Positions 1 through 64,000 of a stretch of DNA of 64,000 nt are shown here, piece after piece. Below the pieces are notes generated by a model, which was not told where the DNA came from, did no database searches, and saw only the letters and a program-made list of their open reading frames with translations. Numbering within the stretch: the first letter of the stretch is position 1; every line of letters begins with the position of its first letter. Both the position numbers and the translations under genes were made by a program. Location: positions 1-64,000 of the forward strand of contig NZ_JAKHSK010000024.1 of the NCBI RefSeq assembly GCF_023499215.1. Direction: 5' to 3'. This DNA comes from Zunongwangia pacifica (GTDB taxonomy: Bacteria > Bacteroidota > Bacteroidia > Flavobacteriales > Flavobacteriaceae).

Positions 1-130
1 CCAGCATCTCGAACAGCCTTATAAGACCAATGACAAAGCACGGTTTTTTTGCTTTCCCTTCTTCTATTGAAATCTAATCATTATTTCTCTTAAATCTACA
101 TGCAACAAACATAGGATGACATCACTTTTA

Positions 131-165
131 CATTCAAAATTCAGCATTCAAAATTCAACATTTCC
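131..165. repeat. Heptad AT-rich repeat array
   Basis: Five consecutive 7-base units read CATTCAA, AATTCAG, CATTCAA, AATTCAA and CATTTCC. The same period and consensus (NATTCAA, or its complement TTGAATN) recur near 2359, 15386, 56921, 57025 and 63519. The rest of 1-265 is degenerate intergenic repeat: a piece at about 45-120 resembles the tail of the 373-base repeats at 57200-57290, and 150-260 resembles 2365-2440. No gene is visible in 1-265. Confidence 0.7.
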
Positions 166-265
166 AATCCTGATTCCTGGCTCTTCTGTCTTGATTCTCT
201 AGTCTATTTTCTAACAGGCGAAGCCGGTCTATGTACTAAGCTCTAACCGCGCAGCGGTCTAAAAC

Positions 266-2056
266 CTAAGCCACTTCCGCTTGCTGTGTTATTTCTAAAA
301 TTCGGCTTTCGCAGATCAATAAATCGGTTAAAAACTGATGTTCTTTAATCACTTTTCTAAAGAATAAATTCTTGTAATAGTCGATCCCTTCTTCCAGATT
401 TTGGGTAAATCGGGTGAACTTTTTCGCTTCCCGTTTATTCGAAAAATCGGTGCTATCGGCCAATTCCTTTAAGTAATCAATGTACAATTGCAATTCTTTA
501 ATAAACATATGCGGGCGGTAACCGCTCAACACATTTGTACGGCCATAAATATGATCGGTGAGCTCTTTTAAGGAATATTTACCCGAAAAATACGCCAAAT
601 TTGGCCCAGGGCAAACAGTGACAAAATCCATTTTCTTTACAAAGCTGAAATTGTAATTTTTAGCGGCACTATTGCACAAACCGGTACATAAACACTCTTT
701 TTGAAACAACAAATCGGCTTCCCTGGCCTTTTCAGCATTCGATAAATCGGAATTTTGAATTTGCTTCAGTTTTAATTTTTGGTATTTATGCGAAGCGGTA
801 CAAATGGGTTTTTCGGTAAATTCAGTATTCGATTCCAACAATTTCTCTGGGCACGAACTGCCGGGTTTATTACGTAAAAGATTTCTTCTTCGGAAATCCT
901 CTCCGCTGGCTCCCTTCAGATAATTAAACCGAACGCCCAACGGCGAACTATGGCTTAAAACAATGTCTTGTTCCTTCGATTTTTGAAGTTTTTCGAGGGT
1001 TTCTTCATCTACATTCGTCGCTTCCGGACAAAGTAAAAATGGCGATCCCCATCCGGTCGCATCGGCCTGAAAATAATCTTTTAGTAAGGTGTCTTCTTCA
1101 AACGTACCAATCCCTCCCTGTACGGTGATTTTTATGTCGGGCAATGCTGAAATTTCAGCTTCTTCAGCAACAGCACTTCGGTAAAGTGCGGATAGTTCTG
1201 ACTGTAATTCGTCTTTTTTCTGCTTAAATTCTTCCATTATCGGCCCCATCAAAAAACCGTCGGTCGCGAAAGCGTGTCCGCCACAATTTAAGCCCGATTC
1301 AATCCTGAATTCACTAACCCAAATTCCACGTTTGGCGAGGTATTTTCCCTGAATTAAAGCGGAACGGTAATCGCTGACTTTTATAGCGATGGCTTTGCTG
1401 AAATTCCCGTTGTTATTGGGTTTAAAAGTTTTAAAAGAGGACAGGTAATTAAACAATCTGGGGTTCATCCCGGCCGAAAAAACCAAGGTTGAATTCTCCA
1501 AATTGCTTTCGGCATAGCCTTTTAAGGCCTGCAAAGCATCAGATCCGTTTTCGATAACTTCTTTGTTTTCATCAATTTGGTCGCTATCGATTTTCGTCAT
1601 AATATTGACTTCAATCGCACCGGGTTTCACTTCTTTTCTCAACTCGGTTTCCAGGTTTTCTTTTTCTGAAGGATCAGTTAGCTGAAGAAATTTAAGGTAT
1701 TTCTGTTTTAATTCAGAAACTTCAGGAAGCATTTCAAAATACTTGGTAATTTCTGAAGTACCTGAAAAAGCAGCGGTTTTCACCTCTTCTACTTTCTTTT
1801 TCACTTCTTCACCAATCAAATTCAGGTAATCGGTAATCCGCTTGGCCCTAAAGTTGGATTCTTTTTTAGTGATGGGGTGAAAAGTCTCGTTATTGAGTTT
1901 ATAATAATACTCACGCATTTTTTCGATAAGGTGATCTTCGATAATTGAAATGGAAGAATTTATCCCAAAATGCGCCACTTTTACCGGCGTATCGATGGTG
2001 TAAGCAATGCCCATCACCGGAATATGAAACTGATGTGGGGATATGGCGTTTTTCAT
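266..2056 (-). CDS. Uncharacterised large cytosolic protein, possible TIM-barrel flavoprotein with a Cys cluster
   Basis: I do not recognise an experimentally characterised family for this 596-residue protein. It has no signal peptide or membrane segment. A glycine-rich stretch VQGGIGTFEED (about 312-322), followed by GWGSPF (335-340), recalls the phosphate-binding end of FMN-dependent TIM barrels such as nitronate monooxygenase or the glutamate synthase central domain. That is an inference from pattern only. Eight cysteines lie in the C-terminal two thirds (about 258, 343, 402, 419, 455, 457, 461 and 482), with CLCTGLC at 455-461 and CPGP at 482-485, so a metal or iron-sulfur site is possible. 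The gene stands alone, flanked on both sides by repeat-rich intergenic DNA. The start MKNAISPHQF is the first Met of the frame. Confidence 0.75.
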   Translation of the reverse strand: MKNAISPHQFHIPVMGIAYTIDTPVKVAHFGINSSISIIEDHLIEKMREYYYKLNNETFHPITKKESNFRAKRITDYLNLIGEEVKKKVEEVKTAAFSGTSEITKYFEMLPEVSELKQKYLKFLQLTDPSEKENLETELRKEVKPGAIEVNIMTKIDSDQIDENKEVIENGSDALQALKGYAESNLENSTLVFSAGMNPRLFNYLSSFKTFKPNNNGNFSKAIAIKVSDYRSALIQGKYLAKRGIWVSEFRIESGLNCGGHAFATDGFLMGPIMEEFKQKKDELQSELSALYRSAVAEEAEISALPDIKITVQGGIGTFEEDTLLKDYFQADATGWGSPFLLCPEATNVDEETLEKLQKSKEQDIVLSHSSPLGVRFNYLKGASGEDFRRRNLLRNKPGSSCPEKLLESNTEFTEKPICTASHKYQKLKLKQIQNSDLSNAEKAREADLLFQKECLCTGLCNSAAKNYNFSFVKKMDFVTVCPGPNLAYFSGKYSLKELTDHIYGRTNVLSGYRPHMFIKELQLYIDYLKELADSTDFSNKREAKKFTRFTQNLEEGIDYYKNLFFRKVIKEHQFLTDLLICESRILEITQQAEVA

Positions 2057-2195
2057 TCGTCTTAAGTTTAATCACCAAAGATGAGAAGCAGCCCTCGTTT
2101 AAAATATGATATTTATCAGGTTTTTATTTTTAGTAGGGAGTAGTTAGTATTGAGATTTGAGAGGTTAGAGTCTAGACTTTAGTTAATATAAATTC

Positions 2196-2260
2196 GTCAT
2201 CCCGGACTTGATCCGGGATCTCATCACTCTAATGAGATTCTGAAACAAGTTCAGAATGAC
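2196..2260. repeat. Dispersed double-hairpin repeat (family A)
   Basis: Two imperfect palindromes face each other: GTCATCCCGGACTTGATCCG at the left, and a hairpin of the type GATTCTGAAACAAGTTCAG ending in AATGAC at the right. The outer GTCAT and ATGAC ends are also complementary. Related copies lie at 3253-3305, 23858-23950, 25384-25467 and 63301-63327. Confidence 0.8.
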
Positions 2261-2299
2261 CTTTCGCTTATAAAAATTTCATAACTTCAAAAGAAAAAA

Positions 2300-2346
2300 G
2301 ATCTCTCCGCTTCGCCTGCCTGCCGGCGAGGCAGGGTCGAGATGAC
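2300..2346. repeat. Dispersed palindromic repeat (family B)
   Basis: The copy begins GATCTCTCCGCTTCG, carries the GC-rich palindromic core CCTGCCTGCCGGCGAGGCAG, and ends GGTCGAGATGAC. It is much richer in G+C than the surrounding DNA. Related copies lie at 56953, 57191, 57326, 57564, 63401 and 63462, and the core alone is inside ileS at 62119-62139. Together with family A and a heptad run at about 2359-2380 it fills the 384-base gap 2057-2440, in which I see no gene. Confidence 0.8.
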
Positions 2347-2440
2347 CTCATTTTTTCTAATTTAAAATTCAACATTTTCAATCTTGATTCCTAGCTCTTG
2401 AATCTATAGTCTATACTCTAAAAGCGAAGCGATCTAAAAT

Positions 2441-3235
2441 CTAATTCTTATTCATCATTCGATACATTGGGTTTTGCTTTCGGTTGAGGAAGCCGTGATA
2501 AGCGCAATTGAGTCCGATTAAAATAGCGCTCCCTAAAGCTACATAAGCAATTAAGGTTTGGTCGTCAGAATGTCGCATATAAATGGCGAATAACGCCCAA
2601 ATCCCAACGGCAGCAAACTCGCGCATACATCGGGCGTAAATCATTACAATATTCAAAATCGCAGCGACAACAATCATAATAATCGTCCATTGCACTTCAG
2701 AAAAAATACCTCCATTCCATCCAATCTTGGCTAAATACGCGGCGATATTGGCAATGGTGGCCACCGCAATCCAACCCGAATACAAACAAATGGGCCACCA
2801 ACTAAATGCGATGATTTTTAAGGGCGCATCCCAACGTTCCATATTGGTATTCAGGATAATTTTGATGAGTGAAAAGAGAATCAGCAGCATTAAAAAAATC
2901 GACAATCCCGTGTATTCGTACAACCAGACAATCACCCAGGCGGCATTGGCAAGATTGGCCAAAATAAACCAGAATTTTGTTTGCTGAAGAAACTGCAAAT
3001 CGGTTTTTGGGCCGAACGCTTGATAGATTTGATAGCCCGAAAAGGCCAGCAATCCCAAATAGATAATTCCCCAAATGGCAAAAGCATAATCTGCCGGAGT
3101 GAACAGGTTAAAATATTCGTGACTTAGGCTGCCCATCGTGTTTCCGTTAAGCTTCACGGCTTGCGTGTAATAACTCACAAAAAGCGTGATGACTACGGAA
3201 AGAAAATTGAGAACAGCGAGTAGTTTTGGTTTCAT
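2441..3235 (-). CDS. TspO/MBR-like tryptophan-rich integral membrane protein
   Basis: This 264-residue protein is almost entirely hydrophobic, with about seven or eight predicted membrane helices. It is rich in Trp, including FAIWGIIYL near residue 52, ANAAWVIVWLY near 98 and FSWWPICLYSGW near 145. This pattern and the length fit the larger Bacteroidota proteins annotated as tryptophan-rich sensory proteins (TspO/MBR superfamily), although classical TspO is about 160 residues with five helices. The ligand is unknown; family members bind porphyrins or cholesterol. The gene is monocistronic, with family A repeats on both sides. It could also be an unrelated small-molecule permease. Confidence 0.6.
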   Translation of the reverse strand: MKPKLLAVLNFLSVVITLFVSYYTQAVKLNGNTMGSLSHEYFNLFTPADYAFAIWGIIYLGLLAFSGYQIYQAFGPKTDLQFLQQTKFWFILANLANAAWVIVWLYEYTGLSIFLMLLILFSLIKIILNTNMERWDAPLKIIAFSWWPICLYSGWIAVATIANIAAYLAKIGWNGGIFSEVQWTIIMIVVAAILNIVMIYARCMREFAAVGIWALFAIYMRHSDDQTLIAYVALGSAILIGLNCAYHGFLNRKQNPMYRMMNKN

Positions 3236-3252
3236 AGTTTTTAGTCTGAGTA

Positions 3253-3305
3253 GTCATTCTGAACCTGTTTCAGAATCTCATAGGAGTGATGAGATTTGGG
3301 ATGAC
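3253..3305. repeat. Dispersed hairpin repeat (family A)
   Basis: The left arm GTCATTCTGAACCTGTTTCAG forms a hairpin and is followed by a degenerate second arm ending GGGATGAC. It is the same family and arrangement as 2196-2260. Confidence 0.7.
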
Positions 3306-3392
3306 ACAATTAATTTATGAAATTAATTATTAGCGAATTAAACCAGCGTTAGTTTTAGGTTAAAGTTTAGATTATTAAAAATGAAAAACATT

Positions 3393-4022
3393 TTAATTCA
3401 CCCGAATGACTTCAGATTGCGCGCACACAAAAACCTGATCTTCAGTTTCGGGTTTCATTAAAAATGTCCCGGTAAATTCACCAAAAGCAGGTAAAATCAG
3501 TTGATTTTTGCTTCGGAAGAAACACTTTAGTTTTAAATGCTGTTTCGCCAAGCCGACTAATCGGTATCCGGGATGAATGTGCCCGCAGATATTAAAACTC
3601 CCTTCTTTTTCTTCGGGATGATGCGTTAACCGGAAGTTCTCGATCTGTAATTCCTGATGAATGTTCACCCCTAATTCTTCATAATGCAACGGAGAAATAA
3701 TATCGTGATTTCCGGCAATTAAGATAATTTCAGCTTGTTGCTTTTGAAGCCAGTTTTCAAATAAATTCCATTCGGCATTCAACGCGCTATGAAAAAGATC
3801 GCCTAAAAAGATGATTTTCTGTGGTTGAAACTTCGCAACTGCTTCATCCAGGCGATCAAAATTCGTCTGAATTGCCGATTGTGGCACCGCGCTGCCGTAT
3901 TTCCGAAAATGAGAGATCTTCCCCAAATGTACATCGGCTACCAGCAGGGCTTTTTGCTCTTCCCAAAAGGAAACGCCACTGCACGCCAACTGAAAATGGT
4001 TATTTTGAATATTGATTTTCAA
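3393..4022 (-). CDS. pdeM: PdeM-type metallophosphoesterase, ligase-associated DNA damage response endonuclease
   Basis: The calcineurin-like metallophosphatase motifs appear in order: ADVHLGK (about 29-35), GDLFHS (about 74-79), GNHD (about 103-106) and GHIHPG (about 147-152). These supply the Asp, His and Asn ligands of a two-metal centre. The length (209) and the GHIHPG spacing fit the PdeM family, which elsewhere sits with an Lhr-like helicase, a DNA ligase and an exonuclease in a DNA repair cassette. Those partners are not in this window. Only 4 bases separate it from the lipoprotein gene upstream (4027-4482), so the two are probably cotranscribed. The exact substrate is inferred from family membership. 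Confidence 0.85.
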   Translation of the reverse strand: MKINIQNNHFQLACSGVSFWEEQKALLVADVHLGKISHFRKYGSAVPQSAIQTNFDRLDEAVAKFQPQKIIFLGDLFHSALNAEWNLFENWLQKQQAEIILIAGNHDIISPLHYEELGVNIHQELQIENFRLTHHPEEKEGSFNICGHIHPGYRLVGLAKQHLKLKCFFRSKNQLILPAFGEFTGTFLMKPETEDQVFVCAQSEVIRVN

Positions 4023-4026
4023 TGAG

Positions 4027-4482
4027 CTATTTCACTTCTTCAAATTCGATTTGTTTATCGGTTTTAGGAATTGTCGCCACATAATAAGGCTGCGTCATTA
4101 CCATTGTGGCCATCCCTTCCGGATGCGATTTCTGTATACTTATCACCACCGATTGCATCTTATTGTCTACCGCTGCAATTTTGATAGAATGCCCTCCTTT
4201 GGTGCGTTGCTGATCGATTAACACAATCACCATTTGCTTATCAAAATCGATCGCATCGATCTGTTCTTCTTTTATCGTAGCATTTATCTTATTCATTTTA
4301 GCGGCTACTTCTTTCCATTCTGCCTGGTTTTTAAGCACCATATTGGTTTCCACTAAACCATCGTTGCCATTCCCGTATAGGTTGCCTTCAGCAATTAGCG
4401 TCGGATTCATATCTTGATTGTTTTTAGCTGAATTACAACTGAACATTAACATCGCAAAACAGAAATAAACCAGGTTTTTCAT
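4027..4482 (-). CDS. PrcB-like lipoprotein
   Basis: The 151-residue product starts with a lipoprotein signal, MLMFSC, with the lipid-acceptor Cys at about residue 16. The rest is a compact domain with IVLIDQQRTKGGHSIKI, then VVISIQKSHPEG and PYYVATIPKT. This resembles the C-terminal domain of PrcB, a Treponema protein that stabilises the PrtP protease complex. No protease partner is nearby, so the role here is unknown. The 4-base gap to pdeM implies one transcript. The assignment is by pattern only. Confidence 0.7.
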   Translation of the reverse strand: MKNLVYFCFAMLMFSCNSAKNNQDMNPTLIAEGNLYGNGNDGLVETNMVLKNQAEWKEVAAKMNKINATIKEEQIDAIDFDKQMVIVLIDQQRTKGGHSIKIAAVDNKMQSVVISIQKSHPEGMATMVMTQPYYVATIPKTDKQIEFEEVK

Positions 4483-4597
4483 AAATATTTGTTTTAATAG
4501 CGAAGATAGAAATTTGCTTATTGAATCGTAATTATGTTAACAAGGTTTTGGGGTTGGTTGGGGAGAGGGGCAAAAGCCATATTTTCAAGGCAAAACA

Positions 4598-4630
4598 AAA
4601 AATCCCGAAATCTAGAAAGAAATCGGGATC
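4598..4630 (-). terminator. Rho-independent terminator of the sdh operon
   Basis: An inverted repeat with arms ATCCCGA (4602-4608) and TCGGGAT (4623-4629) lies 25 bases past the sdhB stop. Read on the minus strand it is followed by a run of six T. Confidence 0.75.
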
Positions 4631-4654
4631 AGTTTTATTCAGAAAAAATATATT

Positions 4655-5401
4655 TTATCCTTTAGTACTTGCCGATAAATACTCACGGTTCATACGAGCA
4701 ATGTTTTCTAAAGAAATTCCTTTAGGACACTCGATTTCACAAGCACCGGTATTGGTACAGTTTCCAAATCCTTCCAAATCCATTTGGCGAACCATATTTA
4801 AAACACGATCTGTCGCTTCTACCTTTCCTTGTGGAAGTAAAGCGTATTGCGAAACTTTGGCTGAAGTAAATAGCATCGCACTTGCATTTTTACAGGCAGC
4901 AACACAAGCCCCACAACCAATACAGGTTGCAGCATTAAAAGAATCATCTGCATCATGCTTATTTACCGGAATACTGTTAGCGTCGATGGTATTTCCCGAT
5001 GTGTTTACAGACACATAACCTCCTGCTTGCTGAATACGATCGAAGGCACCTCTATCTACAATTAAATCCTTTACTACTGGGAAAGCATTAGCTCTAAAAG
5101 GCTCGATAACGATAGTATCACCGTCGTTAAACTTTCTCATGTGTAGCTGGCAGGTAGTAATTAATCGATCTGGACCATGTGGCTCTCCGTTAATCTGAAG
5201 TGAGCAGGTTCCACAGATTCCTTCACGACAATCATGATCAAACTCTACCGGATCTTCACCTTTAGCAACAAGACTCTCGTTTAATACATCTAGCATTTCA
5301 AGAAAAGACATATCCCCTTCGATTCCGTCGATTGGATAGGATACCATCTTCCCTTTAGCCTTAGCGTTTTCTTGTCGCCATATTTTAAGTGTTAACTTCA
5401 T
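4655..5401 (-). CDS. sdhB: Succinate dehydrogenase/fumarate reductase iron-sulfur subunit
   Basis: This subunit carries electrons from the flavoprotein SdhA to the quinone site in the membrane anchor (complex II, TCA cycle). The 2Fe-2S ligands are seen as C58, C63, C66 and C84 (CREGICGTC motif). The ligands of the other clusters are [11 protein letters not shown] (160-170) and C215, C221 and C225 in [12 protein letters not shown]. The length of 248 is normal. It is the last gene of the operon and is followed by a clear terminator. It is separated from sdhA by about 450 bases that hold a four-helix-bundle gene, which is not part of complex II. Confidence 0.97.
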
Positions 5402-5404
5402 ATT

Positions 5405-5431
5405 GTTAAAGTTAAATGTTAAAAGTTAATT
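5405..5431. repeat. Heptad repeat array, left flank of the four-helix-bundle gene
   Basis: The units GTTAAA, GTTAAAT, GTTAAAA and GTTAATT run in series. They overlap the stop codon of the four-helix-bundle gene and fill the gap before sdhB. They are complementary in type to the array at 5821-5841 on the other side of the gene. Confidence 0.7.
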
Positions 5432-5803
5432 GTTTTTAGCCGCTCTTTTAAGGTAGTTTATATATCCATTCAAAAGCGATAAACAATTAGTTATTTGTTT
5501 TTTATAAGCTTCTAACTTATCGTTATCAATATAATTCTCATCATTTGCAGTAATCAGTTGATCGAGTAATTCGTAAAGTGAACCTCGTGATGTTCTACAA
5601 AACTGAATATTTTCTTTGTAATGAAATCTTCCGTATCCTTCAGCAATATTATGAGTTACTGATCGTGAAGCTCTACGCATTTGAGATATTAATTCATATT
5701 TTTCATAATCTGGAAAAGTCTGAATTAAATCTTTGATTTGATTTCTTAAAACCCTTGCTTCTTGCCAGCATTTTAAGTCTTCAAAGCTTTTTATTTTATC
5801 CAT
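5426..5803 (-). CDS. Four-helix-bundle protein (23S rRNA intervening-sequence / S23 family)
   Basis: The 125-residue product has the family hallmarks: SFEDLKCWQEAR at the N-terminus, SQMRRASRSVTHNIAEGYGR in the centre (about 40-59) and a helical C-terminus ending LNGYINYLKRA. Members were first found inside 23S rRNA intervening sequences, and the fold is related to Avd of diversity-generating retroelements. No reverse transcriptase is visible here. The gene sits between sdhA (47 bases upstream) and sdhB (24 bases downstream), in the same direction, and must be on the sdh transcript. Both ends carry 7-base repeat arrays in inverted orientation. The function is unknown. A second, broken member is at 15415-15806 in the suf operon. 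Confidence 0.88.
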   Translation of the reverse strand: MDKIKSFEDLKCWQEARVLRNQIKDLIQTFPDYEKYELISQMRRASRSVTHNIAEGYGRFHYKENIQFCRTSRGSLYELLDQLITANDENYIDNDKLEAYKKQITNCLSLLNGYINYLKRAAKNN

Positions 5804-5820
5804 TACAATTTTATGCCAAC

Positions 5821-5841
5821 CATTAACTATTCACGATTAAC
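5821..5841. repeat. Heptad repeat array, right flank of the four-helix-bundle gene
   Basis: Three perfect-period units, CATTAAC, TATTCAC and GATTAAC, lie between sdhA and the start of the four-helix-bundle gene. Their complement has the GTTAAN form seen at 5405-5431, so the two arrays could pair in RNA around the gene. Confidence 0.7.
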
Positions 5842-5850
5842 ATAATAGGT

Positions 5851-7854
5851 CTATTTATAACTTCTTGTTTTTAATTCAATATTATTGAAGATAAGCTCTT
5901 CTTTGTGTAGGACGGCATCACTAGGTTGCCCTTTATACTCCCATGCAGCTACATATTTAAAGTTTTCATCATCCCTTAAGGCTTCTCCTTCTTCGGTTTG
6001 ATATTCTTCTCTAAAATGACCTCCACAAGACTCGTTTCTATGCAACGCATCTTTGGCAAAAAGTTCTCCTAATTCAAGGAAATCGGCTACACGCCCCGCT
6101 TTTTCTAATTCTGCATTTTTGCTATTTGCGGTTCCTGTTACTTTAACGTTCTTCCAAAAATCTTCTCTTAACGCCTTAATTTCTTCGATAGCTTCTTTAA
6201 GACCTTGTTCATTACGCGCCATACCACATTTTTCCCACATGATCTTACCTAATTTCTTATGGTAAGTATCTACAGAGTGTTTACCACCAGCATTCATTAG
6301 GCGATCGATACTGTCTTTCACTTCTTTTTCTACCGCATCAAATTCTTTAGAATCTGTTGGGATTTTACCGGTTCTAATATCTTTTGAAAGGTAATCTCCA
6401 ATAGTATAAGGCAATACAAAATAACCATCGGCAAGCCCTTGCATTAAAGCTGAAGCTCCTAATCTGTTAGCCCCGTGATCTGAGAAGTTAGCTTCTCCTG
6501 CAGCATAACATCCGGGGATGGTTGTTTGTAAATTATAATCTACCCAAAGTCCGCCCATGGTATAGTGAACTGCAGGATAAATCATCATTGGTGTTTCGTA
6601 AGGATTTTGATCTGTAATCTTTTCGTACATCTGGAAAAGGTTACCATATTTAGATTCTACAACTTCCTTACCTAATTTTATAATTTCAGCTTCAGATGGA
6701 TTCTTATGACCCGAAGTAAATGCGGCTTCTTTTCCGTAGCGTTTAATCGCGCTAGCAAAATCCAGATATACCGCCTGGCCTGTTTTATTTACTCCAAATC
6801 CTGCATCGCAACGTTCTTTCGCTGCCCTGGACGCTACATCACGAGGCACCAAGTTACCAAATGAAGGATATCTTCTTTCTAAGTAATAATCTCTTTCTTC
6901 TTCAGAAAGTTCGGTTGGTTTTTTCTTTCCTTCTCTAATGGCTATAGCATCTTCTTTTTTCTTGGGAACCCAAATACGACCATCGTTACGTAAAGATTCA
7001 GACATCAACGTTAATTTAGACTGATGATCTCCGGTAACCGGGATACATGTTGGGTGAATCTGCGTATAACATGGGTTAGCAAAGTAAGCTCCTCTACGGT
7101 GAGCTCTCCATGCTGCCGTCACGTTACTTCCCATAGCATTTGTTGAAAGGAAAAATACGTTCCCGTAACCTCCAGACGCTAAAACAACAGCGTGAGCAGA
7201 ATGTCTTTCTAGCTCTCCTGTAATCATATCTCTGGCAATAATCCCTCTTGCTTTACCATCAACTAAAACAATATCCATCATTTCATGACGGTTAAAGGAC
7301 TGGATTTTACCACGATTAATCTGGCGATTCATCGCAGAATAAGCTCCTAATAATAACTGCTGACCAGTTTGACCTTTGGCATAAAAAGTTCTGGAAACCA
7401 AAACACCACCAAAAGAACGGTTGTCTAAATAACCACCATATTCCCTTGCAAAAGGCACACCTTGCGCCACACACTGGTCGATAATATTTCCAGATACTTC
7501 AGCAAGACGATACACATTCGCTTCGCGCGAACGATAATCCCCGCCTTTTACTGTATCATAAAAAAGACGGTAATCTGAATCACCATCTCCCTGATAATTT
7601 TTTGATGCATTTATACCTCCCTGAGCGGCAATAGAGTGCGCGCGTCTTGGAGAATCCTGATAACAAAATGTCTTTACGTTATACCCTAATTCTGCAAGAG
7701 TCGCCGCAGCAGCACCTCCTGCAAGCCCGGTACCTACAATAATAATGTCGATATTTCGCTTATTGGCAGGGTTTACCAGGTTAATATCATTTTTATGTTT
7801 AGTCCACTTATCTTTAAGCGGCCCCTCTGGTATCTTTGATTCTAAAACTGACAT
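5851..7854 (-). CDS. sdhA: Succinate dehydrogenase/fumarate reductase flavoprotein subunit
   Basis: The catalytic subunit oxidises succinate to fumarate with covalently bound FAD. The Rossmann motif [10 protein letters not shown] (about 42-51) and the flavinylation segment [11 protein letters not shown] (about 73-83) are visible. So are IHPTC in the active-site region and [10 protein letters not shown] near the C-terminal part of the FAD domain. The length of 667 fits the B-type enzymes of Bacteroidota, which work with a single cytochrome b subunit. It lies 12 bases after sdhC. The start [12 protein letters not shown] is the usual N-terminus for this group. Confidence 0.97.
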
Positions 7855-7866
7855 AAATCTTGCGAA

Positions 7867-8529
7867 TTAAAGGTTATTGATATAGTGAAACAATGCTATA
7901 AAAATAAATCCTAGCGGAATAATTATAGCAAAAGCCACTGTTAGGCCTCTTACTCCCTTAGCATATTTGTTATTCCAACCCATAGACTGGAATGATGAAG
8001 AAAACCCATGAAGCAGGTGCAAACTAAGAAAAACAAAAGATAGGCAATAGGCTCCCACTCTTATTGGATCCTGAAATTTAGCGACCATCTCACTATAATA
8101 TCTTGAAGCATCCTCTGGGTGAGATTCCACATATTTATGTACAATTTCTGGTATCCAAAAATCATAAAAATGCAGTGCTAAAAAGGCTAATATTACTAAT
8201 CCAGAATAAATCATATTTCTGGACATCCAGCTTGAGTTAGCTCCTCCGTTATATTTTACATACTTTACATTTCGAGCACCACGGTTTTTGGCTTCCAGAA
8301 CAAATCCCATTATAAAATGAAATATCACCCCAAATATCAATACCGGCTGAAGAATAGCCTGTACGAAAAAATTGGTTCCCATAAAATGGGAAATTTCATT
8401 GAATACGTCTTCACTAAAAACAGAAGTGAAATTTATTGTAAAGTGCTGAAGTAAAAATAAGACCAGGAACAGTCCCGACAAGGCCATCGCAACTTTCTTT
8501 GCGATAGATGATTTTAAAAATCCACCCAT
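7867..8529 (-). CDS. sdhC: Succinate dehydrogenase cytochrome b subunit (single-chain membrane anchor)
   Basis: The 220-residue protein has five hydrophobic helices with histidines placed for two hemes (for example in LLQHFTINF, IFHFIMGF, ALHFYDFW and SLHLLHGF). It matches the fused cytochrome b558-type anchor used where no separate SdhD exists, and no sdhD is present in the operon. It anchors SdhA/SdhB and reduces menaquinone, by analogy with the family. It is the first gene of the operon; a good promoter lies 30-61 bases upstream of the start. Confidence 0.95.
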   Translation of the reverse strand: MGGFLKSSIAKKVAMALSGLFLVLFLLQHFTINFTSVFSEDVFNEISHFMGTNFFVQAILQPVLIFGVIFHFIMGFVLEAKNRGARNVKYVKYNGGANSSWMSRNMIYSGLVILAFLALHFYDFWIPEIVHKYVESHPEDASRYYSEMVAKFQDPIRVGAYCLSFVFLSLHLLHGFSSSFQSMGWNNKYAKGVRGLTVAFAIIIPLGFIFIALFHYINNL

Positions 8530-8558
8530 TGGTTTGATTATTTATAGAATTTTAACAG

Positions 8559-8590
8559 CAAAAATACACTCCAATTCATTTACGGACAAA
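8559..8590 (-). promoter_or_regulatory. Bacteroidota-type promoter of sdhCAB
   Basis: On the minus strand TTTG (8590-8587), 20 bases, then TATTTTTG (8566-8559) match the Bacteroidota -33/-7 consensus TTTG and TAnnTTTG. The -7 box ends about 30 bases before the sdhC ATG. The rest of the 423-base gap 8530-8952 holds only the asnB terminator; I see nothing else in it. Confidence 0.7.
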
Positions 8591-8796
8591 CTTTCATGCT
8601 TCTTTGTAGGGCTATTTAGAACAAGTTTAAGTAAGCCATAATTTTGTTTAATCTCAAAAGTTGCTAAACTGTAGACCCAAAAACGTATAAAAACAGTATT
8701 TTCAATAGCTAAAAGATGAAATCCTTAAAATCGAAAAAATAATTCAAACGATTGAAATTCTACAATTTATAAAATTTTGAAAATATATCCATCTCA

Positions 8797-8837
8797 CAAA
8801 AAAAGCCATTCAAAATATCAAATTTTGAATGGCTTTT
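8797..8837 (-). terminator. Rho-independent terminator of asnB
   Basis: Perfect 16-base arms, AAAAGCCATTCAAAAT (8801-8816) and its complement (8822-8837), enclose a 5-base loop. A run of seven T follows on the minus strand. It lies about 115 bases past the asnB stop. Confidence 0.85.
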
Positions 8838-8952
8838 TAAGTTTAACTTTTAGGACTCAAGAACCTTTGTGGCAAACCCATAAGATATGGTTCCTAAAAT
8901 CTTTCTGATCATTATAAGGCAACCCCCGGGCAATAAAACCCTAAATAAGGAA

Positions 8953-10635
8953 TTAACCTTCTATCAAATCTTTTTTATAAGCATCTGAATGCACGTTTGC
9001 TACTGCCCTACCAGATGGATCGTTCATATTCTTAAAAGACTCGTCCCATTCTAAAGCTGTTGGTGTACTACATGCTACTGAAGGTACTGAAGGAACAGAT
9101 AATGCTGCAGCATCACTTGGGAAATGCTGCGAGAAAATCGTTCTGTAATAATATTCTTCTTTACTTGATGGTGGCTGAATTGGGAATTTAAAATGAGCAT
9201 TTTTAAGTTGTTCATCTGTAACCTCAGAATTTACAAGTTCCTTTAAAGTATCGATCCAACTATAACCAACACCATCAGAGAATTGCTCTTTTTGCCTCCA
9301 GGCCACACTTTCTGGCAGATAATCTTCAAAAGCTTTTCTAAGTACCCATTTTTCGATACGCTCCCCATTAATCATTTTGTCCTGTGGGTTAATTCGCATC
9401 GCCACATCCATAAATTCCTTATCTAAGAAAGGAACACGACCTTCTATTCCCCAGGCACAAAGTGATTTGTTCGCTCTTAAACAATCGTATTGATGCAATT
9501 TATCTAGTTTACGTACGGTTTCTTCGTGAAATTCTTTGGCATTTGGTGCTTTATGAAAGTAAAGGTATCCACCAAAAAGCTCATCAGACCCTTCTCCAGA
9601 AAGCACCATTTTAATCCCTAAAGATTTGATAGTCCTGGCCATTAAATACATAGGGGTTGAGGCTCTAATTGTGGTGACATCATAAGTCTCTAAATGATAG
9701 ATCACATCCTTTATCGCATCTAAACCTTCCTGAATAGTGAACTTAATTTCGTGATGCACCGTATCCAGATGATCGGCTACCTTTTGCGCCGCTGCAAGAT
9801 CTGGTGAACCTTCTAATCCAATGGCAAAAGAGTGCAATCTTGGCCACCATGCAGCATCTTTATCATCACTTTCAATTCTTTTTTCTGAATATTTTTTAGC
9901 TACTGCTGAAGTTATTGAAGAATCCAGCCCGCCTGAAAGTAATACCCCATAAGGAACATCACTCATTAACTGGCGATGTACCGCTTTCTCTAAAGCTTCT
10001 CTTAGTTCTTCGATGTTGGTTTCGTTATCTTTAACCGCATCATATTCCATCCAGTCACGCTCGTACCATCTCTGGAAACCATCTTCTTTACTGGACAGGT
10101 AATGACCTGGAGGGAACAATTCAATTTTAGTACATTTTCCTTCCAGTGCTTTAAGCTCTGAAGCAACATAAAAAGTACCATTTTGATCCCAACCAATATA
10201 CAAAGGTATAATCCCCATATGATCCCTTGCAATTAGATATTCGTCCTTTTCTACATCATAAATAGCAAAACCAAAAATTCCGTTTAGATCATCAAGAAAT
10301 TTCGCTCCTTTGTGTTTATACAACGCCAGGATCACTTCACAGTCTGATGCTGTTTGAAATTCGTAATCTGGGCACTGCGCTCTTAACTTTTTATGATTAT
10401 ATATTTCGCCATTAGCGGCAAGTACTAAATTACCATCCTTGGATAATAAAGGCTGTCCTCCTGAAATTGGGTCGACAATGGCAAGACGCTCGTGCGCCAA
10501 AATCGCATTATCATTACTGTAAATCCCACTCCAATCCGGACCACGATGTCTTAAACATCTGGCCATTTCTAATAATTGAGGTCTTAAATCATCAGACTTC
10601 TCTTTTAAATCGAACGCACAAACAATTCCACACAC
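8953..10635 (-). CDS. asnB: Asparagine synthase B (glutamine-hydrolysing)
   Basis: The enzyme makes asparagine from aspartate, ATP and glutamine in the cytosol. Cys2 of MCGIVCAF is the glutaminase nucleophile once Met is removed. RHRGPDWSG (about 29-37) and the EIYNHKKL region belong to the class II amidotransferase domain. The ATP pyrophosphatase loop LLSGGLDSS lies at about 231-239, and VLSGEGSDELFGGY at about 345-358. The length of 560 is normal for the bacterial AsnB type. It is monocistronic, with a terminator about 115 bases downstream and the divergent peptidase gene upstream. Confidence 0.96.
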   Translation of the reverse strand: MCGIVCAFDLKEKSDDLRPQLLEMARCLRHRGPDWSGIYSNDNAILAHERLAIVDPISGGQPLLSKDGNLVLAANGEIYNHKKLRAQCPDYEFQTASDCEVILALYKHKGAKFLDDLNGIFGFAIYDVEKDEYLIARDHMGIIPLYIGWDQNGTFYVASELKALEGKCTKIELFPPGHYLSSKEDGFQRWYERDWMEYDAVKDNETNIEELREALEKAVHRQLMSDVPYGVLLSGGLDSSITSAVAKKYSEKRIESDDKDAAWWPRLHSFAIGLEGSPDLAAAQKVADHLDTVHHEIKFTIQEGLDAIKDVIYHLETYDVTTIRASTPMYLMARTIKSLGIKMVLSGEGSDELFGGYLYFHKAPNAKEFHEETVRKLDKLHQYDCLRANKSLCAWGIEGRVPFLDKEFMDVAMRINPQDKMINGERIEKWVLRKAFEDYLPESVAWRQKEQFSDGVGYSWIDTLKELVNSEVTDEQLKNAHFKFPIQPPSSKEEYYYRTIFSQHFPSDAAALSVPSVPSVACSTPTALEWDESFKNMNDPSGRAVANVHSDAYKKDLIEG

Positions 10636-10925
10636 AGTTTTAAAATTTTAAGTATTAAAGTTGAAACAAATATCGATTAAACATTTCATTAAAAAAGCTT
10701 CAACATACATTTCAATTACAGATATAAACTAAAAAATAAAAATTAGCTTAATTATTAAAAAATCATAAGTATAAATATAATGATTTTTTATCAGCAATAA
10801 AGCTTCCGTAACAAATCGTTGTTGCATTCCTAATGCATTGTCTATTTTATCAAATATTAGCCTTGGATTAACAGGCATTCTAACCGCTGTTTTTTAGCTT
10901 TGGGGGATAATTTGAAATTACAGTT
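10636..10925. promoter_or_regulatory. Divergent intergenic region, with a -7 box for the peptidase gene
   Basis: TAGCTTTG at 10895-10902 fits the Bacteroidota -7 box TAnnTTTG, 24 bases before the plus-strand ATG, but no well-placed TTTG -33 box is present. An AT-rich hairpin with arms like AAAAAATCAT and ATGATTTTTT lies at about 10756-10790. I see no clear promoter for asnB. Confidence 0.4.
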
Positions 10926-12224
10926 ATGAAATACGATCAAATAGACCGCAAACTATTTATTAAAAACCGTAAAAACTTTATGGAGCGTATGGTTCCTGGA
11001 GGATTAGCTGTTTTTAATGCTAATGATGTTTTCCCTATTGGGGCCGATAGTACAATGCCTTTTCAGCAAAATAGGGATTTATTCTATCTAAGTGGTGTAG
11101 ACCAGGAAGAAGCGATTCTAGTTTTATTTCCAGAAGCACCAAAACCAGAACACCGGGAAATACTTTTCTTAACCGAAACCAATCCGCATATCGCCGTTTG
11201 GGAAGGCGAAAAACTTACAAAAGAAAGAGCTTTTGAAGTAAGTGGTATAAAAACAGTGTACTGGCTACAAGATTTTGAAAAGGTGTTTTTTGAAATTATG
11301 GCGCAAGCAGAGACGATTTATTTTAACAAAAATGAACATTATCGCGTTCAGGGAAGTATCCAAACAGAAACCCGTGACGATCGCTTTATAAAATGGTGTA
11401 AACAAAAATACCCGGCGCATCAGGTTGCTAAAAGTAATCCCATCTTGCAAAGGTTACGTTCTGTAAAAGATCCTATCGAGCTGGATTTAATGCAGCAAGC
11501 CTGCGATATTACCGAGAAGGCTTTTAGAAGAGCGCTTAAATTCACGAAACCTGGCGTATGGGAATATGAAATTGAAGCGGAATACTGGCACGAGATGATA
11601 AGAAACCGCTCTAAAGGTTTTGCTTATACCCCTATTATCGCGAGCGGAAATAATGCCAACGTATTGCATTACACTGAAAATAATCAGCAATGTAAAGCAG
11701 GAGATCTTATTTTATTAGACACGGGTGCCGAGTATGCCAACTATTCTAGTGACATGACCAGATCGATTCCCGTTTCAGGAAGATTTACCGATAGACAAAA
11801 GCAAATTTACAATACCGTTAATAAGGTTAAAACCGAAGCTACAAAATGGTTGATCCCAGGAACCATGTGGGACGAATTTCATAAAGAAGTTGGAAAACTA
11901 ATGACTTCAGAACTACTGGATCTTGGTTTACTTGATAAAGCCGATGTACAAAATGAAAATCCAGACTGGCCAGCTTACAAAAAATATTTTATGCATGGTA
12001 CCGCTCATAATATTGGCTTAGATACGCATGACTATGGTATTTTAACCGAACCTATGAAAGCGAACCAGGTTTTTACTGTTGAACCGGGAATTTATCTGCC
12101 GGAAGAAGGATTCGGAATTCGATTAGAAGACGATGTTGTAATCCAGGAAAAAGGAGAACCGTTTAATTTAATGCGCAATATTCCTATTGAAGCAGAGGAG
12201 ATTGAGGAGATTATGAACTCTTAA
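10926..12224 (+). CDS. pepP: Xaa-Pro aminopeptidase (aminopeptidase P, M24B)
   Basis: This cytosolic metallopeptidase removes an N-terminal residue that precedes proline. The N-terminal creatinase-like domain contains PFQQNRDLFYLSGVDQ. The pita-bread catalytic domain shows the dinuclear metal ligands in order: LLDTGAEY (about 262-269), SSDMTRSIP (about 272-280), HGTAHNIGLDTHDYG (about 357-371), VEPGIYLP (about 388-395) and IRLEDDVV (about 402-409). The length of 432 agrees with bacterial PepP. It is transcribed alone and followed by a terminator at 12235-12279. Confidence 0.93.
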   Translation: MKYDQIDRKLFIKNRKNFMERMVPGGLAVFNANDVFPIGADSTMPFQQNRDLFYLSGVDQEEAILVLFPEAPKPEHREILFLTETNPHIAVWEGEKLTKERAFEVSGIKTVYWLQDFEKVFFEIMAQAETIYFNKNEHYRVQGSIQTETRDDRFIKWCKQKYPAHQVAKSNPILQRLRSVKDPIELDLMQQACDITEKAFRRALKFTKPGVWEYEIEAEYWHEMIRNRSKGFAYTPIIASGNNANVLHYTENNQQCKAGDLILLDTGAEYANYSSDMTRSIPVSGRFTDRQKQIYNTVNKVKTEATKWLIPGTMWDEFHKEVGKLMTSELLDLGLLDKADVQNENPDWPAYKKYFMHGTAHNIGLDTHDYGILTEPMKANQVFTVEPGIYLPEEGFGIRLEDDVVIQEKGEPFNLMRNIPIEAEEIEEIMNS

Positions 12225-12234
12225 CAGCTATATA

Positions 12235-12279
12235 AAAAGGCCACAATAATTGAAAATTAATTCAATTTTGCGGCCTTTT
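12235..12279 (+). terminator. Rho-independent terminator after pepP
   Basis: The left arm starts AAAAGGCCACAA and the right arm ends TTTTGCGGCCTTTT, with one mismatch in the GC part and an AT-rich loop. It starts about 10 bases after the pepP stop and ends just before the next gene. Confidence 0.75.
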
Positions 12280-12287
12280 ATAATGTA

Positions 12288-13064
12288 ATGCTTATGAAAA
12301 TACTGTATAAAAATACACAAATAAAGTTTACAACAAAGGGAAAAAGCAATCCTTTAGTGCTTTTACATGGATTTTTAGAAACCGAAGCAATTTGGAAAGA
12401 CTATCTGGAATTACTTTCTAAAGAGCGCCAGGTGATTACAATCGATCTTTTGGGCCATGGAAAAACAGGAAATATCGCTAACGTCCATTCTATGGAAAAT
12501 ATGGCAGATGCAGTAGTGGAAGTACTTAATCATTTAGGAATCCAAAAAGCCAGCTTTGCCGGTCATTCTATGGGAGGCTATGTAATTATGGAGATCTTAA
12601 AAAAACATCCTGAGAAAATATCAAAGATTAGCCTTATCAATTCTACCCCAGCTGAAGATACTCCCGAGAAAAAGGAAAACAGGGAACGTGTTGCTGATAT
12701 GCTGACCAAAAACAAATCGGCTTTTGTAAGTATGGCGATTTCTAACCTCTTAACTTCTGAAAATAATAAAAAGTTTAAGCCAGAAATCGAAATTCTTAAA
12801 CGTGAAGCACAAAAAATGGCTTCAGAAAATATTATTGCAGCCACACTGGGAATGAAGAATAGATTAGACAGCACTGAAGCATTTAAAAACTTTAAAGGAG
12901 AGAAATTTATGGTTATTGGCATGCAGGACCCGGTGCTGGATGTAACAACCACCCTACAAATAGCCAAAAAAACGAATGCTGAAATCATCGAATTTCCCGA
13001 TGGACACTTATCCTTTATTGAAAATAGGGAACAATTATCTCATTTTCTTCAATCAAAAGCATAA
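12288..13064 (+). CDS. Alpha/beta-fold hydrolase
   Basis: The 258-residue protein has the oxyanion-hole motif LLHGFLE (about 24-30), the nucleophile elbow GHSMGG (about 93-98), an acidic residue in GMQDPVLD (about 217-224) and the catalytic His in DGHLSFIE (about 241-248). These place it in the alpha/beta hydrolase family near esterases and MenH-like enzymes. No signal peptide is seen, so it should be cytosolic. The substrate cannot be told. A second ATG six bases in (MKILYKN) is an equally likely start. Confidence 0.85.
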   Translation: MLMKILYKNTQIKFTTKGKSNPLVLLHGFLETEAIWKDYLELLSKERQVITIDLLGHGKTGNIANVHSMENMADAVVEVLNHLGIQKASFAGHSMGGYVIMEILKKHPEKISKISLINSTPAEDTPEKKENRERVADMLTKNKSAFVSMAISNLLTSENNKKFKPEIEILKREAQKMASENIIAATLGMKNRLDSTEAFKNFKGEKFMVIGMQDPVLDVTTTLQIAKKTNAEIIEFPDGHLSFIENREQLSHFLQSKA

Positions 13065-13420
13065 AATTCAGCAGTAAAAATCTCTTCTAATATCATAATT
13101 TGGAAACAACTTAAGAGAACAGATGCATCATACAAGCTAAAATCAACAAAGGGTTTAAAGAAAAGTCATTTATCCATATCATTCAGCAGAAATCACTGTA
13201 AAAACTAGCTAAAACGGTTAAGATTGCACAAAACACCAATGTAAAACGCATAGAAACGGTGCTATTAAATTTGTCATTTAATGAAAATAAGTGCCAGATA
13301 TTACATTTTTCGCAATCAAAATCTTAAAAAATATTATTTAACAAAAAATTAGCTATTCTTTGGGATTTTCGTAAGTATTTTTTAATTTTAAAGAGTCAAA
13401 AAATTAAAAATCAATCACTT
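13065..13420. other. Intergenic region without recognisable content
   Basis: This 356-base gap between the hydrolase gene and the small Cys protein is AT-rich. I find no ORF with family features, no strong hairpin, no dispersed repeat and no exact TAnnTTTG box. The nearest is TATTCTTTG at about 13352, which has one base too many. Confidence 0.5.
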
Positions 13421-13684
13421 ATGAAAGATAATCCCCATAAATTTTCTTTCGCTAAAGTTTACTGTAGTATTTTTGGCCACAAGTTAAAGGTAACCAAAAA
13501 TGTTACCGATCACGTACACGAATATAAGTGTGCCAACTGCGGACAGGAAATGACAGACACAGCGAATGGATTCTTAGCACCCTTAACAAAGAAATTTAAA
13601 GAAACGAACAACTATATCGCCAAAATTCACAAAAAACGAAAAGATCGCCGTCTACGCCAAAGTCATTACGCCAAAGCTTCTTAA
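13421..13684 (+). CDS. Small uncharacterised protein with a C-x2-C knuckle
   Basis: The 87-residue basic protein has VYCSIFGHKL (Cys at about 15) and YKCANCGQEM (Cys at about 37 and 40), so a zinc ribbon or knuckle is possible. The C-terminus is strongly basic (KKRKDRRLRQ). The pattern recalls small conserved flavobacterial proteins of unknown function. It converges on thiL, with a gap of 3 bases between the stop codons. Confidence 0.75.
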   Translation: MKDNPHKFSFAKVYCSIFGHKLKVTKNVTDHVHEYKCANCGQEMTDTANGFLAPLTKKFKETNNYIAKIHKKRKDRRLRQSHYAKAS

Positions 13685-13687
13685 GCT

Positions 13688-14743
13688 TTATTCTTCACTC
13701 TTCATAGAGTTCCATCCACGAGCAACTAATGGAATCGCCTGGTTGGCACGTGTGATAAGATGCATGCCTGCGCTTTCTTCGGTCATATGACCAATAATAG
13801 TGAGGTTTGGATTTCCTTTTATTTTATCAAAATCTGATTGTGAAATGGTGAATAGTAACTCATAATCTTCACCGCCACTTAATGCAATCATTGTACTATC
13901 CAATTCAAATTCTTCACAAACCGATATTACAGCAGGATCCAGCGGCACTTTTTCTTCATATAGATTCACGCCGGTTTTCGAATTTTTACAAAGGTGGATC
14001 ACTTCAGAAGAAAGTCCGTCGCTAATATCAATCATCGAAGTGGGCTTCACTCCAAGCTCTTTAAGCAAAGGCGGAATATCTTTACGTGCTTCAGGTTTTA
14101 ATTGGCGTTCGATTAAATAAGTATATTGATCTAGATCTGGTTGCGCATTAGGGTTGGCTTTAAAAACCTGTTTTTCTCGTTCCAATACCTGCAATCCCAT
14201 ATAAGCAGCACCCAAATCTCCGGTCACCACCAGTAAATCATTAGCCTGTGCCCCACTTCTGTATACCACATCTTCCTTTTTAGCTTCCCCAAAAACCGAA
14301 ATACTTATAAATAATCCAGATGTAGAAGAAGTCGTATCCCCACCAATCACATCGATATTATATAAATCTGCCGCTAATTGTATGCCGGCATATAATTCTT
14401 CTAAAGCTTCTACCGGAAAACGATTAGACGGCGCAATAGAAACTGTGATGTGTGTTGCTTTACCATTCATGGCATAAATATCTGATGCGTTTACCATAAC
14501 AGATTTATACCCTAAATGCTTCAGCGGCATATAAGCAAGATCAAAATGCACACCTTCTACAAGCATATCTGTACTTACCAGTGTTTGCTTATCTTTAAAA
14601 TCTAACACTGCGGCATCATCACCAATCGCTTTAATCGTAGAAGAATGCTTTGGAGAAAAATTTTTGGTTAAATGATCGATTAATCCAAATTCCCCTAATT
14701 CAGATAAACTTGTTTTGGTAGGCTCACTATTATCAAACATCAC
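13688..14743 (-). CDS. thiL: Thiamine-monophosphate kinase
   Basis: The enzyme phosphorylates thiamine monophosphate to thiamine diphosphate with ATP, the last step of cofactor synthesis. Visible AIR-synthase-superfamily motifs are GDDAAVLD (about 42-49), DMLVEGVHFD (about 59-68), GGDTTSS (about 135-141), VTGDLGAAYMG (about 173-183) and DISDGLSSE (about 239-247). The length of 351 is typical. It is single, convergent with the small Cys protein and divergent from the suf operon. Confidence 0.95.
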   Translation of the reverse strand: MMFDNSEPTKTSLSELGEFGLIDHLTKNFSPKHSSTIKAIGDDAAVLDFKDKQTLVSTDMLVEGVHFDLAYMPLKHLGYKSVMVNASDIYAMNGKATHITVSIAPSNRFPVEALEELYAGIQLAADLYNIDVIGGDTTSSTSGLFISISVFGEAKKEDVVYRSGAQANDLLVVTGDLGAAYMGLQVLEREKQVFKANPNAQPDLDQYTYLIERQLKPEARKDIPPLLKELGVKPTSMIDISDGLSSEVIHLCKNSKTGVNLYEEKVPLDPAVISVCEEFELDSTMIALSGGEDYELLFTISQSDFDKIKGNPNLTIIGHMTEESAGMHLITRANQAIPLVARGWNSMKSEE

Positions 14744-15047
14744 AAATAAATTTTATGCAAAATAAATGAATATTATGGCAACAACATATACTTAACGAAT
14801 TTTATCATATAAACTGAAAGGTTTCCTATATTATCCCACTAATAGAATAAGAAGTTCCAGAATTTACAAATCATCCGGAAGATTTTGACATAAAACAACT
14901 TAGCCTTTTTTAAACCCGGTAAAATAAAGGCCTTTAATAATAATCGAATACGTCTATTTCTACATTTTTAAAACAAATATTACCGCTATGGTAAAACGCT
15001 TGTTTTAATGTATATTTGTACGCGATTTAAAAAGATCTTTTTAAGCT
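14744..15047. promoter_or_regulatory. thiL-suf divergent region with a -7 box for the suf operon
   Basis: TATATTTG at 15011-15018 fits TAnnTTTG and lies 29 bases before the sufA ATG. No TTTG stands at the usual -33 position. I did not find a clear IscR-like palindrome or other operator in this 304-base gap. Confidence 0.45.
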
Positions 15048-15377
15048 ATGATAAAAGTTAGTGAAGATGCAAGAAAAAAGATTTCTGCTCTAATGGAAGA
15101 AGAAGGTTTTGACAGCCTTCAGGACTTTGTACGCGTTGGCGTGAAGAGCGGCGGCTGTTCTGGTTTATCGTACGAACTAAAATTCGATAAATCTAAAGCC
15201 GATGATGACAAACTTTTTGAAGATAACGATATTAAAATCATTGTAGATAAACGCAGTGTTTTATATCTGGCAGGAACTATTTTAGAATATTCTGGCGGAT
15301 TAAACGGCAAAGGTTTTGTTTTTAATAACCCAAATGCCCAAAGAACCTGCGGATGCGGTGAAAGTTTTTCGCTTTAA
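15048..15377 (+). CDS. sufA: A-type iron-sulfur cluster carrier (SufA/HesB/IscA)
   Basis: The 109-residue protein carries iron-sulfur clusters from the SUF scaffold to target proteins. The three conserved cysteines are in KSGGCSGLSYEL (about 29-40) and in the C-terminal CGCG motif (about 103-106). The length matches the family. It opens the suf operon. In the other SUF operons I know of, the next gene would be sufB, but here a disrupted four-helix-bundle gene lies between them. Confidence 0.95.
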   Translation: MIKVSEDARKKISALMEEEGFDSLQDFVRVGVKSGGCSGLSYELKFDKSKADDDKLFEDNDIKIIVDKRSVLYLAGTILEYSGGLNGKGFVFNNPNAQRTCGCGESFSL

Positions 15378-15385
15378 AAAGAAAA

Positions 15386-15420
15386 GTTCAATGTTAAAGG
15401 TTTAATATTCAAAGTTGGCA
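15386..15420. repeat. Heptad repeat array, left flank of the suf four-helix-bundle pseudogene
   Basis: Units of exactly 7 bases follow one another: GTTCAAT, GTTAAAG, GTTTAAT, ATTCAAA and GTTGGCA. The putative TTG start of the four-helix-bundle reading frame lies inside the last unit. Confidence 0.75.
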
Positions 15421-15806
15421 ACAATTAAACAATTTGAAGATTTAGAGATTTGCCAAAAGGCCAGAGAAATCTGCAAGATTGTTTACAAAGCGAAACAGAA
15501 TACAAATCTTAAAAATGATTTTAAACTATATAATCAATTAAATGGATCATCAGGTTCAATAATGGATAATATAGCAGAGGGATTCGAAAGAAATGGAAAT
15601 AGAGAATTTATTCAATTTCTTTCTATAGCAAAAGCATCTTGTGGAGAAACCCGATCACAATATTATATAGAGCTTTTGACCGTGGATATCTAAATGAAGA
15701 TGATTTTGAAGACTTTAAGAACAAAGTTATTTCATTGAGCAGGCAAATAAATGGGTTTATAGATTATTTGCAAAAGAGTGATTTTAGAGGAGCAAAATTT
15801 AAATAA
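15415..15806 (+). pseudogene. Four-helix-bundle protein (23S-IVS/S23 family), frameshifted
   Basis: The first frame (15415-15693, TTG start) reads MATIKQFEDLEICQKAREI and holds the family signature SIMDNIAEGFERNGNREFIQ. It then stops early after ETRSQYYIELLTVDI. If two bases (AT in TATTATATAGAG, about 15664) are taken out, the frame continues as YYRAFDRGYLNEDDFEDF and ends QKSDFRGAKFK at 15806, which is the normal family C-terminus. So a 2-base insertion, apparently a TA slippage, truncates it. It lies between sufA and sufB on the same strand, with inverted heptad arrays on both sides. It is only distantly similar to the intact copy at 5426-5803, so the two are not a recent duplication. Confidence 0.85.
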
Positions 15807-15807
15807 T

Positions 15808-15828
15808 ATTGAATTTTGAACCTTGAAT
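15808..15828. repeat. Heptad repeat array, right flank of the suf four-helix-bundle pseudogene
   Basis: Three perfect-period units, ATTGAAT, TTTGAAC and CTTGAAT, start two bases after the restored stop codon. They are complementary in type to the array at 15386-15413. Confidence 0.75.
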
Positions 15829-15842
15829 TATAAAATACTGAA

Positions 15843-17288
15843 ATGGCATATACTGAAGACGACTTAAAAAAAGAACTCGAAACCAAGGAATATGAGTACG
15901 GATTTTATACCGATATAGAGTCTGACACCCTTCCTGTAGGTTTAAACGAGGATATTGTTAGAGCAATCTCTAAAAAGAAAGAAGAGCCAGAATGGATGAC
16001 AGAATGGCGATTGGAAGCTTTTAGGGCATGGCAAGAAATGGAAGAACCAGAATGGGCAAATGTTCACTATCAAAAACCTGACTTCCAAAACATTTCTTAC
16101 TATTCGGCTCCTAACAAGAAACCTAAATACGATAGTTTGGATGAAGTTGATCCCGAGTTGCTTGATACGTTTAAAAAGCTAGGTATTTCTATAGACGAGC
16201 AGAAAAAACTAGCCGGTGTTGCCGTAGATGTGGTCATGGATTCAGTTTCTGTAACCACTACATTTAAAAAGACACTAGCTGAAAAAGGGATCATTTTCTG
16301 TTCAATTTCAGAAGCTATTAAAGAACACCCAGAATTAGTAAAAAAATATATCGGCTCTGTAGTTCCTAAGAAGGATAACTTTTATGCCGCTTTAAATTCT
16401 GCTGTATTTAGTGATGGCTCATTCTGTTATATTCCCAAAGGCGTTCGTTGCCCAATGGAACTATCAACATATTTCAGAATTAATCAGGCAGGTACAGGGC
16501 AGTTCGAAAGAACGCTAGTGATTGCTGATGAAAGTAGTTATGTAAGTTACCTTGAGGGTTGTACCGCGCCAATGCGTGATGAAAATCAATTACACGCGGC
16601 AGTAGTAGAACTTATCGCTTTAGATAATGCCGAAATAAAATACAGTACCGTACAAAACTGGTTCCCTGGAGGGAAAGACGGAAAAGGCGGAGTTTTTAAC
16701 TTCGTAACAAAAAGAGGTCTTTGCGAGAAAAACGCTAAAATATCCTGGACCCAGGTAGAAACAGGATCTGCAGTAACCTGGAAGTATCCTTCATGTGTAT
16801 TAAAAGGAGATAATTCGGTTGGAGAGTTTTACTCTATCGCGGTAACGAATAACTACCAGCAGGCCGATACAGGAACAAAAATGATCCATCTTGGTAAAAA
16901 CACCAGGAGTACCATTATTTCTAAAGGAATTTCAGCAGGAAAATCACAAAACTCGTATCGTGGTTTGGTACAAATAAATCCGCGTGCCGAAAATGCAAGA
17001 AACTTTTCGCAATGTGATTCCCTATTAATGGGTAATGCTTGTGGGGCGCACACTTTCCCATACATCGAAGCAAAAAACAAAACGGCGAAAGTAGAACACG
17101 AGGCTACAACCAGTAAAATTGGTGAAGACCAGATTTTTTACTGTAACCAAAGAGGAATTGATACTGAAAAAGCGATCGCACTAATTGTTAATGGCTTTAG
17201 TAAGGAAGTATTAAATAAACTTCCCATGGAGTTTGCCGTAGAAGCACAAAAACTATTAGAAATTTCATTAGAAGGTTCTGTAGGATAA
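15843..17288 (+). CDS. sufB: SUF scaffold subunit SufB
   Basis: SufB forms the SufBC2D scaffold on which iron-sulfur clusters are built. The 481-residue sequence has the typical segments: [39 protein letters not shown] and [20 protein letters not shown] in the middle, and [20 protein letters not shown] towards the end. The last contains the conserved Cys seen in cluster-assembling SufB. Length and motif order are normal. The start [12 protein letters not shown] is the usual family N-terminus. Confidence 0.97.
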
Positions 17289-17306
17289 GCGATCTAATTA
17301 TAGAAA

Positions 17307-17693
17307 ATGAAGAAAATTCTGTTTATATTTTTATTGCTTATTACCATAGCATCCTGCAAAGATGACACCAAGCAGACCGTGCAGGAGAATGTTGCTGAAG
17401 AGCAAGAAACTGAACAGGATACCGTACCAACAGTAGTAGGCAAATTCGTTTTCACTGAAAAAGATGCCATTTTAAGAGGCGAAAACTTTATATATAATGT
17501 CGAAATCGACAGCTTAAGCCGAAATTTGGGAAAACAAGTTGAAGCTTATAAAACTGATGATTTCGAAATGATCCCGGTAAAAGTGAAAGGAAAATTAAAG
17601 CAAAGCCCCAGACAAACCGGAATCAAAAGAAATATAGAATTAAGAGAAATTGTAGCTATCCTTGCCGATAGCACAAAAAATAGACAGGAATAA
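17307..17693 (+). CDS. Small lipoprotein inside the suf operon
   Basis: The 128-residue product has a lipoprotein signal peptide with lipobox ITIASC (Cys at about 17), then an acidic linker and a compact domain (VVGKFVFTEKDAILRGENFIYNV, given here in part). I recognise no family. It sits 18 bases after sufB and 42 before sufC, same strand, so it is transcribed with the iron-sulfur genes although it should be attached to a membrane facing the periplasm. Nothing in the sequence links it to cluster assembly. Confidence 0.75.
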   Translation: MKKILFIFLLLITIASCKDDTKQTVQENVAEEQETEQDTVPTVVGKFVFTEKDAILRGENFIYNVEIDSLSRNLGKQVEAYKTDDFEMIPVKVKGKLKQSPRQTGIKRNIELREIVAILADSTKNRQE

Positions 17694-17735
17694 CAAACAT
17701 AATTTAGGCTTAGCCTAAATGCATACCAAATAATT

Positions 17736-18488
17736 ATGCTTAAGATAAAGAATTTACACGCAAGTATAGAAGGAAAAGAAATCCTAAAAGGAATCGATCT
17801 TGAGATTAACCCGGGTGAAGTACACGCTATCATGGGTCCTAATGGATCTGGAAAAAGTACTTTATCTTCTGTTATTGCAGGTAGAGAAGAATACGAAATG
17901 ACAGATGGTGAAATCATTTTTGAAAATGAAGATCTTGCTGAACTTGATCCAGAGGAAAGAGCTCACAAAGGTGTTTTTCTTTCTTTTCAGTACCCAGTGG
18001 AAATTCCAGGAGTATCGGTAACCAACTTTATGAAAACTGCAATTAACGCGCATCGTAAAGCCAATGGTTTAGAAGATATGCCTGCTAACGAAATGCTTAA
18101 GCTTATTCGTGAAAAATCGGAATTACTTGAAATCGATCGTAAATTCTTATCAAGATCATTAAACGAAGGATTCTCTGGCGGGGAGAAAAAGAGAAATGAG
18201 ATTTTCCAGATGGCCATGCTAGAGCCAAAATTATCGATTTTGGACGAAACAGATTCTGGTTTAGATATCGATGCCCTTAAAATTGTATCAAACGGAGTGA
18301 ATAAATTAAGAACAGAAAATAACGCCGTTCTTGTAATTACACACTACCAAAGACTTTTAAATTATATCGTACCAGATGTTGTACACGTTTTAATCGATGG
18401 TAAAATCGTTAAAACCGGAGGTAAAGAACTTGCTTACGAGTTAGAAGAAAGAGGTTACGACTGGATTAAGCAGGAAAAAGCAGTTTAA
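17736..18488 (+). CDS. sufC: SUF system ATPase SufC
   Basis: This ABC-type ATPase drives the SufBCD scaffold. The Walker A motif GPNGSGKST (about 34-42), the ABC signature region [12 protein letters not shown] (about 145-156) and the Walker B motif [12 protein letters not shown] (about 166-177) are all present. The DETDSGLD form is characteristic of SufC rather than a transporter ATPase. The length of 250 is normal. A small hairpin (GATTGG at 18510 and CCAATC at 18525) lies between sufC and sufD. Confidence 0.97.
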
Positions 18489-18542
18489 TATTAAAATTCG
18501 ATAAAAACAGATTGGTTTTTTTGACCAATCTTGAGAATTTGT

Positions 18543-19880
18543 ATGACAACTGATAAACAGAAGAAAATGGAATTAAAAGATAAATTAGTATCATCATTTT
18601 TAGCTTTCGACGAGCAATATCAGGTAGATGATGATGTTCAGCAAATAAGAAATCAGGCGATTAAAGATTTTGAGACCCTTGGTTTTCCCAGCAGAAAGGA
18701 AGAAGCCTGGAAATACACCTCTTTAAAGTCTGCGCTAAAACACGACTACAGCATTTTTCCTAAAAAAGAAGATGCGATAGAATATACCCAGATTAAAAAG
18801 TACCTTAATCATGATATCGATACTTATGATTTGGTATTTATCGATGGTATTTATTCGTCTCATTTATCAAATACCACGCACGATAAAATCGATGTATGCT
18901 TAATGTCTTCTGCTTTAAATAAAGACAAATTCAAGCCGGTTATCGACAATTATTTTAATAAGCTTGCTCCAAAAAATGGTCTTAATGCGTTAAATACGGC
19001 ATTCACCAAAGAAGGTGCTTATATTCATATTCATAAGAATATCATGGCAGATAAGCCAATTCAGATTATTAATTTCTCTACGGGAAATGAATCTTCTTTA
19101 TTACTTCAGCCAAGAAACCTTATTGTGGTCGATGAGAATTCTCATGTACAGATTATCGAAAAACACCAAAGTTTAACAGATCATCCTGTATTAACCAATT
19201 CGGTTACCGAAATTTTTGCAGACCGTCGTGCCATTGTAGATTATTATAAAATCCAGAATGATAAAGAAACTTCATCTTTAATCGATAACACATTTATCGA
19301 ACAAAAAGACGAAAGTAACTGTTCTGTACACACCTTTTCTTTTGGTGGTAACCTTACCCGGAATAATCTTAATTTCTATCAAAAAGGTGAGCGTATTGAC
19401 TCTACCCTAAAGGGAGTTACCATTATTGAAGGCAAACAGCATGTAGATCATAACACGCTAGTACACCATATTTATCCTAACTGCGAAAGTCACCAGGATT
19501 ATAAGGGGATTTTCTCCGATAAATCTGTTGGGGTTTTTAACGGTAAAGTGGTAGTAGAAAAAGAAGCGCAGAAAACCAACGCGTATCAATCTAACAATAA
19601 TATTCTTGTAGATGATAAAGCCACCATCAACTCCAAACCTCAGCTAGAAATCTTTGCAGATGATGTACGTTGTAGTCACGGTTGTACGATAGGACAATTA
19701 GACGAAGATGCACTATTTTATCTACAATCCAGAGGAATTCCCAGAAAAGAAGCTCGCGGATTATTAATGTACGCTTTCGCTAATAACGTTTTAGAAAGTG
19801 TAAAAATCCCAGAGATCAAGAAAAGAATCAACAATCTTATTGCTGAAAAACTTGGTATTGAATTAGGTTTCAATCTATAA
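18543..19880 (+). CDS. sufD: SUF scaffold subunit SufD
   Basis: SufD pairs with SufB in the SufBC2D scaffold. The N-terminal part has LGFPSRKEEAWKYTSL. The C-terminal beta-helix part has IYPNCESHQDYKGIFSD and DDVRCSHGCTIGQLDEDALF, followed by YLQSRGIPRKEARGLLM; the last segments are diagnostic of SufB/SufD. The frame can be extended upstream to a TTG at 18531, but ATG at 18543 (MTTDKQKK) or ATG at 18567 (MELKDKLVSSF) are better starts. The second fits the usual family N-terminus. Confidence 0.94.
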   Translation: MTTDKQKKMELKDKLVSSFLAFDEQYQVDDDVQQIRNQAIKDFETLGFPSRKEEAWKYTSLKSALKHDYSIFPKKEDAIEYTQIKKYLNHDIDTYDLVFIDGIYSSHLSNTTHDKIDVCLMSSALNKDKFKPVIDNYFNKLAPKNGLNALNTAFTKEGAYIHIHKNIMADKPIQIINFSTGNESSLLLQPRNLIVVDENSHVQIIEKHQSLTDHPVLTNSVTEIFADRRAIVDYYKIQNDKETSSLIDNTFIEQKDESNCSVHTFSFGGNLTRNNLNFYQKGERIDSTLKGVTIIEGKQHVDHNTLVHHIYPNCESHQDYKGIFSDKSVGVFNGKVVVEKEAQKTNAYQSNNNILVDDKATINSKPQLEIFADDVRCSHGCTIGQLDEDALFYLQSRGIPRKEARGLLMYAFANNVLESVKIPEIKKRINNLIAEKLGIELGFNL

Positions 19881-19926
19881 AGCTATTTTTAAAGTAGCCC
19901 ATTTTGTCCAGCAAAAACTTTAAGAT

Positions 19927-21165
19927 ATGAGTACAGCTACTGAAGCATTAGCCTATAGCGTAGAAAAAATTAGAGAGGATTTCCCTATTCTTAAACGAGA
20001 AGTAAATGGATATCCTCTCGTTTATTTTGATAATGCTGCAACTTCACAAACCCCACAACAGGTTATCGATGTGATTGTAGATTATTATTCTAATTACAAC
20101 GCGAATATTCACCGCGGCGTACACGCTTTATCACAAGAGGCTACCGACAAATATGAGCAGGCCCGTAAAAAAATTCAGGAGCATTTTAATGCCAAAAAGG
20201 CTCATGAAATCATTTTTACTTCAGGTACCACTCACGGGATCAATCTTGTAGCCAATGGCTTTGGTTCTTTACTGAAAAAAGGTGACGAAATTATCGTTTC
20301 TGCACTGGAACACCATTCTAATATTGTGCCGTGGCAGATTTTAGCTGAAAAAACAGGAGCCCTTTTAAAAGTAATCCCAATGAATCAGAAAGGAGAATTA
20401 ATCTATTCTGCTTTCGAAGAATTACTTTCAGAAAAGACCAAGCTTGTATTTGTAAATCATGTCTCTAATGCTTTAGGTACCGTAAATCCAATCGAAAAAA
20501 TCATCTCCAAAGCTCACGAATATAATGCGGCCGTTTTAGTTGATGGGGCACAGGCAGCACCGCATATTAAAGCCGATGTACAGGCTTTAAATGTAGATTT
20601 CTACGTGGTTTCTGCACATAAAATGTGTGGCCCTACAGGTGTTGGTATGCTGTACGGAAAAGAAGAATGGCTTAATAAACTACCACCTTATCAGGGCGGT
20701 GGCGAAATGATTGCGACGGTAACTTTCGAGAAAACCACTTATGCCGATCTTCCGCATAAATTTGAAGCAGGAACCCCTAATATTTGTGGTGGTATCGCTT
20801 TTGGAGCAGCACTGGATTATATGAATAATCTTGGTTTTGATAAAATTGCTGCTTACGAAGAAGAGCTCCTTCATTATGCAACAAAAAAACTTCTGGAAAT
20901 CGACGGAATGGAGATTTATGGCGTTTCAAAAGAAAAAACAGCGGTAATTTCTTTCAATATTAATGGAATGCACCCGTATGATATTGGTACGATTCTCGAC
21001 AAATTGGGTATAGCAGTGAGAACCGGGCACCATTGTGCACAACCCATTATGGATTTTTATAAAATTCCCGGTACGGTTCGCGCTTCTTTTTCGTTTTATA
21101 ATACAAAAGAAGAAATAGATGCATTTATCAAAGCCGTTATTAAAGCCAAAGCCATGCTGGCATAA
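19927..21165 (+). CDS. sufS: Cysteine desulfurase SufS
   Basis: This PLP enzyme takes sulfur from cysteine and passes it to SufE. Visible motifs are YFDNAATSQTP near the N-terminus, the PLP lysine in VSAHKMCGPTGVG (about 225-237) and the persulfide Cys in RTGHHCAQP (about 362-370), which is the group II (SufS) form. The length of 412 is normal. Its 3' end overlaps the next gene by 47 bases if that gene uses its first ATG. Confidence 0.96.
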   Translation: MSTATEALAYSVEKIREDFPILKREVNGYPLVYFDNAATSQTPQQVIDVIVDYYSNYNANIHRGVHALSQEATDKYEQARKKIQEHFNAKKAHEIIFTSGTTHGINLVANGFGSLLKKGDEIIVSALEHHSNIVPWQILAEKTGALLKVIPMNQKGELIYSAFEELLSEKTKLVFVNHVSNALGTVNPIEKIISKAHEYNAAVLVDGAQAAPHIKADVQALNVDFYVVSAHKMCGPTGVGMLYGKEEWLNKLPPYQGGGEMIATVTFEKTTYADLPHKFEAGTPNICGGIAFGAALDYMNNLGFDKIAAYEEELLHYATKKLLEIDGMEIYGVSKEKTAVISFNINGMHPYDIGTILDKLGIAVRTGHHCAQPIMDFYKIPGTVRASFSFYNTKEEIDAFIKAVIKAKAMLA

Positions 21166-21616
21166 ATCCTTAGTGATTTTAGCGATTTTCAGCTTCCTCT
21201 TTTTAAGCGCTTGTAAACAGGAAAACAAACCTAAAGAAACGCCCAATCTTAGCGAGGCTGAACACAAAACGTTAAATAATTCCGAAATTTCAGGTAAATA
21301 TTCGGTTAAAACACTGGATAATAGCACTGAAAATCTTGGGAATCTTATATTTGACTTTAATTCAGAAAACAAAACACTTGCGGTAACTACAGATTGTAAT
21401 AATATTGGTGCTAGTTATGAGATTAGTAAAAATAAGCTTACATTTTCTAACGCCATAAGTACCAGGAAGTTTTGTCAGGGAGCAATGCAGAATGAAAATA
21501 CGATCTCTAAAGTATTGCGCAACATAGAGAAATTTAGTTTTTCTGAAAAAGAGCTTAAGTTATTATCGAATGATAACCAGATTTTAATTAGCCTTATAAA
21601 AACCGAAAAAAAGTGA
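21119..21616 (+). CDS. META-domain lipoprotein
   Basis: The 165-residue frame starts inside sufS. An internal hydrophobic stretch ends in the lipobox LFLSAC (Cys at about 32), so it should be a lipoprotein. The body has a META/DUF306-type domain (heat-shock HslJ-like): LIFDFNSENKTLAVTTDC, NIGASYEIS and the conserved CQGAM motif. The first ATG gives a basic n-region, which favours it; a GTG at 21173 is the alternative and would remove the overlap with sufS. Its stop overlaps the GTG start of sufE by four bases, so translation is probably coupled. Why a surface lipoprotein is in the suf operon is unclear. Confidence 0.78.
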   Translation: MHLSKPLLKPKPCWHKSLVILAIFSFLFLSACKQENKPKETPNLSEAEHKTLNNSEISGKYSVKTLDNSTENLGNLIFDFNSENKTLAVTTDCNNIGASYEISKNKLTFSNAISTRKFCQGAMQNENTISKVLRNIEKFSFSEKELKLLSNDNQILISLIKTEKK

Positions 21617-22041
21617 GTAAATCTATACAAGAAATACAAGAGGAAATTATAGATGAATTTTCAATGTTCGACGATTGGATGCAGCGTTATGAATATATGA
21701 TCGAGCTTGGAAAATCACTTCCGCTTATTGATGAGAAGTATAAAATTGAAGAAAATTTAATTAAAGGCTGCCAGAGTAAAGTTTGGGTTCATGCCGAGTT
21801 AAACGGTGAGAAACTTGAATTTACCGCAGATAGCGACGCGATCATTACCAAAGGAATTGTAGCCATTTTAATTAGAGCTTTTTCTGGGCACCATCCTTCA
21901 GATATTCTTGAAGCAGACACTCAGTTTATCGACGAGATTGGATTAAAAGAACACTTATCCCCTACCCGCGCCAACGGATTGGTAAGTATGATCAAACAAC
22001 TAAAAATGTATGCAATTGCATATCAAACCCAATTAAAATAA
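21613..22041 (+). CDS. sufE: Sulfur acceptor protein SufE
   Basis: SufE accepts persulfide sulfur from SufS and hands it to SufB. The active-site Cys is in LIKGCQSKVWV (about 50-60), and the C-terminal RANGLVSMIKQLKMYA is typical. The length of 142 is normal. Translation starts at GTG within the GTGA overlap with the META gene. Confidence 0.95.
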   Translation: MSKSIQEIQEEIIDEFSMFDDWMQRYEYMIELGKSLPLIDEKYKIEENLIKGCQSKVWVHAELNGEKLEFTADSDAIITKGIVAILIRAFSGHHPSDILEADTQFIDEIGLKEHLSPTRANGLVSMIKQLKMYAIAYQTQLK

Positions 22042-22042
22042 A

Positions 22043-22366
22043 ATGGAACAGGAAATCGACACTCAGGAATTGGGAGAAAAAATCGTAAAAGTTTTAAAAA
22101 CCATTTACGATCCCGAAATCCCTGTAGATATATATGAGCTGGGACTTATTTACGATGTAATGGTAAGCACAGATTATGATGTGAAAATATTAATGACGCT
22201 TACTACACCAAACTGCCCGGTAGCTGAGTCTTTACCACAGGAAGTGGAAGAAAAAGTAAAATCACTGGATGAAGTAAACGATTGTGAGGTTGAAATTACT
22301 TTCGATCCGCCATGGAGTCAGGATTTAATGAGTGAAGGCGCTAAATTAGAATTAGGATTATTATAA
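22043..22366 (+). CDS. SufT-like DUF59 (MIP18 family) iron-sulfur maturation protein
   Basis: The 107-residue protein has the family motifs DPEIPVDIYELGLIY (about 28-42), TTPNCPVAESLP (about 58-69, with the conserved Cys) and FDPPWSQDLMSE near the end. MIP18-type proteins help deliver iron-sulfur clusters to client proteins. It follows sufE by one base, so it belongs to the operon. The exact client set is unknown. Confidence 0.93.
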   Translation: MEQEIDTQELGEKIVKVLKTIYDPEIPVDIYELGLIYDVMVSTDYDVKILMTLTTPNCPVAESLPQEVEEKVKSLDEVNDCEVEITFDPPWSQDLMSEGAKLELGLL

Positions 22367-22376
22367 AAGAACGTGT

Positions 22377-22892
22377 ATGGCTACAGGAGAAATTGTAAAT
22401 CGAGTAGCAAACAGTACATTAGTCACTTTTAACCTGGAAGATTATTATCCAAAAGGCCAAAGAGTGGCTTTTGATATTTCAAGCTGGTTGCTGGAAGGTT
22501 TTGTATTACGTGAAAGTACTTTTAGAGAGGAAGCAAAAAATTACGATTGGAGCCAATATCAGGATTGCTATGTGGCTTTACATTGCAGTACCGATGCTAT
22601 TATCCCGGCGTGGGCCTATATGCTTATTGCCACTTACCTTCAACCATACGCTAAAAAGACCGTAACCGGTAGCCTCGACGATTTAGAAAATATTCTTTAT
22701 ACTGAAATTATTCAGCAAATGGATCTTTCAGAATTAGAAGATAAACCGGTAATCATTAAAGGTTGCGCTAACAAACCTGTTCCCAAAAATGCCTATTTGC
22801 TATTGATAAGCAAACTACAGCCAATAGCCAAAAGTATCATGTATGGCGAAGCATGCTCTTCGGTTCCACTATACAAAAAACCAAAAAACTAA
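22377..22892 (+). CDS. DUF2480 family protein
   Basis: The 171-residue protein begins VNRVANSTLVTFNLEDYYP and contains FDISSWLLEGFVLRE, ALHCSTDAIIPAWAYML, IIKGCANKPVPKNAYL and a C-terminal CSSVPLYK. This is the pattern of DUF2480, a Bacteroidota family regularly found with SUF genes. The three Cys segments could bind a metal or a cluster, but that is inference. It is cotranscribed with the DUF59 gene (10-base gap). Confidence 0.88.
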   Translation: MATGEIVNRVANSTLVTFNLEDYYPKGQRVAFDISSWLLEGFVLRESTFREEAKNYDWSQYQDCYVALHCSTDAIIPAWAYMLIATYLQPYAKKTVTGSLDDLENILYTEIIQQMDLSELEDKPVIIKGCANKPVPKNAYLLLISKLQPIAKSIMYGEACSSVPLYKKPKN

Positions 22893-22910
22893 TCCAAATA
22901 CAACTAACCA

Positions 22911-23807
22911 ATGAAAAAGATTTTACTTAGCCTGCTAATGTTAGGGGGATTTCTAAACATGCAAGCTCAGGAAGATGACAGCGAAGAACAGAAAGAAGGA
23001 TGGACAACAGAAGGTAACATCCAGCTACTTTTTAATCAGTCGGCATTTAATGCCGAATGGACCGGTGGCGGAACGTCTAATATCGCAGGAAACCTCATCT
23101 TTAATTATGATTTTAATTATCTAAAAGATGATTTTACCTGGGATTCTAAAATTTTAGTGGATTACGGACTTACAAAACAAAAAGGAGACGATTTTGCCAG
23201 AAAAACCAGTGATCGTTTAGAAATTAACTCGGTTGCAGGTAAACAAGTAGAAGGTTCTAACTGGTTTTATTCATTTTTTACAAATTTCAGAACTCAGGTT
23301 ACCAAAGGTTATACGTTTAGTAAAGATGCCGAAACGGGTGAAACCATCCGTACAGAACGTACAAACTTTTTCTCTCCCGCCTACCTGCAATTTGGTCCCG
23401 GTATGCTTTGGAAGAAAAACGAGAATTTTTATGTAAACATCGCCCCGGCTACCGCAAGGTTTATTTTTGTAGATTCTTACTTTACCAGTGTAGAAGGTTA
23501 TCAGGACGGTGATTATTTTGGTGTGGATGAAGGAAAATCGTCTCGATTCGAGCTTGGTGCTTCCCTTTCAGCCTATGCTAAATTCGATATTATCGAAAAT
23601 GTAAAAATGGAAAACATTCTTAATCTCTATTCTAACTATCTGGAAGATCCTCAAAATGTGGATATTGATTACACGATCAATGTAAAGATGAAAATTAACG
23701 ACTTATTGTCAACAAATTTTATTTTCCAGGCCATATATGATGATAATGCTGTAGGAGCATTTCAGATACGAGAAGTTTTTGGTTTAGGATTTAATTACAG
23801 CTTCTAA
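22911..23807 (+). CDS. DUF3078 family outer-membrane-type protein
   Basis: The 298-residue product has a signal peptide ending around NMQAQ (about 20) and an acidic spacer. A beta-rich body follows, with FNQSAFNAEWTGGGTSN (about 42-58), many alternating aromatic strands and a C-terminal GLGFNYSF, which suggests an outer-membrane beta-barrel. It is the DUF3078 family of Bacteroidota. It is the last gene of the suf transcript and is followed by the hairpin at 23830-23978. Confidence 0.87.
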   Translation: MKKILLSLLMLGGFLNMQAQEDDSEEQKEGWTTEGNIQLLFNQSAFNAEWTGGGTSNIAGNLIFNYDFNYLKDDFTWDSKILVDYGLTKQKGDDFARKTSDRLEINSVAGKQVEGSNWFYSFFTNFRTQVTKGYTFSKDAETGETIRTERTNFFSPAYLQFGPGMLWKKNENFYVNIAPATARFIFVDSYFTSVEGYQDGDYFGVDEGKSSRFELGASLSAYAKFDIIENVKMENILNLYSNYLEDPQNVDIDYTINVKMKINDLLSTNFIFQAIYDDNAVGAFQIREVFGLGFNYSF

Positions 23808-23829
23808 ACCGTTCAAAATACTAAATTTT

Positions 23830-23985
23830 AAGAGGCTGTCTAAAAACTCAATTTTAGTCAACCTGTTCCGATAGCTATCGGAATTGTTTCAGGTTCTCAT
23901 AACTATTTTTAAATCAATGAGATGAGATTCTGAAACAGGTTCAGAATGACGTTTTTGGATGTTTGTAGACAGCCTCTTTTTTTGG
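23830..23985 (+). terminator. Long terminator-like inverted repeat with nested palindromes
   Basis: The arms AAGAGGCTGTCTAAAAAC (23830-23847) and GTTTGTAGACAGCCTCTT (23961-23978) match at 17 of 18 positions, and a run of T follows. The 113-base loop is not free: it contains the perfect palindrome CCGATAGCTATCGG (about 23869-23882) inside an ACCTG/CAGGT stem, and then a family A hairpin (GATTCTGAAACAGGTTCAG). It probably ends the suf operon transcript. It could also be a small non-autonomous element. Confidence 0.65.
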
Positions 23986-24037
23986 TTAAATTATTTTGAA
24001 AAAATTACGTGCTAAATCACAATACTAATCTATTGTG

Positions 24038-24045
24038 TACCTTTG
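24038..24045 (+). promoter_or_regulatory. Putative -7 box of hflX
   Basis: TACCTTTG fits TAnnTTTG and lies only 5 bases before the ATG at 24051, so the message may be leaderless or nearly so. It also argues against the GTG at 24009 as start, because that codon would lie upstream of the transcript. No good -33 box is present. Confidence 0.35.
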
Positions 24046-24050
24046 TATTT

Positions 24051-25271
24051 ATGATTGAAAAGACAGATTTAAGTTACGAAAAAGCGGTTCTTATTGGGAT
24101 CATCACTAAGGACCAAAATGAAGATAAATTAGAGGAATATCTGGATGAGCTAGAATTCCTTACCTATACTGCCGGCGGAGAAGTTGCAAAACGTTTCTCG
24201 CAAAAAATGGATTTTCCTAATCCAAAGACTTTCATTGGATCTGGGAAAATGGAAGAGGTACGAAATTATGTTGCTGAAAGCGAAATTGGTACCGCCATTT
24301 TTGATGATGAGCTATCGCCTGCCCAGCAAAAAAACATAGAGAAAATACTGAAATGTAAAGTATTGGATAGAACCAATCTTATTCTTGATATTTTCGCCCA
24401 GCGTGCACAAACCAGCTATGCAAGAACTCAGGTAGAACTTGCCCAATACGAATATTTATTACCAAGACTTGCCGGGATGTGGACGCACCTTGAAAGACAA
24501 CGTGGTGGTATTGGTATGCGTGGTCCCGGGGAAACAGAGATCGAAACCGACCGTCGTATAGTTCGTGATAAAATTTCTTTGCTGAAGAAGAAACTGGCAA
24601 CTATCGACAAACAGATGGAAGTGCAGCGTGGTAATCGTGGTCAATTGGTTAGGGTGGCTTTGGTAGGCTATACCAATGTGGGAAAATCGACTTTAATGAA
24701 CACGATTAGCAAGAGTGAAGTATTTGCTGAAAACAAACTTTTCGCCACCCTGGACACTACGGTACGAAAAGTGGTTATCCGCAATTTGCCGTTCCTTTTA
24801 ACCGATACAGTAGGGTTTATTAGAAAGCTACCTACACAGCTTGTAGAATCTTTTAAATCGACTTTAGATGAAGTTAGAGAAGCCGATTTATTGTTGCATG
24901 TAGTCGATATTTCACATCCTAATTTTGAAGAGCATATCGACTCAGTAAATCAAATTCTGGATGAAATAAAAAGTTCAGATAAACCAACGCTTATGGTTTT
25001 TAATAAGATCGACCAATATGTACCTGAAGAAATTGCTGAAGATGATCTTATTACCGAAAAAACAACCGCGCATTACACGTTAAGCGAATGGAAACAAACC
25101 TGGATGAACCGTCTTGGTGATAACGTATTATTTATTTCGGCATTAGAAAAAGAGAATATGGAGCATTTTAGAAAGAAAGTCTACGAAGCTGTTCGTAAAA
25201 TTCATATTACACGCTTTCCCTATAACAACTTCCTATACCCTGAATACGATAAATACGGAGAAGAAAAGTAA
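24051..25271 (+). CDS. hflX: Ribosome-associated GTPase HflX
   Basis: HflX binds the 50S subunit and splits stalled or stress-arrested ribosomes. The N-terminal domain (EFLTYTAGGEV, TFIGSGKMEEV) and the glycine-rich linker GGIGMRGPGETEIETDRR come first. The G domain follows: G1 GYTNVGKST, G3 DTVGFIRKLP and G4 NKID. The frame opens at GTG 24009, but MIEKTDLSYEKAVLIG from 24051 matches the usual flavobacterial N-terminus. From there the protein has 406 residues. It is single in its transcript. Confidence 0.94.
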   Translation: MIEKTDLSYEKAVLIGIITKDQNEDKLEEYLDELEFLTYTAGGEVAKRFSQKMDFPNPKTFIGSGKMEEVRNYVAESEIGTAIFDDELSPAQQKNIEKILKCKVLDRTNLILDIFAQRAQTSYARTQVELAQYEYLLPRLAGMWTHLERQRGGIGMRGPGETEIETDRRIVRDKISLLKKKLATIDKQMEVQRGNRGQLVRVALVGYTNVGKSTLMNTISKSEVFAENKLFATLDTTVRKVVIRNLPFLLTDTVGFIRKLPTQLVESFKSTLDEVREADLLLHVVDISHPNFEEHIDSVNQILDEIKSSDKPTLMVFNKIDQYVPEEIAEDDLITEKTTAHYTLSEWKQTWMNRLGDNVLFISALEKENMEHFRKKVYEAVRKIHITRFPYNNFLYPEYDKYGEEK

Positions 25272-25383
25272 TCAATCACTATTCTTCAAAAGAAACAAAC
25301 CGCGATTATCAAACGAACTCGGGGCAAAAAATATTAAAAAATAAATTTTTTTGAATGTCCGCAATAAATCATAATGTGGTGTG

Positions 25384-25467
25384 GTCACCCTGAACTTGAT
25401 TCAGGGTCTCATCACAATAGATTGATTTTCAATACAGTATGAGATTCCGGATCAAGTCCGGAATGAC
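25384..25467. repeat. Dispersed double-hairpin repeat (family A)
   Basis: The left hairpin GTCACCCTGAACTTGATTCAG and a right hairpin of the type GATTCCGGATCAAGTCCGG (ending AATGAC) face each other about 40 bases apart. The remaining part of the gap 25272-25553 is AT-rich, with no gene seen. Confidence 0.8.
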
Positions 25468-25553
25468 GAAAACAACAAATTATTACAAATTACGGATAAT
25501 CATTAAGTCTCGATTATCGAGTAAATTTAGTATCTTCATTATCAAAAATTGGT

Positions 25554-26291
25554 GTGATGAAGATACTTTTTTCATTTATAGCTTTCAGTATATTTCAGCT
25601 TGGTAATTCACAAAGTTTAGCAGGTTTAGAGGGATCGTGGGAATTAATTTCAGAAAATAAAACACCTGTTGAGCTTACTACGGTTCGTATTTATCAGGAT
25701 GTTTTTTTTGCTGAAGGCACTAAAGAAGGTGACTATGATTTTAAAAATGCCAAAGGTGGAATTTATGAAGTTGAAGGATCTTCTTATACCGAAAAATTCG
25801 AGTTCAATTCGGCAAATAAAGAAAAAGTGGGAAATATCAATAATCTTGTTGTTGAAGTGACCAAAGACACCCTAAAATTTAAAGAACAGGATTTCACACA
25901 AACCTGGCTTAAAATCGGTGATTATCAGGACGAGCTTTCAGGAGTTTGGATCATTACTGGTCGGCAGAAAGATGGTGAAATGCAAAAACGGGAAATTGGA
26001 GATCGTAAAACTATAAAAATTCTTAGCGGAACACGTTTTCAATGGATCGCTTACAACTCGGCCACCGGAGAATTCTTTGCGACAGGTGGCGGATCATACC
26101 TGGCAAAATATGGCCGATATATCGAAAATATCGAGTTTTTCTCTAAAGACGATTTTAGAGTGGGTGCCAGCTTAACTTTCGATTATCAAATCCTAAACAA
26201 CGAATGGCATCATCGTGGTAAAAGCTCGGCCGGTGATGCTATTTACGAAATCTGGTCGCCTTATAAAACCGAAGAAATTATCAGGGATTAA
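25554..26291 (+). CDS. Secreted protein with two lipocalin-like repeats
   Basis: The 245-residue product has a signal peptide ending near GNSQ (about 19). Two similar halves start with LEGSWELISENKTPV (about 24) and LSGVWIITGRQKDGE (about 129); the G-x-W pattern is typical of lipocalin-like or DUF4488-type beta-barrels. Function and ligand are unknown. Its stop meets the stop of the convergent gene at 26292 directly. Confidence 0.75.
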   Translation: MMKILFSFIAFSIFQLGNSQSLAGLEGSWELISENKTPVELTTVRIYQDVFFAEGTKEGDYDFKNAKGGIYEVEGSSYTEKFEFNSANKEKVGNINNLVVEVTKDTLKFKEQDFTQTWLKIGDYQDELSGVWIITGRQKDGEMQKREIGDRKTIKILSGTRFQWIAYNSATGEFFATGGGSYLAKYGRYIENIEFFSKDDFRVGASLTFDYQILNNEWHHRGKSSAGDAIYEIWSPYKTEEIIRD

Positions 26292-26687
26292 TCAACGGGT
26301 TAGAATAGCCTCTTCAGGCAAATAAAAAATTCCCGGTGGATTTTTAGTAAGATTAAAATACAGCACATCTTCCTGAGTATGATATTGCATTCTTATTTTA
26401 CCCTGGGATTGCTCATAGCTACTTTCTATGGTGCCGGCAAAATTCCCTTCAGAGATTTTAAGTAATACAATAGAGAAGGTGTCATCATTAGCGCAATCTA
26501 TACGCTCGCCATTATCAAAAATGGCACAATGTTTACCGCGGTATTCTTTGTCGCTAATCTTTTCCAGTTCGATATCAAATTGCTGGAAACCGTCTGGCGA
26601 AGTCCATTTCCAGGAACCCGTGATATCCTGTGCATTCATAAAATATATCCTAAAAACAATGAATATCACAGCTAGTTTAAGTTTCAT
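26292..26687 (-). CDS. Small secreted protein of unknown function
   Basis: The 131-residue product has a signal peptide ending around FMNAQ (about 20), then DITGSWKWTSPDGFQQFDIEL and a beta-rich body with two cysteines (about 54 and 65). The G-S-W start resembles the repeats of the neighbouring protein at 25554-26291, so both may share a lipocalin-like fold. This is inference from pattern. Confidence 0.7.
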   Translation of the reverse strand: MKLKLAVIFIVFRIYFMNAQDITGSWKWTSPDGFQQFDIELEKISDKEYRGKHCAIFDNGERIDCANDDTFSIVLLKISEGNFAGTIESSYEQSQGKIRMQYHTQEDVLYFNLTKNPPGIFYLPEEAILTR

Positions 26688-26725
26688 TCTTTGATTGTTT
26701 GGGGTTTTAATTTTTACGAAAATAA

Positions 26726-28093
26726 TTATTCAGCAGTTATTCTTATGTTATCAATATCATAAGTTGTGGTGCGTGAAGGATCTCTTCCCTGATAACGAAA
26801 ACCTATATAAACTTCAGCAGTAAAACAGGAAAGATCGATCTTAGAATTTGTAAAATTCACCCCACTTTGTCTGGAAGGCCCTATAGGAATATTGGCTTCT
26901 AACAACTGCCAGTTTACATTCTTTGGATCGTCATCAAAATCTTCACTTACATAAACCTGCAAAATAGTTCCGTTGTCATAAGAGGCTTTAATATCAAAAG
27001 ACAAAACTTCATTTAGTGTTTGCGAAAGATCTATGGGCGGAGTAATAAGCCAGGCCTCCAACGGATTCTCCCCGGTATTATAGGCCGAAATTCTGATCGT
27101 TCTATTCCCGTTAGCCGTGGCATCCACAAATCGCTCTTCTCCTCCGTTTACGTTTAGGTTAGTCCACCCTAAAGGATCTAATTTATTCTCGTTGGTGATT
27201 TCAGCAAAGTTTTCTTCAAATAAAATCGTTTCACCTTCCGTAGTATTGGTGCCGCAGCTAAAAAATTCGGAATCACAGCGATTCCCTTCAAACAACAAAT
27301 CTTCCGAAGAATTCACCTGAATAATATAAAAATCATCGTAAAAATCACGTCCTAAAACACCCAATATGCTTCCTGAGTTTTCCGGCAAATTAAGCCATCT
27401 AAAATCGGCATAAGTGCTTGTGCTTAGCAAAGCCGTATCATCACTACCACATTCTTCTATTTGGCGTAAACCATCAAATTGATCGAAAGTTTCAGCCGCA
27501 AAAGTGCTATTGGTTGGTGTCACTAAATTTCGGTTAAACTGAATATGATCTAACTGCACATAAGTACTTAATAAAGTTGCTGAAAAATCCCCAATTTTGA
27601 TTTGCTGCGGAATGATGTCTTCTATAATTTCTGAACGAATTAGATATTCATCGATTTCTGAAGGCGTTATTGGATCGAGATCACCCCTGTTTTGTTTCCC
27701 CAACTGAATTAATCCGTTATTTTTCGAAATACTGAGTCCGTTTAATTTTACAAAAACTTTTCTTCCGAAGTTATAACGCTGATAGAGTGCATTTTCATCA
27801 ATCAAAATTTGTATACCGGCTTCGGGATTTTCAGGATGATCCTGAAGAATGAGTTCATTATAAAAATTACCGGCACGATCAGACGAAATTACATAGCCTT
27901 CAAAATAATGATCTCCTGAAAATGTATAGATCTCCCCTGTTTCTTCATTATAACTATTCTTTACTGCACGCAGACTGATTTTGGTGCCTTCTACGCCTAC
28001 ATTCTTGGGAAGCTGGCTTTGGGGCACGTTATAATCATCGGTCTTCACACAACTGATCAAAATGAGTATAAAAAGGCTTAGAAATTTCTTCAT
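26726..28093 (-). CDS. DUF5689 / choice-of-anchor-J domain lipoprotein
   Basis: The start chosen is ATG at 28093 (MKKFLSLFILILISC), which gives a clear lipobox (LISC) and 455 residues. The longer open frame to 28210 would run into the receptor gene and lose the signal. The N-terminal half (about 40-240) has the DUF5689 pattern FEGYVISSDRAGNFYNELIL with an OB-like fold. The C-terminal part (about 290-455) is a jelly-roll: FEENFAEITNENKLDPLGW, ISAYNTGENPLEAWLITPP and FRYQGRDPSRTTTYDIDNI. It begins one base after the stop of the TonB receptor gene, so it is likely to be its partner on the cell surface. The ligand is unknown. Confidence 0.85.
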   Translation of the reverse strand: MKKFLSLFILILISCVKTDDYNVPQSQLPKNVGVEGTKISLRAVKNSYNEETGEIYTFSGDHYFEGYVISSDRAGNFYNELILQDHPENPEAGIQILIDENALYQRYNFGRKVFVKLNGLSISKNNGLIQLGKQNRGDLDPITPSEIDEYLIRSEIIEDIIPQQIKIGDFSATLLSTYVQLDHIQFNRNLVTPTNSTFAAETFDQFDGLRQIEECGSDDTALLSTSTYADFRWLNLPENSGSILGVLGRDFYDDFYIIQVNSSEDLLFEGNRCDSEFFSCGTNTTEGETILFEENFAEITNENKLDPLGWTNLNVNGGEERFVDATANGNRTIRISAYNTGENPLEAWLITPPIDLSQTLNEVLSFDIKASYDNGTILQVYVSEDFDDDPKNVNWQLLEANIPIGPSRQSGVNFTNSKIDLSCFTAEVYIGFRYQGRDPSRTTTYDIDNIRITAE

Positions 28094-28094
28094 T

Positions 28095-30914
28095 TTAAAA
28101 CCTAACATAAAGATTAGCAAAATAAGTGGTACCATAGCCGTACCAGTAACGATTCCCAAAAACCGGTGTTTCACGTTGCCGATCTTCCTGCAAACTGGTG
28201 AAATTTGCATTTCTGGATTGTTCGTAACCGCCCGTTTTATAAAGCTTATCCAGTATATTATTAAGGCTTATAAAAATGCCCACATAATAATCACCCAGTT
28301 TCCAGGATTTTCCTCCAATCGCATTCAGCAGAAAATAATCGCCTAAATTTTCCTGTTTAAGATATTTTCTGGCTAATTGCGCATCATAATTTTCTAACGG
28401 CAAACCATCGGTATCGGTAGCAAAATTTGCCGTTCGAAGCAACGGACTCACATTGATAAACGCATTTGCAAAATAGTTGGCCGTAAAACCAAACCACCAG
28501 TAATCGGGATCACGATATTCAAAACCTAACTGCACGGCCTGTTGTGGTCCATTTGCGAGCCGATAATTCTCTAAACGTGTTTCCCCGTAATTCACATTGC
28601 CGGCAAAATTATTGCTGGTTAAATATAAATTAGGGTTATTGGAATAGATAAACTGCCCTAGCGCTACAGCCGATTTTAATTTTATGGTTGAAGTTACCTG
28701 AGCTTCAGCCCCAAACTCGATCCCTAAATGCTGCTTTTCGGCATCATAAAGAATCTCCTGAACAAAAGCGGTTGTTGTATTTCTCCCCAAACCAGAAAGA
28801 CCATCTACATAATAAAAAGAGACATCAGTCACATTTCGAAATTGTGTAAAATAGCCGCTGATTTTAAGATTGAAATTTGGCGAACGATAACGGTATGTAG
28901 CGTCTACACTATACATTTGTTCGCTATCCAGATCCTGAACCACCGTGTTATTTTGCCGCGGATTGGCAAAACTATTTTGTAGTGTTGGTGGATTACTGGC
29001 AAAAAACAGATTAGAGGAAACGGAATGCCGACCTGTAAAATGATACGTTATTCCAGATTTTAATCCGAAATCGATAAAATTCAGTTCCTTACTTCTCCCA
29101 AGTGAATTATCCGGGAATAATCCGTTTTGGTAATTACCAAAACGCTCATAATTTGTAAAACTCATTTTTGCAGAAAAGTAAGTTTCGATATGCTTCGTTG
29201 CGAATTGAAGTTGTGAAAATGCTTGAAGACTATTGGCATTTAGATCGTAATTATATTTATAAATATCACCCTGGGTCACTAAACGATTGGGATTTTGTAC
29301 ATCGCTTTGAGCAACCTGCTCTAACGAATAATCATTTATGGGTTCAGCAAAGAAATCGATATCCAGAAAATGATTTGCGCCAAAAAGATCGTCGATTTTC
29401 GCATAATTATGACTTTGCAAATACTGAAAATTAATTCCGCCATTCAGTTTAAACTTTGCATTTATGGTATGATCAACAATAGCGTTAAGATACATGGAAT
29501 GGTCATCATTGCGATCTTCGGTTAAAGCATACACCGCATTATTCCCATTATTGGTTTCAGCCATGTTTGCGCCATAAATCGCCTGCCAGTTTAATTGTCC
29601 ATTTTCCCTGAATGCCGCCGCACTTTTGTATGCTGCTTCGTAGTTCTCTCTCCCTTCAGATCTTAAAAAATAACTTGGCAAATTTTGATAATAGGCGGGA
29701 TCTGGATTTTGCCCTCCGCCTTCATAAGAGGCCTCATCGTTAAATCGCACTAAATTAGTACCTCCATAATCGATCCTGGTATTCTCGATATGTCCAAACT
29801 GATAAGCAACATTGGTATTTATCTTCGTATTTTCTGAAAGATCCCAAAAGTGATTCAGCATCAAAATAGGCTCCTCTACCCGGCGTTGCCGGGAATTTCT
29901 GATCTCATCTCCCTGAAACCCCCAATAGCTATTATATTTTCTTCCTTTTAAATCAAAAACTTCATTGGTGATCGCTGCTGATTTTCCCCGAATATTAGGC
30001 GTATAAATTGCCGCAACATTCAGGCTGTGATTTTTGTTTATCTTTTTTTCTACGGAAAGAAAAGCTGACTTCGCCTTATACGAAGTTCCTTCAATATAAC
30101 CCTCTTCAGCAAATCTCCCTGAAAGGGATAGCGTATAAAACCAATTATTTTTTAATTCTCCCGAACTATAGGTGGCCATAATCCTGGAGCGATAGCTTCT
30201 ATTGGCTGCGGATAAAGTAAGACGACCTCCTTTTGAGTACTTTGATGCCCGCATTACAAAATTGGTAGTACCGGCAGGGCTTCCGAAGCTATTATCCACT
30301 GCAGTAAGGCCAAAATTAAAATCCTGATTACGCTGCACATCGTTTAATCCGCCCCAATTACTCCATTGCGGCCTGCCATTTTGGATTTTATTTAGCGGAA
30401 TACTATTAATCATTACTTTCCCATATTGGCTATCGTAGCCCCGTGGTTTAAAATAGGTCTGACTAAAATCGTAAGCTGCAGCATTTAAAAAAGCGTCCTT
30501 GCCAGCGGTTAAAATCGATGAAAAGCCAGCATCTATCTGATCATCGTCCAGCTGATTTTCGCTTAAATTTATATTTCCCAATTGTGACTGCTCTTCGATG
30601 ACATCTGGAATTAGCCTAATAACCCCTAAATTTAAACTTGCCTGATCCAGAAGTACAGGTAAGCGCAACGACTCAAAACCAGGTTTAGAAATGTTCAATA
30701 TATAATTTCCCATTTCTAAATCGTCGAATTTTAAAGTGAATCCCCCGTTGACATCTGTGGTTTCTTTTAGAAAATGATTTTCTATACTCACCGAAACGCC
30801 AGCAATCACCTCCTGAGAATTGGCGTTAAGTATTTGTCCAGAAATTAACCTTTCCTGGGCCTGTAAAAAGCCGAAAGACATTGAAATCATCCAAAAAAAG
30901 ACCAATCCTTTCAC
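28095..30914 (-). CDS. TonB-dependent receptor with carboxypeptidase-regulatory-like domain
   Basis: This 939-residue outer-membrane protein takes up an unknown substrate with TonB energy. A signal peptide ends near FLQAQ (about 19). A CarboxypepD_reg-like domain (about 23-105: ISGQILNANSQEVIAGVSV) precedes the plug domain (with INSIPLNKIQNGRPQWSNWG) and a long beta-barrel that ends in the aromatic YVRF. Plug and barrel resemble those of the receptors at 35116 and 37960. It forms a pair with the DUF5689 lipoprotein and is divergent from the nuclease gene at 31023. Confidence 0.9.
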   Translation of the reverse strand: MKGLVFFWMISMSFGFLQAQERLISGQILNANSQEVIAGVSVSIENHFLKETTDVNGGFTLKFDDLEMGNYILNISKPGFESLRLPVLLDQASLNLGVIRLIPDVIEEQSQLGNINLSENQLDDDQIDAGFSSILTAGKDAFLNAAAYDFSQTYFKPRGYDSQYGKVMINSIPLNKIQNGRPQWSNWGGLNDVQRNQDFNFGLTAVDNSFGSPAGTTNFVMRASKYSKGGRLTLSAANRSYRSRIMATYSSGELKNNWFYTLSLSGRFAEEGYIEGTSYKAKSAFLSVEKKINKNHSLNVAAIYTPNIRGKSAAITNEVFDLKGRKYNSYWGFQGDEIRNSRQRRVEEPILMLNHFWDLSENTKINTNVAYQFGHIENTRIDYGGTNLVRFNDEASYEGGGQNPDPAYYQNLPSYFLRSEGRENYEAAYKSAAAFRENGQLNWQAIYGANMAETNNGNNAVYALTEDRNDDHSMYLNAIVDHTINAKFKLNGGINFQYLQSHNYAKIDDLFGANHFLDIDFFAEPINDYSLEQVAQSDVQNPNRLVTQGDIYKYNYDLNANSLQAFSQLQFATKHIETYFSAKMSFTNYERFGNYQNGLFPDNSLGRSKELNFIDFGLKSGITYHFTGRHSVSSNLFFASNPPTLQNSFANPRQNNTVVQDLDSEQMYSVDATYRYRSPNFNLKISGYFTQFRNVTDVSFYYVDGLSGLGRNTTTAFVQEILYDAEKQHLGIEFGAEAQVTSTIKLKSAVALGQFIYSNNPNLYLTSNNFAGNVNYGETRLENYRLANGPQQAVQLGFEYRDPDYWWFGFTANYFANAFINVSPLLRTANFATDTDGLPLENYDAQLARKYLKQENLGDYFLLNAIGGKSWKLGDYYVGIFISLNNILDKLYKTGGYEQSRNANFTSLQEDRQRETPVFGNRYWYGYGTTYFANLYVRF

Positions 30915-31022
30915 TGAAAATCAATACATTAGATATTCAAGTTAACAAATAGTATTCGAAACCGTATAACTTTATCAATAAAAATTAAGATTTTTAACGC
31001 AATCACTTAAAATAGTAAGATT

Positions 31023-32063
31023 TTGACTACTAAATTATTAACAGTCCTTTTTCTTTTATACTGCGGAATTGGGCTTGCTCAAGGTCGGGATACCTACGAT
31101 GTTTTGACCATTGCTTTTTACAACACAGAGAATCTTTTTGATACTGAAAATGATGATTTTACTTTTGATGACGATCGTACACCTGAAGGTAAAGATGCCT
31201 GGACTAAAGAAAAATATACGCTTAAATTAAACAATATTGGACGGGTATTATCAGAAATTGGGACGGAATTCTCTGGCCATAGTCCCGAGATTATTGGATT
31301 ATGTGAGGTAGAAAATTACAGTGTACTTGAAGACTTATTAAACACTGAAAACTTAAAAAATAAGAACTACAAAATTATCCATTTTGATTCGCCAGATCGT
31401 CGCGGGATAGACAATGCACTACTCTACAATTCTAAAGTATTTACTCCGATAAAATCGAAAGCTATTGCAGTTCCTTTACAAAACAAGGAAGGAAAAAGAA
31501 AATATACTCGGGATATTTTATTGGTAACCGGAAAAATTCAAAATGAAAAAATTGCTTTTTTGGTAAATCACTGGCCATCCAGAAGTGGTGGCGAAAAAGC
31601 AAGCCGAAATTATCGAAAATCGGCAGCATTGGTCAACCGGAAAATATGCGATTCGCTTTGGGCGATCAATCCTTCATTTAAAATTATCAATATGGGGGAT
31701 TTTAATGACGATCCTAAAAACAAGAATGTAAAAAATGTGCTGAAGACTTCAGAAAGTCCAAATCAATTTCAGTTTTATAATCCGATGCTAAAGTTATATA
31801 AAAACGGTGTTGGCAGTTTAGCGTATCGGGACAATTGGAATTTATTTGATCAGATCTTAATATCCGGAACGCTGCTGACTAAAAATTATGAGCATTTTCA
31901 GTATTACAAAGCAGGAGTTTTCAAAAAAGATTATTTGGTGACCTCTACGGGGCAGTATAAAGGATACCCCTTCCGAAGTTATGGATATAATGGCTACCTG
32001 GGTGGCTATAGCGATCATTTCCCAGTATATCTTTATCTTATAAAAAAGAAAAATCCCCGTTAA
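31023..32063 (+). CDS. Exported endonuclease/exonuclease/phosphatase family protein
   Basis: The 346-residue product starts at TTG (no in-frame ATG nearby) and has a signal peptide ending around GLAQ (about 20). The catalytic motifs of the DNase I-like fold are visible: FYNTENLFD (about 33-41), CEVENY (metal-binding Glu, about 95-100), HWPSRSGG (about 184-191), NMGDFNDDP (about 224-232) and GYSDHFPVY (catalytic His near the C-terminus). It is predicted to hydrolyse phosphodiesters outside the cytoplasm; nucleic acid is the likely substrate but is not proven. Confidence 0.88.
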   Translation: MTTKLLTVLFLLYCGIGLAQGRDTYDVLTIAFYNTENLFDTENDDFTFDDDRTPEGKDAWTKEKYTLKLNNIGRVLSEIGTEFSGHSPEIIGLCEVENYSVLEDLLNTENLKNKNYKIIHFDSPDRRGIDNALLYNSKVFTPIKSKAIAVPLQNKEGKRKYTRDILLVTGKIQNEKIAFLVNHWPSRSGGEKASRNYRKSAALVNRKICDSLWAINPSFKIINMGDFNDDPKNKNVKNVLKTSESPNQFQFYNPMLKLYKNGVGSLAYRDNWNLFDQILISGTLLTKNYEHFQYYKAGVFKKDYLVTSTGQYKGYPFRSYGYNGYLGGYSDHFPVYLYLIKKKNPR

Positions 32064-32076
32064 AAACAGGGATTTT
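32050..32076. terminator. Shared terminator hairpin overlapping a stop codon
   Basis: The arms AAAATCCC (32050-32057) and GGGATTTT (32069-32076) surround the TAA stop (32061-32063) of the nuclease gene, which is therefore inside the loop. T-rich tails are found on the minus-strand side, so it serves best as the terminator of the convergent gene at 32099-32536. Confidence 0.65.
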
Positions 32077-32098
32077 CGATATTTTGAAGGTTAATTTT

Positions 32099-32536
32099 TT
32101 ATAACCATGCGTTCCAAGGAATTCTTGAAAGAAGTACCACCAAAGCAATCGTATAAAATATCGCCAGTGTTTTAAATTTTGGCGTAGAAGTTAATTTCTT
32201 CTTGTGTTTTGAATAGCCTATGGTAATTAAAGCAATAGCGATAATCATCATAAGAGGATGCTCAAGGTTATACAATCTTAGCGTATCATCACTCATTACT
32301 CCGCCCATTCCAACTTCGCCCCACATTTTAAAATAAGGTGCTACAAAGTAAAGAACAATACCAATAAGTAACTGAATATGAGAAACGATAAGCGTAAAAA
32401 GGGATATTCTAAAATTACCGGCACTATATTCTTTACCGGAAACCCAACCAATAATTGCACTTATCGAAGCGATGGTAAGCATTATAACTACTAAATAAGC
32501 CCAGTAGGAATGTATAAATTGAATAGTTTGGTACAT
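32099..32536 (-). CDS. Four-helix integral membrane protein (cytochrome b-like)
   Basis: The 145-residue protein has four hydrophobic helices and several histidines placed near helix ends (FIHSYWAY at about 8-15, VSHIQLLIG at about 51-59, LEHPLMM at about 92-98), as in small heme-b membrane proteins. Flavobacterial homologues are often labelled cytochrome B. Heme binding is inference. It lies 25 bases before the lipoprotein nuclease stop and runs in the same direction. Confidence 0.7.
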   Translation of the reverse strand: MYQTIQFIHSYWAYLVVIMLTIASISAIIGWVSGKEYSAGNFRISLFTLIVSHIQLLIGIVLYFVAPYFKMWGEVGMGGVMSDDTLRLYNLEHPLMMIIAIALITIGYSKHKKKLTSTPKFKTLAIFYTIALVVLLSRIPWNAWL

Positions 32537-32560
32537 AATTTTCTTTTTTACAAAAATAGG

Positions 32561-33913
32561 TTATTCCCATCGATTTTCGGCATCACTTCCACCCCAAATA
32601 AGGGTCACTAAATATGGATTATCGATAAACGGATTTCGGTTACCTTGTGCAGCTTCGATTACGTTATTTCTTTGCATTTCGAATTCTGAAACAGGATCTT
32701 CTACATTCCACTTAAGGAAAAGATCTAAACCTCCAACGTTATCAAAACTCTCACCATATCGAATATTAAGGTAGAAAATCATTCTTGCTACATCACCTTT
32801 CCAATCATCACCGGGATACCATTGTTCATTATTCCCTACAAGACCATATTCTCCATTACCATCAGCATAAGGATAATTTAATCTTAAAGAATTTATACTA
32901 GCATCGGCAGAACGCAAATGATGTAGATCTGTAACCGCATCTTCTGAAGATAATCTTGACTGAGGGTAAATATGCTCAGTATTAAAAGTTTGTGGAGAGT
33001 AAGAATTACTACTTGATGTATATTCCTGCCAGTATCTTCTTTCTCCAGAATACATTAAAATTACATCATCCTGATTGTCTGGATCGGCATCTGCACTATA
33101 TAAATAATCATGTCTTTGGAAGTAAGTAAGTATGGTGGTATGCATATCAATAGTCAAATCTGTTATTGACTCCTTTGTAATCTCTGAATTTGCCGAAAAA
33201 ACGGTGTTTTTATAGTACTCCTGAAGTTCAGCTGGAATATTGAATGCTAAAGGTTCTGAAATTTTAACAGTTACTGTAGCAGTAGAACAGGAAGGAGTTT
33301 CGTCATCATCACAAATAGTATAAGTAAAATTGGCCTCTCCTTGAAAATCTGCAGCAGGAGTAAAACTTACAGTTTGATCCCCGTTTAAAACAACTGTTCC
33401 GTTTTCACCATTCTCTACGCTAGTGATTTTAGCTCCGTCAATCAAATCATCATTATCGGTAAGATCATCAATTATGATAGTTACTCCAGTTACTCCAATA
33501 ACAACATCATCTACTGCTTTAGGGGAACCCGTATCTTGCACTATTAACTTTACCGTCGCCGTAGAGCAATTTCCTTCTTTATCACAAATGGTATAAGTAA
33601 AACTATCTTCACCAGTAAAATTATCAACTGGGCGATAAGTAAAGCTTCCATCACGGTTATCCACAATTTCCCCTCCAGCAACTGTTTCTGTATCAAATTC
33701 TTTTAAACGCGTACCTGTTGGAACTATATCGTTATCCAGTAATCCCGTAATTTTAAATTCAGTATCCTCTATCGTGTTAAATTCATCATCTACTGCTTCG
33801 GGAAGCTCTTTTACTATATCATCTGTAGGATCTACCGGAGCATCGCTATCGTCACTACTACATCCTAATATTGCGGCAAGACAAATTAAACATAAAAACT
33901 TCTTCATAATCAT
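32561..33913 (-). CDS. Endonuclease I family lipoprotein with two Ig/cadherin-like domains
   Basis: The 450-residue product has a lipobox (AAILGC, Cys at about 18). Two tandem beta-sandwich repeats follow (about 37-130 and 130-220). Each has a motif like AVDDEFN and ends FTYTICD...CSTATV, of the cadherin/tandem-95 type. The C-terminal domain (about 225-450) has the His-Me finger nuclease motif FNTEHIYPQSRL, then DLHHLRSADASINSLR and NNVIEAAQGNRNPFID, as in the EndA/endonuclease I family. It is predicted to be a surface-anchored DNase or RNase. The frame opens at M-I-M, so the second Met (MKKFLC) may be the true start. Confidence 0.9.
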   Translation of the reverse strand: MIMKKFLCLICLAAILGCSSDDSDAPVDPTDDIVKELPEAVDDEFNTIEDTEFKITGLLDNDIVPTGTRLKEFDTETVAGGEIVDNRDGSFTYRPVDNFTGEDSFTYTICDKEGNCSTATVKLIVQDTGSPKAVDDVVIGVTGVTIIIDDLTDNDDLIDGAKITSVENGENGTVVLNGDQTVSFTPAADFQGEANFTYTICDDDETPSCSTATVTVKISEPLAFNIPAELQEYYKNTVFSANSEITKESITDLTIDMHTTILTYFQRHDYLYSADADPDNQDDVILMYSGERRYWQEYTSSSNSYSPQTFNTEHIYPQSRLSSEDAVTDLHHLRSADASINSLRLNYPYADGNGEYGLVGNNEQWYPGDDWKGDVARMIFYLNIRYGESFDNVGGLDLFLKWNVEDPVSEFEMQRNNVIEAAQGNRNPFIDNPYLVTLIWGGSDAENRWE

Positions 33914-33934
33914 TTCATTTTATTAATAAATAAG

Positions 33935-33967
33935 AAAACCTTTCGCATTTAAAATACGAAAGGTTTT
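33935..33967 (-). terminator. Rho-independent terminator after the repeat lipoprotein gene
   Basis: The arms AAAACCTTTCG and CGAAAGGTTTT are perfect complements around an AT-rich loop, 20 bases past the stop at 33989. It separates this lipoprotein gene from the nuclease gene that follows. Confidence 0.75.
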
Positions 33968-33988
33968 GTTTTTACAAGGCTAACAAGA

Positions 33989-35092
33989 TTATAAATCTAC
34001 CCAAGAACCATCTTCTGATTTGATTACTGACCTTGTCTCATCTGAAGTACCTCCAGCATAAACCGTATATTTTACGACGTATTTTTGACCTACTTCAGCA
34101 TTTGGAGATAAATTATCTAATACCACATTAATCGCTTCTAGTAACATATCATCATCCCAACGGGATTTATTAAAGTTTCCATAATTGCTCAAATTATCTG
34201 TAGCATCAGGATATTTAGATGAAAGTTCATTAGCGGCTAAAGTATAATCTTCAGATGTGAATGAATACTGAATTGTATTATCAGGAATCCAAGTTTCACC
34301 ATCATGACCAAATTGTAAGGTTTGGCTTAGTACATTATCATAGATAGACCACATTTCACCATCATAAATAAAATATGCGATATAGCTAACAGTCTTACCA
34401 CTTTTATATAGTTTGTACATTATTGGTTGAATATCTCCAGCTTCAACAGTTTCATACTTAAATTTGTCCTTTAAGTAAATAGGGATTTTTTGGTATGCCT
34501 CATCTTCATTTGAGAAGTTCGCATAGCTTTCTCCCATTTCTGCATATTCCTCTTGCGTGAATCCTTGGATAAACATCCACTCGCCATTAACATAAAAGAA
34601 CCCATTATTCAATTCTTTAGTTCCTCCATCAAAATAATCATAAGTTAAAGAAACTAATGTCCTATTTTCAGCATCTGGATATTCACCTTTTAGAAAATCA
34701 TAAATTTGGCTCATTCCATCCCAATTAGGATATTTATCATCACCATATTTAGCATAATCATCATTTGTAGCAGAATAAACAATTAAGCTATCCTCTTTGG
34801 GGCGAGAAGAGTAAATATCATAAGTAACAGAAGCTAAAGACCCTTTACCTAATGCAGGATACTTTTCACTTAAAACCTGAGGGATTAAACTTTTTGCATC
34901 ATCTACACTATTAAAATTTGAATAGTTAAGATCTAAAATATCTGTATAATCCTTTTCTTCTAAAGTATAATCTATATTCCCTTGAATTTCGTTATCCTGA
35001 ATATTAAGATCATCATAAATATCATCCATAGGATCACAACCAACTGAGAAAAGTGTTGTTAAACCTACTATTAGAGTGAAAATTTTTTTCAT
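33989..35092 (-). CDS. Lipoprotein with three internal repeats, partner of the TonB receptor
   Basis: The 367-residue product has a lipobox (FSVGC, Cys at about 19). I recognise no named family. Three related segments can be seen: YTDILDLNYSNFNSVDDA with IPQVLSEKYPAL; YAEMGESYANFSNEDEA with IPIYLKDKF; and YTLAANELSSKYPDATDN with YGNFNKS. The first two continue into a GS/GD...YxxY strand pair (VTYDIY, IMYKLY). It is very acidic. It follows the receptor gene at 35116 by 23 bases, the usual place for a surface substrate-binding lipoprotein. Confidence 0.8.
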   Translation of the reverse strand: MKKIFTLIVGLTTLFSVGCDPMDDIYDDLNIQDNEIQGNIDYTLEEKDYTDILDLNYSNFNSVDDAKSLIPQVLSEKYPALGKGSLASVTYDIYSSRPKEDSLIVYSATNDDYAKYGDDKYPNWDGMSQIYDFLKGEYPDAENRTLVSLTYDYFDGGTKELNNGFFYVNGEWMFIQGFTQEEYAEMGESYANFSNEDEAYQKIPIYLKDKFKYETVEAGDIQPIMYKLYKSGKTVSYIAYFIYDGEMWSIYDNVLSQTLQFGHDGETWIPDNTIQYSFTSEDYTLAANELSSKYPDATDNLSNYGNFNKSRWDDDMLLEAINVVLDNLSPNAEVGQKYVVKYTVYAGGTSDETRSVIKSEDGSWVDL

Positions 35093-35115
35093 TTCTATAT
35101 TTTTATCTTTAATTT

Positions 35116-37692
35116 TTAAAATTTAAGGTTAAAACTTACACTGTAAGTTCTTCCCGCTCCAAAATAAACCAACGCATTTTGAGCTCCATTGCCTTGATCA
35201 TTCGCATCAGAGATATACTCGGTATTCAATGCGTTATTAATTTTTCCGTATAATGATGCTTGGAAAGGACCAAAATCGAATGTATGCTTAATTCCTAGAT
35301 CAAAAAGTCCATAATCTGGAGCTTTCCAAGTATTTATTCCTTCTTGCTTAGAGTCATCTCTATCCTCTACATAATAAGAAGAATACATATCTCCAGCATA
35401 ATTATAATCTACAAAAATTGTTGATTTAGGAGCAAAATCATAACTCGCTCCTACAGCAAAAGTAGTTTGAGCAGCATCTCCTACTTTCAAATCTTTAGAG
35501 TATACAAATAACTTTTGTGGGTTCCCGTCATCACCAGTTATAACTTCTCCGTTTTCATCTTGTTTCACACCTTCTACATTATTAGTCCATTTCCAATCTC
35601 CTAGAGAAAGCATTCCATTAAACTTAAAGTTATCTGTTACATTATATGATAACTCTAACTCTACCCCTTGGTGTACTGCGTCTACACCTTGAAGGTTATA
35701 AAACAATCTAGTATTTTGATCAGCAGGATTACTATAACTTCCTGCAATAGATTTATCTATCCATTGAGTACGATATAAATTTAATGCAACTTTTAAATTT
35801 GGAAGTCTAAACCCATATCCTAACTCAGTACTAAATACTTTCTCATTAACAGCATCTTTATTTGCTTCTGTACTACCAGTAGCATTTAAGAATACATTGG
35901 TAAGAAAAGGAGCTCTTGAAAAATAACCTACATTAGCAAATACGTTTTGATTATCTGTGAAATTATAATTCGCACCTCCTTTTACTCCGTATCCTAAAAA
36001 GTCTACTTTATCTGATTCTTTTTTCTCGATATTTTTTAGATTATTTTCTACACTATAAGTAGTATTAGAAATATCTGCAGCTAGAAATACATTAAAATTA
36101 TCTAAAATATCATACTCTGCTTGAGCAAATACACCCCCTCGTAACACTTTACCATCATAATCTTTACCAAAAGTATCTCCTACTTGTAAAGCCTGTCCAG
36201 CATTTAAATCACTAGAATTATCGTTTAACCAATAATCACCTCCTAACAAGTCAGTAATTTCATACCAGTGAGAACCTATATAATATCTACCATCAATTCC
36301 TCCTGAAATAGTTAATTTATCAGTAGTTCTATTTTTGAATGTAGAAAGTATACCATACCACTGGTGGCTATTATTTGAAGCAAAAATCATATCTGTTGCT
36401 CCTAAAGCACCTCTTTCTCTATTTTCGTCTACAATTTTATCGAAATCTATTGGCTGATCGAATCCCCCAATTCTATATTCATCAGATCCTATCTTATCAC
36501 CTTCTGTTCTACGACCTCCACCAGATCCAAAAGAAGCATAAAGAGCAGTAGAAATATTTGTTTTTTCACTAACTGTCCAATAATGGTTTAAAGACATCTG
36601 AGGTTTATGATAAAAGTTATAAGAAGAATTATAAATTTTTCCATTTTTATATCCCCAATCGGCATTAAATCTTTTTGGTCCCTGCTCTGTTCTTTTATAT
36701 TCTTCTATAGTCTCCCTAGTGTAACGTTGACCATGTTCTTGTTGAGCACCAAACGCATTAAAAGAAAGAAGATGATTTGGGTTAATTTGTTGAGATAAAT
36801 TCACAAAATAATTATATCCTTCAAATTGAAGACCATTAACATATCCATCACCTTTAATTCTTGATGCAGAAACTGTCGCTGCAAAACCTTTATCAGAAAG
36901 ACCTGTAGAATATGTCATTCCATATTTTAAATATCCGTTATTACCAATTGAAGAGGATATTTTACCACCTTCTACAGCATCTATACTTTTGGTAACAATG
37001 TTAATAGTTCCCCCTATAGAAGGAACGGCTACTTTAGATGCTCCTAAACCTCTTTGTACCTGCATTGTAGAAGTAACATCTCCTAAACCTGCCCAGTTAC
37101 TCCAATATACCGCTCCATTTTCCATATCGTTAACCGGCACACCATTAATCATAACAGCAACGTTTTCAGAGCTAAAACCACGTATATTAACACGGCCATC
37201 TCCATATCCACCACCTTGTTTTGTGGCATAAATACCTGGAGTACTTTTAAGTATTTCAGGAAACTCCTGAGTTCCTAATTTCAATGCTATTTCTTCAGAT
37301 TTAATTGTAGAAACCGCTACTGGTGTCTTACGGTCAATTGCTAAAGAATATGCAGTTACCAAAACTTCGTCTAAAGCTCCCTCATCCATTTGCAGCGATA
37401 AAGTACCAAGATCCTTTTCTTCACCGTTAGCGATAGTAAATTTTACAGATTTTGATGCAAAACCAACATAAGATAGGTTAAGTACACCCTGATTTTTATC
37501 AACCTCTATTGTAAAAAGCCCGTCAAAATCGGTAGTAACCCCAATTGATGTACCTTCTACAATTACATTTACACCCGGTAGAGGTGTATCAGTTTCACCG
37601 TCTACCACTTTACCGGTTAAAACTCCCTGAGCTTGGGCTAAGGCAGTTAACATCATGAACGCTACAAATAATAGATTTGTAATTTTTTTCAT
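35116..37692 (-). CDS. TonB-dependent receptor with carboxypeptidase-regulatory-like domain
   Basis: The 858-residue protein has a signal peptide ending near ALAQAQ (about 22). A CarboxypepD_reg-like domain follows (about 24-110: GKVVDGETDTPLPGVNVIV), then a plug with INGVPVNDMENGAVYWSNWA, QVQRGLGASKVAVPSIGGT and a barrel ending FNLKF. It is close to the receptor at 37960-40611 over plug and barrel, so the two are probably tandem paralogues. No terminator separates it from the downstream lipoprotein gene, so these two form a transcription unit. Substrate unknown. Confidence 0.93.
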   Translation of the reverse strand: MKKITNLLFVAFMMLTALAQAQGVLTGKVVDGETDTPLPGVNVIVEGTSIGVTTDFDGLFTIEVDKNQGVLNLSYVGFASKSVKFTIANGEEKDLGTLSLQMDEGALDEVLVTAYSLAIDRKTPVAVSTIKSEEIALKLGTQEFPEILKSTPGIYATKQGGGYGDGRVNIRGFSSENVAVMINGVPVNDMENGAVYWSNWAGLGDVTSTMQVQRGLGASKVAVPSIGGTINIVTKSIDAVEGGKISSSIGNNGYLKYGMTYSTGLSDKGFAATVSASRIKGDGYVNGLQFEGYNYFVNLSQQINPNHLLSFNAFGAQQEHGQRYTRETIEEYKRTEQGPKRFNADWGYKNGKIYNSSYNFYHKPQMSLNHYWTVSEKTNISTALYASFGSGGGRRTEGDKIGSDEYRIGGFDQPIDFDKIVDENRERGALGATDMIFASNNSHQWYGILSTFKNRTTDKLTISGGIDGRYYIGSHWYEITDLLGGDYWLNDNSSDLNAGQALQVGDTFGKDYDGKVLRGGVFAQAEYDILDNFNVFLAADISNTTYSVENNLKNIEKKESDKVDFLGYGVKGGANYNFTDNQNVFANVGYFSRAPFLTNVFLNATGSTEANKDAVNEKVFSTELGYGFRLPNLKVALNLYRTQWIDKSIAGSYSNPADQNTRLFYNLQGVDAVHQGVELELSYNVTDNFKFNGMLSLGDWKWTNNVEGVKQDENGEVITGDDGNPQKLFVYSKDLKVGDAAQTTFAVGASYDFAPKSTIFVDYNYAGDMYSSYYVEDRDDSKQEGINTWKAPDYGLFDLGIKHTFDFGPFQASLYGKINNALNTEYISDANDQGNGAQNALVYFGAGRTYSVSFNLKF

Positions 37693-37895
37693 TGCACTTG
37701 TTTGATTTGATTTTAGTTCGGCGCAAAAGAAGTTATTCTTCCAAAATCCAAGTTTAACGTAATGTTAAGGATTTTTATTTAACATCTTAATGCGTGTCAA
37801 AACTAAAACATTTTTTGAAAGCATTGAAATTGAGAGCTTAAAAGTTATTTACATAAGGTATTTTGTCTTATACTTTTAACCTTATTAAAAATTTA

Positions 37896-37932
37896 ACAGC
37901 CTTTTAATGAAAATACATCATCAAAAGGCTGT
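37896..37932 (-). terminator. Rho-independent terminator between the two receptor genes
   Basis: The arms ACAGCCTTTTAATGA and TCATCAAAAGGCTGT pair with one mismatch; a T-rich stretch follows on the minus strand. It lies 28 bases past the stop at 37960 and so ends the upstream receptor transcript. Confidence 0.75.
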
Positions 37933-37959
37933 CTAATTAAGATATTAGTAAGAAGATAG

Positions 37960-40611
37960 TCAAAATTTATAGGTGAGGCTTGCATTCCAAGTAGTTCCTA
38001 AACCAAAAAATACACCAAAAGCATCTGTTTGCGCTACATATTCATTATCAAAAAGATTATAAATATTTCCTCTAAATATAAAATTGTTTCCTCCAAAGTC
38101 AAACTCATACTTCGCGGTAAGATCGAACAGCGCATAACTATCCAACTTAGTCGTTTCATAAGATGCTCCCTGAGCAACCACATCTGCAACATCTACAAAT
38201 TCGTATAATCTATCAAAGTAGTTAAAATCCAGCCCCGCTTCAAAACCTTTAAAGAACTCGTATAAAACGTTAGCCCCTAGAGAAAATTGAGGCGCATTAC
38301 TCACTTCTACCCCATCAAGGTCTACATTTCCATTAAAGAAATTGGCGGGTAGGGCATTCCCATTTTGATCTTTGTAATCACTTATATCATCATTTGTAAA
38401 GTAAGTATTATCCCTAAAATCCCTAGTTCTATAAGGAGTAGATCCTGAATATTCCCAATCACCTATTGATGTATATGCCCCAAAATGCAAACCGTTAAAC
38501 GTTTTATATTTTACATCTAATTCTACTCCCCTATGTAACTGGGTTACATCTGTTTGCTCCCTATTAATATCTATTTGTGTTCCAGTTTGATCAATAATAG
38601 TATTTCCATTGGCTATAAACCTATTTGCCCACTCGGTTCTATAAACATTCAGGTTAATTTGGATATTATTCATTTCGAAGCGATAACCCGCTTCTAAGCC
38701 TGTAATTTCTTCGTTATCTACCTCTGGATCTGCAAGCTCTGCTGTTCCGGCAAAAATATTATCTAAGAATGGTTGCCGCGAATAAAAACCTGCATTAGCG
38801 AACAAAATATGATTTTCATTAAAATTATAAGCCGCTCCACCTTTCAAATTATATCCCACTTTGTTAGTTTTGTCTGATTCTTTGGTCGTTTTGTTTCCAT
38901 TCGCATCTTTTGCAAAACGATCTTCTCGTTTATAGGATTGATTGGATAAAGCTCCTTGGAAGAAAACCGAAAATGCATCATTGGCATACTCTAATTGTCC
39001 AAAGACTCCTTGATAGTTAATATCTTCAGAGTAATCATAATTTATTCTTTCGTCTTTCTTTGCATAATCGAATAAAGTCGACCAAGGATTGATACTAAAA
39101 GACTCCCTAACGATACGATCATCGGGGCGATCATTAGACCAGCCTGTTAAATCATAAAAATCGATCACCTGTCTAAAATGGTCTCCGGTATAAAATCTAA
39201 AATCGGCACCAACATTCATACTTAGGTTTTCAGAAAGCTCAGTTTTAAAATTAGAAATCATTCCATACCAAGCATGATTGTTCATCGATGCTCTTCTAAT
39301 ATATCCAGCCCCTAAAGGATTGCTATAATCTCCCCCAATACCTATTTGAGAATTCTGTTCTCTTATCGCAGCATAATCTATCTGACCACTAATCCCACCA
39401 GCTATGTTATAATCTGGCTCCCTTATTAAACCATTACCTCTGGGACCGGTTCCACCACCACGCCCAAAAGAGGCATAAAGCACTGTCGACAAATCTGATG
39501 CTTCCGAAATACTCCAATCCCAGTTTAAATTTATTACTGGTTTGTGATAAAAGTTTACTCTTTCTGATGTTATCTTGTCCTTATCCCAACCCCAGTGCTG
39601 ATTGTATTTCCTATATTCCTCTAAAACCTCTTTTGGCTGCGACCATCTTTGACCGTGCTGTTGTGGCGCACCAAAAATCAAGAAATTGAAATTATGATCT
39701 CCCATTAATTTTCCTACCGAGAAGAAATAGTTTTGACCTTCTCCAAAAGTACCTTCAGAAAATTTACGATGCGCTTGCCAGTGGTCCAACAAAACCGAAA
39801 ATCCCCATCCTTTATCATTTAAACCAGAATCATAAGCTGCCGTAAACTTTAAAAAGCTATCATTCCCAGTTAAAAACCTTGCAAAACCACCTTCGGTTTT
39901 ATCTGTAGTTTTAGAAACGATATTCACCGTCCCTCCAACCGAAGAAATTGCTAGTTTAGAAGAACCTAGTCCTCTTTGTACCTGTACGGCATTTGCAATA
40001 TCGGTCATACCACTCCAATTAGACCAATACATTTTACCATCTTCCATTCCATTAATAGGTTGCCCGTTTAACAGGAAAGCGGTATTTGTTTGATCGAAAC
40101 CTCGTAAAAACATTTGCGAATCACCAAAACCTACCTGATTAGAGACGTATACTGAAGGAATGTTCTTCATTACTTCAGGAAACTCCACATTCCCAACAGA
40201 CTTTTGTTGAATTTCAGAAGATGTTACTGTAGATACGGCAATTGGTGTAGCACGATCATCTTCAAGATCGATCACTCCTGAACCAATTAAAACAATTTCT
40301 GAAAGTGCATTTTCATCAGTATTAATTGCAATCTTCCCTAAATCCTGATCCCCGTTAGTAACATTAAAATTAATACGTTTTGTAGCATATCCCACAAAGG
40401 TAATTTTAATAACCCCTGTATTCGACATTACTTCGATCTCAAATTCTCCATCAAAATTTGTCGTCGTTCCATTATTAGTTCCCACTACTTGAATATTTGC
40501 TCCAGGAAGCGGACTTTGCATTTCTGAATCGACGATTGTTCCTCTTACAATTCCCTGAGCGAAAATAGCCAACGGCAAAAATAAGATTACGGTTAGTAAA
40601 AGTTTTTTCAT
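37960..40611 (-). CDS. TonB-dependent receptor with carboxypeptidase-regulatory-like domain
   Basis: The 883-residue protein has a signal peptide ending near LAIFAQ (about 19). A CarboxypepD_reg-like domain follows (about 21-107: GTIVDSEMQSPLPGANIQV), then a plug with LNGQPINGMEDGKMYWSNWS, QVQRGLGSSKLAISSVGGT and a barrel ending SLTYKF. The parallels to 35116-37692 run through the whole length, including the phrases ArgGlyGlyGly near mid-barrel and the HGQR motif. It has its own terminator, so it is a separate unit from its paralogue. Confidence 0.93.
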   Translation of the reverse strand: MKKLLLTVILFLPLAIFAQGIVRGTIVDSEMQSPLPGANIQVVGTNNGTTTNFDGEFEIEVMSNTGVIKITFVGYATKRINFNVTNGDQDLGKIAINTDENALSEIVLIGSGVIDLEDDRATPIAVSTVTSSEIQQKSVGNVEFPEVMKNIPSVYVSNQVGFGDSQMFLRGFDQTNTAFLLNGQPINGMEDGKMYWSNWSGMTDIANAVQVQRGLGSSKLAISSVGGTVNIVSKTTDKTEGGFARFLTGNDSFLKFTAAYDSGLNDKGWGFSVLLDHWQAHRKFSEGTFGEGQNYFFSVGKLMGDHNFNFLIFGAPQQHGQRWSQPKEVLEEYRKYNQHWGWDKDKITSERVNFYHKPVINLNWDWSISEASDLSTVLYASFGRGGGTGPRGNGLIREPDYNIAGGISGQIDYAAIREQNSQIGIGGDYSNPLGAGYIRRASMNNHAWYGMISNFKTELSENLSMNVGADFRFYTGDHFRQVIDFYDLTGWSNDRPDDRIVRESFSINPWSTLFDYAKKDERINYDYSEDINYQGVFGQLEYANDAFSVFFQGALSNQSYKREDRFAKDANGNKTTKESDKTNKVGYNLKGGAAYNFNENHILFANAGFYSRQPFLDNIFAGTAELADPEVDNEEITGLEAGYRFEMNNIQINLNVYRTEWANRFIANGNTIIDQTGTQIDINREQTDVTQLHRGVELDVKYKTFNGLHFGAYTSIGDWEYSGSTPYRTRDFRDNTYFTNDDISDYKDQNGNALPANFFNGNVDLDGVEVSNAPQFSLGANVLYEFFKGFEAGLDFNYFDRLYEFVDVADVVAQGASYETTKLDSYALFDLTAKYEFDFGGNNFIFRGNIYNLFDNEYVAQTDAFGVFFGLGTTWNASLTYKF

Positions 40612-40707
40612 TATTAGTTTGTTTTGATTTTAATTGAAATCTAAAGTTGGCTAATCTTATTCTTTTACTAGTTAATTGACAATTAAGAAATCTTAAACAT
40701 GATATAA

Positions 40708-40733
40708 AAAAAGCACCTCAAAATGAGGTGCTT
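40708..40733 (-). terminator. Rho-independent terminator of pgi
   Basis: The perfect arms AAGCACCTCA (40711-40720) and TGAGGTGCTT (40724-40733) enclose a 3-base loop; a T run follows on the minus strand. It lies 28 bases past the pgi stop. Confidence 0.85.
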
Positions 40734-40760
40734 AAGCTTTACATAAAGTTATTTTAAAAC

Positions 40761-42395
40761 TTACTTATCCAGGAAAGCCTTTAAAAGATTGGTTGTAGAG
40801 GAATCATGATTATCTACCTTTTTGCTATCTATATCCTTTAAAATAGTACTTGCCAATTGCTTCCCTAATTCTACTCCCCACTGGTCGTAACTAAAGATAT
40901 TCCAAATTACCCCCTGTACAAAAATCTTATGTTCATACATGGCGACTAACTTGCCTAAACTCTCTGGTGTTAGTTTATCAATTAAAAAAGAGGTTGTTGG
41001 CTTATTTCCATCAAATAATTTAAAAGGTAATAACTCCTTAATTTCCGCTTCGCTCATTCCTTTTGAAGACAACTCTTCACGAACCTCATCTTCGGTTTTT
41101 CCCTGAAGTAGGGCTTCTGTTTGTGCAAAGAAATTGGCCATTAATTTATGATGATGATCTTTATCGTCAAATAAAGACATTTTAAATCCTATAAAATCGG
41201 CCGGGATTAATTTTGTTCCCTGATGTATTAACTGGAAAAATGCATGTTGCGAATTTGTTCCTGGTTCTCCCCAAATAATCGCCCCGGTTTGATAATCTAC
41301 TTTATCTCCATTACGGTCGGTACTTTTACCGTTACTCTCCATCACTGCCTGCTGCAAATACGCCGGCAATCTATGCAGGTATTGAGAATAAGGAATTACC
41401 GCTTCGCTTTCTGCTTTATAAAAATTGTTATACCAAACGCTTAACAATCCAGCCAATACAGGAATATTATTTTCAAACGCTGTTTGTTTAAAATGCTCAT
41501 CCATTTTTTGCGCTCCACTTAATAAAGCGTCAAAATTTGGATATCCAATCGCTAAACTTATAGAAAGTCCTACTGCACTCCAAAGTGAGAAACGACCACC
41601 AACCCAATCCCACATTGGGAAGATATTATTTTCGTCGATTCCAAATTCTTTTACTTTTGCCACATTACTGGAAACGGCAATAAAATGTTTAGAAACCGCC
41701 TCTTCAGGAGCCGTTTTCATAAACCAGTTTCTAATAGTCGTTGCGTTGGTTAAGGTTTCCTGAGTGGTAAAAGACTTAGAAACGATAACAAACAAGGTAG
41801 TTTCAGGATTTAGATCCTTTATTGTTTCATGTACATGGTCTCCATCAACATTCGATACAAAGTGAACATTTAGATGGTTCTTGTAAAACTCTAAAGCTTC
41901 AGTTACCATTACGGGGCCAAGATCAGATCCTCCTATTCCAATATTTACAACATCCGTGAAATCTCTTCCTGTATATCCTTTCGTAATTCCCTGAATAACT
42001 TCAGAAGAAAAAGCTTTTATTTTTGCTTTAACCTCTTCAACCTCGCTCATTACATTCTCACCGTCTACTTTAATATCGGCATCTTTTGAAGCTCTTAAAG
42101 CCGTATGTAATACCGGTCGCCCTTCAGTTTTATTAATGGCTTCACCCCCAAAATAAGCATCCATAGCTTCTTTTAATCCACACTCATTGGCAAGATCGAT
42201 AAGAAGTGCTTTGGTTTCTTCCGTAATTTTATTCTTACTAAAATCTACATGAAAATCGTCCCATTTGGTGGTGAATTTTGCTGCACGCTCACTATCGTTT
42301 TCAAAAAGCGATTTTAAAGACTGGTCTTTTGTCTCAGCATAATGAGCTTCTAATTTTTTCCAGGCTTGGGTTTTGGTTGGATTTATATTCTTCAT
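40761..42395 (-). CDS. pgi: Glucose-6-phosphate isomerase
   Basis: The enzyme interconverts glucose 6-phosphate and fructose 6-phosphate in the cytosol. Visible motifs are [13 protein letters not shown] (about 151-163), [13 protein letters not shown] (about 209-221), [16 protein letters not shown] (about 263-278), ESNGKSTDR (about 351-359) and the C-terminal part with [16 protein letters not shown], which contains the conserved isomerase signature. The length of 544 is normal. It is monocistronic, with a strong terminator. Confidence 0.97.
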
Positions 42396-42460
42396 TTTTC
42401 AATTTTTTATTGTGAAAGTTTAGTAGATAAAACCACCAAATCTTACACAAAATCTTGGTT

Positions 42461-43693
42461 TTAGATATTTTTATAAGGTATTTTATCCAGTGCTGTCTTT
42501 AGCGGCTCGATAAAAGCAAAATAATCGTCTTTTTTAGCTCCCTCAATTTTCTTGGCTGTCGGTAAATTTTGGCTGTAAGGATCTACCTGTTTACCATTTA
42601 CCCAAAATCGATAACACACATGAGGCCCGGTAGCCAACCCCGTACTGCCAACAAAACCTATCACGTCGCCTTGTTTTACCGCCTGCCCGTTTCTTACATT
42701 TCGTTTACTCATGTGAAGGTACTGTGTGGTATATTTTTTATTATGGCGTACTTTCACATAATTACCGTTACCCGAAGTATAACTGGAAGCAATTACTACC
42801 CCATCTGCCGTTGTTTTTATTGGTGTTCCGGTTGGCGCGGCATAATCTGTTCCTAAATGCGCCTTCCATCTTTTTTGTACCGGATGAAATCTTCTTCGCT
42901 GATATCTGGAAGAGATCCTACTATAATTTAGCGGTGCTTTTAAGAAAAAGCTCTGCAAGGCTTTTGCTTCTTCATCATAAAAACTGGCCTGTCCTGTTAT
43001 TGAATCTGTCTCATACTTAAACGCGTAAAAAGGACGATCTGAATGTTTAAAAACTGCTGCCTCTACACTTTCTATTCCGGCAAAAATAGTATCATCGATA
43101 TATTTTTCGTGATAGATCATTTTAAACTGATCTCCTTTCTGAAGTTTAAAGAAGTCGATACTCCACTGGTAAATATCTGATAATTGATAAACCAGCAGAT
43201 TACTTAAACCTTGTGCCTGCATAGCTTCGGAAAGTGAGGACGTAATTACTCCAGAAACTTCCCTTCTTTTTATAGAAACCGGCTTTTTAGCGGTATAGGC
43301 AGAAATACTATCGCCAATGTTTAAAACCGTATAATCGATTTTGTTATTCTGATAGATAAAATGAAGCGGTGTATGAGCCGAATCTTTAGCTTTCAAAATA
43401 ATATATTTTTTACCCGCAGTGATCCTGGCAGGATTAAAAGTATCTTTTACTTTTTCTGAAATTTCAAAAACTTTACCACGATCTACCCCGTGATTATCCA
43501 GAATATATCCAAAGTTATCTCCTCGTTCTATGGTATCTACTACTATATCAAAATCGTCCAAAACAAACCCAAATTCTTTTACAATAGGTTTGGGCGCTGG
43601 TTTTTTAGTTTCTGCTACGGCTTGATCTTTTGTTTCTTCCTTGCATCCCGCAAAAACTAATAATAGCAGGAATAAAAAACTAAATTTCTTCAA
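42461..43693 (-). CDS. M23 family metallopeptidase lipoprotein
   Basis: The 410-residue product has a lipobox (LVFAGC, Cys at about 17). The C-terminal LytM/M23 domain (about 275-375) shows the zinc ligands HLGTDYAAPTGTP (His and Asp), YLHMS and GPHVCYRFW, so it should be an active peptidoglycan endopeptidase, not a degenerate EnvC type. The central part resembles the beta-rich domain before M23 in other Gram-negative proteins of this kind. It begins 3 bases after the stop of the dioxygenase-like gene and is the last gene of that transcript. Confidence 0.9.
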   Translation of the reverse strand: MKKFSFLFLLLLVFAGCKEETKDQAVAETKKPAPKPIVKEFGFVLDDFDIVVDTIERGDNFGYILDNHGVDRGKVFEISEKVKDTFNPARITAGKKYIILKAKDSAHTPLHFIYQNNKIDYTVLNIGDSISAYTAKKPVSIKRREVSGVITSSLSEAMQAQGLSNLLVYQLSDIYQWSIDFFKLQKGDQFKMIYHEKYIDDTIFAGIESVEAAVFKHSDRPFYAFKYETDSITGQASFYDEEAKALQSFFLKAPLNYSRISSRYQRRRFHPVQKRWKAHLGTDYAAPTGTPIKTTADGVVIASSYTSGNGNYVKVRHNKKYTTQYLHMSKRNVRNGQAVKQGDVIGFVGSTGLATGPHVCYRFWVNGKQVDPYSQNLPTAKKIEGAKKDDYFAFIEPLKTALDKIPYKNI

Positions 43694-43696
43694 TTT

Positions 43697-44662
43697 CTAA
43701 TTCTTATTTTCAATATTAAACATGTGGTTTATCCATTCTTTGCCCCATTCTTCGTGTTCTTCTTCACTCCACAATTCAGGAAAAAAAGATATTTTTTGAA
43801 ATCCCGGTGGTAAAAATTCTTTCCAGTTTGTGCCACCAGTGGCTTTTACCGTTTTCTTTCCATGATCCAGATGTCTATATGCGGCACCTATATGCATCAA
43901 CAACCAGTTAACGTTTACACTACTATCAAAAGTACGTAGTGCTTCGATTAATTTTGAATTGTTTTTTTCTGAAGCTGCCAGGCCCTGATAACGACCATAC
44001 AGGGTTTTTCCTTTAACCTCGTTTGCAATTCTTAAAAAGCGGGGCGTATATCTTTTTTCAAACTGTTTTAGAGTTAAGGTTTTTTCACCGGTTTTAAGGT
44101 CTATACCACCTTTCTTCCAGTAAATATTTTCGAATAATTCTTCGATAGAATTATTTAAACTGAAGTTTTTTCTAATCTTATGCTCTACAAGATTTTCAAC
44201 CGGAGTTGAATAAAACTCGATCATTCTAAACTGAGCCGACTGAAAACCACTTGCCGGCAATAATGCCATACGGAATTTTAAAAACTGCTCACGCTCCATC
44301 CCTTTAATCATCACATCAAAAGAATTGATGAGCACCCTAAAATAACGTATCATCCTATTCAGTTTTTCAATAAAATAAGAAGCGGTTAAATTAGGATTTT
44401 CGATCACCTGCTTTTGCTCGTGGATAATCAGCTTAAAATATAACTCGGTGATCTGGTGATAGGTTAGAAAAATCTCTTCGTCTGGGAAATGTGTCTCTGG
44501 TTTTTGCAAACTCAGCAACGTATCTAAACTTATATAATCCCAATATGTTAAATAGCGGTCGTATAAAAGACCATCTAAGTAAGACCCCATATCCTGACCA
44601 GAATTTCTGAATTTCTCTTCAAGTAATTCTATTCTCTCGGCTATTTCGGGTTTAATTTCCAT
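43697..44662 (-). CDS. Tryptophan 2,3-dioxygenase family protein
   Basis: The 321-residue protein has the TDO-type segments YWDYISLDTLLSLQKPETHF, YHQITELYFKLIIHEQ (about 68-83; the H-Q-x-x-E-L-x-F-K motif contributes to the active site) and GAAYRHLDHGKKTVKATGGT (about 258-277; the proximal heme His is in this region). TDO opens the indole ring of tryptophan to N-formylkynurenine. Kynureninase and other genes of the pathway are not in this window, so it could also be a related heme dioxygenase. The placement next to hppD and hmgA suggests aromatic amino acid catabolism. Confidence 0.82.
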   Translation of the reverse strand: MEIKPEIAERIELLEEKFRNSGQDMGSYLDGLLYDRYLTYWDYISLDTLLSLQKPETHFPDEEIFLTYHQITELYFKLIIHEQKQVIENPNLTASYFIEKLNRMIRYFRVLINSFDVMIKGMEREQFLKFRMALLPASGFQSAQFRMIEFYSTPVENLVEHKIRKNFSLNNSIEELFENIYWKKGGIDLKTGEKTLTLKQFEKRYTPRFLRIANEVKGKTLYGRYQGLAASEKNNSKLIEALRTFDSSVNVNWLLMHIGAAYRHLDHGKKTVKATGGTNWKEFLPPGFQKISFFPELWSEEEHEEWGKEWINHMFNIENKN

Positions 44663-44663
44663 G

Positions 44664-45440
44664 CTAATCTATAATAATCCTGAAGGGGTATTTTAGACCT
44701 TTATAAGCATCAAGATCAGCATCAAGCGATCCTACAGCAAGATCGGCTTTTATTTTTAAAGGTATTTTATTTTTATCTGCACTTACCCAAAAAGTAAGGC
44801 TTTCCTGCTCTTTAAAAACTCTACCTGCCATTACATAAGGTCTAAACTTTAGCGCATTTACCTTTCCAAACTTGGTTTTTACCACTTCGTTCCCTAAAAA
44901 TTTCACCTTAAAATCCATACTTTCATCATCGATAAAAAGGTTAAGGAATATCTCTTGGCCGGGTTGCAGCGACTCCTCGTTTATGTTGCTGCGAAGATAG
45001 TAAAATGCAGACAACATATCATGGATATTTTCCTTTGTAGTATAGGTCTTTTTCTTATCATGCTTTTTATCATGAACATAAGCGTTATTTGATTTATGAT
45101 CAAAATCGATCTCTAAATCTTTAGTATGCCCACCTTCGTCGATTTGACGTATAAATTTATAAGGTTGCCCCGTTTTACGGTCTATATACGTTTCGTAATT
45201 ATCATCTACTTTAAAAAACCAGTGCAGCATTCCGGTAGATTTACCTTTACCCACAACATGATAAACCGGTCTCCCCTCTAAATTGGCTTCGTTTACCTGA
45301 AGCGTTGCAAAACTTGCATTAAATGGACCATAATGTATCCTGAATTTAAACCATTCGCCAGCATCATAGGCATTTTGAGCTTGATGTGAAGTAAGTGCGA
45401 AGAAAAGTAGTATTATCGTAATTGTAAGTCTTTGAACCAT
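44664..45440 (-). CDS. DUF3108 family exported protein
   Basis: The 258-residue product has a signal peptide ending near SHQAQ (about 21). The body begins AGEWFKFRIHYGPFNASFATL and continues with a YETYIDRKTGQPYKF segment; it is beta-rich and resembles the DUF3108 family, which is structurally close to LolA/LppX-like proteins. It is one base from the dioxygenase-like gene, so translation is probably coupled. The function is unknown. Confidence 0.85.
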   Translation of the reverse strand: MVQRLTITIILLFFALTSHQAQNAYDAGEWFKFRIHYGPFNASFATLQVNEANLEGRPVYHVVGKGKSTGMLHWFFKVDDNYETYIDRKTGQPYKFIRQIDEGGHTKDLEIDFDHKSNNAYVHDKKHDKKKTYTTKENIHDMLSAFYYLRSNINEESLQPGQEIFLNLFIDDESMDFKVKFLGNEVVKTKFGKVNALKFRPYVMAGRVFKEQESLTFWVSADKNKIPLKIKADLAVGSLDADLDAYKGLKYPFRIIID

Positions 45441-45516
45441 TGGTTTAAATTTGAAACAGTGTTATATTGAATGACTATCTTTTATGTGATTTACAATTAC
45501 TATTCCAAATGTATCA

Positions 45517-45558
45517 AAACAAAAAACCCCATCAAATTAATGACGAGGTTTTTTGTCT
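45517..45558 (-). terminator. Rho-independent terminator after hppD
   Basis: The arms ACAAAAAACCCCATC and GACGAGGTTTTTTGT pair with a mismatch or two around an AT-rich loop, 180 bases past the hppD stop. T runs exist on both sides, so it can act in both directions. Confidence 0.65.
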
Positions 45559-45736
45559 TATTAACCAACTAAAACTTAAATTATGAAAAAACAAATTTGG
45601 TAACCACTCCAAAAATGCGAGCGCAAAATTCTGCATTTTATCCTATTAAAAAAAGCTAAAAACAGACTTTAACTAAAATACTGATTTTTACATTAAAAAC
45701 ACACCTTTAAATTATCTAAAAATCAATTATTTACAA

Positions 45737-46879
45737 TTATTTTAGCGTTCCTCGCAAATCTTGCTCTCTTTCAATGGCTTCAAACAAAGCCTTAAAGTTT
45801 CCTTTTCCAAAAGATTGCGCGCCTTTTCTTTGTATTATTTCAAAAAACATGGTTGGGCGATCTAAAACCGGCTTCGTGAAAATCTGTAATAAATAACCTT
45901 CATCATCCCTATCCACCAGCACTCCCAGTTCTTTTAGCGGCGCTAATTCTTCATCGATCTCTCCTACGCGATCTAATAAATCATCATAATAGGTTTCTGG
46001 AACATATAAAAATTCCACTCCACGATCGCGTAAGGAAGTTACTGTTTCAATAATATTGTCGGTAGCTAAAGCGATATGCTGCACTCCGGCACCATTATAA
46101 AAATCGATATATTCTTCAATTTGCGATTTCTTTTTTCCTTCCGCAGGTTCATTAATCGGGAATTTAATTCGCCCATTCCCATTACTCATCACTTTACTCA
46201 TCAAAGCGGTATAATCTGTTGAAATATCTTTATCATCAAAAGAAACCATTTGTGCAAATCCCATCACTTTTGCATAAAATTCGCACCACTTATTCATTTC
46301 GTTCCAACCTACATTACCCACCATATGATCGATATATTTTAAACCGGTCTCTGGAGATTTGGCAAGCGGCGCATAGGTTCTGTAACCCGGCATAAATGGG
46401 CCTTTATATTCTCCTCTTTCAATAAAAAGATGAACCGTTTCCCCGTAAGTATGAATTCCAGAAATCACTACTTTCCCATGATTATCTTCCAATTCATAAG
46501 GCTCTACATAACTTTTAGCACCTCTTTTGGTGGTTTCTTCATAACTTTTTTTGGCATCGTCTACCCAAAGAGCCACAAATTTCACCCCGTCACCATGCTT
46601 ATCGATATGCGCATTGATTGCTCCAGAAGGTTGTAAAGGAGAGGTGAGTACAATCCTGATTTTTCCTTGTTGCAATACATAAGAAACGCTATCCTGCTGC
46701 CCGGTTTCTAAACCAGAATAAGCTACCGGCTGAAATCCCCATGCATGCTGATAATAATATGCGGCCTGCTTTGCATTCCCAACATACAGCTCTACAAAAT
46801 CTGTCCCTAAAATAGGAAGAAAATCATCTGCTTCAGGAATTACTTTTTCTAATTGTAATGATGAATTATCTTTAGACAT
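45737..46879 (-). CDS. hppD: 4-Hydroxyphenylpyruvate dioxygenase
   Basis: The enzyme turns 4-hydroxyphenylpyruvate into homogentisate (tyrosine catabolism, cytosol). It has the two vicinal-oxygen-chelate halves: TDFVELYVGNAKQAAYYY near the N-terminus, and the iron ligands in the C-terminal half, YIDHMVGNV (His), GVQHIALATDNI (His) and MFFEIIQRKGAQSFGKGNF (Glu). The start chosen is MSKDNSSLQLEK at 46879 (380 residues); the open frame runs on to 46936 but would then overlap hmgA. It lies 32 bases after hmgA. Confidence 0.96.
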   Translation of the reverse strand: MSKDNSSLQLEKVIPEADDFLPILGTDFVELYVGNAKQAAYYYQHAWGFQPVAYSGLETGQQDSVSYVLQQGKIRIVLTSPLQPSGAINAHIDKHGDGVKFVALWVDDAKKSYEETTKRGAKSYVEPYELEDNHGKVVISGIHTYGETVHLFIERGEYKGPFMPGYRTYAPLAKSPETGLKYIDHMVGNVGWNEMNKWCEFYAKVMGFAQMVSFDDKDISTDYTALMSKVMSNGNGRIKFPINEPAEGKKKSQIEEYIDFYNGAGVQHIALATDNIIETVTSLRDRGVEFLYVPETYYDDLLDRVGEIDEELAPLKELGVLVDRDDEGYLLQIFTKPVLDRPTMFFEIIQRKGAQSFGKGNFKALFEAIEREQDLRGTLK

Positions 46880-46911
46880 AATCTTAATATTCGTTATTTT
46901 TTGAATCTTTT

Positions 46912-48081
46912 TTATTGATCCTCGTCTTCCAACCATGATCTGTAATAGGTTTCATCGGCAATGGCCATGGCATCTTCGGTAAGTTGTAAAGGCTTAAAGG
47001 TATCTACCATTACCGCCAGTTCTTCGGTTTCGGTTTTTCCGATACTTCGTTCTACCGCACCGGGATGTGGCCCGTGCGGAATCCCGGCCGGATGCAACGA
47101 AATATGCCCAGCTTCAATATCATTTCGGCTCATAAAATCGCCATCCACATAATATAACACCTCATCACTATCGATATTACTATGGCTGTATGGTGCCGGA
47201 ATACTCTCTGGATGATAATCGTATTTACGCGGGCAAAAACTACAAACCACAAACGCATCGGTTTCAAAAGTTTGATGTACAGGCGGCGGCTGGTGAATCC
47301 TACCTGTAATAGGCTCAAAATCATGTATCGAAAATGCATAAGGGTAGTTATACCCATCATAACCTACCACATCAAATGGATGCGAGGCATAAATCGTGTC
47401 AAAAATCTCTCCCTGTTTCTTGATTTTAATTAAAAAATCGCCTTTTTCATTATTGGTTTCCAACTCGTAAGGCTGTCTTAGATCACGCTCGCAATATGGC
47501 GAATGCTCTAAAAGCTGCCCAAACCAATTTCGATATCGTTTAGGCGTATAGATGGGCCTTCGGGATTCTACAATAAAAAGGCGGTTTTCTTCGGTATCAA
47601 AATCGAGTTTATAGATCGTTCCCCGCGGAATAAGTAGATAATCACCGTATTTAAAATCGAGATTCCCTAAATGCGTCCTTAATTTTCCGCTGCCTTTATG
47701 AATAAATAAGAGCTCGTCACTATCGGCATTTTTATAGAAATAATTATCGGTAGACTTTTGTGGTGCTGCCAGAATAATATCGACATCACTATTGGTTAAA
47801 ATCACCTTCCTGCTTTCTAAATAATCACGTGTTGGCTGTATCTTAAAGCCTCTTAATCGGTAGGATTTTAAGTTATTTTCTTTCGAGATTGCAGGTTTTA
47901 CGCTATAACTTTTCTTAACTTCTTTAACCTGTGTAGGTCGTTGCTCGTGGTAAGAGATCGAAGACATCCCATCAAAACCAATGGTTCCAAAAACCTGTTC
48001 GTAATAAAGGCTCCCATCTGGTTTTTTAAAAATGGTATGTCGTTTATGCGGAATCTTACCTAATTTATGATAAAAAGGCAT
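46912..48081 (-). CDS. hmgA: Homogentisate 1,2-dioxygenase
   Basis: The enzyme opens the ring of homogentisate to maleylacetoacetate, the step after HppD. Cupin-type motifs are visible: GDYLLIPRGTIYKLDF (about 146-161), and the C-terminal block with PYSHSNIDSDEVLYYVDGDF, then ISLHPAGIPHGPHPG, which carries the His and Glu iron ligands. The length of 389 fits the short Bacteroidota form. It is the first gene of the pair with hppD. Confidence 0.95.
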   Translation of the reverse strand: MPFYHKLGKIPHKRHTIFKKPDGSLYYEQVFGTIGFDGMSSISYHEQRPTQVKEVKKSYSVKPAISKENNLKSYRLRGFKIQPTRDYLESRKVILTNSDVDIILAAPQKSTDNYFYKNADSDELLFIHKGSGKLRTHLGNLDFKYGDYLLIPRGTIYKLDFDTEENRLFIVESRRPIYTPKRYRNWFGQLLEHSPYCERDLRQPYELETNNEKGDFLIKIKKQGEIFDTIYASHPFDVVGYDGYNYPYAFSIHDFEPITGRIHQPPPVHQTFETDAFVVCSFCPRKYDYHPESIPAPYSHSNIDSDEVLYYVDGDFMSRNDIEAGHISLHPAGIPHGPHPGAVERSIGKTETEELAVMVDTFKPLQLTEDAMAIADETYYRSWLEDEDQ

Positions 48082-48284
48082 AATTAAATATTTAATTAGA
48101 CTACTTTCATGTTTGCTAAAATTATAAAATTATCAATAAAAACCATATAAAATTAACTAATAATAAATTTATAGAAAACAAGCGCATTCTTTCTTAAATG
48201 AAATGTAAAACTAAGCTTCAATATCCTAAATTAGTTTGTAAGCAATTGCTCTAAAAACCGAATAACTTAATAAAAGCATTTTGC

Positions 48285-49295
48285 ATGAATGATCTTAAAC
48301 TTGGAATTTTAGACCAATCTGTGGTTCGTACCAATTCCACAGCTGCTGCTGCAATTCAGGAAACTATAGAAACTGCTATTCTTGCTGAAAATTTAGGTTA
48401 TCAGCGTTTTTGGATTTCTGAGCATCATAATTCTACCTTTATTGCCGGCTCTGCTCCAGAGGTTTTAATGGCAAGGTTAGGAGCTGAAACTTCGCAAATT
48501 CGATTGGGCAGCGGCGGCATTATGTTACCTAACCATAGCGCTTTTAAAGTGGCCGAAAACTTTAGAATGTTAGAAGCTTTATATCCCGGCCGCATTGATC
48601 TTGGTATTGGGCGTGCACCCGGTGGTGATGGCATTAGTGCTAATCTTTTAAATCCTTCAAATACTTTTAAAGAAGAAGATTATATTCAGCAACTTCAACA
48701 TTTAAATCATTTTTTTAAGGATAATGCGCAAGTAAACAATTCACCTATTTATGCTATCCCGCAGGTAAAAACAAGCCCGCAACAGTGGATTTTAAGTAGT
48801 AGCGGTGGTAGTGCTAAAATCGCTGCCGATCTGGGTTTAAATCTTGCCGTGGCAAAGTTTATCAACGGAAGTGTTTCTCCTAATATAGTAGCGAGTTATC
48901 GCAAACATTTTAGACCTACCGAGGATCGCCAAGAACCTAAAGCATTAATTTCTTCGTTCGTGATATGCGGCGAAACCGAAGAGGAAGCCAACCAAATGCG
49001 TAAATATATTGATTATATTCTGCTACAATTTGACAAAGGAAACTACCAAAACCTACCTGAATTTGAAGATGTAAGAAATCATCAGTTTACTTCTTTTGAG
49101 AAACAACGATTACATTATAATGCAGGGCGATTAATCTCTGGCACCCCAGATCGCGTAAAAGAGAAGATCATTAATTTGGCGAAGGATTTTGATGTTGATG
49201 AAGTGATTATTTCTACCATGAGTTTTAATAAAGAACTGCGCCTACGGAGTTTTGAGTTAGTTGCTGAAGCTTTTTCACTCAACAGAACTAGCTGA
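48285..49295 (+). CDS. Luciferase-like monooxygenase (LLM class) flavin-dependent oxidoreductase
   Basis: The 336-residue protein has the family pattern: LGILDQSVVRTNSTAAAAIQ at the N-terminus, YQRFWISEHHNSTFIAGSAP (about 39-58), IRLGSGGIMLPNHSAFKVAE (about 71-90), FRMLEALYPGRIDLGIGRAPGG in the middle and GTPDRVKEKI near the end. Such proteins oxidise a substrate with FMNH2 and oxygen; the substrate here cannot be told. It is a single gene on the plus strand between minus-strand neighbours. Confidence 0.9.
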   Translation: MNDLKLGILDQSVVRTNSTAAAAIQETIETAILAENLGYQRFWISEHHNSTFIAGSAPEVLMARLGAETSQIRLGSGGIMLPNHSAFKVAENFRMLEALYPGRIDLGIGRAPGGDGISANLLNPSNTFKEEDYIQQLQHLNHFFKDNAQVNNSPIYAIPQVKTSPQQWILSSSGGSAKIAADLGLNLAVAKFINGSVSPNIVASYRKHFRPTEDRQEPKALISSFVICGETEEEANQMRKYIDYILLQFDKGNYQNLPEFEDVRNHQFTSFEKQRLHYNAGRLISGTPDRVKEKIINLAKDFDVDEVIISTMSFNKELRLRSFELVAEAFSLNRTS

Positions 49296-49452
49296 AGCAT
49301 CCTTATTTCTGCCAAATTCTTTGTATGTTAGGAGTTAGATTGCTTTATTGTTAGTGCATAGAATACAGAAAATAGAGTAGAGAAAACAGATTTTCGAATC
49401 AAGAAGCGAGACGAAAAATTTTAAATTTAAAAGCGAGTCACCCCCTTAGTTA

Positions 49453-49824
49453 TCAAACCTCTTTATTAAAAACCTTGGCTATACCAATAATACTTAAAAA
49501 TGCCAAAGTATACGCCAGCATATCCAACCAATCGAAAGATGATCCTAAAATCATATCGGTAGCAGTGGATTTTTGAATTCCGAGGATTTTTAAAATTTGC
49601 ACATATTGTAAGAGCTCGATCAGATAAGCGAAGAGCAAAACGAAAACAGCAAGTTTAAATTTTTGCCACTTATAAAACGTGAGTAAAAAATAATACATTA
49701 CAAATACGATTAGGTAATCGCCAAACACGTTGCGAATAAAACCGCCATTTAGGGATCTTGCTATTAAAAACTCCATTCCAAAAAATAAAAGGGCGATTAA
49801 AAAATATTTTAAAGAAAAGCGCAT
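49453..49824 (-). CDS. DUF2809 family membrane protein
   Basis: The 123-residue protein has four hydrophobic helices. The motifs LNGGFIRNVFGDYLIVFVMY and YLIELLQYVQI, with a C-terminal FDWLDMLAYTLAF, are typical of DUF2809. The function is unknown. Its start codon overlaps the stop of the patatin gene by one base. Confidence 0.88.
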   Translation of the reverse strand: MRFSLKYFLIALLFFGMEFLIARSLNGGFIRNVFGDYLIVFVMYYFLLTFYKWQKFKLAVFVLLFAYLIELLQYVQILKILGIQKSTATDMILGSSFDWLDMLAYTLAFLSIIGIAKVFNKEV

Positions 49825-52046
49825 TAAAACCAGAAACCTAAACTAAAAAACCATTGACCTTCTTCGATCTCTGGCGAATAAGAATATTTTACTTCCATCG
49901 GCCCAAGAAAGGTCTCCACTCCATAGCCTAAGGCGTAGCCCGTATAATCTGGCATCGAGAACCAATTTCCAGAAGAATATAAATCGTCTCTTACATTTGC
50001 AAAATTAGCACTTAGGGTAACATGATTATTCTTTACTATTTCTGCATCCACTTCAACAAGACCTTTTATAAAACTATCGCCCCCAAGACTCACAAAATCA
50101 TAACCATAAAACGGCACCATATTATTAATAAGATCATTTCCGTAGCCTCCTAAAAGAAAATCTAATATTTGATTGTCGCTATCGCCAATTCTAAATCCTG
50201 TTTGAGAAAAAAGTCGAAAACTTAGGTTTCTTATAGGGGTAAAAACATAGCCAATTTTTGCCTTGGCGATAGAAAACTCTTCAAAATCATGGACAGAAGA
50301 AAATGGATAAATATGAAAATCCCCATTAAAATAAAATCCGCGCTTTGGATAATATTTATTATCAAAAGAATCATATTTTAAATAAGCAAAAGCACTGTAA
50401 TAGTGATTATTTTCGAATTCGGTTCCGGGAACGTCCTGCTCTTCTTCATTACTATTAATTGTTTCTGAAGAGATTTTTATATACTTATGCTCTGCTCCCA
50501 ATCCCAACGAAGCTACTTGCCTAAATAAGGTCTCTACATAAAATTGATTGGTAAAATCTTTAAAATCGATATCAATTCGGTTAATATTAAGCCCCTCTTC
50601 GCTCACCTCTTCTTCAATAAGCTTATAATCTACCGGCGTATCAAAAGAGTTAAATCGGGATTTTACCCCAATACTCCAATAATAACCTTTATCGATATAA
50701 TACTGAAAATTATACCGAATATTTTCCCCAACAATTAAATCTAAAGAGGTAACATCGTTTGTGAAAATCGAACTTTTTCGGGTTAAATTCACCAATGCGG
50801 CACTACGGTACAATTCGTCATAATGCAAGGCTAATTTTAGAAAAGTTTTGTTCTCACTCTCATCGATATTAAGGTTTAATGCATACGTATCTTCTCCTTT
50901 ATCGTGGGTAAAAAAATAGTTAATCTTATCAAAGTTTCCGGTAGCCGATAAAAAGTCGATACTTTCATTTATTTGCGAAATACTATATTTTCCGGGAGTT
51001 TTTAACCGAAGCCTTCCCATAATAAAAGACCGTGGGTAATTGGTATTCCCTGCAAGTTCAATTCGGCTTAAATTAATGGTATCCATCACCTTTCGGTGAT
51101 ATGGTTTAACATGCGTCTCTTGCTTTTGCGCCAATTGTTTTAATGCCGAAATTTGACGCTCTCCGGCCACTTTACCAGAGTCGATAATCGCAGTGCCTTC
51201 TTCAAAAGACATGATCGTAAAAGGACCAATATCAGGACGAATATAAATATCGGTAAGCGGAATCTTATTTTTCATGTCTTTAATCGTCCTGAAGTTGCTC
51301 ACCTGTGTAAAAATATCGAACACCCCTTTTAAGTTTTTTCGATTAACTAGCGAATCCTGAACATCTACCCCAATAATCACATCGGCACCGCGACGCCGCA
51401 ATTCTTCAACGGGATAATTATTAACCACACCACCATCGATAAGCAGGCGACCATCTATTTTTACAGGAGAAAAGAGAGAGGGAATAGCACCACTCGCCGC
51501 TACGGATTTTGCAAGCGAACCTTTATCTAAAATAACTTCCTCTCCGGTTTCTATATCGGTAGCCACACAAAAAAACGGAATTGGCAATTTTGAAAAATCT
51601 TTTTCGTTATCCAGGTGCACCGTAAGGCCAGACATTAAATTGTAAATATTTTGGCCTTTACTTAATCCTGAGGGAAATCCTAATTTAAAATTATCAAAGG
51701 GAAGGGTAAGCGCATAACGCTCGGTATTTCTCTTCTCGTAAAACGTCATGGATCTTCTTGGAATTTCATCCTGGATAAGAATATTGAAATTGGTGTTTTT
51801 TACAATCGAATCTAATTCGACTGCCGTATAGCCTGAAGCATACAACCCACCAATAATCGCCCCCATACTGGTTCCTGCAATATAATCGATATGAACGCCG
51901 GCCTCTTCTATCGTTTTTAAAACTCCAATATGCGCCAGCCCTTTTGCGCCTCCTCCACTCAAAACAACACCAACCTTCAATTTTTCTTGCTGAGAAAAAC
52001 TTAAAATCGAACTACAAAAGAATAGGATACAAAAGATTTTTTTCAT
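49824..52046 (-). CDS. Patatin-like phospholipase with POTRA-like and outer-membrane beta-barrel domains
   Basis: The 740-residue protein has a signal peptide ending near SILSFSQ (about 20). The patatin domain (about 25-300) has the oxyanion loop LSGGGAKGLAHIGVL, the nucleophile elbow AGTSMGAIIGG and the catalytic Asp in IDGGVVNNYPVEEL. A POTRA-like segment (about 330-410) and a BamA/Omp85-type barrel ending in FSLGFWF follow. The arrangement matches PlpD of Pseudomonas, a type Vd autotransported phospholipase. The enzyme domain may be carried to the surface by its own barrel. Confidence 0.92.
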   Translation of the reverse strand: MKKIFCILFFCSSILSFSQQEKLKVGVVLSGGGAKGLAHIGVLKTIEEAGVHIDYIAGTSMGAIIGGLYASGYTAVELDSIVKNTNFNILIQDEIPRRSMTFYEKRNTERYALTLPFDNFKLGFPSGLSKGQNIYNLMSGLTVHLDNEKDFSKLPIPFFCVATDIETGEEVILDKGSLAKSVAASGAIPSLFSPVKIDGRLLIDGGVVNNYPVEELRRRGADVIIGVDVQDSLVNRKNLKGVFDIFTQVSNFRTIKDMKNKIPLTDIYIRPDIGPFTIMSFEEGTAIIDSGKVAGERQISALKQLAQKQETHVKPYHRKVMDTINLSRIELAGNTNYPRSFIMGRLRLKTPGKYSISQINESIDFLSATGNFDKINYFFTHDKGEDTYALNLNIDESENKTFLKLALHYDELYRSAALVNLTRKSSIFTNDVTSLDLIVGENIRYNFQYYIDKGYYWSIGVKSRFNSFDTPVDYKLIEEEVSEEGLNINRIDIDFKDFTNQFYVETLFRQVASLGLGAEHKYIKISSETINSNEEEQDVPGTEFENNHYYSAFAYLKYDSFDNKYYPKRGFYFNGDFHIYPFSSVHDFEEFSIAKAKIGYVFTPIRNLSFRLFSQTGFRIGDSDNQILDFLLGGYGNDLINNMVPFYGYDFVSLGGDSFIKGLVEVDAEIVKNNHVTLSANFANVRDDLYSSGNWFSMPDYTGYALGYGVETFLGPMEVKYSYSPEIEEGQWFFSLGFWF

Positions 52047-52060
52047 TTTTATTATAAAGA

Positions 52061-53851
52061 TTATGAGTGATAATAATCGTAAACAATCTTAGCCTTAGCA
52101 CTTCCCACAACCTCTGCCAGTGACTTCTCTGAAGCTTGTTTTACCCGTTTTAATGACCTAAAATTCTTCAGTAATTCGACCACCGTTTTTTCACCTATCC
52201 CCTTAATAGACTCCAGTTCGGTATTTAACGCAGATTTACTACGTTTATTTCTATGAAAAGTGATCCCAAATCTATGCGCTTCATTCCTTAATTGTTGAAT
52301 GATTTTTAAAGTTTCAGACTTTTTATCTAAATACAACGGTACCGGGTCGCCAGGATAAAATAACTCTTCTAATCTTTTTGCAATACCAATTATCGCCACC
52401 TGACCGCGTAAACCCAAGGCCTCTAAAGCTTTTAAACCACTGCCCAACTGTCCTTTACCACCATCCACAATAATAAGCTGCGGCAATTCTTCCCCTTCAT
52501 TTAAAAGACGTTTATACCTTCTATACACCACCTCTTCCATCGAAGCAAAATCGTTAGGCCCTTCAACCGTTTTGATATTAAATTTACGATAATCTTTTTT
52601 ACTGGGTTTTCCGTTTTTAAAAACTACGCAGGCCGCTACAGGATTTGTTCCCTGAATATTAGAGTTATCAAAGCATTCGATATGCCTTGGCTCTACACTT
52701 AAACGTAAATCTTCTTTCATTTGGGCCATCACCCGCTTTACATGGCGATCTGGATCTACGATTTTCATTTGTTTAAATCGTTCTTGCCGATAATACTTGG
52801 CATTGCGCTCAGATAATTCTACGATCTTACGTTTATCCCCCAGTTTTGGCACCGTTACTTTTACATCGTCACCGGCATCGACTTTAAAAGGCACATAAAT
52901 TTCGGGAGATTTTGAATTAAATCGCTGTCTTATCTCTGTGATCCCTAATTCCAGTAATTCTTCATCGGTCTCCTCTAATTTTTTCTTCATTTCAATGGTA
53001 TGCGACCGGATAATCGACCCGTGCATAAGCTGCAAGAAATTCACATAACCATAACCCTCGTCACTAATTACAGAAAATACATCTACATTATTAATTTTTG
53101 GATTAACCACTGTAGACCTGGATTGATAATTTTCTAAAACTTCAATCTTATTTTTTATTCGCTGCGCATCTTCAAACTCCATATTAGTGGCATGCTCCTG
53201 CATTTGCTCCCTAAACTGATGAAGCGAATCTTTAAAATTTCCTTTTACGATCTGCCGAATATGATCGATATTTCTATTGTATTCTGCTTCTCCCTGATAA
53301 CCTTCACATGGTCCCAGGCAATTGCCTAAATGATATTCCAGGCAAACTTTGTATTTATTCTCCCTAATCTTATCTTCAGCAAGATCATAATTACAGGTTC
53401 GTAGTTTATACAAACCTTTAATTAAATCGAGCAATGTATTTACTGTTTTAAAACTGGTAAACGGGCCATAATATTCGCTCCCGTCTTTAACCAGTCGTCG
53501 AGTAGGGAATACTCTTGGAAAACGCTCATTTTTGATACAAATCCAGGGATAGGTTTTATCATCCTTCAGCATCACGTTAAAACGCGGCTGCAATTTTTTA
53601 ATCAGATTATTTTCCAGTAGCAATGCATCGGTTTCCGAAGAAACCACGATATGCCTTATTTCGTGAATTTTTTTAACCATTACGCCTATACGATGACTAT
53701 CATGGCGTTTGGTAAAATAAGACGTTACTCGTTTTTTAAGATTTTTAGCTTTACCCACATAAAGGATCTTCCCGTTTTTATCGAAATATTGATAAACACC
53801 GGGACTATCGGGTAAGGTCTTTAACTGTACATCCAAAGAAGGTATTTCCAT
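52061..53851 (-). CDS. uvrC: UvrABC excinuclease subunit C
   Basis: UvrC makes the two incisions around a DNA lesion in nucleotide excision repair. It has the N-terminal GIY-YIG domain (SPGVYQYFDKNGKILYVGK, about 17-35), the UVR segment near 200-235, the RNase H-like domain with ECFDNSNIQGTNPVA (about 395-409) and IIVDGGKGQLGSG, and a C-terminal helix-hairpin-helix (SIKGIGEKTVVELL). A GTG codon directly precedes the ATG; I take the ATG (MEIPSLDVQ) as the start. The length of about 596 is normal. Confidence 0.96.
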   Translation of the reverse strand: MEIPSLDVQLKTLPDSPGVYQYFDKNGKILYVGKAKNLKKRVTSYFTKRHDSHRIGVMVKKIHEIRHIVVSSETDALLLENNLIKKLQPRFNVMLKDDKTYPWICIKNERFPRVFPTRRLVKDGSEYYGPFTSFKTVNTLLDLIKGLYKLRTCNYDLAEDKIRENKYKVCLEYHLGNCLGPCEGYQGEAEYNRNIDHIRQIVKGNFKDSLHQFREQMQEHATNMEFEDAQRIKNKIEVLENYQSRSTVVNPKINNVDVFSVISDEGYGYVNFLQLMHGSIIRSHTIEMKKKLEETDEELLELGITEIRQRFNSKSPEIYVPFKVDAGDDVKVTVPKLGDKRKIVELSERNAKYYRQERFKQMKIVDPDRHVKRVMAQMKEDLRLSVEPRHIECFDNSNIQGTNPVAACVVFKNGKPSKKDYRKFNIKTVEGPNDFASMEEVVYRRYKRLLNEGEELPQLIIVDGGKGQLGSGLKALEALGLRGQVAIIGIAKRLEELFYPGDPVPLYLDKKSETLKIIQQLRNEAHRFGITFHRNKRSKSALNTELESIKGIGEKTVVELLKNFRSLKRVKQASEKSLAEVVGSAKAKIVYDYYHS

Positions 53852-54038
53852 CACTTCAAATTTAAAATATCTTTAGGCCATTCTGAAGAAATTCGAGAAA
53901 ATTTGAAGTAATTTTTATAACGCATCTTCATTCATTTTTTATTTCAGAATCTCAGATGTAATGCTGAAATTCGCAGTTTTAAAGGTATTTTATAATTCCT
54001 TAAAACCGTAAAACATTTATTTTGGCTATCTTGGGTAT

Positions 54039-54485
54039 ATGAGCGAAGGCAAAAAAAGGATTATTGGACGTTTTGACAAGGCAGATTTCCCGGTGCTGGA
54101 TCTTGAAGGAATTTCGGTAAAAATAGATACCGGAGCTTACACTTCTTCCATCCACTGTGACGAAATTGTTGAAAAAGACGATGTATTATATTGCAAATTT
54201 CTTGACGAAGAGCATGAGCAATATAATGGTAAAGAGTTCACTTTTAAAGACTATGAGATTATTTACGTTCGCAGCAGTAATGGAATGATACAGAAACGTT
54301 ACCAGATCGAATCTAAAATAAAGCTTTTTAATAAAATCTATAAAATTTCGCTTTCTTTGTCTTCACGCCAGGAAATGCGTTTCCCTGTTCTTTTAGGACG
54401 AAAATTTTTAAGCAACAAATTTATTGTGGATCCACAACTAATTGATTTATCATTTAACAATCAACACCAACAAAATGAACATTAA
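54039..54485 (+). CDS. RimB-like / ATP-dependent zinc protease family protein
   Basis: The 148-residue protein has the retropepsin-like motif [14 protein letters not shown] (about 27-40) and the family end segment [17 protein letters not shown] (about 114-130). The D-T-G-A core suggests an aspartic-protease-type fold. The related RimB in Pseudomonas works with RimK in modifying ribosomal protein S6. Its 3' end overlaps rimK by 11 bases, so translation is coupled. No enzymatic activity can be deduced with certainty. Confidence 0.88.
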
Positions 54486-55347
54486 AATCCTTTCCAGAAA
54501 TACACAACTATATTCAACAAAACGCCTTGTCGAAGCTGCGATGAAACGCAAACACACCGTAGAGGTGGTAGATCCTTTAAAATGTGATATTGTAATTGAA
54601 AGGAGAAACCCTAACATTTATTTTAAGGGAAACTATATAAAAGATGTCGATGCGATTATCCCAAGAATTGGTTCTTCGGTAACGTTTTATGGCACCGCAG
54701 TAGTTCGCCAGTTCGAAATGATGGGGGCATTTACCACTACAGAAAGTGAAGCTTTGGTAAGAAGCCGCGATAAACTTAGAAGTCTTCAGGTACTTTCTCG
54801 TGCTAAAATTGGGCTTCCAAAAACCGTATTTACTAACTATTCCCGAGACGTTTCCGGAGTTATTAGTCAGGTTGGTGGGCCTCCATTAGTAATTAAACTT
54901 TTAGAAGGAACACAAGGTGTTGGTGTTGTTCTTGCTGAAACCAAAAATGCGGCCGAATCGGTAATTGAAGCTTTTAACGGTTTACAGGCTCGCGTAATTG
55001 TGCAGGAATTTATTAAAGAAGCTAAAGGAGCAGATATTAGAGCTTTTGTAGTAGATGGTCACGTAGTTGGCGCCATGAAAAGACAAGGAAAAGAAGGCGA
55101 GTTCCGTTCTAACCTGCATCGTGGTGGTAGCGCTGAAGCTATTGAACTTAGCGATGAAGAAGAAATCGCAGCGGTAAAAGCTGCCAAAGCCATGGGGCTT
55201 GGCGTTGCAGGGGTAGATATGATTCAAAGTTCTCGCGGACCATTAATTCTTGAAGTGAATTCTTCACCAGGATTAGAAGGTATCGAAAAAGCTACCGGAA
55301 AAGATATCGCCAAAACCATCATTCGATATATAGAGAAACACGCCTAA
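54475..55347 (+). CDS. rimK: RimK-type ATP-grasp ligase
   Basis: RimK adds glutamates to the C-terminus of ribosomal protein S6 in other bacteria. The 290-residue protein starts at ATG 54475 ([18 protein letters not shown]); the frame can be read from 54442 but that would overlap the previous gene more. The motifs [19 protein letters not shown] (about 62-80), [20 protein letters not shown] (ATP loop, about 137-156), [11 protein letters not shown] and a C-terminal [12 protein letters not shown] (metal-binding Glu and Asn) are all typical of RimK. Confidence 0.94.
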
Positions 55348-55355
55348 TATAATTT

Positions 55356-56342
55356 ATGCCTCAAATCACCAAAGACAACGTCCTGGAAATTCTAGGCAAA
55401 AAGATTTTACCCGGTAAAAGCGCTACCATTAACCTTAATATGGCGAAACTCTATACCACAACTTCTGTAGAAGTGCCTGTAATTATAGAGCGTTCTAAAA
55501 ATCCGGGGCCTGTGGTTTTAATTACCGCCGGTATTCATGGTGACGAGCTGAATGGGGTAGAAATCGTAAGACAGCTTATTAGTAAAGAAATTAATAAGCC
55601 TAAATGCGGCACTACCATTTGCATACCGGTCATGAATGTTTTTGGCTTTTTAAATATGGCTCGTGAATTTCCCGATGGGCGCGACCTTAATCGAATGTTC
55701 CCGGGAACTAAAAACGGATCGCTTGCCGGTAGGTTTGCCTTTCAATTTGTTCAGGAAATTTTACCAATCGCAGATTTCTGCCTGGACTTTCACACCGGTG
55801 GGGCAAGCCGTTTTAACGTAGCCCAAATTCGGGTAAAAAAAGGTGACAAACACAGCATCGAATTAGCGAATATCTTTAAAGCGCCCTTTACCATCGTTTC
55901 TACTACGATTACTAAGTCGTATCGTGAAACCTGTTCTAAAATGGGCATTCCTATTTTACTTTTTGAAGGCGGAAAATCTCAGGATAGCAATAAAGAAATT
56001 GCAAGACAGGGAGTAGAAGGCACCATGCGGATTCTGGATCATCTAAACATGCTTAAAACTAAATTTGAGCTTCCCGATGCACACGCTGAGCCTATTTTGA
56101 TTGAAAACACCACCTGGATGCGTGCTAAGTACAGCGGCCTTTTACATCTTAAGGTTCCCTGCGGAAAGCATGTAGAAAAAGGAGAATATATTGGTACGAT
56201 TACCGATCCTTACGGAAAATTCAGGCATAAGATAAAGTCCCGAAATCAGGGGTATATCATCAATGTGAATGAAGCTCCTATTGTGTATCAGGGTGATGCC
56301 ATTTTTCATATTTCAACTGCATCAAAAGTGACCGATGAATAA
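55356..56342 (+). CDS. Succinylglutamate desuccinylase/aspartoacylase family metallopeptidase
   Basis: The 328-residue protein has the M14-like zinc site motifs GIHGDELNGVEIVR (about 59-72), GRDLNRMFPG (about 107-116) and DFHTGGASRFN (about 143-153). Family members remove acyl or amino acid groups from amide bonds. It follows rimK by 8 bases, which suggests action on RimK products, for example removal of added glutamates; that is inference from context only. Confidence 0.9.
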   Translation: MPQITKDNVLEILGKKILPGKSATINLNMAKLYTTTSVEVPVIIERSKNPGPVVLITAGIHGDELNGVEIVRQLISKEINKPKCGTTICIPVMNVFGFLNMAREFPDGRDLNRMFPGTKNGSLAGRFAFQFVQEILPIADFCLDFHTGGASRFNVAQIRVKKGDKHSIELANIFKAPFTIVSTTITKSYRETCSKMGIPILLFEGGKSQDSNKEIARQGVEGTMRILDHLNMLKTKFELPDAHAEPILIENTTWMRAKYSGLLHLKVPCGKHVEKGEYIGTITDPYGKFRHKIKSRNQGYIINVNEAPIVYQGDAIFHISTASKVTDE

Positions 56343-56898
56343 AACCGAACTTCGTAAAAAATACAAGACTTTACGTATCGATCTTTCTCCTGAAGTTATT
56401 GAAGAATATAGTTTAGAAATCGCCAATAATCTGCTGAAATTAGATATTTGGGAAGGCGAATTTTATCACCTGTTCTTAAGTATCGCTGAACAGAAAGAAG
56501 TGGATACCGAGTTTATTTTACACATTCTTCAGGGTAAGGATAAAAATGTGGTTATCCCAAGAACCGATATCGAGCATAACCACTTAATCAATTATTTACT
56601 TACCGAAACTACCAAAATCAAAAAAAACAGGTGGAATATTCCTGAACCTGTAGACGGCATCGAAATTCTTTCAGAAAAAATAGATGTGGTTTTTGTGCCT
56701 TTACTTGCTTTCGATAAAAATGGTCACCGCATTGGCTATGGCAAAGGCTACTACGATAAATTTTTAAGCACCTGTAAACCTGATATTATTAAAATAGGAC
56801 TCTCTTTTTACGAAGCTGAAGAGGCTTTTGAAGATGTTTACGCCAGTGACATTCCGCTTGATTATTGCATAACTCCGAAGAAAGTATATAGATTTTAG
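56335..56898 (+). CDS. 5-Formyltetrahydrofolate cyclo-ligase
   Basis: The enzyme converts 5-formyl-THF to 5,10-methenyl-THF with ATP. The 187-residue protein has LRKKYKTLRIDLSPE at the N-terminus and the family motif GHRIGYGKGYYDKFLS (about 139-154). It overlaps the previous gene by 8 bases, so it belongs to the rim cluster transcript. The length is normal. Confidence 0.93.
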   Translation: MNKTELRKKYKTLRIDLSPEVIEEYSLEIANNLLKLDIWEGEFYHLFLSIAEQKEVDTEFILHILQGKDKNVVIPRTDIEHNHLINYLLTETTKIKKNRWNIPEPVDGIEILSEKIDVVFVPLLAFDKNGHRIGYGKGYYDKFLSTCKPDIIKIGLSFYEAEEAFEDVYASDIPLDYCITPKKVYRF

Positions 56899-56920
56899 AA
56901 TATAGGACCTATCTTTTTTA

Positions 56921-56945
56921 TGTTGAATGTTGAATTTTGAGTGAA
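56921..56945. repeat. Heptad repeat run
   Basis: The units TGTTGAA, TGTTGAA and TTTTGAG, then TGAAC, stand directly before the first 373-base repeat copy. They are of the same heptad type as the flanks of the four-helix-bundle genes. Confidence 0.65.
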
Positions 56946-57284
56946 CTTCGTTGTCATTTCGACCCTGCCTCGCCGGCAGGCAGGTGAAGCGCAGCGGAAT
57001 GGAGAAATCGCAATCAAGATAGACGTTCAAAGTTTAAAAGTTCAAGGTTCAAAAGTTGTTGTATCGAGAAGCCTTTGCAGTAATTTACAAATTTTCTCTA
57101 TTAGACTAAATAATAAAGTTATTCAAAATTAATAGGCCTGCTTCCTGATTCTTGCGTCTCTTCTCTATATCCTAACTTCTACCAGAAAAAAGATCTCTCC
57201 GCTCCGGTCGAGATGACGAAGTACTTTTTTTGCTTTCCCTTCTTCTATTTAAATCTGCCCATTACAAAAATAGGATGACTATTT
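56941..57284. repeat. 373-base-spaced tandem repeat, copy 1
   Basis: This unit is nearly identical to 57314-57657 at an offset of 373 bases. It contains a family B palindrome (56953-57008), a heptad array (57025-57053), a second short family B hairpin (57191-57217) and a T-rich tail. An open frame of 63 codons within it consists only of repeat sequence and I do not consider it a gene. A related tail lies at about 45-120. Confidence 0.9.
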
Positions 57285-57313
57285 TATGTTGAATTCTTGA
57301 AGCTAAGTTTTGA

Positions 57314-57657
57314 ATGAACTTCGTCGTCATTTCGACCCTGCCTTGCCGGCAGGCAGGTGAAGCGCAGCGGAATGGAGAAATCTCAATCAAGATAGACGTT
57401 CAAAGTTTAAAAGTTCAAGGTTCAAAAGTTGTTGTATCGAGAAGCCTTTGCAGTAATTTACAAATTTTCTCTATTAGACTAAATAATAAAGTTATTCAAA
57501 ATTAATAGGCCTGCTTCCTGATTCTTGCGTCTCTTCTCTATATCCTAACTTCTACCAGAAAAAAGATCTCTCCGCTCCGGTCGAGATGACGAAGTACTTT
57601 TTTTGCTTTCCCTTCTTATATTGAAATCTGCCCATTACAAACATAGGACGACTATTT
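57314..57657. repeat. 373-base-spaced tandem repeat, copy 2
   Basis: The second copy differs from copy 1 at about ten positions in the compared part, mostly near the ends (for example CCTTGCC against CCTCGCC in the family B core). The middle part is identical as far as I can see, pointing to a recent duplication or conversion. The whole gap 56899-57720 holds only these repeats. Confidence 0.9.
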
Positions 57658-57720
57658 CCCTGGGCGAATTAAGCTAAAGCTAAGAGCTGAAAGCTATAGG
57701 CTATACGGCTATAAACTTTA

Positions 57721-58329
57721 CTACTCTTTCTCCTCTTTCGGGAAAGCTCTTTTGTTGAATAATAGCAATAAAATAACACCAATACTTATCGAAGAATCGG
57801 CAATATTAAAAACGGGTTCAAAAAATGTAAAGAATTTACCACCCCAAAACGGGATCCACTCTGGCAAATAACCTTCGTATAAGGGAAAATAAAGCATGTC
57901 TACCACCTTTCCGTGAAAAAGTGTTCCATAGCCACCGCCTTCGGGTAAAAAGGTCGCTACCTTGTTATAACTATCGCTAAAAGTAATTCCGTAGAAAACA
58001 GAATCGATAATATTTCCAAAAGCACCTGCAAAAATCAGAGCGATTGAGGTAATTAAAATTCGGCTTCCGTTTTTCTTTACAGAATCTACCAGCCAGTACC
58101 CTATTCCAAAAATGGCCACTAAACGGAAAAGCGTAAGTGCCAGTTTCCCATACTGTCCCGGGATTTTGGTTCCCCAGGCCATTCCTTCGTTTTCAACAAA
58201 AAGAATTCTAAACCAATCAAGAACATTAACTTCTTCCCCAAGTTTAAAATGTGTTTTGATATAAATTTTAGATATCTGATCGATTAAAAGAACTATAAAT
58301 ATTATTAGGCCTGCTTTCTTTAAAGACAT
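57721..58329 (-). CDS. lspA: Lipoprotein signal peptidase (prolipoprotein signal peptidase II)
   Basis: This inner-membrane aspartyl protease cleaves lipoprotein precursors before the lipid-modified Cys. The 202-residue protein has four membrane helices and the motifs LIDQISKIYI (about 16-25), FVENEGMAWG (about 49-58), GNIIDSVFYG (first catalytic Asp, about 109-118) and FNIADSSISIG (second catalytic Asp, about 173-183). It is longer than E. coli LspA (164) because of inserts common in Bacteroidota. It serves the many lipoproteins of this window. Confidence 0.95.
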   Translation of the reverse strand: MSLKKAGLIIFIVLLIDQISKIYIKTHFKLGEEVNVLDWFRILFVENEGMAWGTKIPGQYGKLALTLFRLVAIFGIGYWLVDSVKKNGSRILITSIALIFAGAFGNIIDSVFYGITFSDSYNKVATFLPEGGGYGTLFHGKVVDMLYFPLYEGYLPEWIPFWGGKFFTFFEPVFNIADSSISIGVILLLLFNKRAFPKEEKE

Positions 58330-58366
58330 TTCTTTTTTTGTTAAAAACGCACCAAAAATACTAATA

Positions 58367-58999
58367 TTATTTAGTTTTTCGCACGCTTATGTCACCATTA
58401 ATTGAAGTTAATTTAATTTGATGCATTCCGTAGAGATCTTTATCGACCAAAACTTTACCATGCCTGCTTTTTGCTATTATTTCTCCAGAAACTACTTCAG
58501 CATCAATATCTCCCTTATAGGTATTAACGGTTGCATTTCCATCAAAATCTTTCAAATTGCAATAGCCTCGCTGAAGATTGGCCGAAAAACTTTCGAATTT
58601 CCCTGAAACCGTCAAAGAAGCTGAGTTAGAACTAACAATAAGCCGCTTATCTTCTGGCATATAAAGATTTAATTCTAGCGAAAATACTTTATGTGCACTC
58701 AGTTTATCAAAACCACCTACCAGTTGTTGTGGATATTGAGTTTCGATATAAAGCCTGCCGTTTTTTAAACTTGTTTTTAAGCGAATATCATTAACATACT
58801 CTCCTTCAGAATGACTTTTATATTTTAAAGTCTCTCTTTTCTCACTAATGATATTGATTTTAAAAACTTCATCGGCATCGATAATAACTTCTTTAAAGTC
58901 TGAAGTTAAGATATTCTGTGTATCCTTTTGAGCTAACATCATAACTGTTCCTGCAAAAAAACACATTAAAAACATGCAATATCGATTCGCTATTTTCAT
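58367..58999 (-). CDS. Exported protein with DUF4097-like beta-helix pattern
   Basis: The 210-residue product has a signal peptide ending near MMLAQ (about 24). The rest is made of short regular strands, for example RLIVSSNSASLTVSGKFES, ANLQRGYCNLKDFDGNATV and TYKGDIDAEVVSG, as in DUF4097/DUF2807 right-handed beta-helix proteins. The function is unknown. It lies between the DksA-like gene and lspA; a terminator just upstream separates it from the former. Confidence 0.72.
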   Translation of the reverse strand: MKIANRYCMFLMCFFAGTVMMLAQKDTQNILTSDFKEVIIDADEVFKINIISEKRETLKYKSHSEGEYVNDIRLKTSLKNGRLYIETQYPQQLVGGFDKLSAHKVFSLELNLYMPEDKRLIVSSNSASLTVSGKFESFSANLQRGYCNLKDFDGNATVNTYKGDIDAEVVSGEIIAKSRHGKVLVDKDLYGMHQIKLTSINGDISVRKTK

Positions 59000-59015
59000 A
59001 TTAGTTATAGCACAA

Positions 59016-59043
59016 AAAACGCTCCTTAAAACGGGAGCGTTTC
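59016..59043 (-). terminator. Rho-independent terminator of ileS and the DksA-like gene
   Basis: The arms AACGCTCC (about 59018-59025) and GGAGCGTT (about 59034-59041) enclose an AT-rich loop; six T follow on the minus strand. It lies about 200 bases past the stop at 59240. The gap 59000-59239 is otherwise empty as far as I can see. Confidence 0.8.
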
Positions 59044-59239
59044 ATTTTTTGATCAAATACCTAATGGCATAACCAGACAAAACGCTTTAATAAGCATTTT
59101 AATTTCGGTTAAAACTAAAACTCCTCAGGTAAAGCCCATAAGGTATTTACTGGAAAAAACCATTTTTATTTCAAGTCATTCCATCCTGAAGTTATCAGGA
59201 CGGGATCGACGTATTTAATCTCGATTATCGAGTAAAGTT

Positions 59240-59623
59240 TTATCGCTGCATATTTTTAGCCTCGATACTTAAAGTGGCATGAGGAACCAGCTTTAAACGC
59301 TCTTTATTAATTAATTTTCCGGTAACGCGACATATCCCATAGGTTTTATTCTCGATACGCATTAAAGCATTTTTAAGATCGCGAATAAATTTCTCCTGAC
59401 GGATGGCCAATTGAGAATTCGCTTCTTTACTCATGGTTTCACTACCTTCTTCAAATGCCTTAAACGTTGGGGATGTATCATCTGTACCGTTATTCCCGTC
59501 GTTTTTATAAGCATTTTGGTAAATCTCTAGTTGTTCCTTTGCTTTGGCGATTTTACCTTGAATTAGCTCTTTAAATTCGGCCAATTCCGCATCGCTGAAA
59601 CGCTCTTTTACTTCGGTTGACAT
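59240..59623 (-). CDS. DksA/TraR-like protein without the four-Cys zinc finger
   Basis: The 127-residue protein has the coiled-coil N-terminus (about 10-45), the central DDTSPTFKAFEEGSETMSKE and the C-terminal globular part with YGICRVTGKLINKERL, followed by PHATLSIEAKNMQR. Only one cysteine remains where DksA has four, so no zinc finger can form. DksA binds the RNA polymerase secondary channel and works with ppGpp; whether this form does so is unknown. It follows ileS by 7 bases, and the order ileS - DksA-like - lspA is common in Flavobacteriia. Confidence 0.9.
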   Translation of the reverse strand: MSTEVKERFSDAELAEFKELIQGKIAKAKEQLEIYQNAYKNDGNNGTDDTSPTFKAFEEGSETMSKEANSQLAIRQEKFIRDLKNALMRIENKTYGICRVTGKLINKERLKLVPHATLSIEAKNMQR

Positions 59624-59630
59624 AAGCTGC

Positions 59631-62600
59631 TTAGTTTTTTGTGATTAATAATTTTGTAGTTACATCGTCAAATTCGACATCTACTCCTTCTTTTACTACT
59701 TCTGCAAGTTCGAGCGCTGCAGTTAAAGTTTCCGTTTTAATATAGGTTATATTATCCTTCACAGCATCCTCGACAATGCCGTCTTTTTGTAACGTTACAT
59801 TAATCGTATCGGTCACTTCGAATCCGCTGTCCTTTCTCATATTCTGAATTCGGTTTACCAATTCTCTCGCAACTCCTTCTTTTTTGAGTTCTGGCGAGAT
59901 AGTAACGTCTAGTGCGACAGTTATATTGCCACTGCTAGCCACAAGCCATCCTTCGATATCCTGTGATGAAATTTCAACTTCGTCGGAAGACAAAATAATC
60001 ATTTTTCCGTTTACTTCGACATTAATTTCACCCTCCCTTTCAATAGTTGAAATATCTTCTGGAGTAAATTGATTTATTTTAGCAACCACAGGTTTCATCT
60101 CTTTACCAAAACGTGGGCCAAGTACTCTAAAATTAGGCTTCACCTGCTTTACAAGTATTCCTGAAGCATCATCGATCAATTCAACTTCCTTTACATTTAC
60201 TTCAGATTTTATAAGATCCTGTACTGCTAAAATTTCTTCTCCTTGTTCTTTATCCAATACCGGAATCATAATGCGTTGTAGCGGCTGTCTTACCTTAATC
60301 ATTTCTTTTTTACGTAATGAAAGCACTAAACTTGAAATTGTTTGCGCCTTTTCCATCTTACGTTCTAAAGATTTATCTACAAATTTCTCATCGAAAACAG
60401 GGAATAAAGCGGTGTGAACCGACTCGTATTTCTCTTTTTTCGTGGTGCTATTCAAATCTTTATACAAAGCATCCATAAAGAACGGTGCCACAGGTGCACC
60501 AAGCTTGGCTACCGTTTCCAAACAGGTATATAAAGTTTGGTATGCTGAAATTTTATCCTGCTGGTAATCCCCTTTCCAGAATCTTCTTCGGCTTAATCGT
60601 ACAAACCAGTTACTAAGGTTTTCCTGAACAAATTCTGAAATAACCCGAGTAGCCCTTGTAGGTTCGTAATCGGCATAGAATTTATCTACTTTTTCAATTA
60701 ACGTATGCAATTCTGAAAGGATCCAGCGATCGATTTCCGGACGTTCTTCTAATGGAACATCTGCTTCAGCATACGTAAAATTATCGATGTTTGCATATAG
60801 CGTAAAGAACGAGTAGGTATTATAAAGTGTCCCGAAGAATTTACGGCTTACTTCTCCAATTCCCTCAATATCAAACTTCAGGTTATCCCATGGATTCGCG
60901 TTAGAGATCATGTACCAGCGTGTCGCATCTGGGCCGTAAACCGATAAGGTTTCGAAAGGATCTACAGCATTTCCAAGACGCTTGGACATTTTTTGTCCGT
61001 TTTTATCTAGAACCAATCCATTTGACACTACATTTTTATACGCCACATCGTCGAAAGTCATGGTCGCAATCGCGTGAAGTGTATAGAACCAACCACGGGT
61101 TTGATCTACACCCTCCGCAATAAAATCGGCTTTACGCCAGTCTTTTTCAACTTTTTCTTTATTCTCGAATGGGTAGTGCCATTGTGCATACGGCATAGAA
61201 CCGGAATCGAACCATACATCGATAAGATCGGCTTCACGCTTCATTGGTTTACCTGAATCGGAAAGCAATGTTATCGTATCTACTACATTTTTATGAAGAT
61301 CTACATTGGCGTAGTTTTCTTCACTCATATCGCCGATTTTAAAATCAGCAAAAATATCTTTATCCATCACTCCGGCTTCAACAGCTTTGGTGATTTCTAT
61401 TTTTAATTCTTCTACAGAACCGATAATTTTTTCTTCTCTTCCGTCTTCAGTTCTCCAAATTGGTAGCGGAATTCCCCAATATCGACTTCGGGATAAATTC
61501 CAGTCATTTGCATTTGCCAGCCAGTTTCCAAAACGGCCTTCTCCGGTAGATTTTGGTTTCCAGTTGATACCGGTGTTCAGTTCGTGCATACGATCCTTTA
61601 CATCGGTTACCTTAATAAACCATGAATCTAACGGATAATATAAAATTGGCTTATCGGTACGCCAGCAGTTTGGATAACTGTGTACATATTTTTCCACCTT
61701 AAAAGCCCTGTTTTCTTCCTTCAGTTTAATCGCGATTTCTACATCTACCGATTTCTCTGGAACTTCAGTATCATCATAATATTCGTTCTTCACATACTTA
61801 CCGGCAAATTCATCCATTTCTGGTCTAAATTTCCCCTGAAGATCTACTAATGGCACTAAATTATCATTCTCATCTTTTACCAACATTGGCGGAACCGGCG
61901 GTGTTGCCTGTTTGGCCACCATGGCATCATCGGCACCAAAAGTCGGTGCGGTATGAACGATCCCGGTACCATCTTCAGTCGTAACGAAATCTCCTGAAAT
62001 TACACGGAAAGCATTTTCAGGATGTTCAAAAGGCAACGTATATGGCAATAATTGCTCATATTTGATCCCTACAAGATCTTTCCCAACGTAAGATTCTCCA
62101 ACTAGGAAAGGTATTTTTCCTGCCTTGCCGGCAGGCAGGTTATCGCCTTCCTGGTACGTTTTCAGCTCTTCTTCGCTCTCTACTTCTTTAAATTTCTTAT
62201 CGAATTGTTTACGCGCCAGTTCTTTTGCCACCACAATCGTGATAGGCTGAAACGTATATTGATTGTAGGTTTTAACCGTTACATATTCAATTTTTGGCCC
62301 AACAGTAAGCGCGGTATTGGATGGAAGTGTCCACGGAGTGGTTGTCCAGGCAATTAAGAATACATCTTCTGTATGCTCTTTTAAACCAGCGGGCAATGTC
62401 TCTTTTTTGGTTTTAAACATTGCGGTAACCGTAGTATCGGAAACATCCTGATACGTTCCCGGTTGGTTAAGCTCATGTGAACTTAAACCGGTACCCGCTT
62501 TTGGAGAATATGGCTGGATGGTATAGCCTTTATAAATAAGACCTTTGTTATAGATCTGCTTTAAAAGATACCAAACCGTTTCCATATATTTTGGCTTGTA

Positions 62601-63056
62601 AGTGATATAAGGGTCGTCCATATCTACCCAATATCCCATCTTTTCGGTAAGGTCGTTCCAGATATCTGTGTAACGCATTACCGCATTTTTACAGGCCTCG
62701 TTATATTGCTCTACACTAATTTTAGTGCCAATATCTTCTTTGGTGATCCCAAGTTCTTTTTCTACGCCAAGCTCTACCGGAAGACCATGAGTATCCCAAC
62801 CTGCTTTACGCTTTACCTGAAATCCTTTTTGAGTTTTATACCTACAAAAAATATCCTTAATCGATCTTGCCATCACGTGGTGAATCCCCGGCAATCCGTT
62901 AGCCGATGGTGGGCCTTCAAAAAATATGAATGGCTTTTCACCTTCACGTGAAGTTATACTCTTTTCAAATATTTGGTTTTCCTTCCAATACTTTAATGTC
63001 TCCTCTGCAACTTTTGGCAAGTCAAGTCCTTTATATTCAGGGAACTTTGTGCTCAT
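59631..63056 (-). CDS. ileS: Isoleucyl-tRNA synthetase, with an in-frame repeat-derived insert
   Basis: The enzyme charges tRNA-Ile and edits valine. The class I motifs are seen as PSANGLPGIHH (HIGH region, about 50-60) and KNGQKMSKRLGN (KMSKS loop, about 690-700). WTTTPWTLPSNTAL belongs to the editing domain, and NLSRSRYWGIPLP is present in the catalytic core. The length of 1141 is normal for the Bacteroidota form. In the editing domain the residues NLPAGKAG (about 306-313) are encoded by the palindromic core of the family B repeat (62119-62139) and look like an insertion between EGD and KIPFLVGE. Confidence 0.97.
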   Translation of the reverse strand: MSTKFPEYKGLDLPKVAEETLKYWKENQIFEKSITSREGEKPFIFFEGPPSANGLPGIHHVMARSIKDIFCRYKTQKGFQVKRKAGWDTHGLPVELGVEKELGITKEDIGTKISVEQYNEACKNAVMRYTDIWNDLTEKMGYWVDMDDPYITYKPKYMETVWYLLKQIYNKGLIYKGYTIQPYSPKAGTGLSSHELNQPGTYQDVSDTTVTAMFKTKKETLPAGLKEHTEDVFLIAWTTTPWTLPSNTALTVGPKIEYVTVKTYNQYTFQPITIVVAKELARKQFDKKFKEVESEEELKTYQEGDNLPAGKAGKIPFLVGESYVGKDLVGIKYEQLLPYTLPFEHPENAFRVISGDFVTTEDGTGIVHTAPTFGADDAMVAKQATPPVPPMLVKDENDNLVPLVDLQGKFRPEMDEFAGKYVKNEYYDDTEVPEKSVDVEIAIKLKEENRAFKVEKYVHSYPNCWRTDKPILYYPLDSWFIKVTDVKDRMHELNTGINWKPKSTGEGRFGNWLANANDWNLSRSRYWGIPLPIWRTEDGREEKIIGSVEELKIEITKAVEAGVMDKDIFADFKIGDMSEENYANVDLHKNVVDTITLLSDSGKPMKREADLIDVWFDSGSMPYAQWHYPFENKEKVEKDWRKADFIAEGVDQTRGWFYTLHAIATMTFDDVAYKNVVSNGLVLDKNGQKMSKRLGNAVDPFETLSVYGPDATRWYMISNANPWDNLKFDIEGIGEVSRKFFGTLYNTYSFFTLYANIDNFTYAEADVPLEERPEIDRWILSELHTLIEKVDKFYADYEPTRATRVISEFVQENLSNWFVRLSRRRFWKGDYQQDKISAYQTLYTCLETVAKLGAPVAPFFMDALYKDLNSTTKKEKYESVHTALFPVFDEKFVDKSLERKMEKAQTISSLVLSLRKKEMIKVRQPLQRIMIPVLDKEQGEEILAVQDLIKSEVNVKEVELIDDASGILVKQVKPNFRVLGPRFGKEMKPVVAKINQFTPEDISTIEREGEINVEVNGKMIILSSDEVEISSQDIEGWLVASSGNITVALDVTISPELKKEGVARELVNRIQNMRKDSGFEVTDTINVTLQKDGIVEDAVKDNITYIKTETLTAALELAEVVKEGVDVEFDDVTTKLLITKN
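62119..62139. repeat. Family B palindromic core inside ileS
   Basis: The 21 bases starting CCTGCCTTGCCGGCAGG and ending CAGG are identical to the core of the intergenic copy at about 57339-57359. The core can fold on itself along its whole length, with one G-T pair. Here it lies within the ileS frame without breaking it. Confidence 0.85.
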
Positions 63057-63300
63057 TTCCTCAAAATTTCTAATGATGTGCGAAAATAAGGAATTTTGAT
63101 AAAACAGCGGTTGCTATCTTCTTAAATTACCCATTCTTAGGAATATTAATCTATTGGTAAAACCGAATTAAAGAAAAGGTAATATTTGGGAGGTATTTTT
63201 ATATTTTTTTTAAAGTCGATAGCGAAGCGGTTGAAAGTTTACAGAGGTTTAGTTGTTGGTTACTAGCTGTTAGCTTTTAGCGATCAGCTGTCAGCCTTAT

Positions 63301-63327
63301 GAGATGCTGAATCAAGTTCAGCATGAC
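63301..63327. repeat. Dispersed hairpin repeat (family A), single arm
   Basis: GATGCTGAATCAAGTTCAGC, then ATGAC, is the right-hand half of the family A unit; no matching left half is seen. It lies in the 563-base gap 63057-63619, which otherwise holds two family B copies and a heptad run, and no gene. Confidence 0.7.
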
Positions 63328-63400
63328 CAAATTGTAATAAAATAACTCTAAAATTATAGTTTCTTATTTGATCGATTTTAAAACCAGCTTAGGAAAGAGT

Positions 63401-63509
63401 GTCATCTCGACCGGAGCGGAGAGATCTTAATTACGATATAGGTTCTAGAATCGATTTCTACGTTCCGCTACGCTTCACCTGCCTGTCGGCGAGGCAGGGT
63501 CGAAATGAC
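63401..63509. repeat. Pair of family B repeats in opposite orientation
   Basis: A short copy (GTCATCTCGACCGGAGCGGA at 63401, ending GAGATC) and a full copy (63462-63509, with the core CCTGCCTGTCGGCGAGGCAG and ending TCGAAATGAC) face each other, like the two hairpins inside each 373-base repeat, but inverted relative to those. Confidence 0.75.
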
Positions 63510-63518
63510 AACAAAGTT

Positions 63519-63546
63519 CATTCAAAATTAAGCTTTCAAAATTCAA
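63519..63546. repeat. Heptad repeat run
   Basis: The units CATTCAA, AATTAAG, CTTTCAA and AATTCAA follow one another at exactly 7-base spacing, immediately after a family B repeat, as at 56921 and 131. Confidence 0.7.
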
Positions 63547-63619
63547 TATAAAAAACGTTTATTCTCGTGTTTCCTGGTTCTTAATTCTTGCCTCCTGTTT
63601 ATTGGCCATTTTCAACTCT

Positions 63620-64000
63620 TCATTGCTCCAAGGCTTTTAAATCGATTTTCTGAAACCAGTTTTCACCATCGATATTCAGCTTTTTGGTTTCTAAAAGATA
63701 GCGTTCGGTTTTTAGATTTTCTTCTATCGCTTTTCTCATTTCTGAATTTACATCGCTTATATACCCCAAATCAAGATCTTTATCTCCGAAGATTCGGAAT
63801 ATTATTTTACGATCTACTTTAAACGGTAGCTTTCACAAAATCCCAGCAACCTGTTTTTGTACATTTTGAAACGAAGTTTGGTCTTCTTCTACATAAATAG
63901 TTTTATTGGCATTGATAAAAACATTTAAGTAAAAAATATTGTCGTTTGCTGTAGAAGATTGTGCATTTGCTGTAAATGCAAATCCTAAAAAACACAATAA
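63620..64000 (-). pseudogene. Secreted protein gene with an in-frame stop, cut by the window end
   Basis: Read on the minus strand from the window edge, the frame encodes the end of a signal peptide (CFLGFAFTANAQ), then NIFYLNVFINANKTIYVEED and VQKQVAGIL. A TGA stop follows at 63835-63833. After the stop the same frame goes on with KLPFKVDRKIIFRIFGDKD, DLGYISDVNSEMRKAIEEN and ends KIDLKALEQ at 63620. Both parts read as one protein, so a nonsense mutation (or a base error) broke the gene. The pattern weakly resembles the periplasmic domain of ExbD-type proteins, but this is uncertain. The start lies outside the window. Confidence 0.6.

Follow-up and report, generated by a model that had tools for sequence, protein, structure and literature searches.

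A 21-bp palindrome within ileS of Zunongwangia pacifica as a likely copy of a very short insertion unit

Palindromic elements that lie in frame within genes are already known, namely the Rickettsia palindromic elements (RPE) and intragenic REPs. According to the part of the source that was available to us, RPE and the Wolbachia elements (WPE) are palindromic DNA found in frame in genes likely encoding functional proteins (Di Nocera et al., 2013, PMC3733652). The same portion describes CGTC REPs as short palindromes of five phyla including Bacteroidetes, with G. forsetii named, and defines them by a stem of 8-9 bp, a loop of 4-5 nt, and a CGTC tag at one terminus (PMC3733652). These REPs also occur inside genes, tRNA synthetases included, and, as far as the accessible text goes, no dedicated transposase is known for the type, the missing enzyme being stated as an open question (PMC3733652). 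GTAG REPs, linked with RAYT, are presented there as short palindromes whose mobility is probably provided in trans (PMC3733652). Yeast mitochondrial GC clusters, in the section of the source at hand, are GC-rich mobile palindromes with cross-species transfer and a mechanism that remains open (PMC4478555).

Here we analysed a 21-bp palindrome, CCTGCCTTGCCGGCAGGCAGG, in a window of 64,000 nucleotides from the Z. pacifica genome (hereafter G000). It occupies positions 62119-62139 on the plus strand, exactly where the initial annotation had placed it, inside the minus-strand ileS gene (59631-63056), whose 1141-residue product was identified as isoleucyl-tRNA synthetase (IleRS) by Pfam and PDB matches. 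Among the matches listed, this gene was the only full-length one in the genome, the others being partial and lying in a 912-aa frame. Read on the minus strand, the 21-mer adds LPAGKAG and thereby accounts for most of the peptide NLPAGKAG (residues 306-313), the N codon being shared with the host gene (AA|C); the peptide begins at residue 306, as had been estimated. Searches of the open-access literature with sequence strings and peptides retrieved no paper on the 21-mer, which does not prove that none exists.

The initial annotation had claimed that the flanking protein reads smoothly without these residues, and had proposed an alignment of IleS with its relatives as the check. IleS matches were found in all 60 genomes searched, our own included, and the best 30 of the 60 were fetched and aligned. 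Only G000 and one other genome (G002) carried the residues of the 306-313 region, which were missing in the remaining 28 of the 30 as a gap of seven residues in 27 and of eight in one; the claim thus holds, and the insertion is clean. The eight aligned DNA rows agreed, with two filled, five lacking 21 bp, and one lacking 24 bp. The insert interrupts an A-rich run of the coding strand as a clean block of 21 bp, and no target duplication accompanies it. Distant homologues with the same residues but without the repeat DNA, which would have refuted the proposal, did not occur among the 30 aligned IleS sequences. An assembly artefact is unlikely because the insert is present in two genomes, one of them a single contig. 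The second carrier, G002, is probably Zunongwangia profunda SM-A87. The ileS gene of another genome, G001 (locus L054), has a different segment upstream of the core site, seven residues longer and repeat-like (SPLGGGLEGEAWG); the editing domain may therefore have taken up a second, unrelated repeat there.

The simplest reading of the two filled genes, inferred from sequence comparison, would be a single insertion that took place before G000 and G002 diverged. The two genomes were sisters in a tree of 1.9 kb lying 2.7-4.6 kb past the 3' end of ileS (support 99/98), and a second tree, built from a region some 30 kb distant, likewise joined them (100/100). In the ileS tree itself, G000 grouped with G004 and G001 (83/97) and not with G002, and the identity along ileS was mosaic. 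Because of this conflict, a mosaic gene, insertion followed by loss, or two insertions must be allowed. Two independent insertions at the same site, one in each carrier, would account for an ileS tree that does not unite them and for an identity between them around the insert that is no higher than that with the non-carriers G004 and G001. However, both trees of other regions unite the carriers, and two 300-bp repeat copies at 56935-57607 (plus strand; 373 bp apart, 99% identical, holding two cores) were matched at the same place in only G002 out of five other genomes of the genus. We consider two separate events unlikely, and keep the single ancestral insertion as the simplest inference.

The window contained five matches to the core at up to three mismatches, compared with none in 100 shuffled sequences. 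Besides the ileS copy, an identical 21-mer lies on the plus strand within the REP-like backbone GTCATTTCGAC|core|TGAAGCGCAGCGGAATGGAGAAATCT; the identity of this intergenic copy had been recognized before, but its position is 57337-57357 and not 57339-57359, a difference of two bases. In the core held by the upstream copy of the same 300-bp repeat, position 8 is C instead of T (56964-56984, plus strand), and the same substitution marks the core in the REP-like backbone GTCATCTCGAC|core|CGAAGCGGAGAGATCT at 2315-2335 on the minus strand. The fifth match, with two mismatches, is located upstream of the ileS start, again within a REP-like backbone (63478-63498, minus strand), and an empty REP-like backbone without a core, GTCATCTCGACCGGAGCGGAGAGATCTT, lies at 63401-63428 (plus strand). 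Genome-wide, we counted five exact matches and, at up to three mismatches, 77 strand-wise matches; the pattern read backwards gave none. As RNA, the core forms a 7-bp stem with a 7-nt loop (-11.8 kcal/mol, z -2.08). Its T, C, and G versions contain no stop in any of the six frames, and the A version has one stop in two frames.

Several further sequences related to the core were noticed. Two coding copies in G000 lie in frames whose names rest on reading alone: an integrase-like frame with DFPAGEAG (L046, about position 298), in which the 3' end of the core has diverged, and a transposase-like frame ending in ENLPAGRQESFKAQP (L250, about position 575). The related variant CCTGCCCGTCCGGCAGGCGGG recurs on several G000 contigs, and the two copies whose flanks were inspected sit in a different backbone, agactagacttt|..|tttgctacttttttt. 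At about 556-575 of L251, a 20-bp palindrome separates ATCAGA from TTTCGGC in a degenerate tRNA-Arg-like copy; these two motifs are contiguous in an intact tRNA-Arg (L251, 208-282), so that the arrangement resembles a clean insertion of 20 bp. On each of two viral contigs, two directly adjoining cores form a 42-bp inverted pair (L258, 632-673; L270, 2003-2044), in apparently the same sequence.

The unit is not restricted to this genus. A scan of GTDB species genomes for the 21-mer returned at least 110 stretches, mostly metagenome bins, and among the matches listed, it was found in Bacteroidota, Patescibacteria, Omnitrophota, and others. The scanned loci among these matches held 115 places, 68 of them in ORFs of at least 150 aa, and 111 sites were kept after dropping duplicates and those less than 40 bases from the end of a locus. 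By NCBI labels, the 111 sites among the matches listed comprised 46 from Bacteroidota, 10 from Omnitrophota, 4 from Planctomycetota, and 14 without a label; the rest are mostly candidate groups, which we take to belong to Patescibacteria. Of 296 evenly sampled Bacteroidota genomes, 32 contained the 20- or 21-mer, and none the reversed control. Within the genus of G350, the strand-wise counts ranged from 0 to 23. The core had been presented as residing in a flavobacterial essential enzyme; it does lie in ileS, and it also occurs outside flavobacteria. One contig labelled Nitrosopumilus (L156) is suspected to be misbinned because its core-bearing protein resembles, by eye, the DUF6090 protein of L168.

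The initial annotation regarded the ileS segment as an intergenic repeat inserted into the gene. The insertion stands, but the core is a unit separate from the larger intergenic repeat, since REP-like backbones with and without the core coexist in G000. We compared nine removal lengths alike, taking as an empty counterpart a sequence with at most two mismatches in 24 bases and searching only the window and the fetched loci of G000. Removal of 21 bp gave an empty counterpart for 35 of 57 distinct copies (36 of 58 in an earlier count before the strands were merged), removal of 17 bp for three, removal of 25 bp for one, and the remaining six lengths for none. With exact matches only and unmerged strands, there were 14 counterparts at 21 bp and two at 17 bp. 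The ileS copy had no empty counterpart within the window and fetched loci of G000, as is expected for a single-copy gene, and its empty form was found in relatives. Empty REP backbones found by pattern were not counted as proof of the length because the patterns describe only the form from which 21 bp have been removed.

Tandem arrays gave a second measure of the length. Removal of 21 bp restored a flanking array at 14 of the 111 sites from public genomes among the matches listed, two of the 14 being in Bacteroidota, and offset controls did so in 0.5% of 443. With the left end fixed and the right end moved, the same 111 listed sites gave no restoration at 17-20, 24, or 25 bp and one each at 22 and 23 bp. 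When both ends were moved, some removals of 23-26 bp restored arrays, at no more than 3 of these 111 sites, and a 21-bp removal shifted by one base still restored 10, a consequence of the one-base ambiguity at many sites. The base 3' of the core was C or T in 102 of the 111 sites among the matches listed. The 20-bp palindrome gave no clear length signal (0-2 of 44 sites). In the REP-like backbones of G000 and in short tandem arrays of genomes from several phyla, filled and empty forms thus differ by exactly 21 bp, and we are largely confident that the ileS segment is one copy of a discrete and very short insertion unit of palindromic sequence. A dispersed signal, for example for DNA uptake or methylation, which owed its origin to point mutation and selection instead of insertion, could also appear as a single near-invariant palindrome in many phyla. 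It would not, however, produce filled and empty sites that differ by exactly 21 bp in ileS, in REP-like backbones, and in arrays, and we regard this possibility as hardly tenable.

The discrete insertion unit is also found inside other proteins. From 41 ORFs picked by eye, 40 were scanned against Pfam (L293 was left out). According to coordinates that we read ourselves, the core was inside the best Pfam stretch in 26 of the 40 and outside or at the edge of it in 11, and no family was assigned in three (L110, L120, L123). The stretches that contain it include AlaRS (L115), IleRS (L126), TsaD (L127), UvrC (L141), GyrA (L186), Hsp70/DnaK (L188), CTP synthase (L192), and a class I tRNA synthetase (L296). 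In Tex of G280, two such inserts of seven residues each were present, and both peptides were missing in all 19 aligned relatives (28 genomes of the family searched, 20 loci aligned), with small length differences near the first insert. The 21-mers, whose length is divisible by three, were interior to ORFs more often than the 20-mers, in 18 of 33 cases compared with 7 of 43 (Fisher p 0.0006). The figures were 10/14 and 6/17 in 30 hit-selected genomes, 5/10 and 1/21 in the Bacteroidota sample, and 3/9 and 0/5 in the genus of G350; as the 30 genomes were selected for having a match, their 30/30 is uninformative on frequency. A cruder count including viral stretches gave 36/45 versus 14/40. In the scan set, 55 of the 111 21-mers among the matches listed were interior to ORFs, which is rarer than the 0.693 for random positions, and this deficit fits a purging of some insertions.

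The initial annotation had also suggested placing the insert on an IleS structure. AlphaFold models were weak, with a mean pLDDT of 53.1 for the full-length protein and 57.5 for a 231-residue editing-domain fragment. In both models, the insert lies between a helix and a strand, with pLDDT below 50 at residues 306-313 in the full-length model and 307-311 in the fragment. Low values are expected here because only two rows have residues at the insert; for the same reason, the models fit a loop in the editing domain but prove nothing. On this predicted basis, LPAGKAG would probably lie in a variable, disordered loop of the editing domain. Persistence of the insert may be explained by its length, a multiple of three, by the mostly stop-free sequence, in which the T, C, and G versions are open throughout, and by the inferred position in such a loop.

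Tolerance of this kind has to be weighed against retention for a function, either a translation-slowing mRNA hairpin or a useful editing-domain loop. Between the two ileS genes, which share 89.4% identity, the 21 bp do not differ, the RNA hairpin has the folding energy and z-score given above, and the LPAG(K/E/Q)A frame is favoured in 24 of the 55 ORF-interior copies among the matches listed. However, by our own arithmetic, the probability of 21 unchanged bases at 89.4% identity is about 0.1, so no constraint is needed. Moreover, the unit occurs in many unrelated proteins, and the frame bias can equally be explained by which peptides are tolerated. We judge selection for a function quite improbable.

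How the insertion unit moves is the least certain part of our explanation. The initial annotation inferred that the repeat is, or was, mobile, and the presence/absence comparisons, which are the only basis for mobility, support this; no transposition was observed. The unit may have spread as a non-autonomous element through a single-strand reaction without target duplication, similar to that of Y1 (IS200/RAYT-type) transposases and with the enzyme supplied in trans. A reaction of Y1 type, or one like that of a recombinase, would fit the clean ends and the lack of target duplication. By our tally, uncorrected for kinship, Y1_Tnp was found in 29 of 32 core-bearing Bacteroidota genomes versus 181 of 264 others (p 0.007). 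However, Y1_Tnp (PF01797, E ≤0.001) was missing in five of six genomes of the genus, including three core-bearing ones, and no core at up to three mismatches was found within the fetched flanks of 33 Y1 loci at 31 distinct places. A Y1 transposase adjoining the unit was rejected, none of these 33 loci having a core in the fetched flanks. Movement by a Y1-type transposase in trans remains a tentative suggestion with a weak link, and the mover is unknown. General insertion into hairpin loops, hinted at by the REP-like copies and by a weak stem around the ileS insertion site, was also rejected, as junctions were not preferentially unpaired (0.50 versus 0.544 for other positions at the 111 sites among the matches listed).

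The unit could instead have been copied from another copy without any transposase, by template switching or repair during replication with the hairpin causing the event. Such copying competes with the Y1 step only. An identical core lies 4.8 kb from the ileS copy, the RNA of the unit folds into the short hairpin described above, and no transposase has been linked to it. Ragged ends would be expected, though, whereas most copies end precisely at 21 bp, which counts against such copying; we find it rather doubtful, without dismissing it. In the most far-reaching reading, a single near-invariant 21-bp palindrome would be a minimal mobile insertion that has passed horizontally among Bacteroidota, Patescibacteria, and several further phyla. 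An unidentified trans-acting enzyme would insert it before a pyrimidine without duplicating the target, and its length and mostly stop-free sequence would allow it to enter essential genes as a tag of seven residues. We hold this composite to be evenly poised between right and wrong. If true, the unit would rank among the smallest mobile DNA units known. It would also mean that a 21-bp sequence, mobile across distant phyla, has again and again extended essential enzymes by the same few residues, which is a way of changing proteins overlooked by annotation.

Among the described systems, MITEs are elements of 70-300 bp with terminal inverted repeats, for which target duplication is a criterion, and the 21-mer has neither the size nor the duplication. 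Y1 chemistry makes no target duplication, and in this the GTAG REPs would agree with the 21-mer, but the latter lacks the GTAG tag and was absent from the 33 Y1 loci. RPE-1 is about 100-150 bp long, and the RPE and WPE families are confined to their genera, whereas our unit is 21 bp long and occurs across many phyla. The 21-mer does share with RPE the in-frame insertion in genes of functional proteins, function being inferred here from conservation; the Rickettsia parallel drawn at the outset is thus apt as a statement that the unit works in a like manner, and membership in that family has not been shown. The yeast GC cluster GC42, as characterized in the available part of the source, differs in being mitochondrial, 42 nt long, and associated with a putative AG target duplication (PMC4478555). 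The intergenic backbones here are similar by eye to the CGTC REPs, some of them carrying CGTC. The 21-mer is itself inserted in such backbones, has no CGTC tag and starts with CCTG; visual inspection also showed no CGTC closer than about 45 bp to the ileS insert. Its 7-bp stem and 7-nt loop do not meet the definition of 8-9 bp and 4-5 nt, as far as the accessible text gives it, and CGTC repeats are called heterogeneous there (PMC3733652), whereas the 21-mer is near-identical between phyla. If our reading is right, the 21-mer offers a defined substrate with which to seek the missing enzyme of the palindromic repeats that have no transposase.
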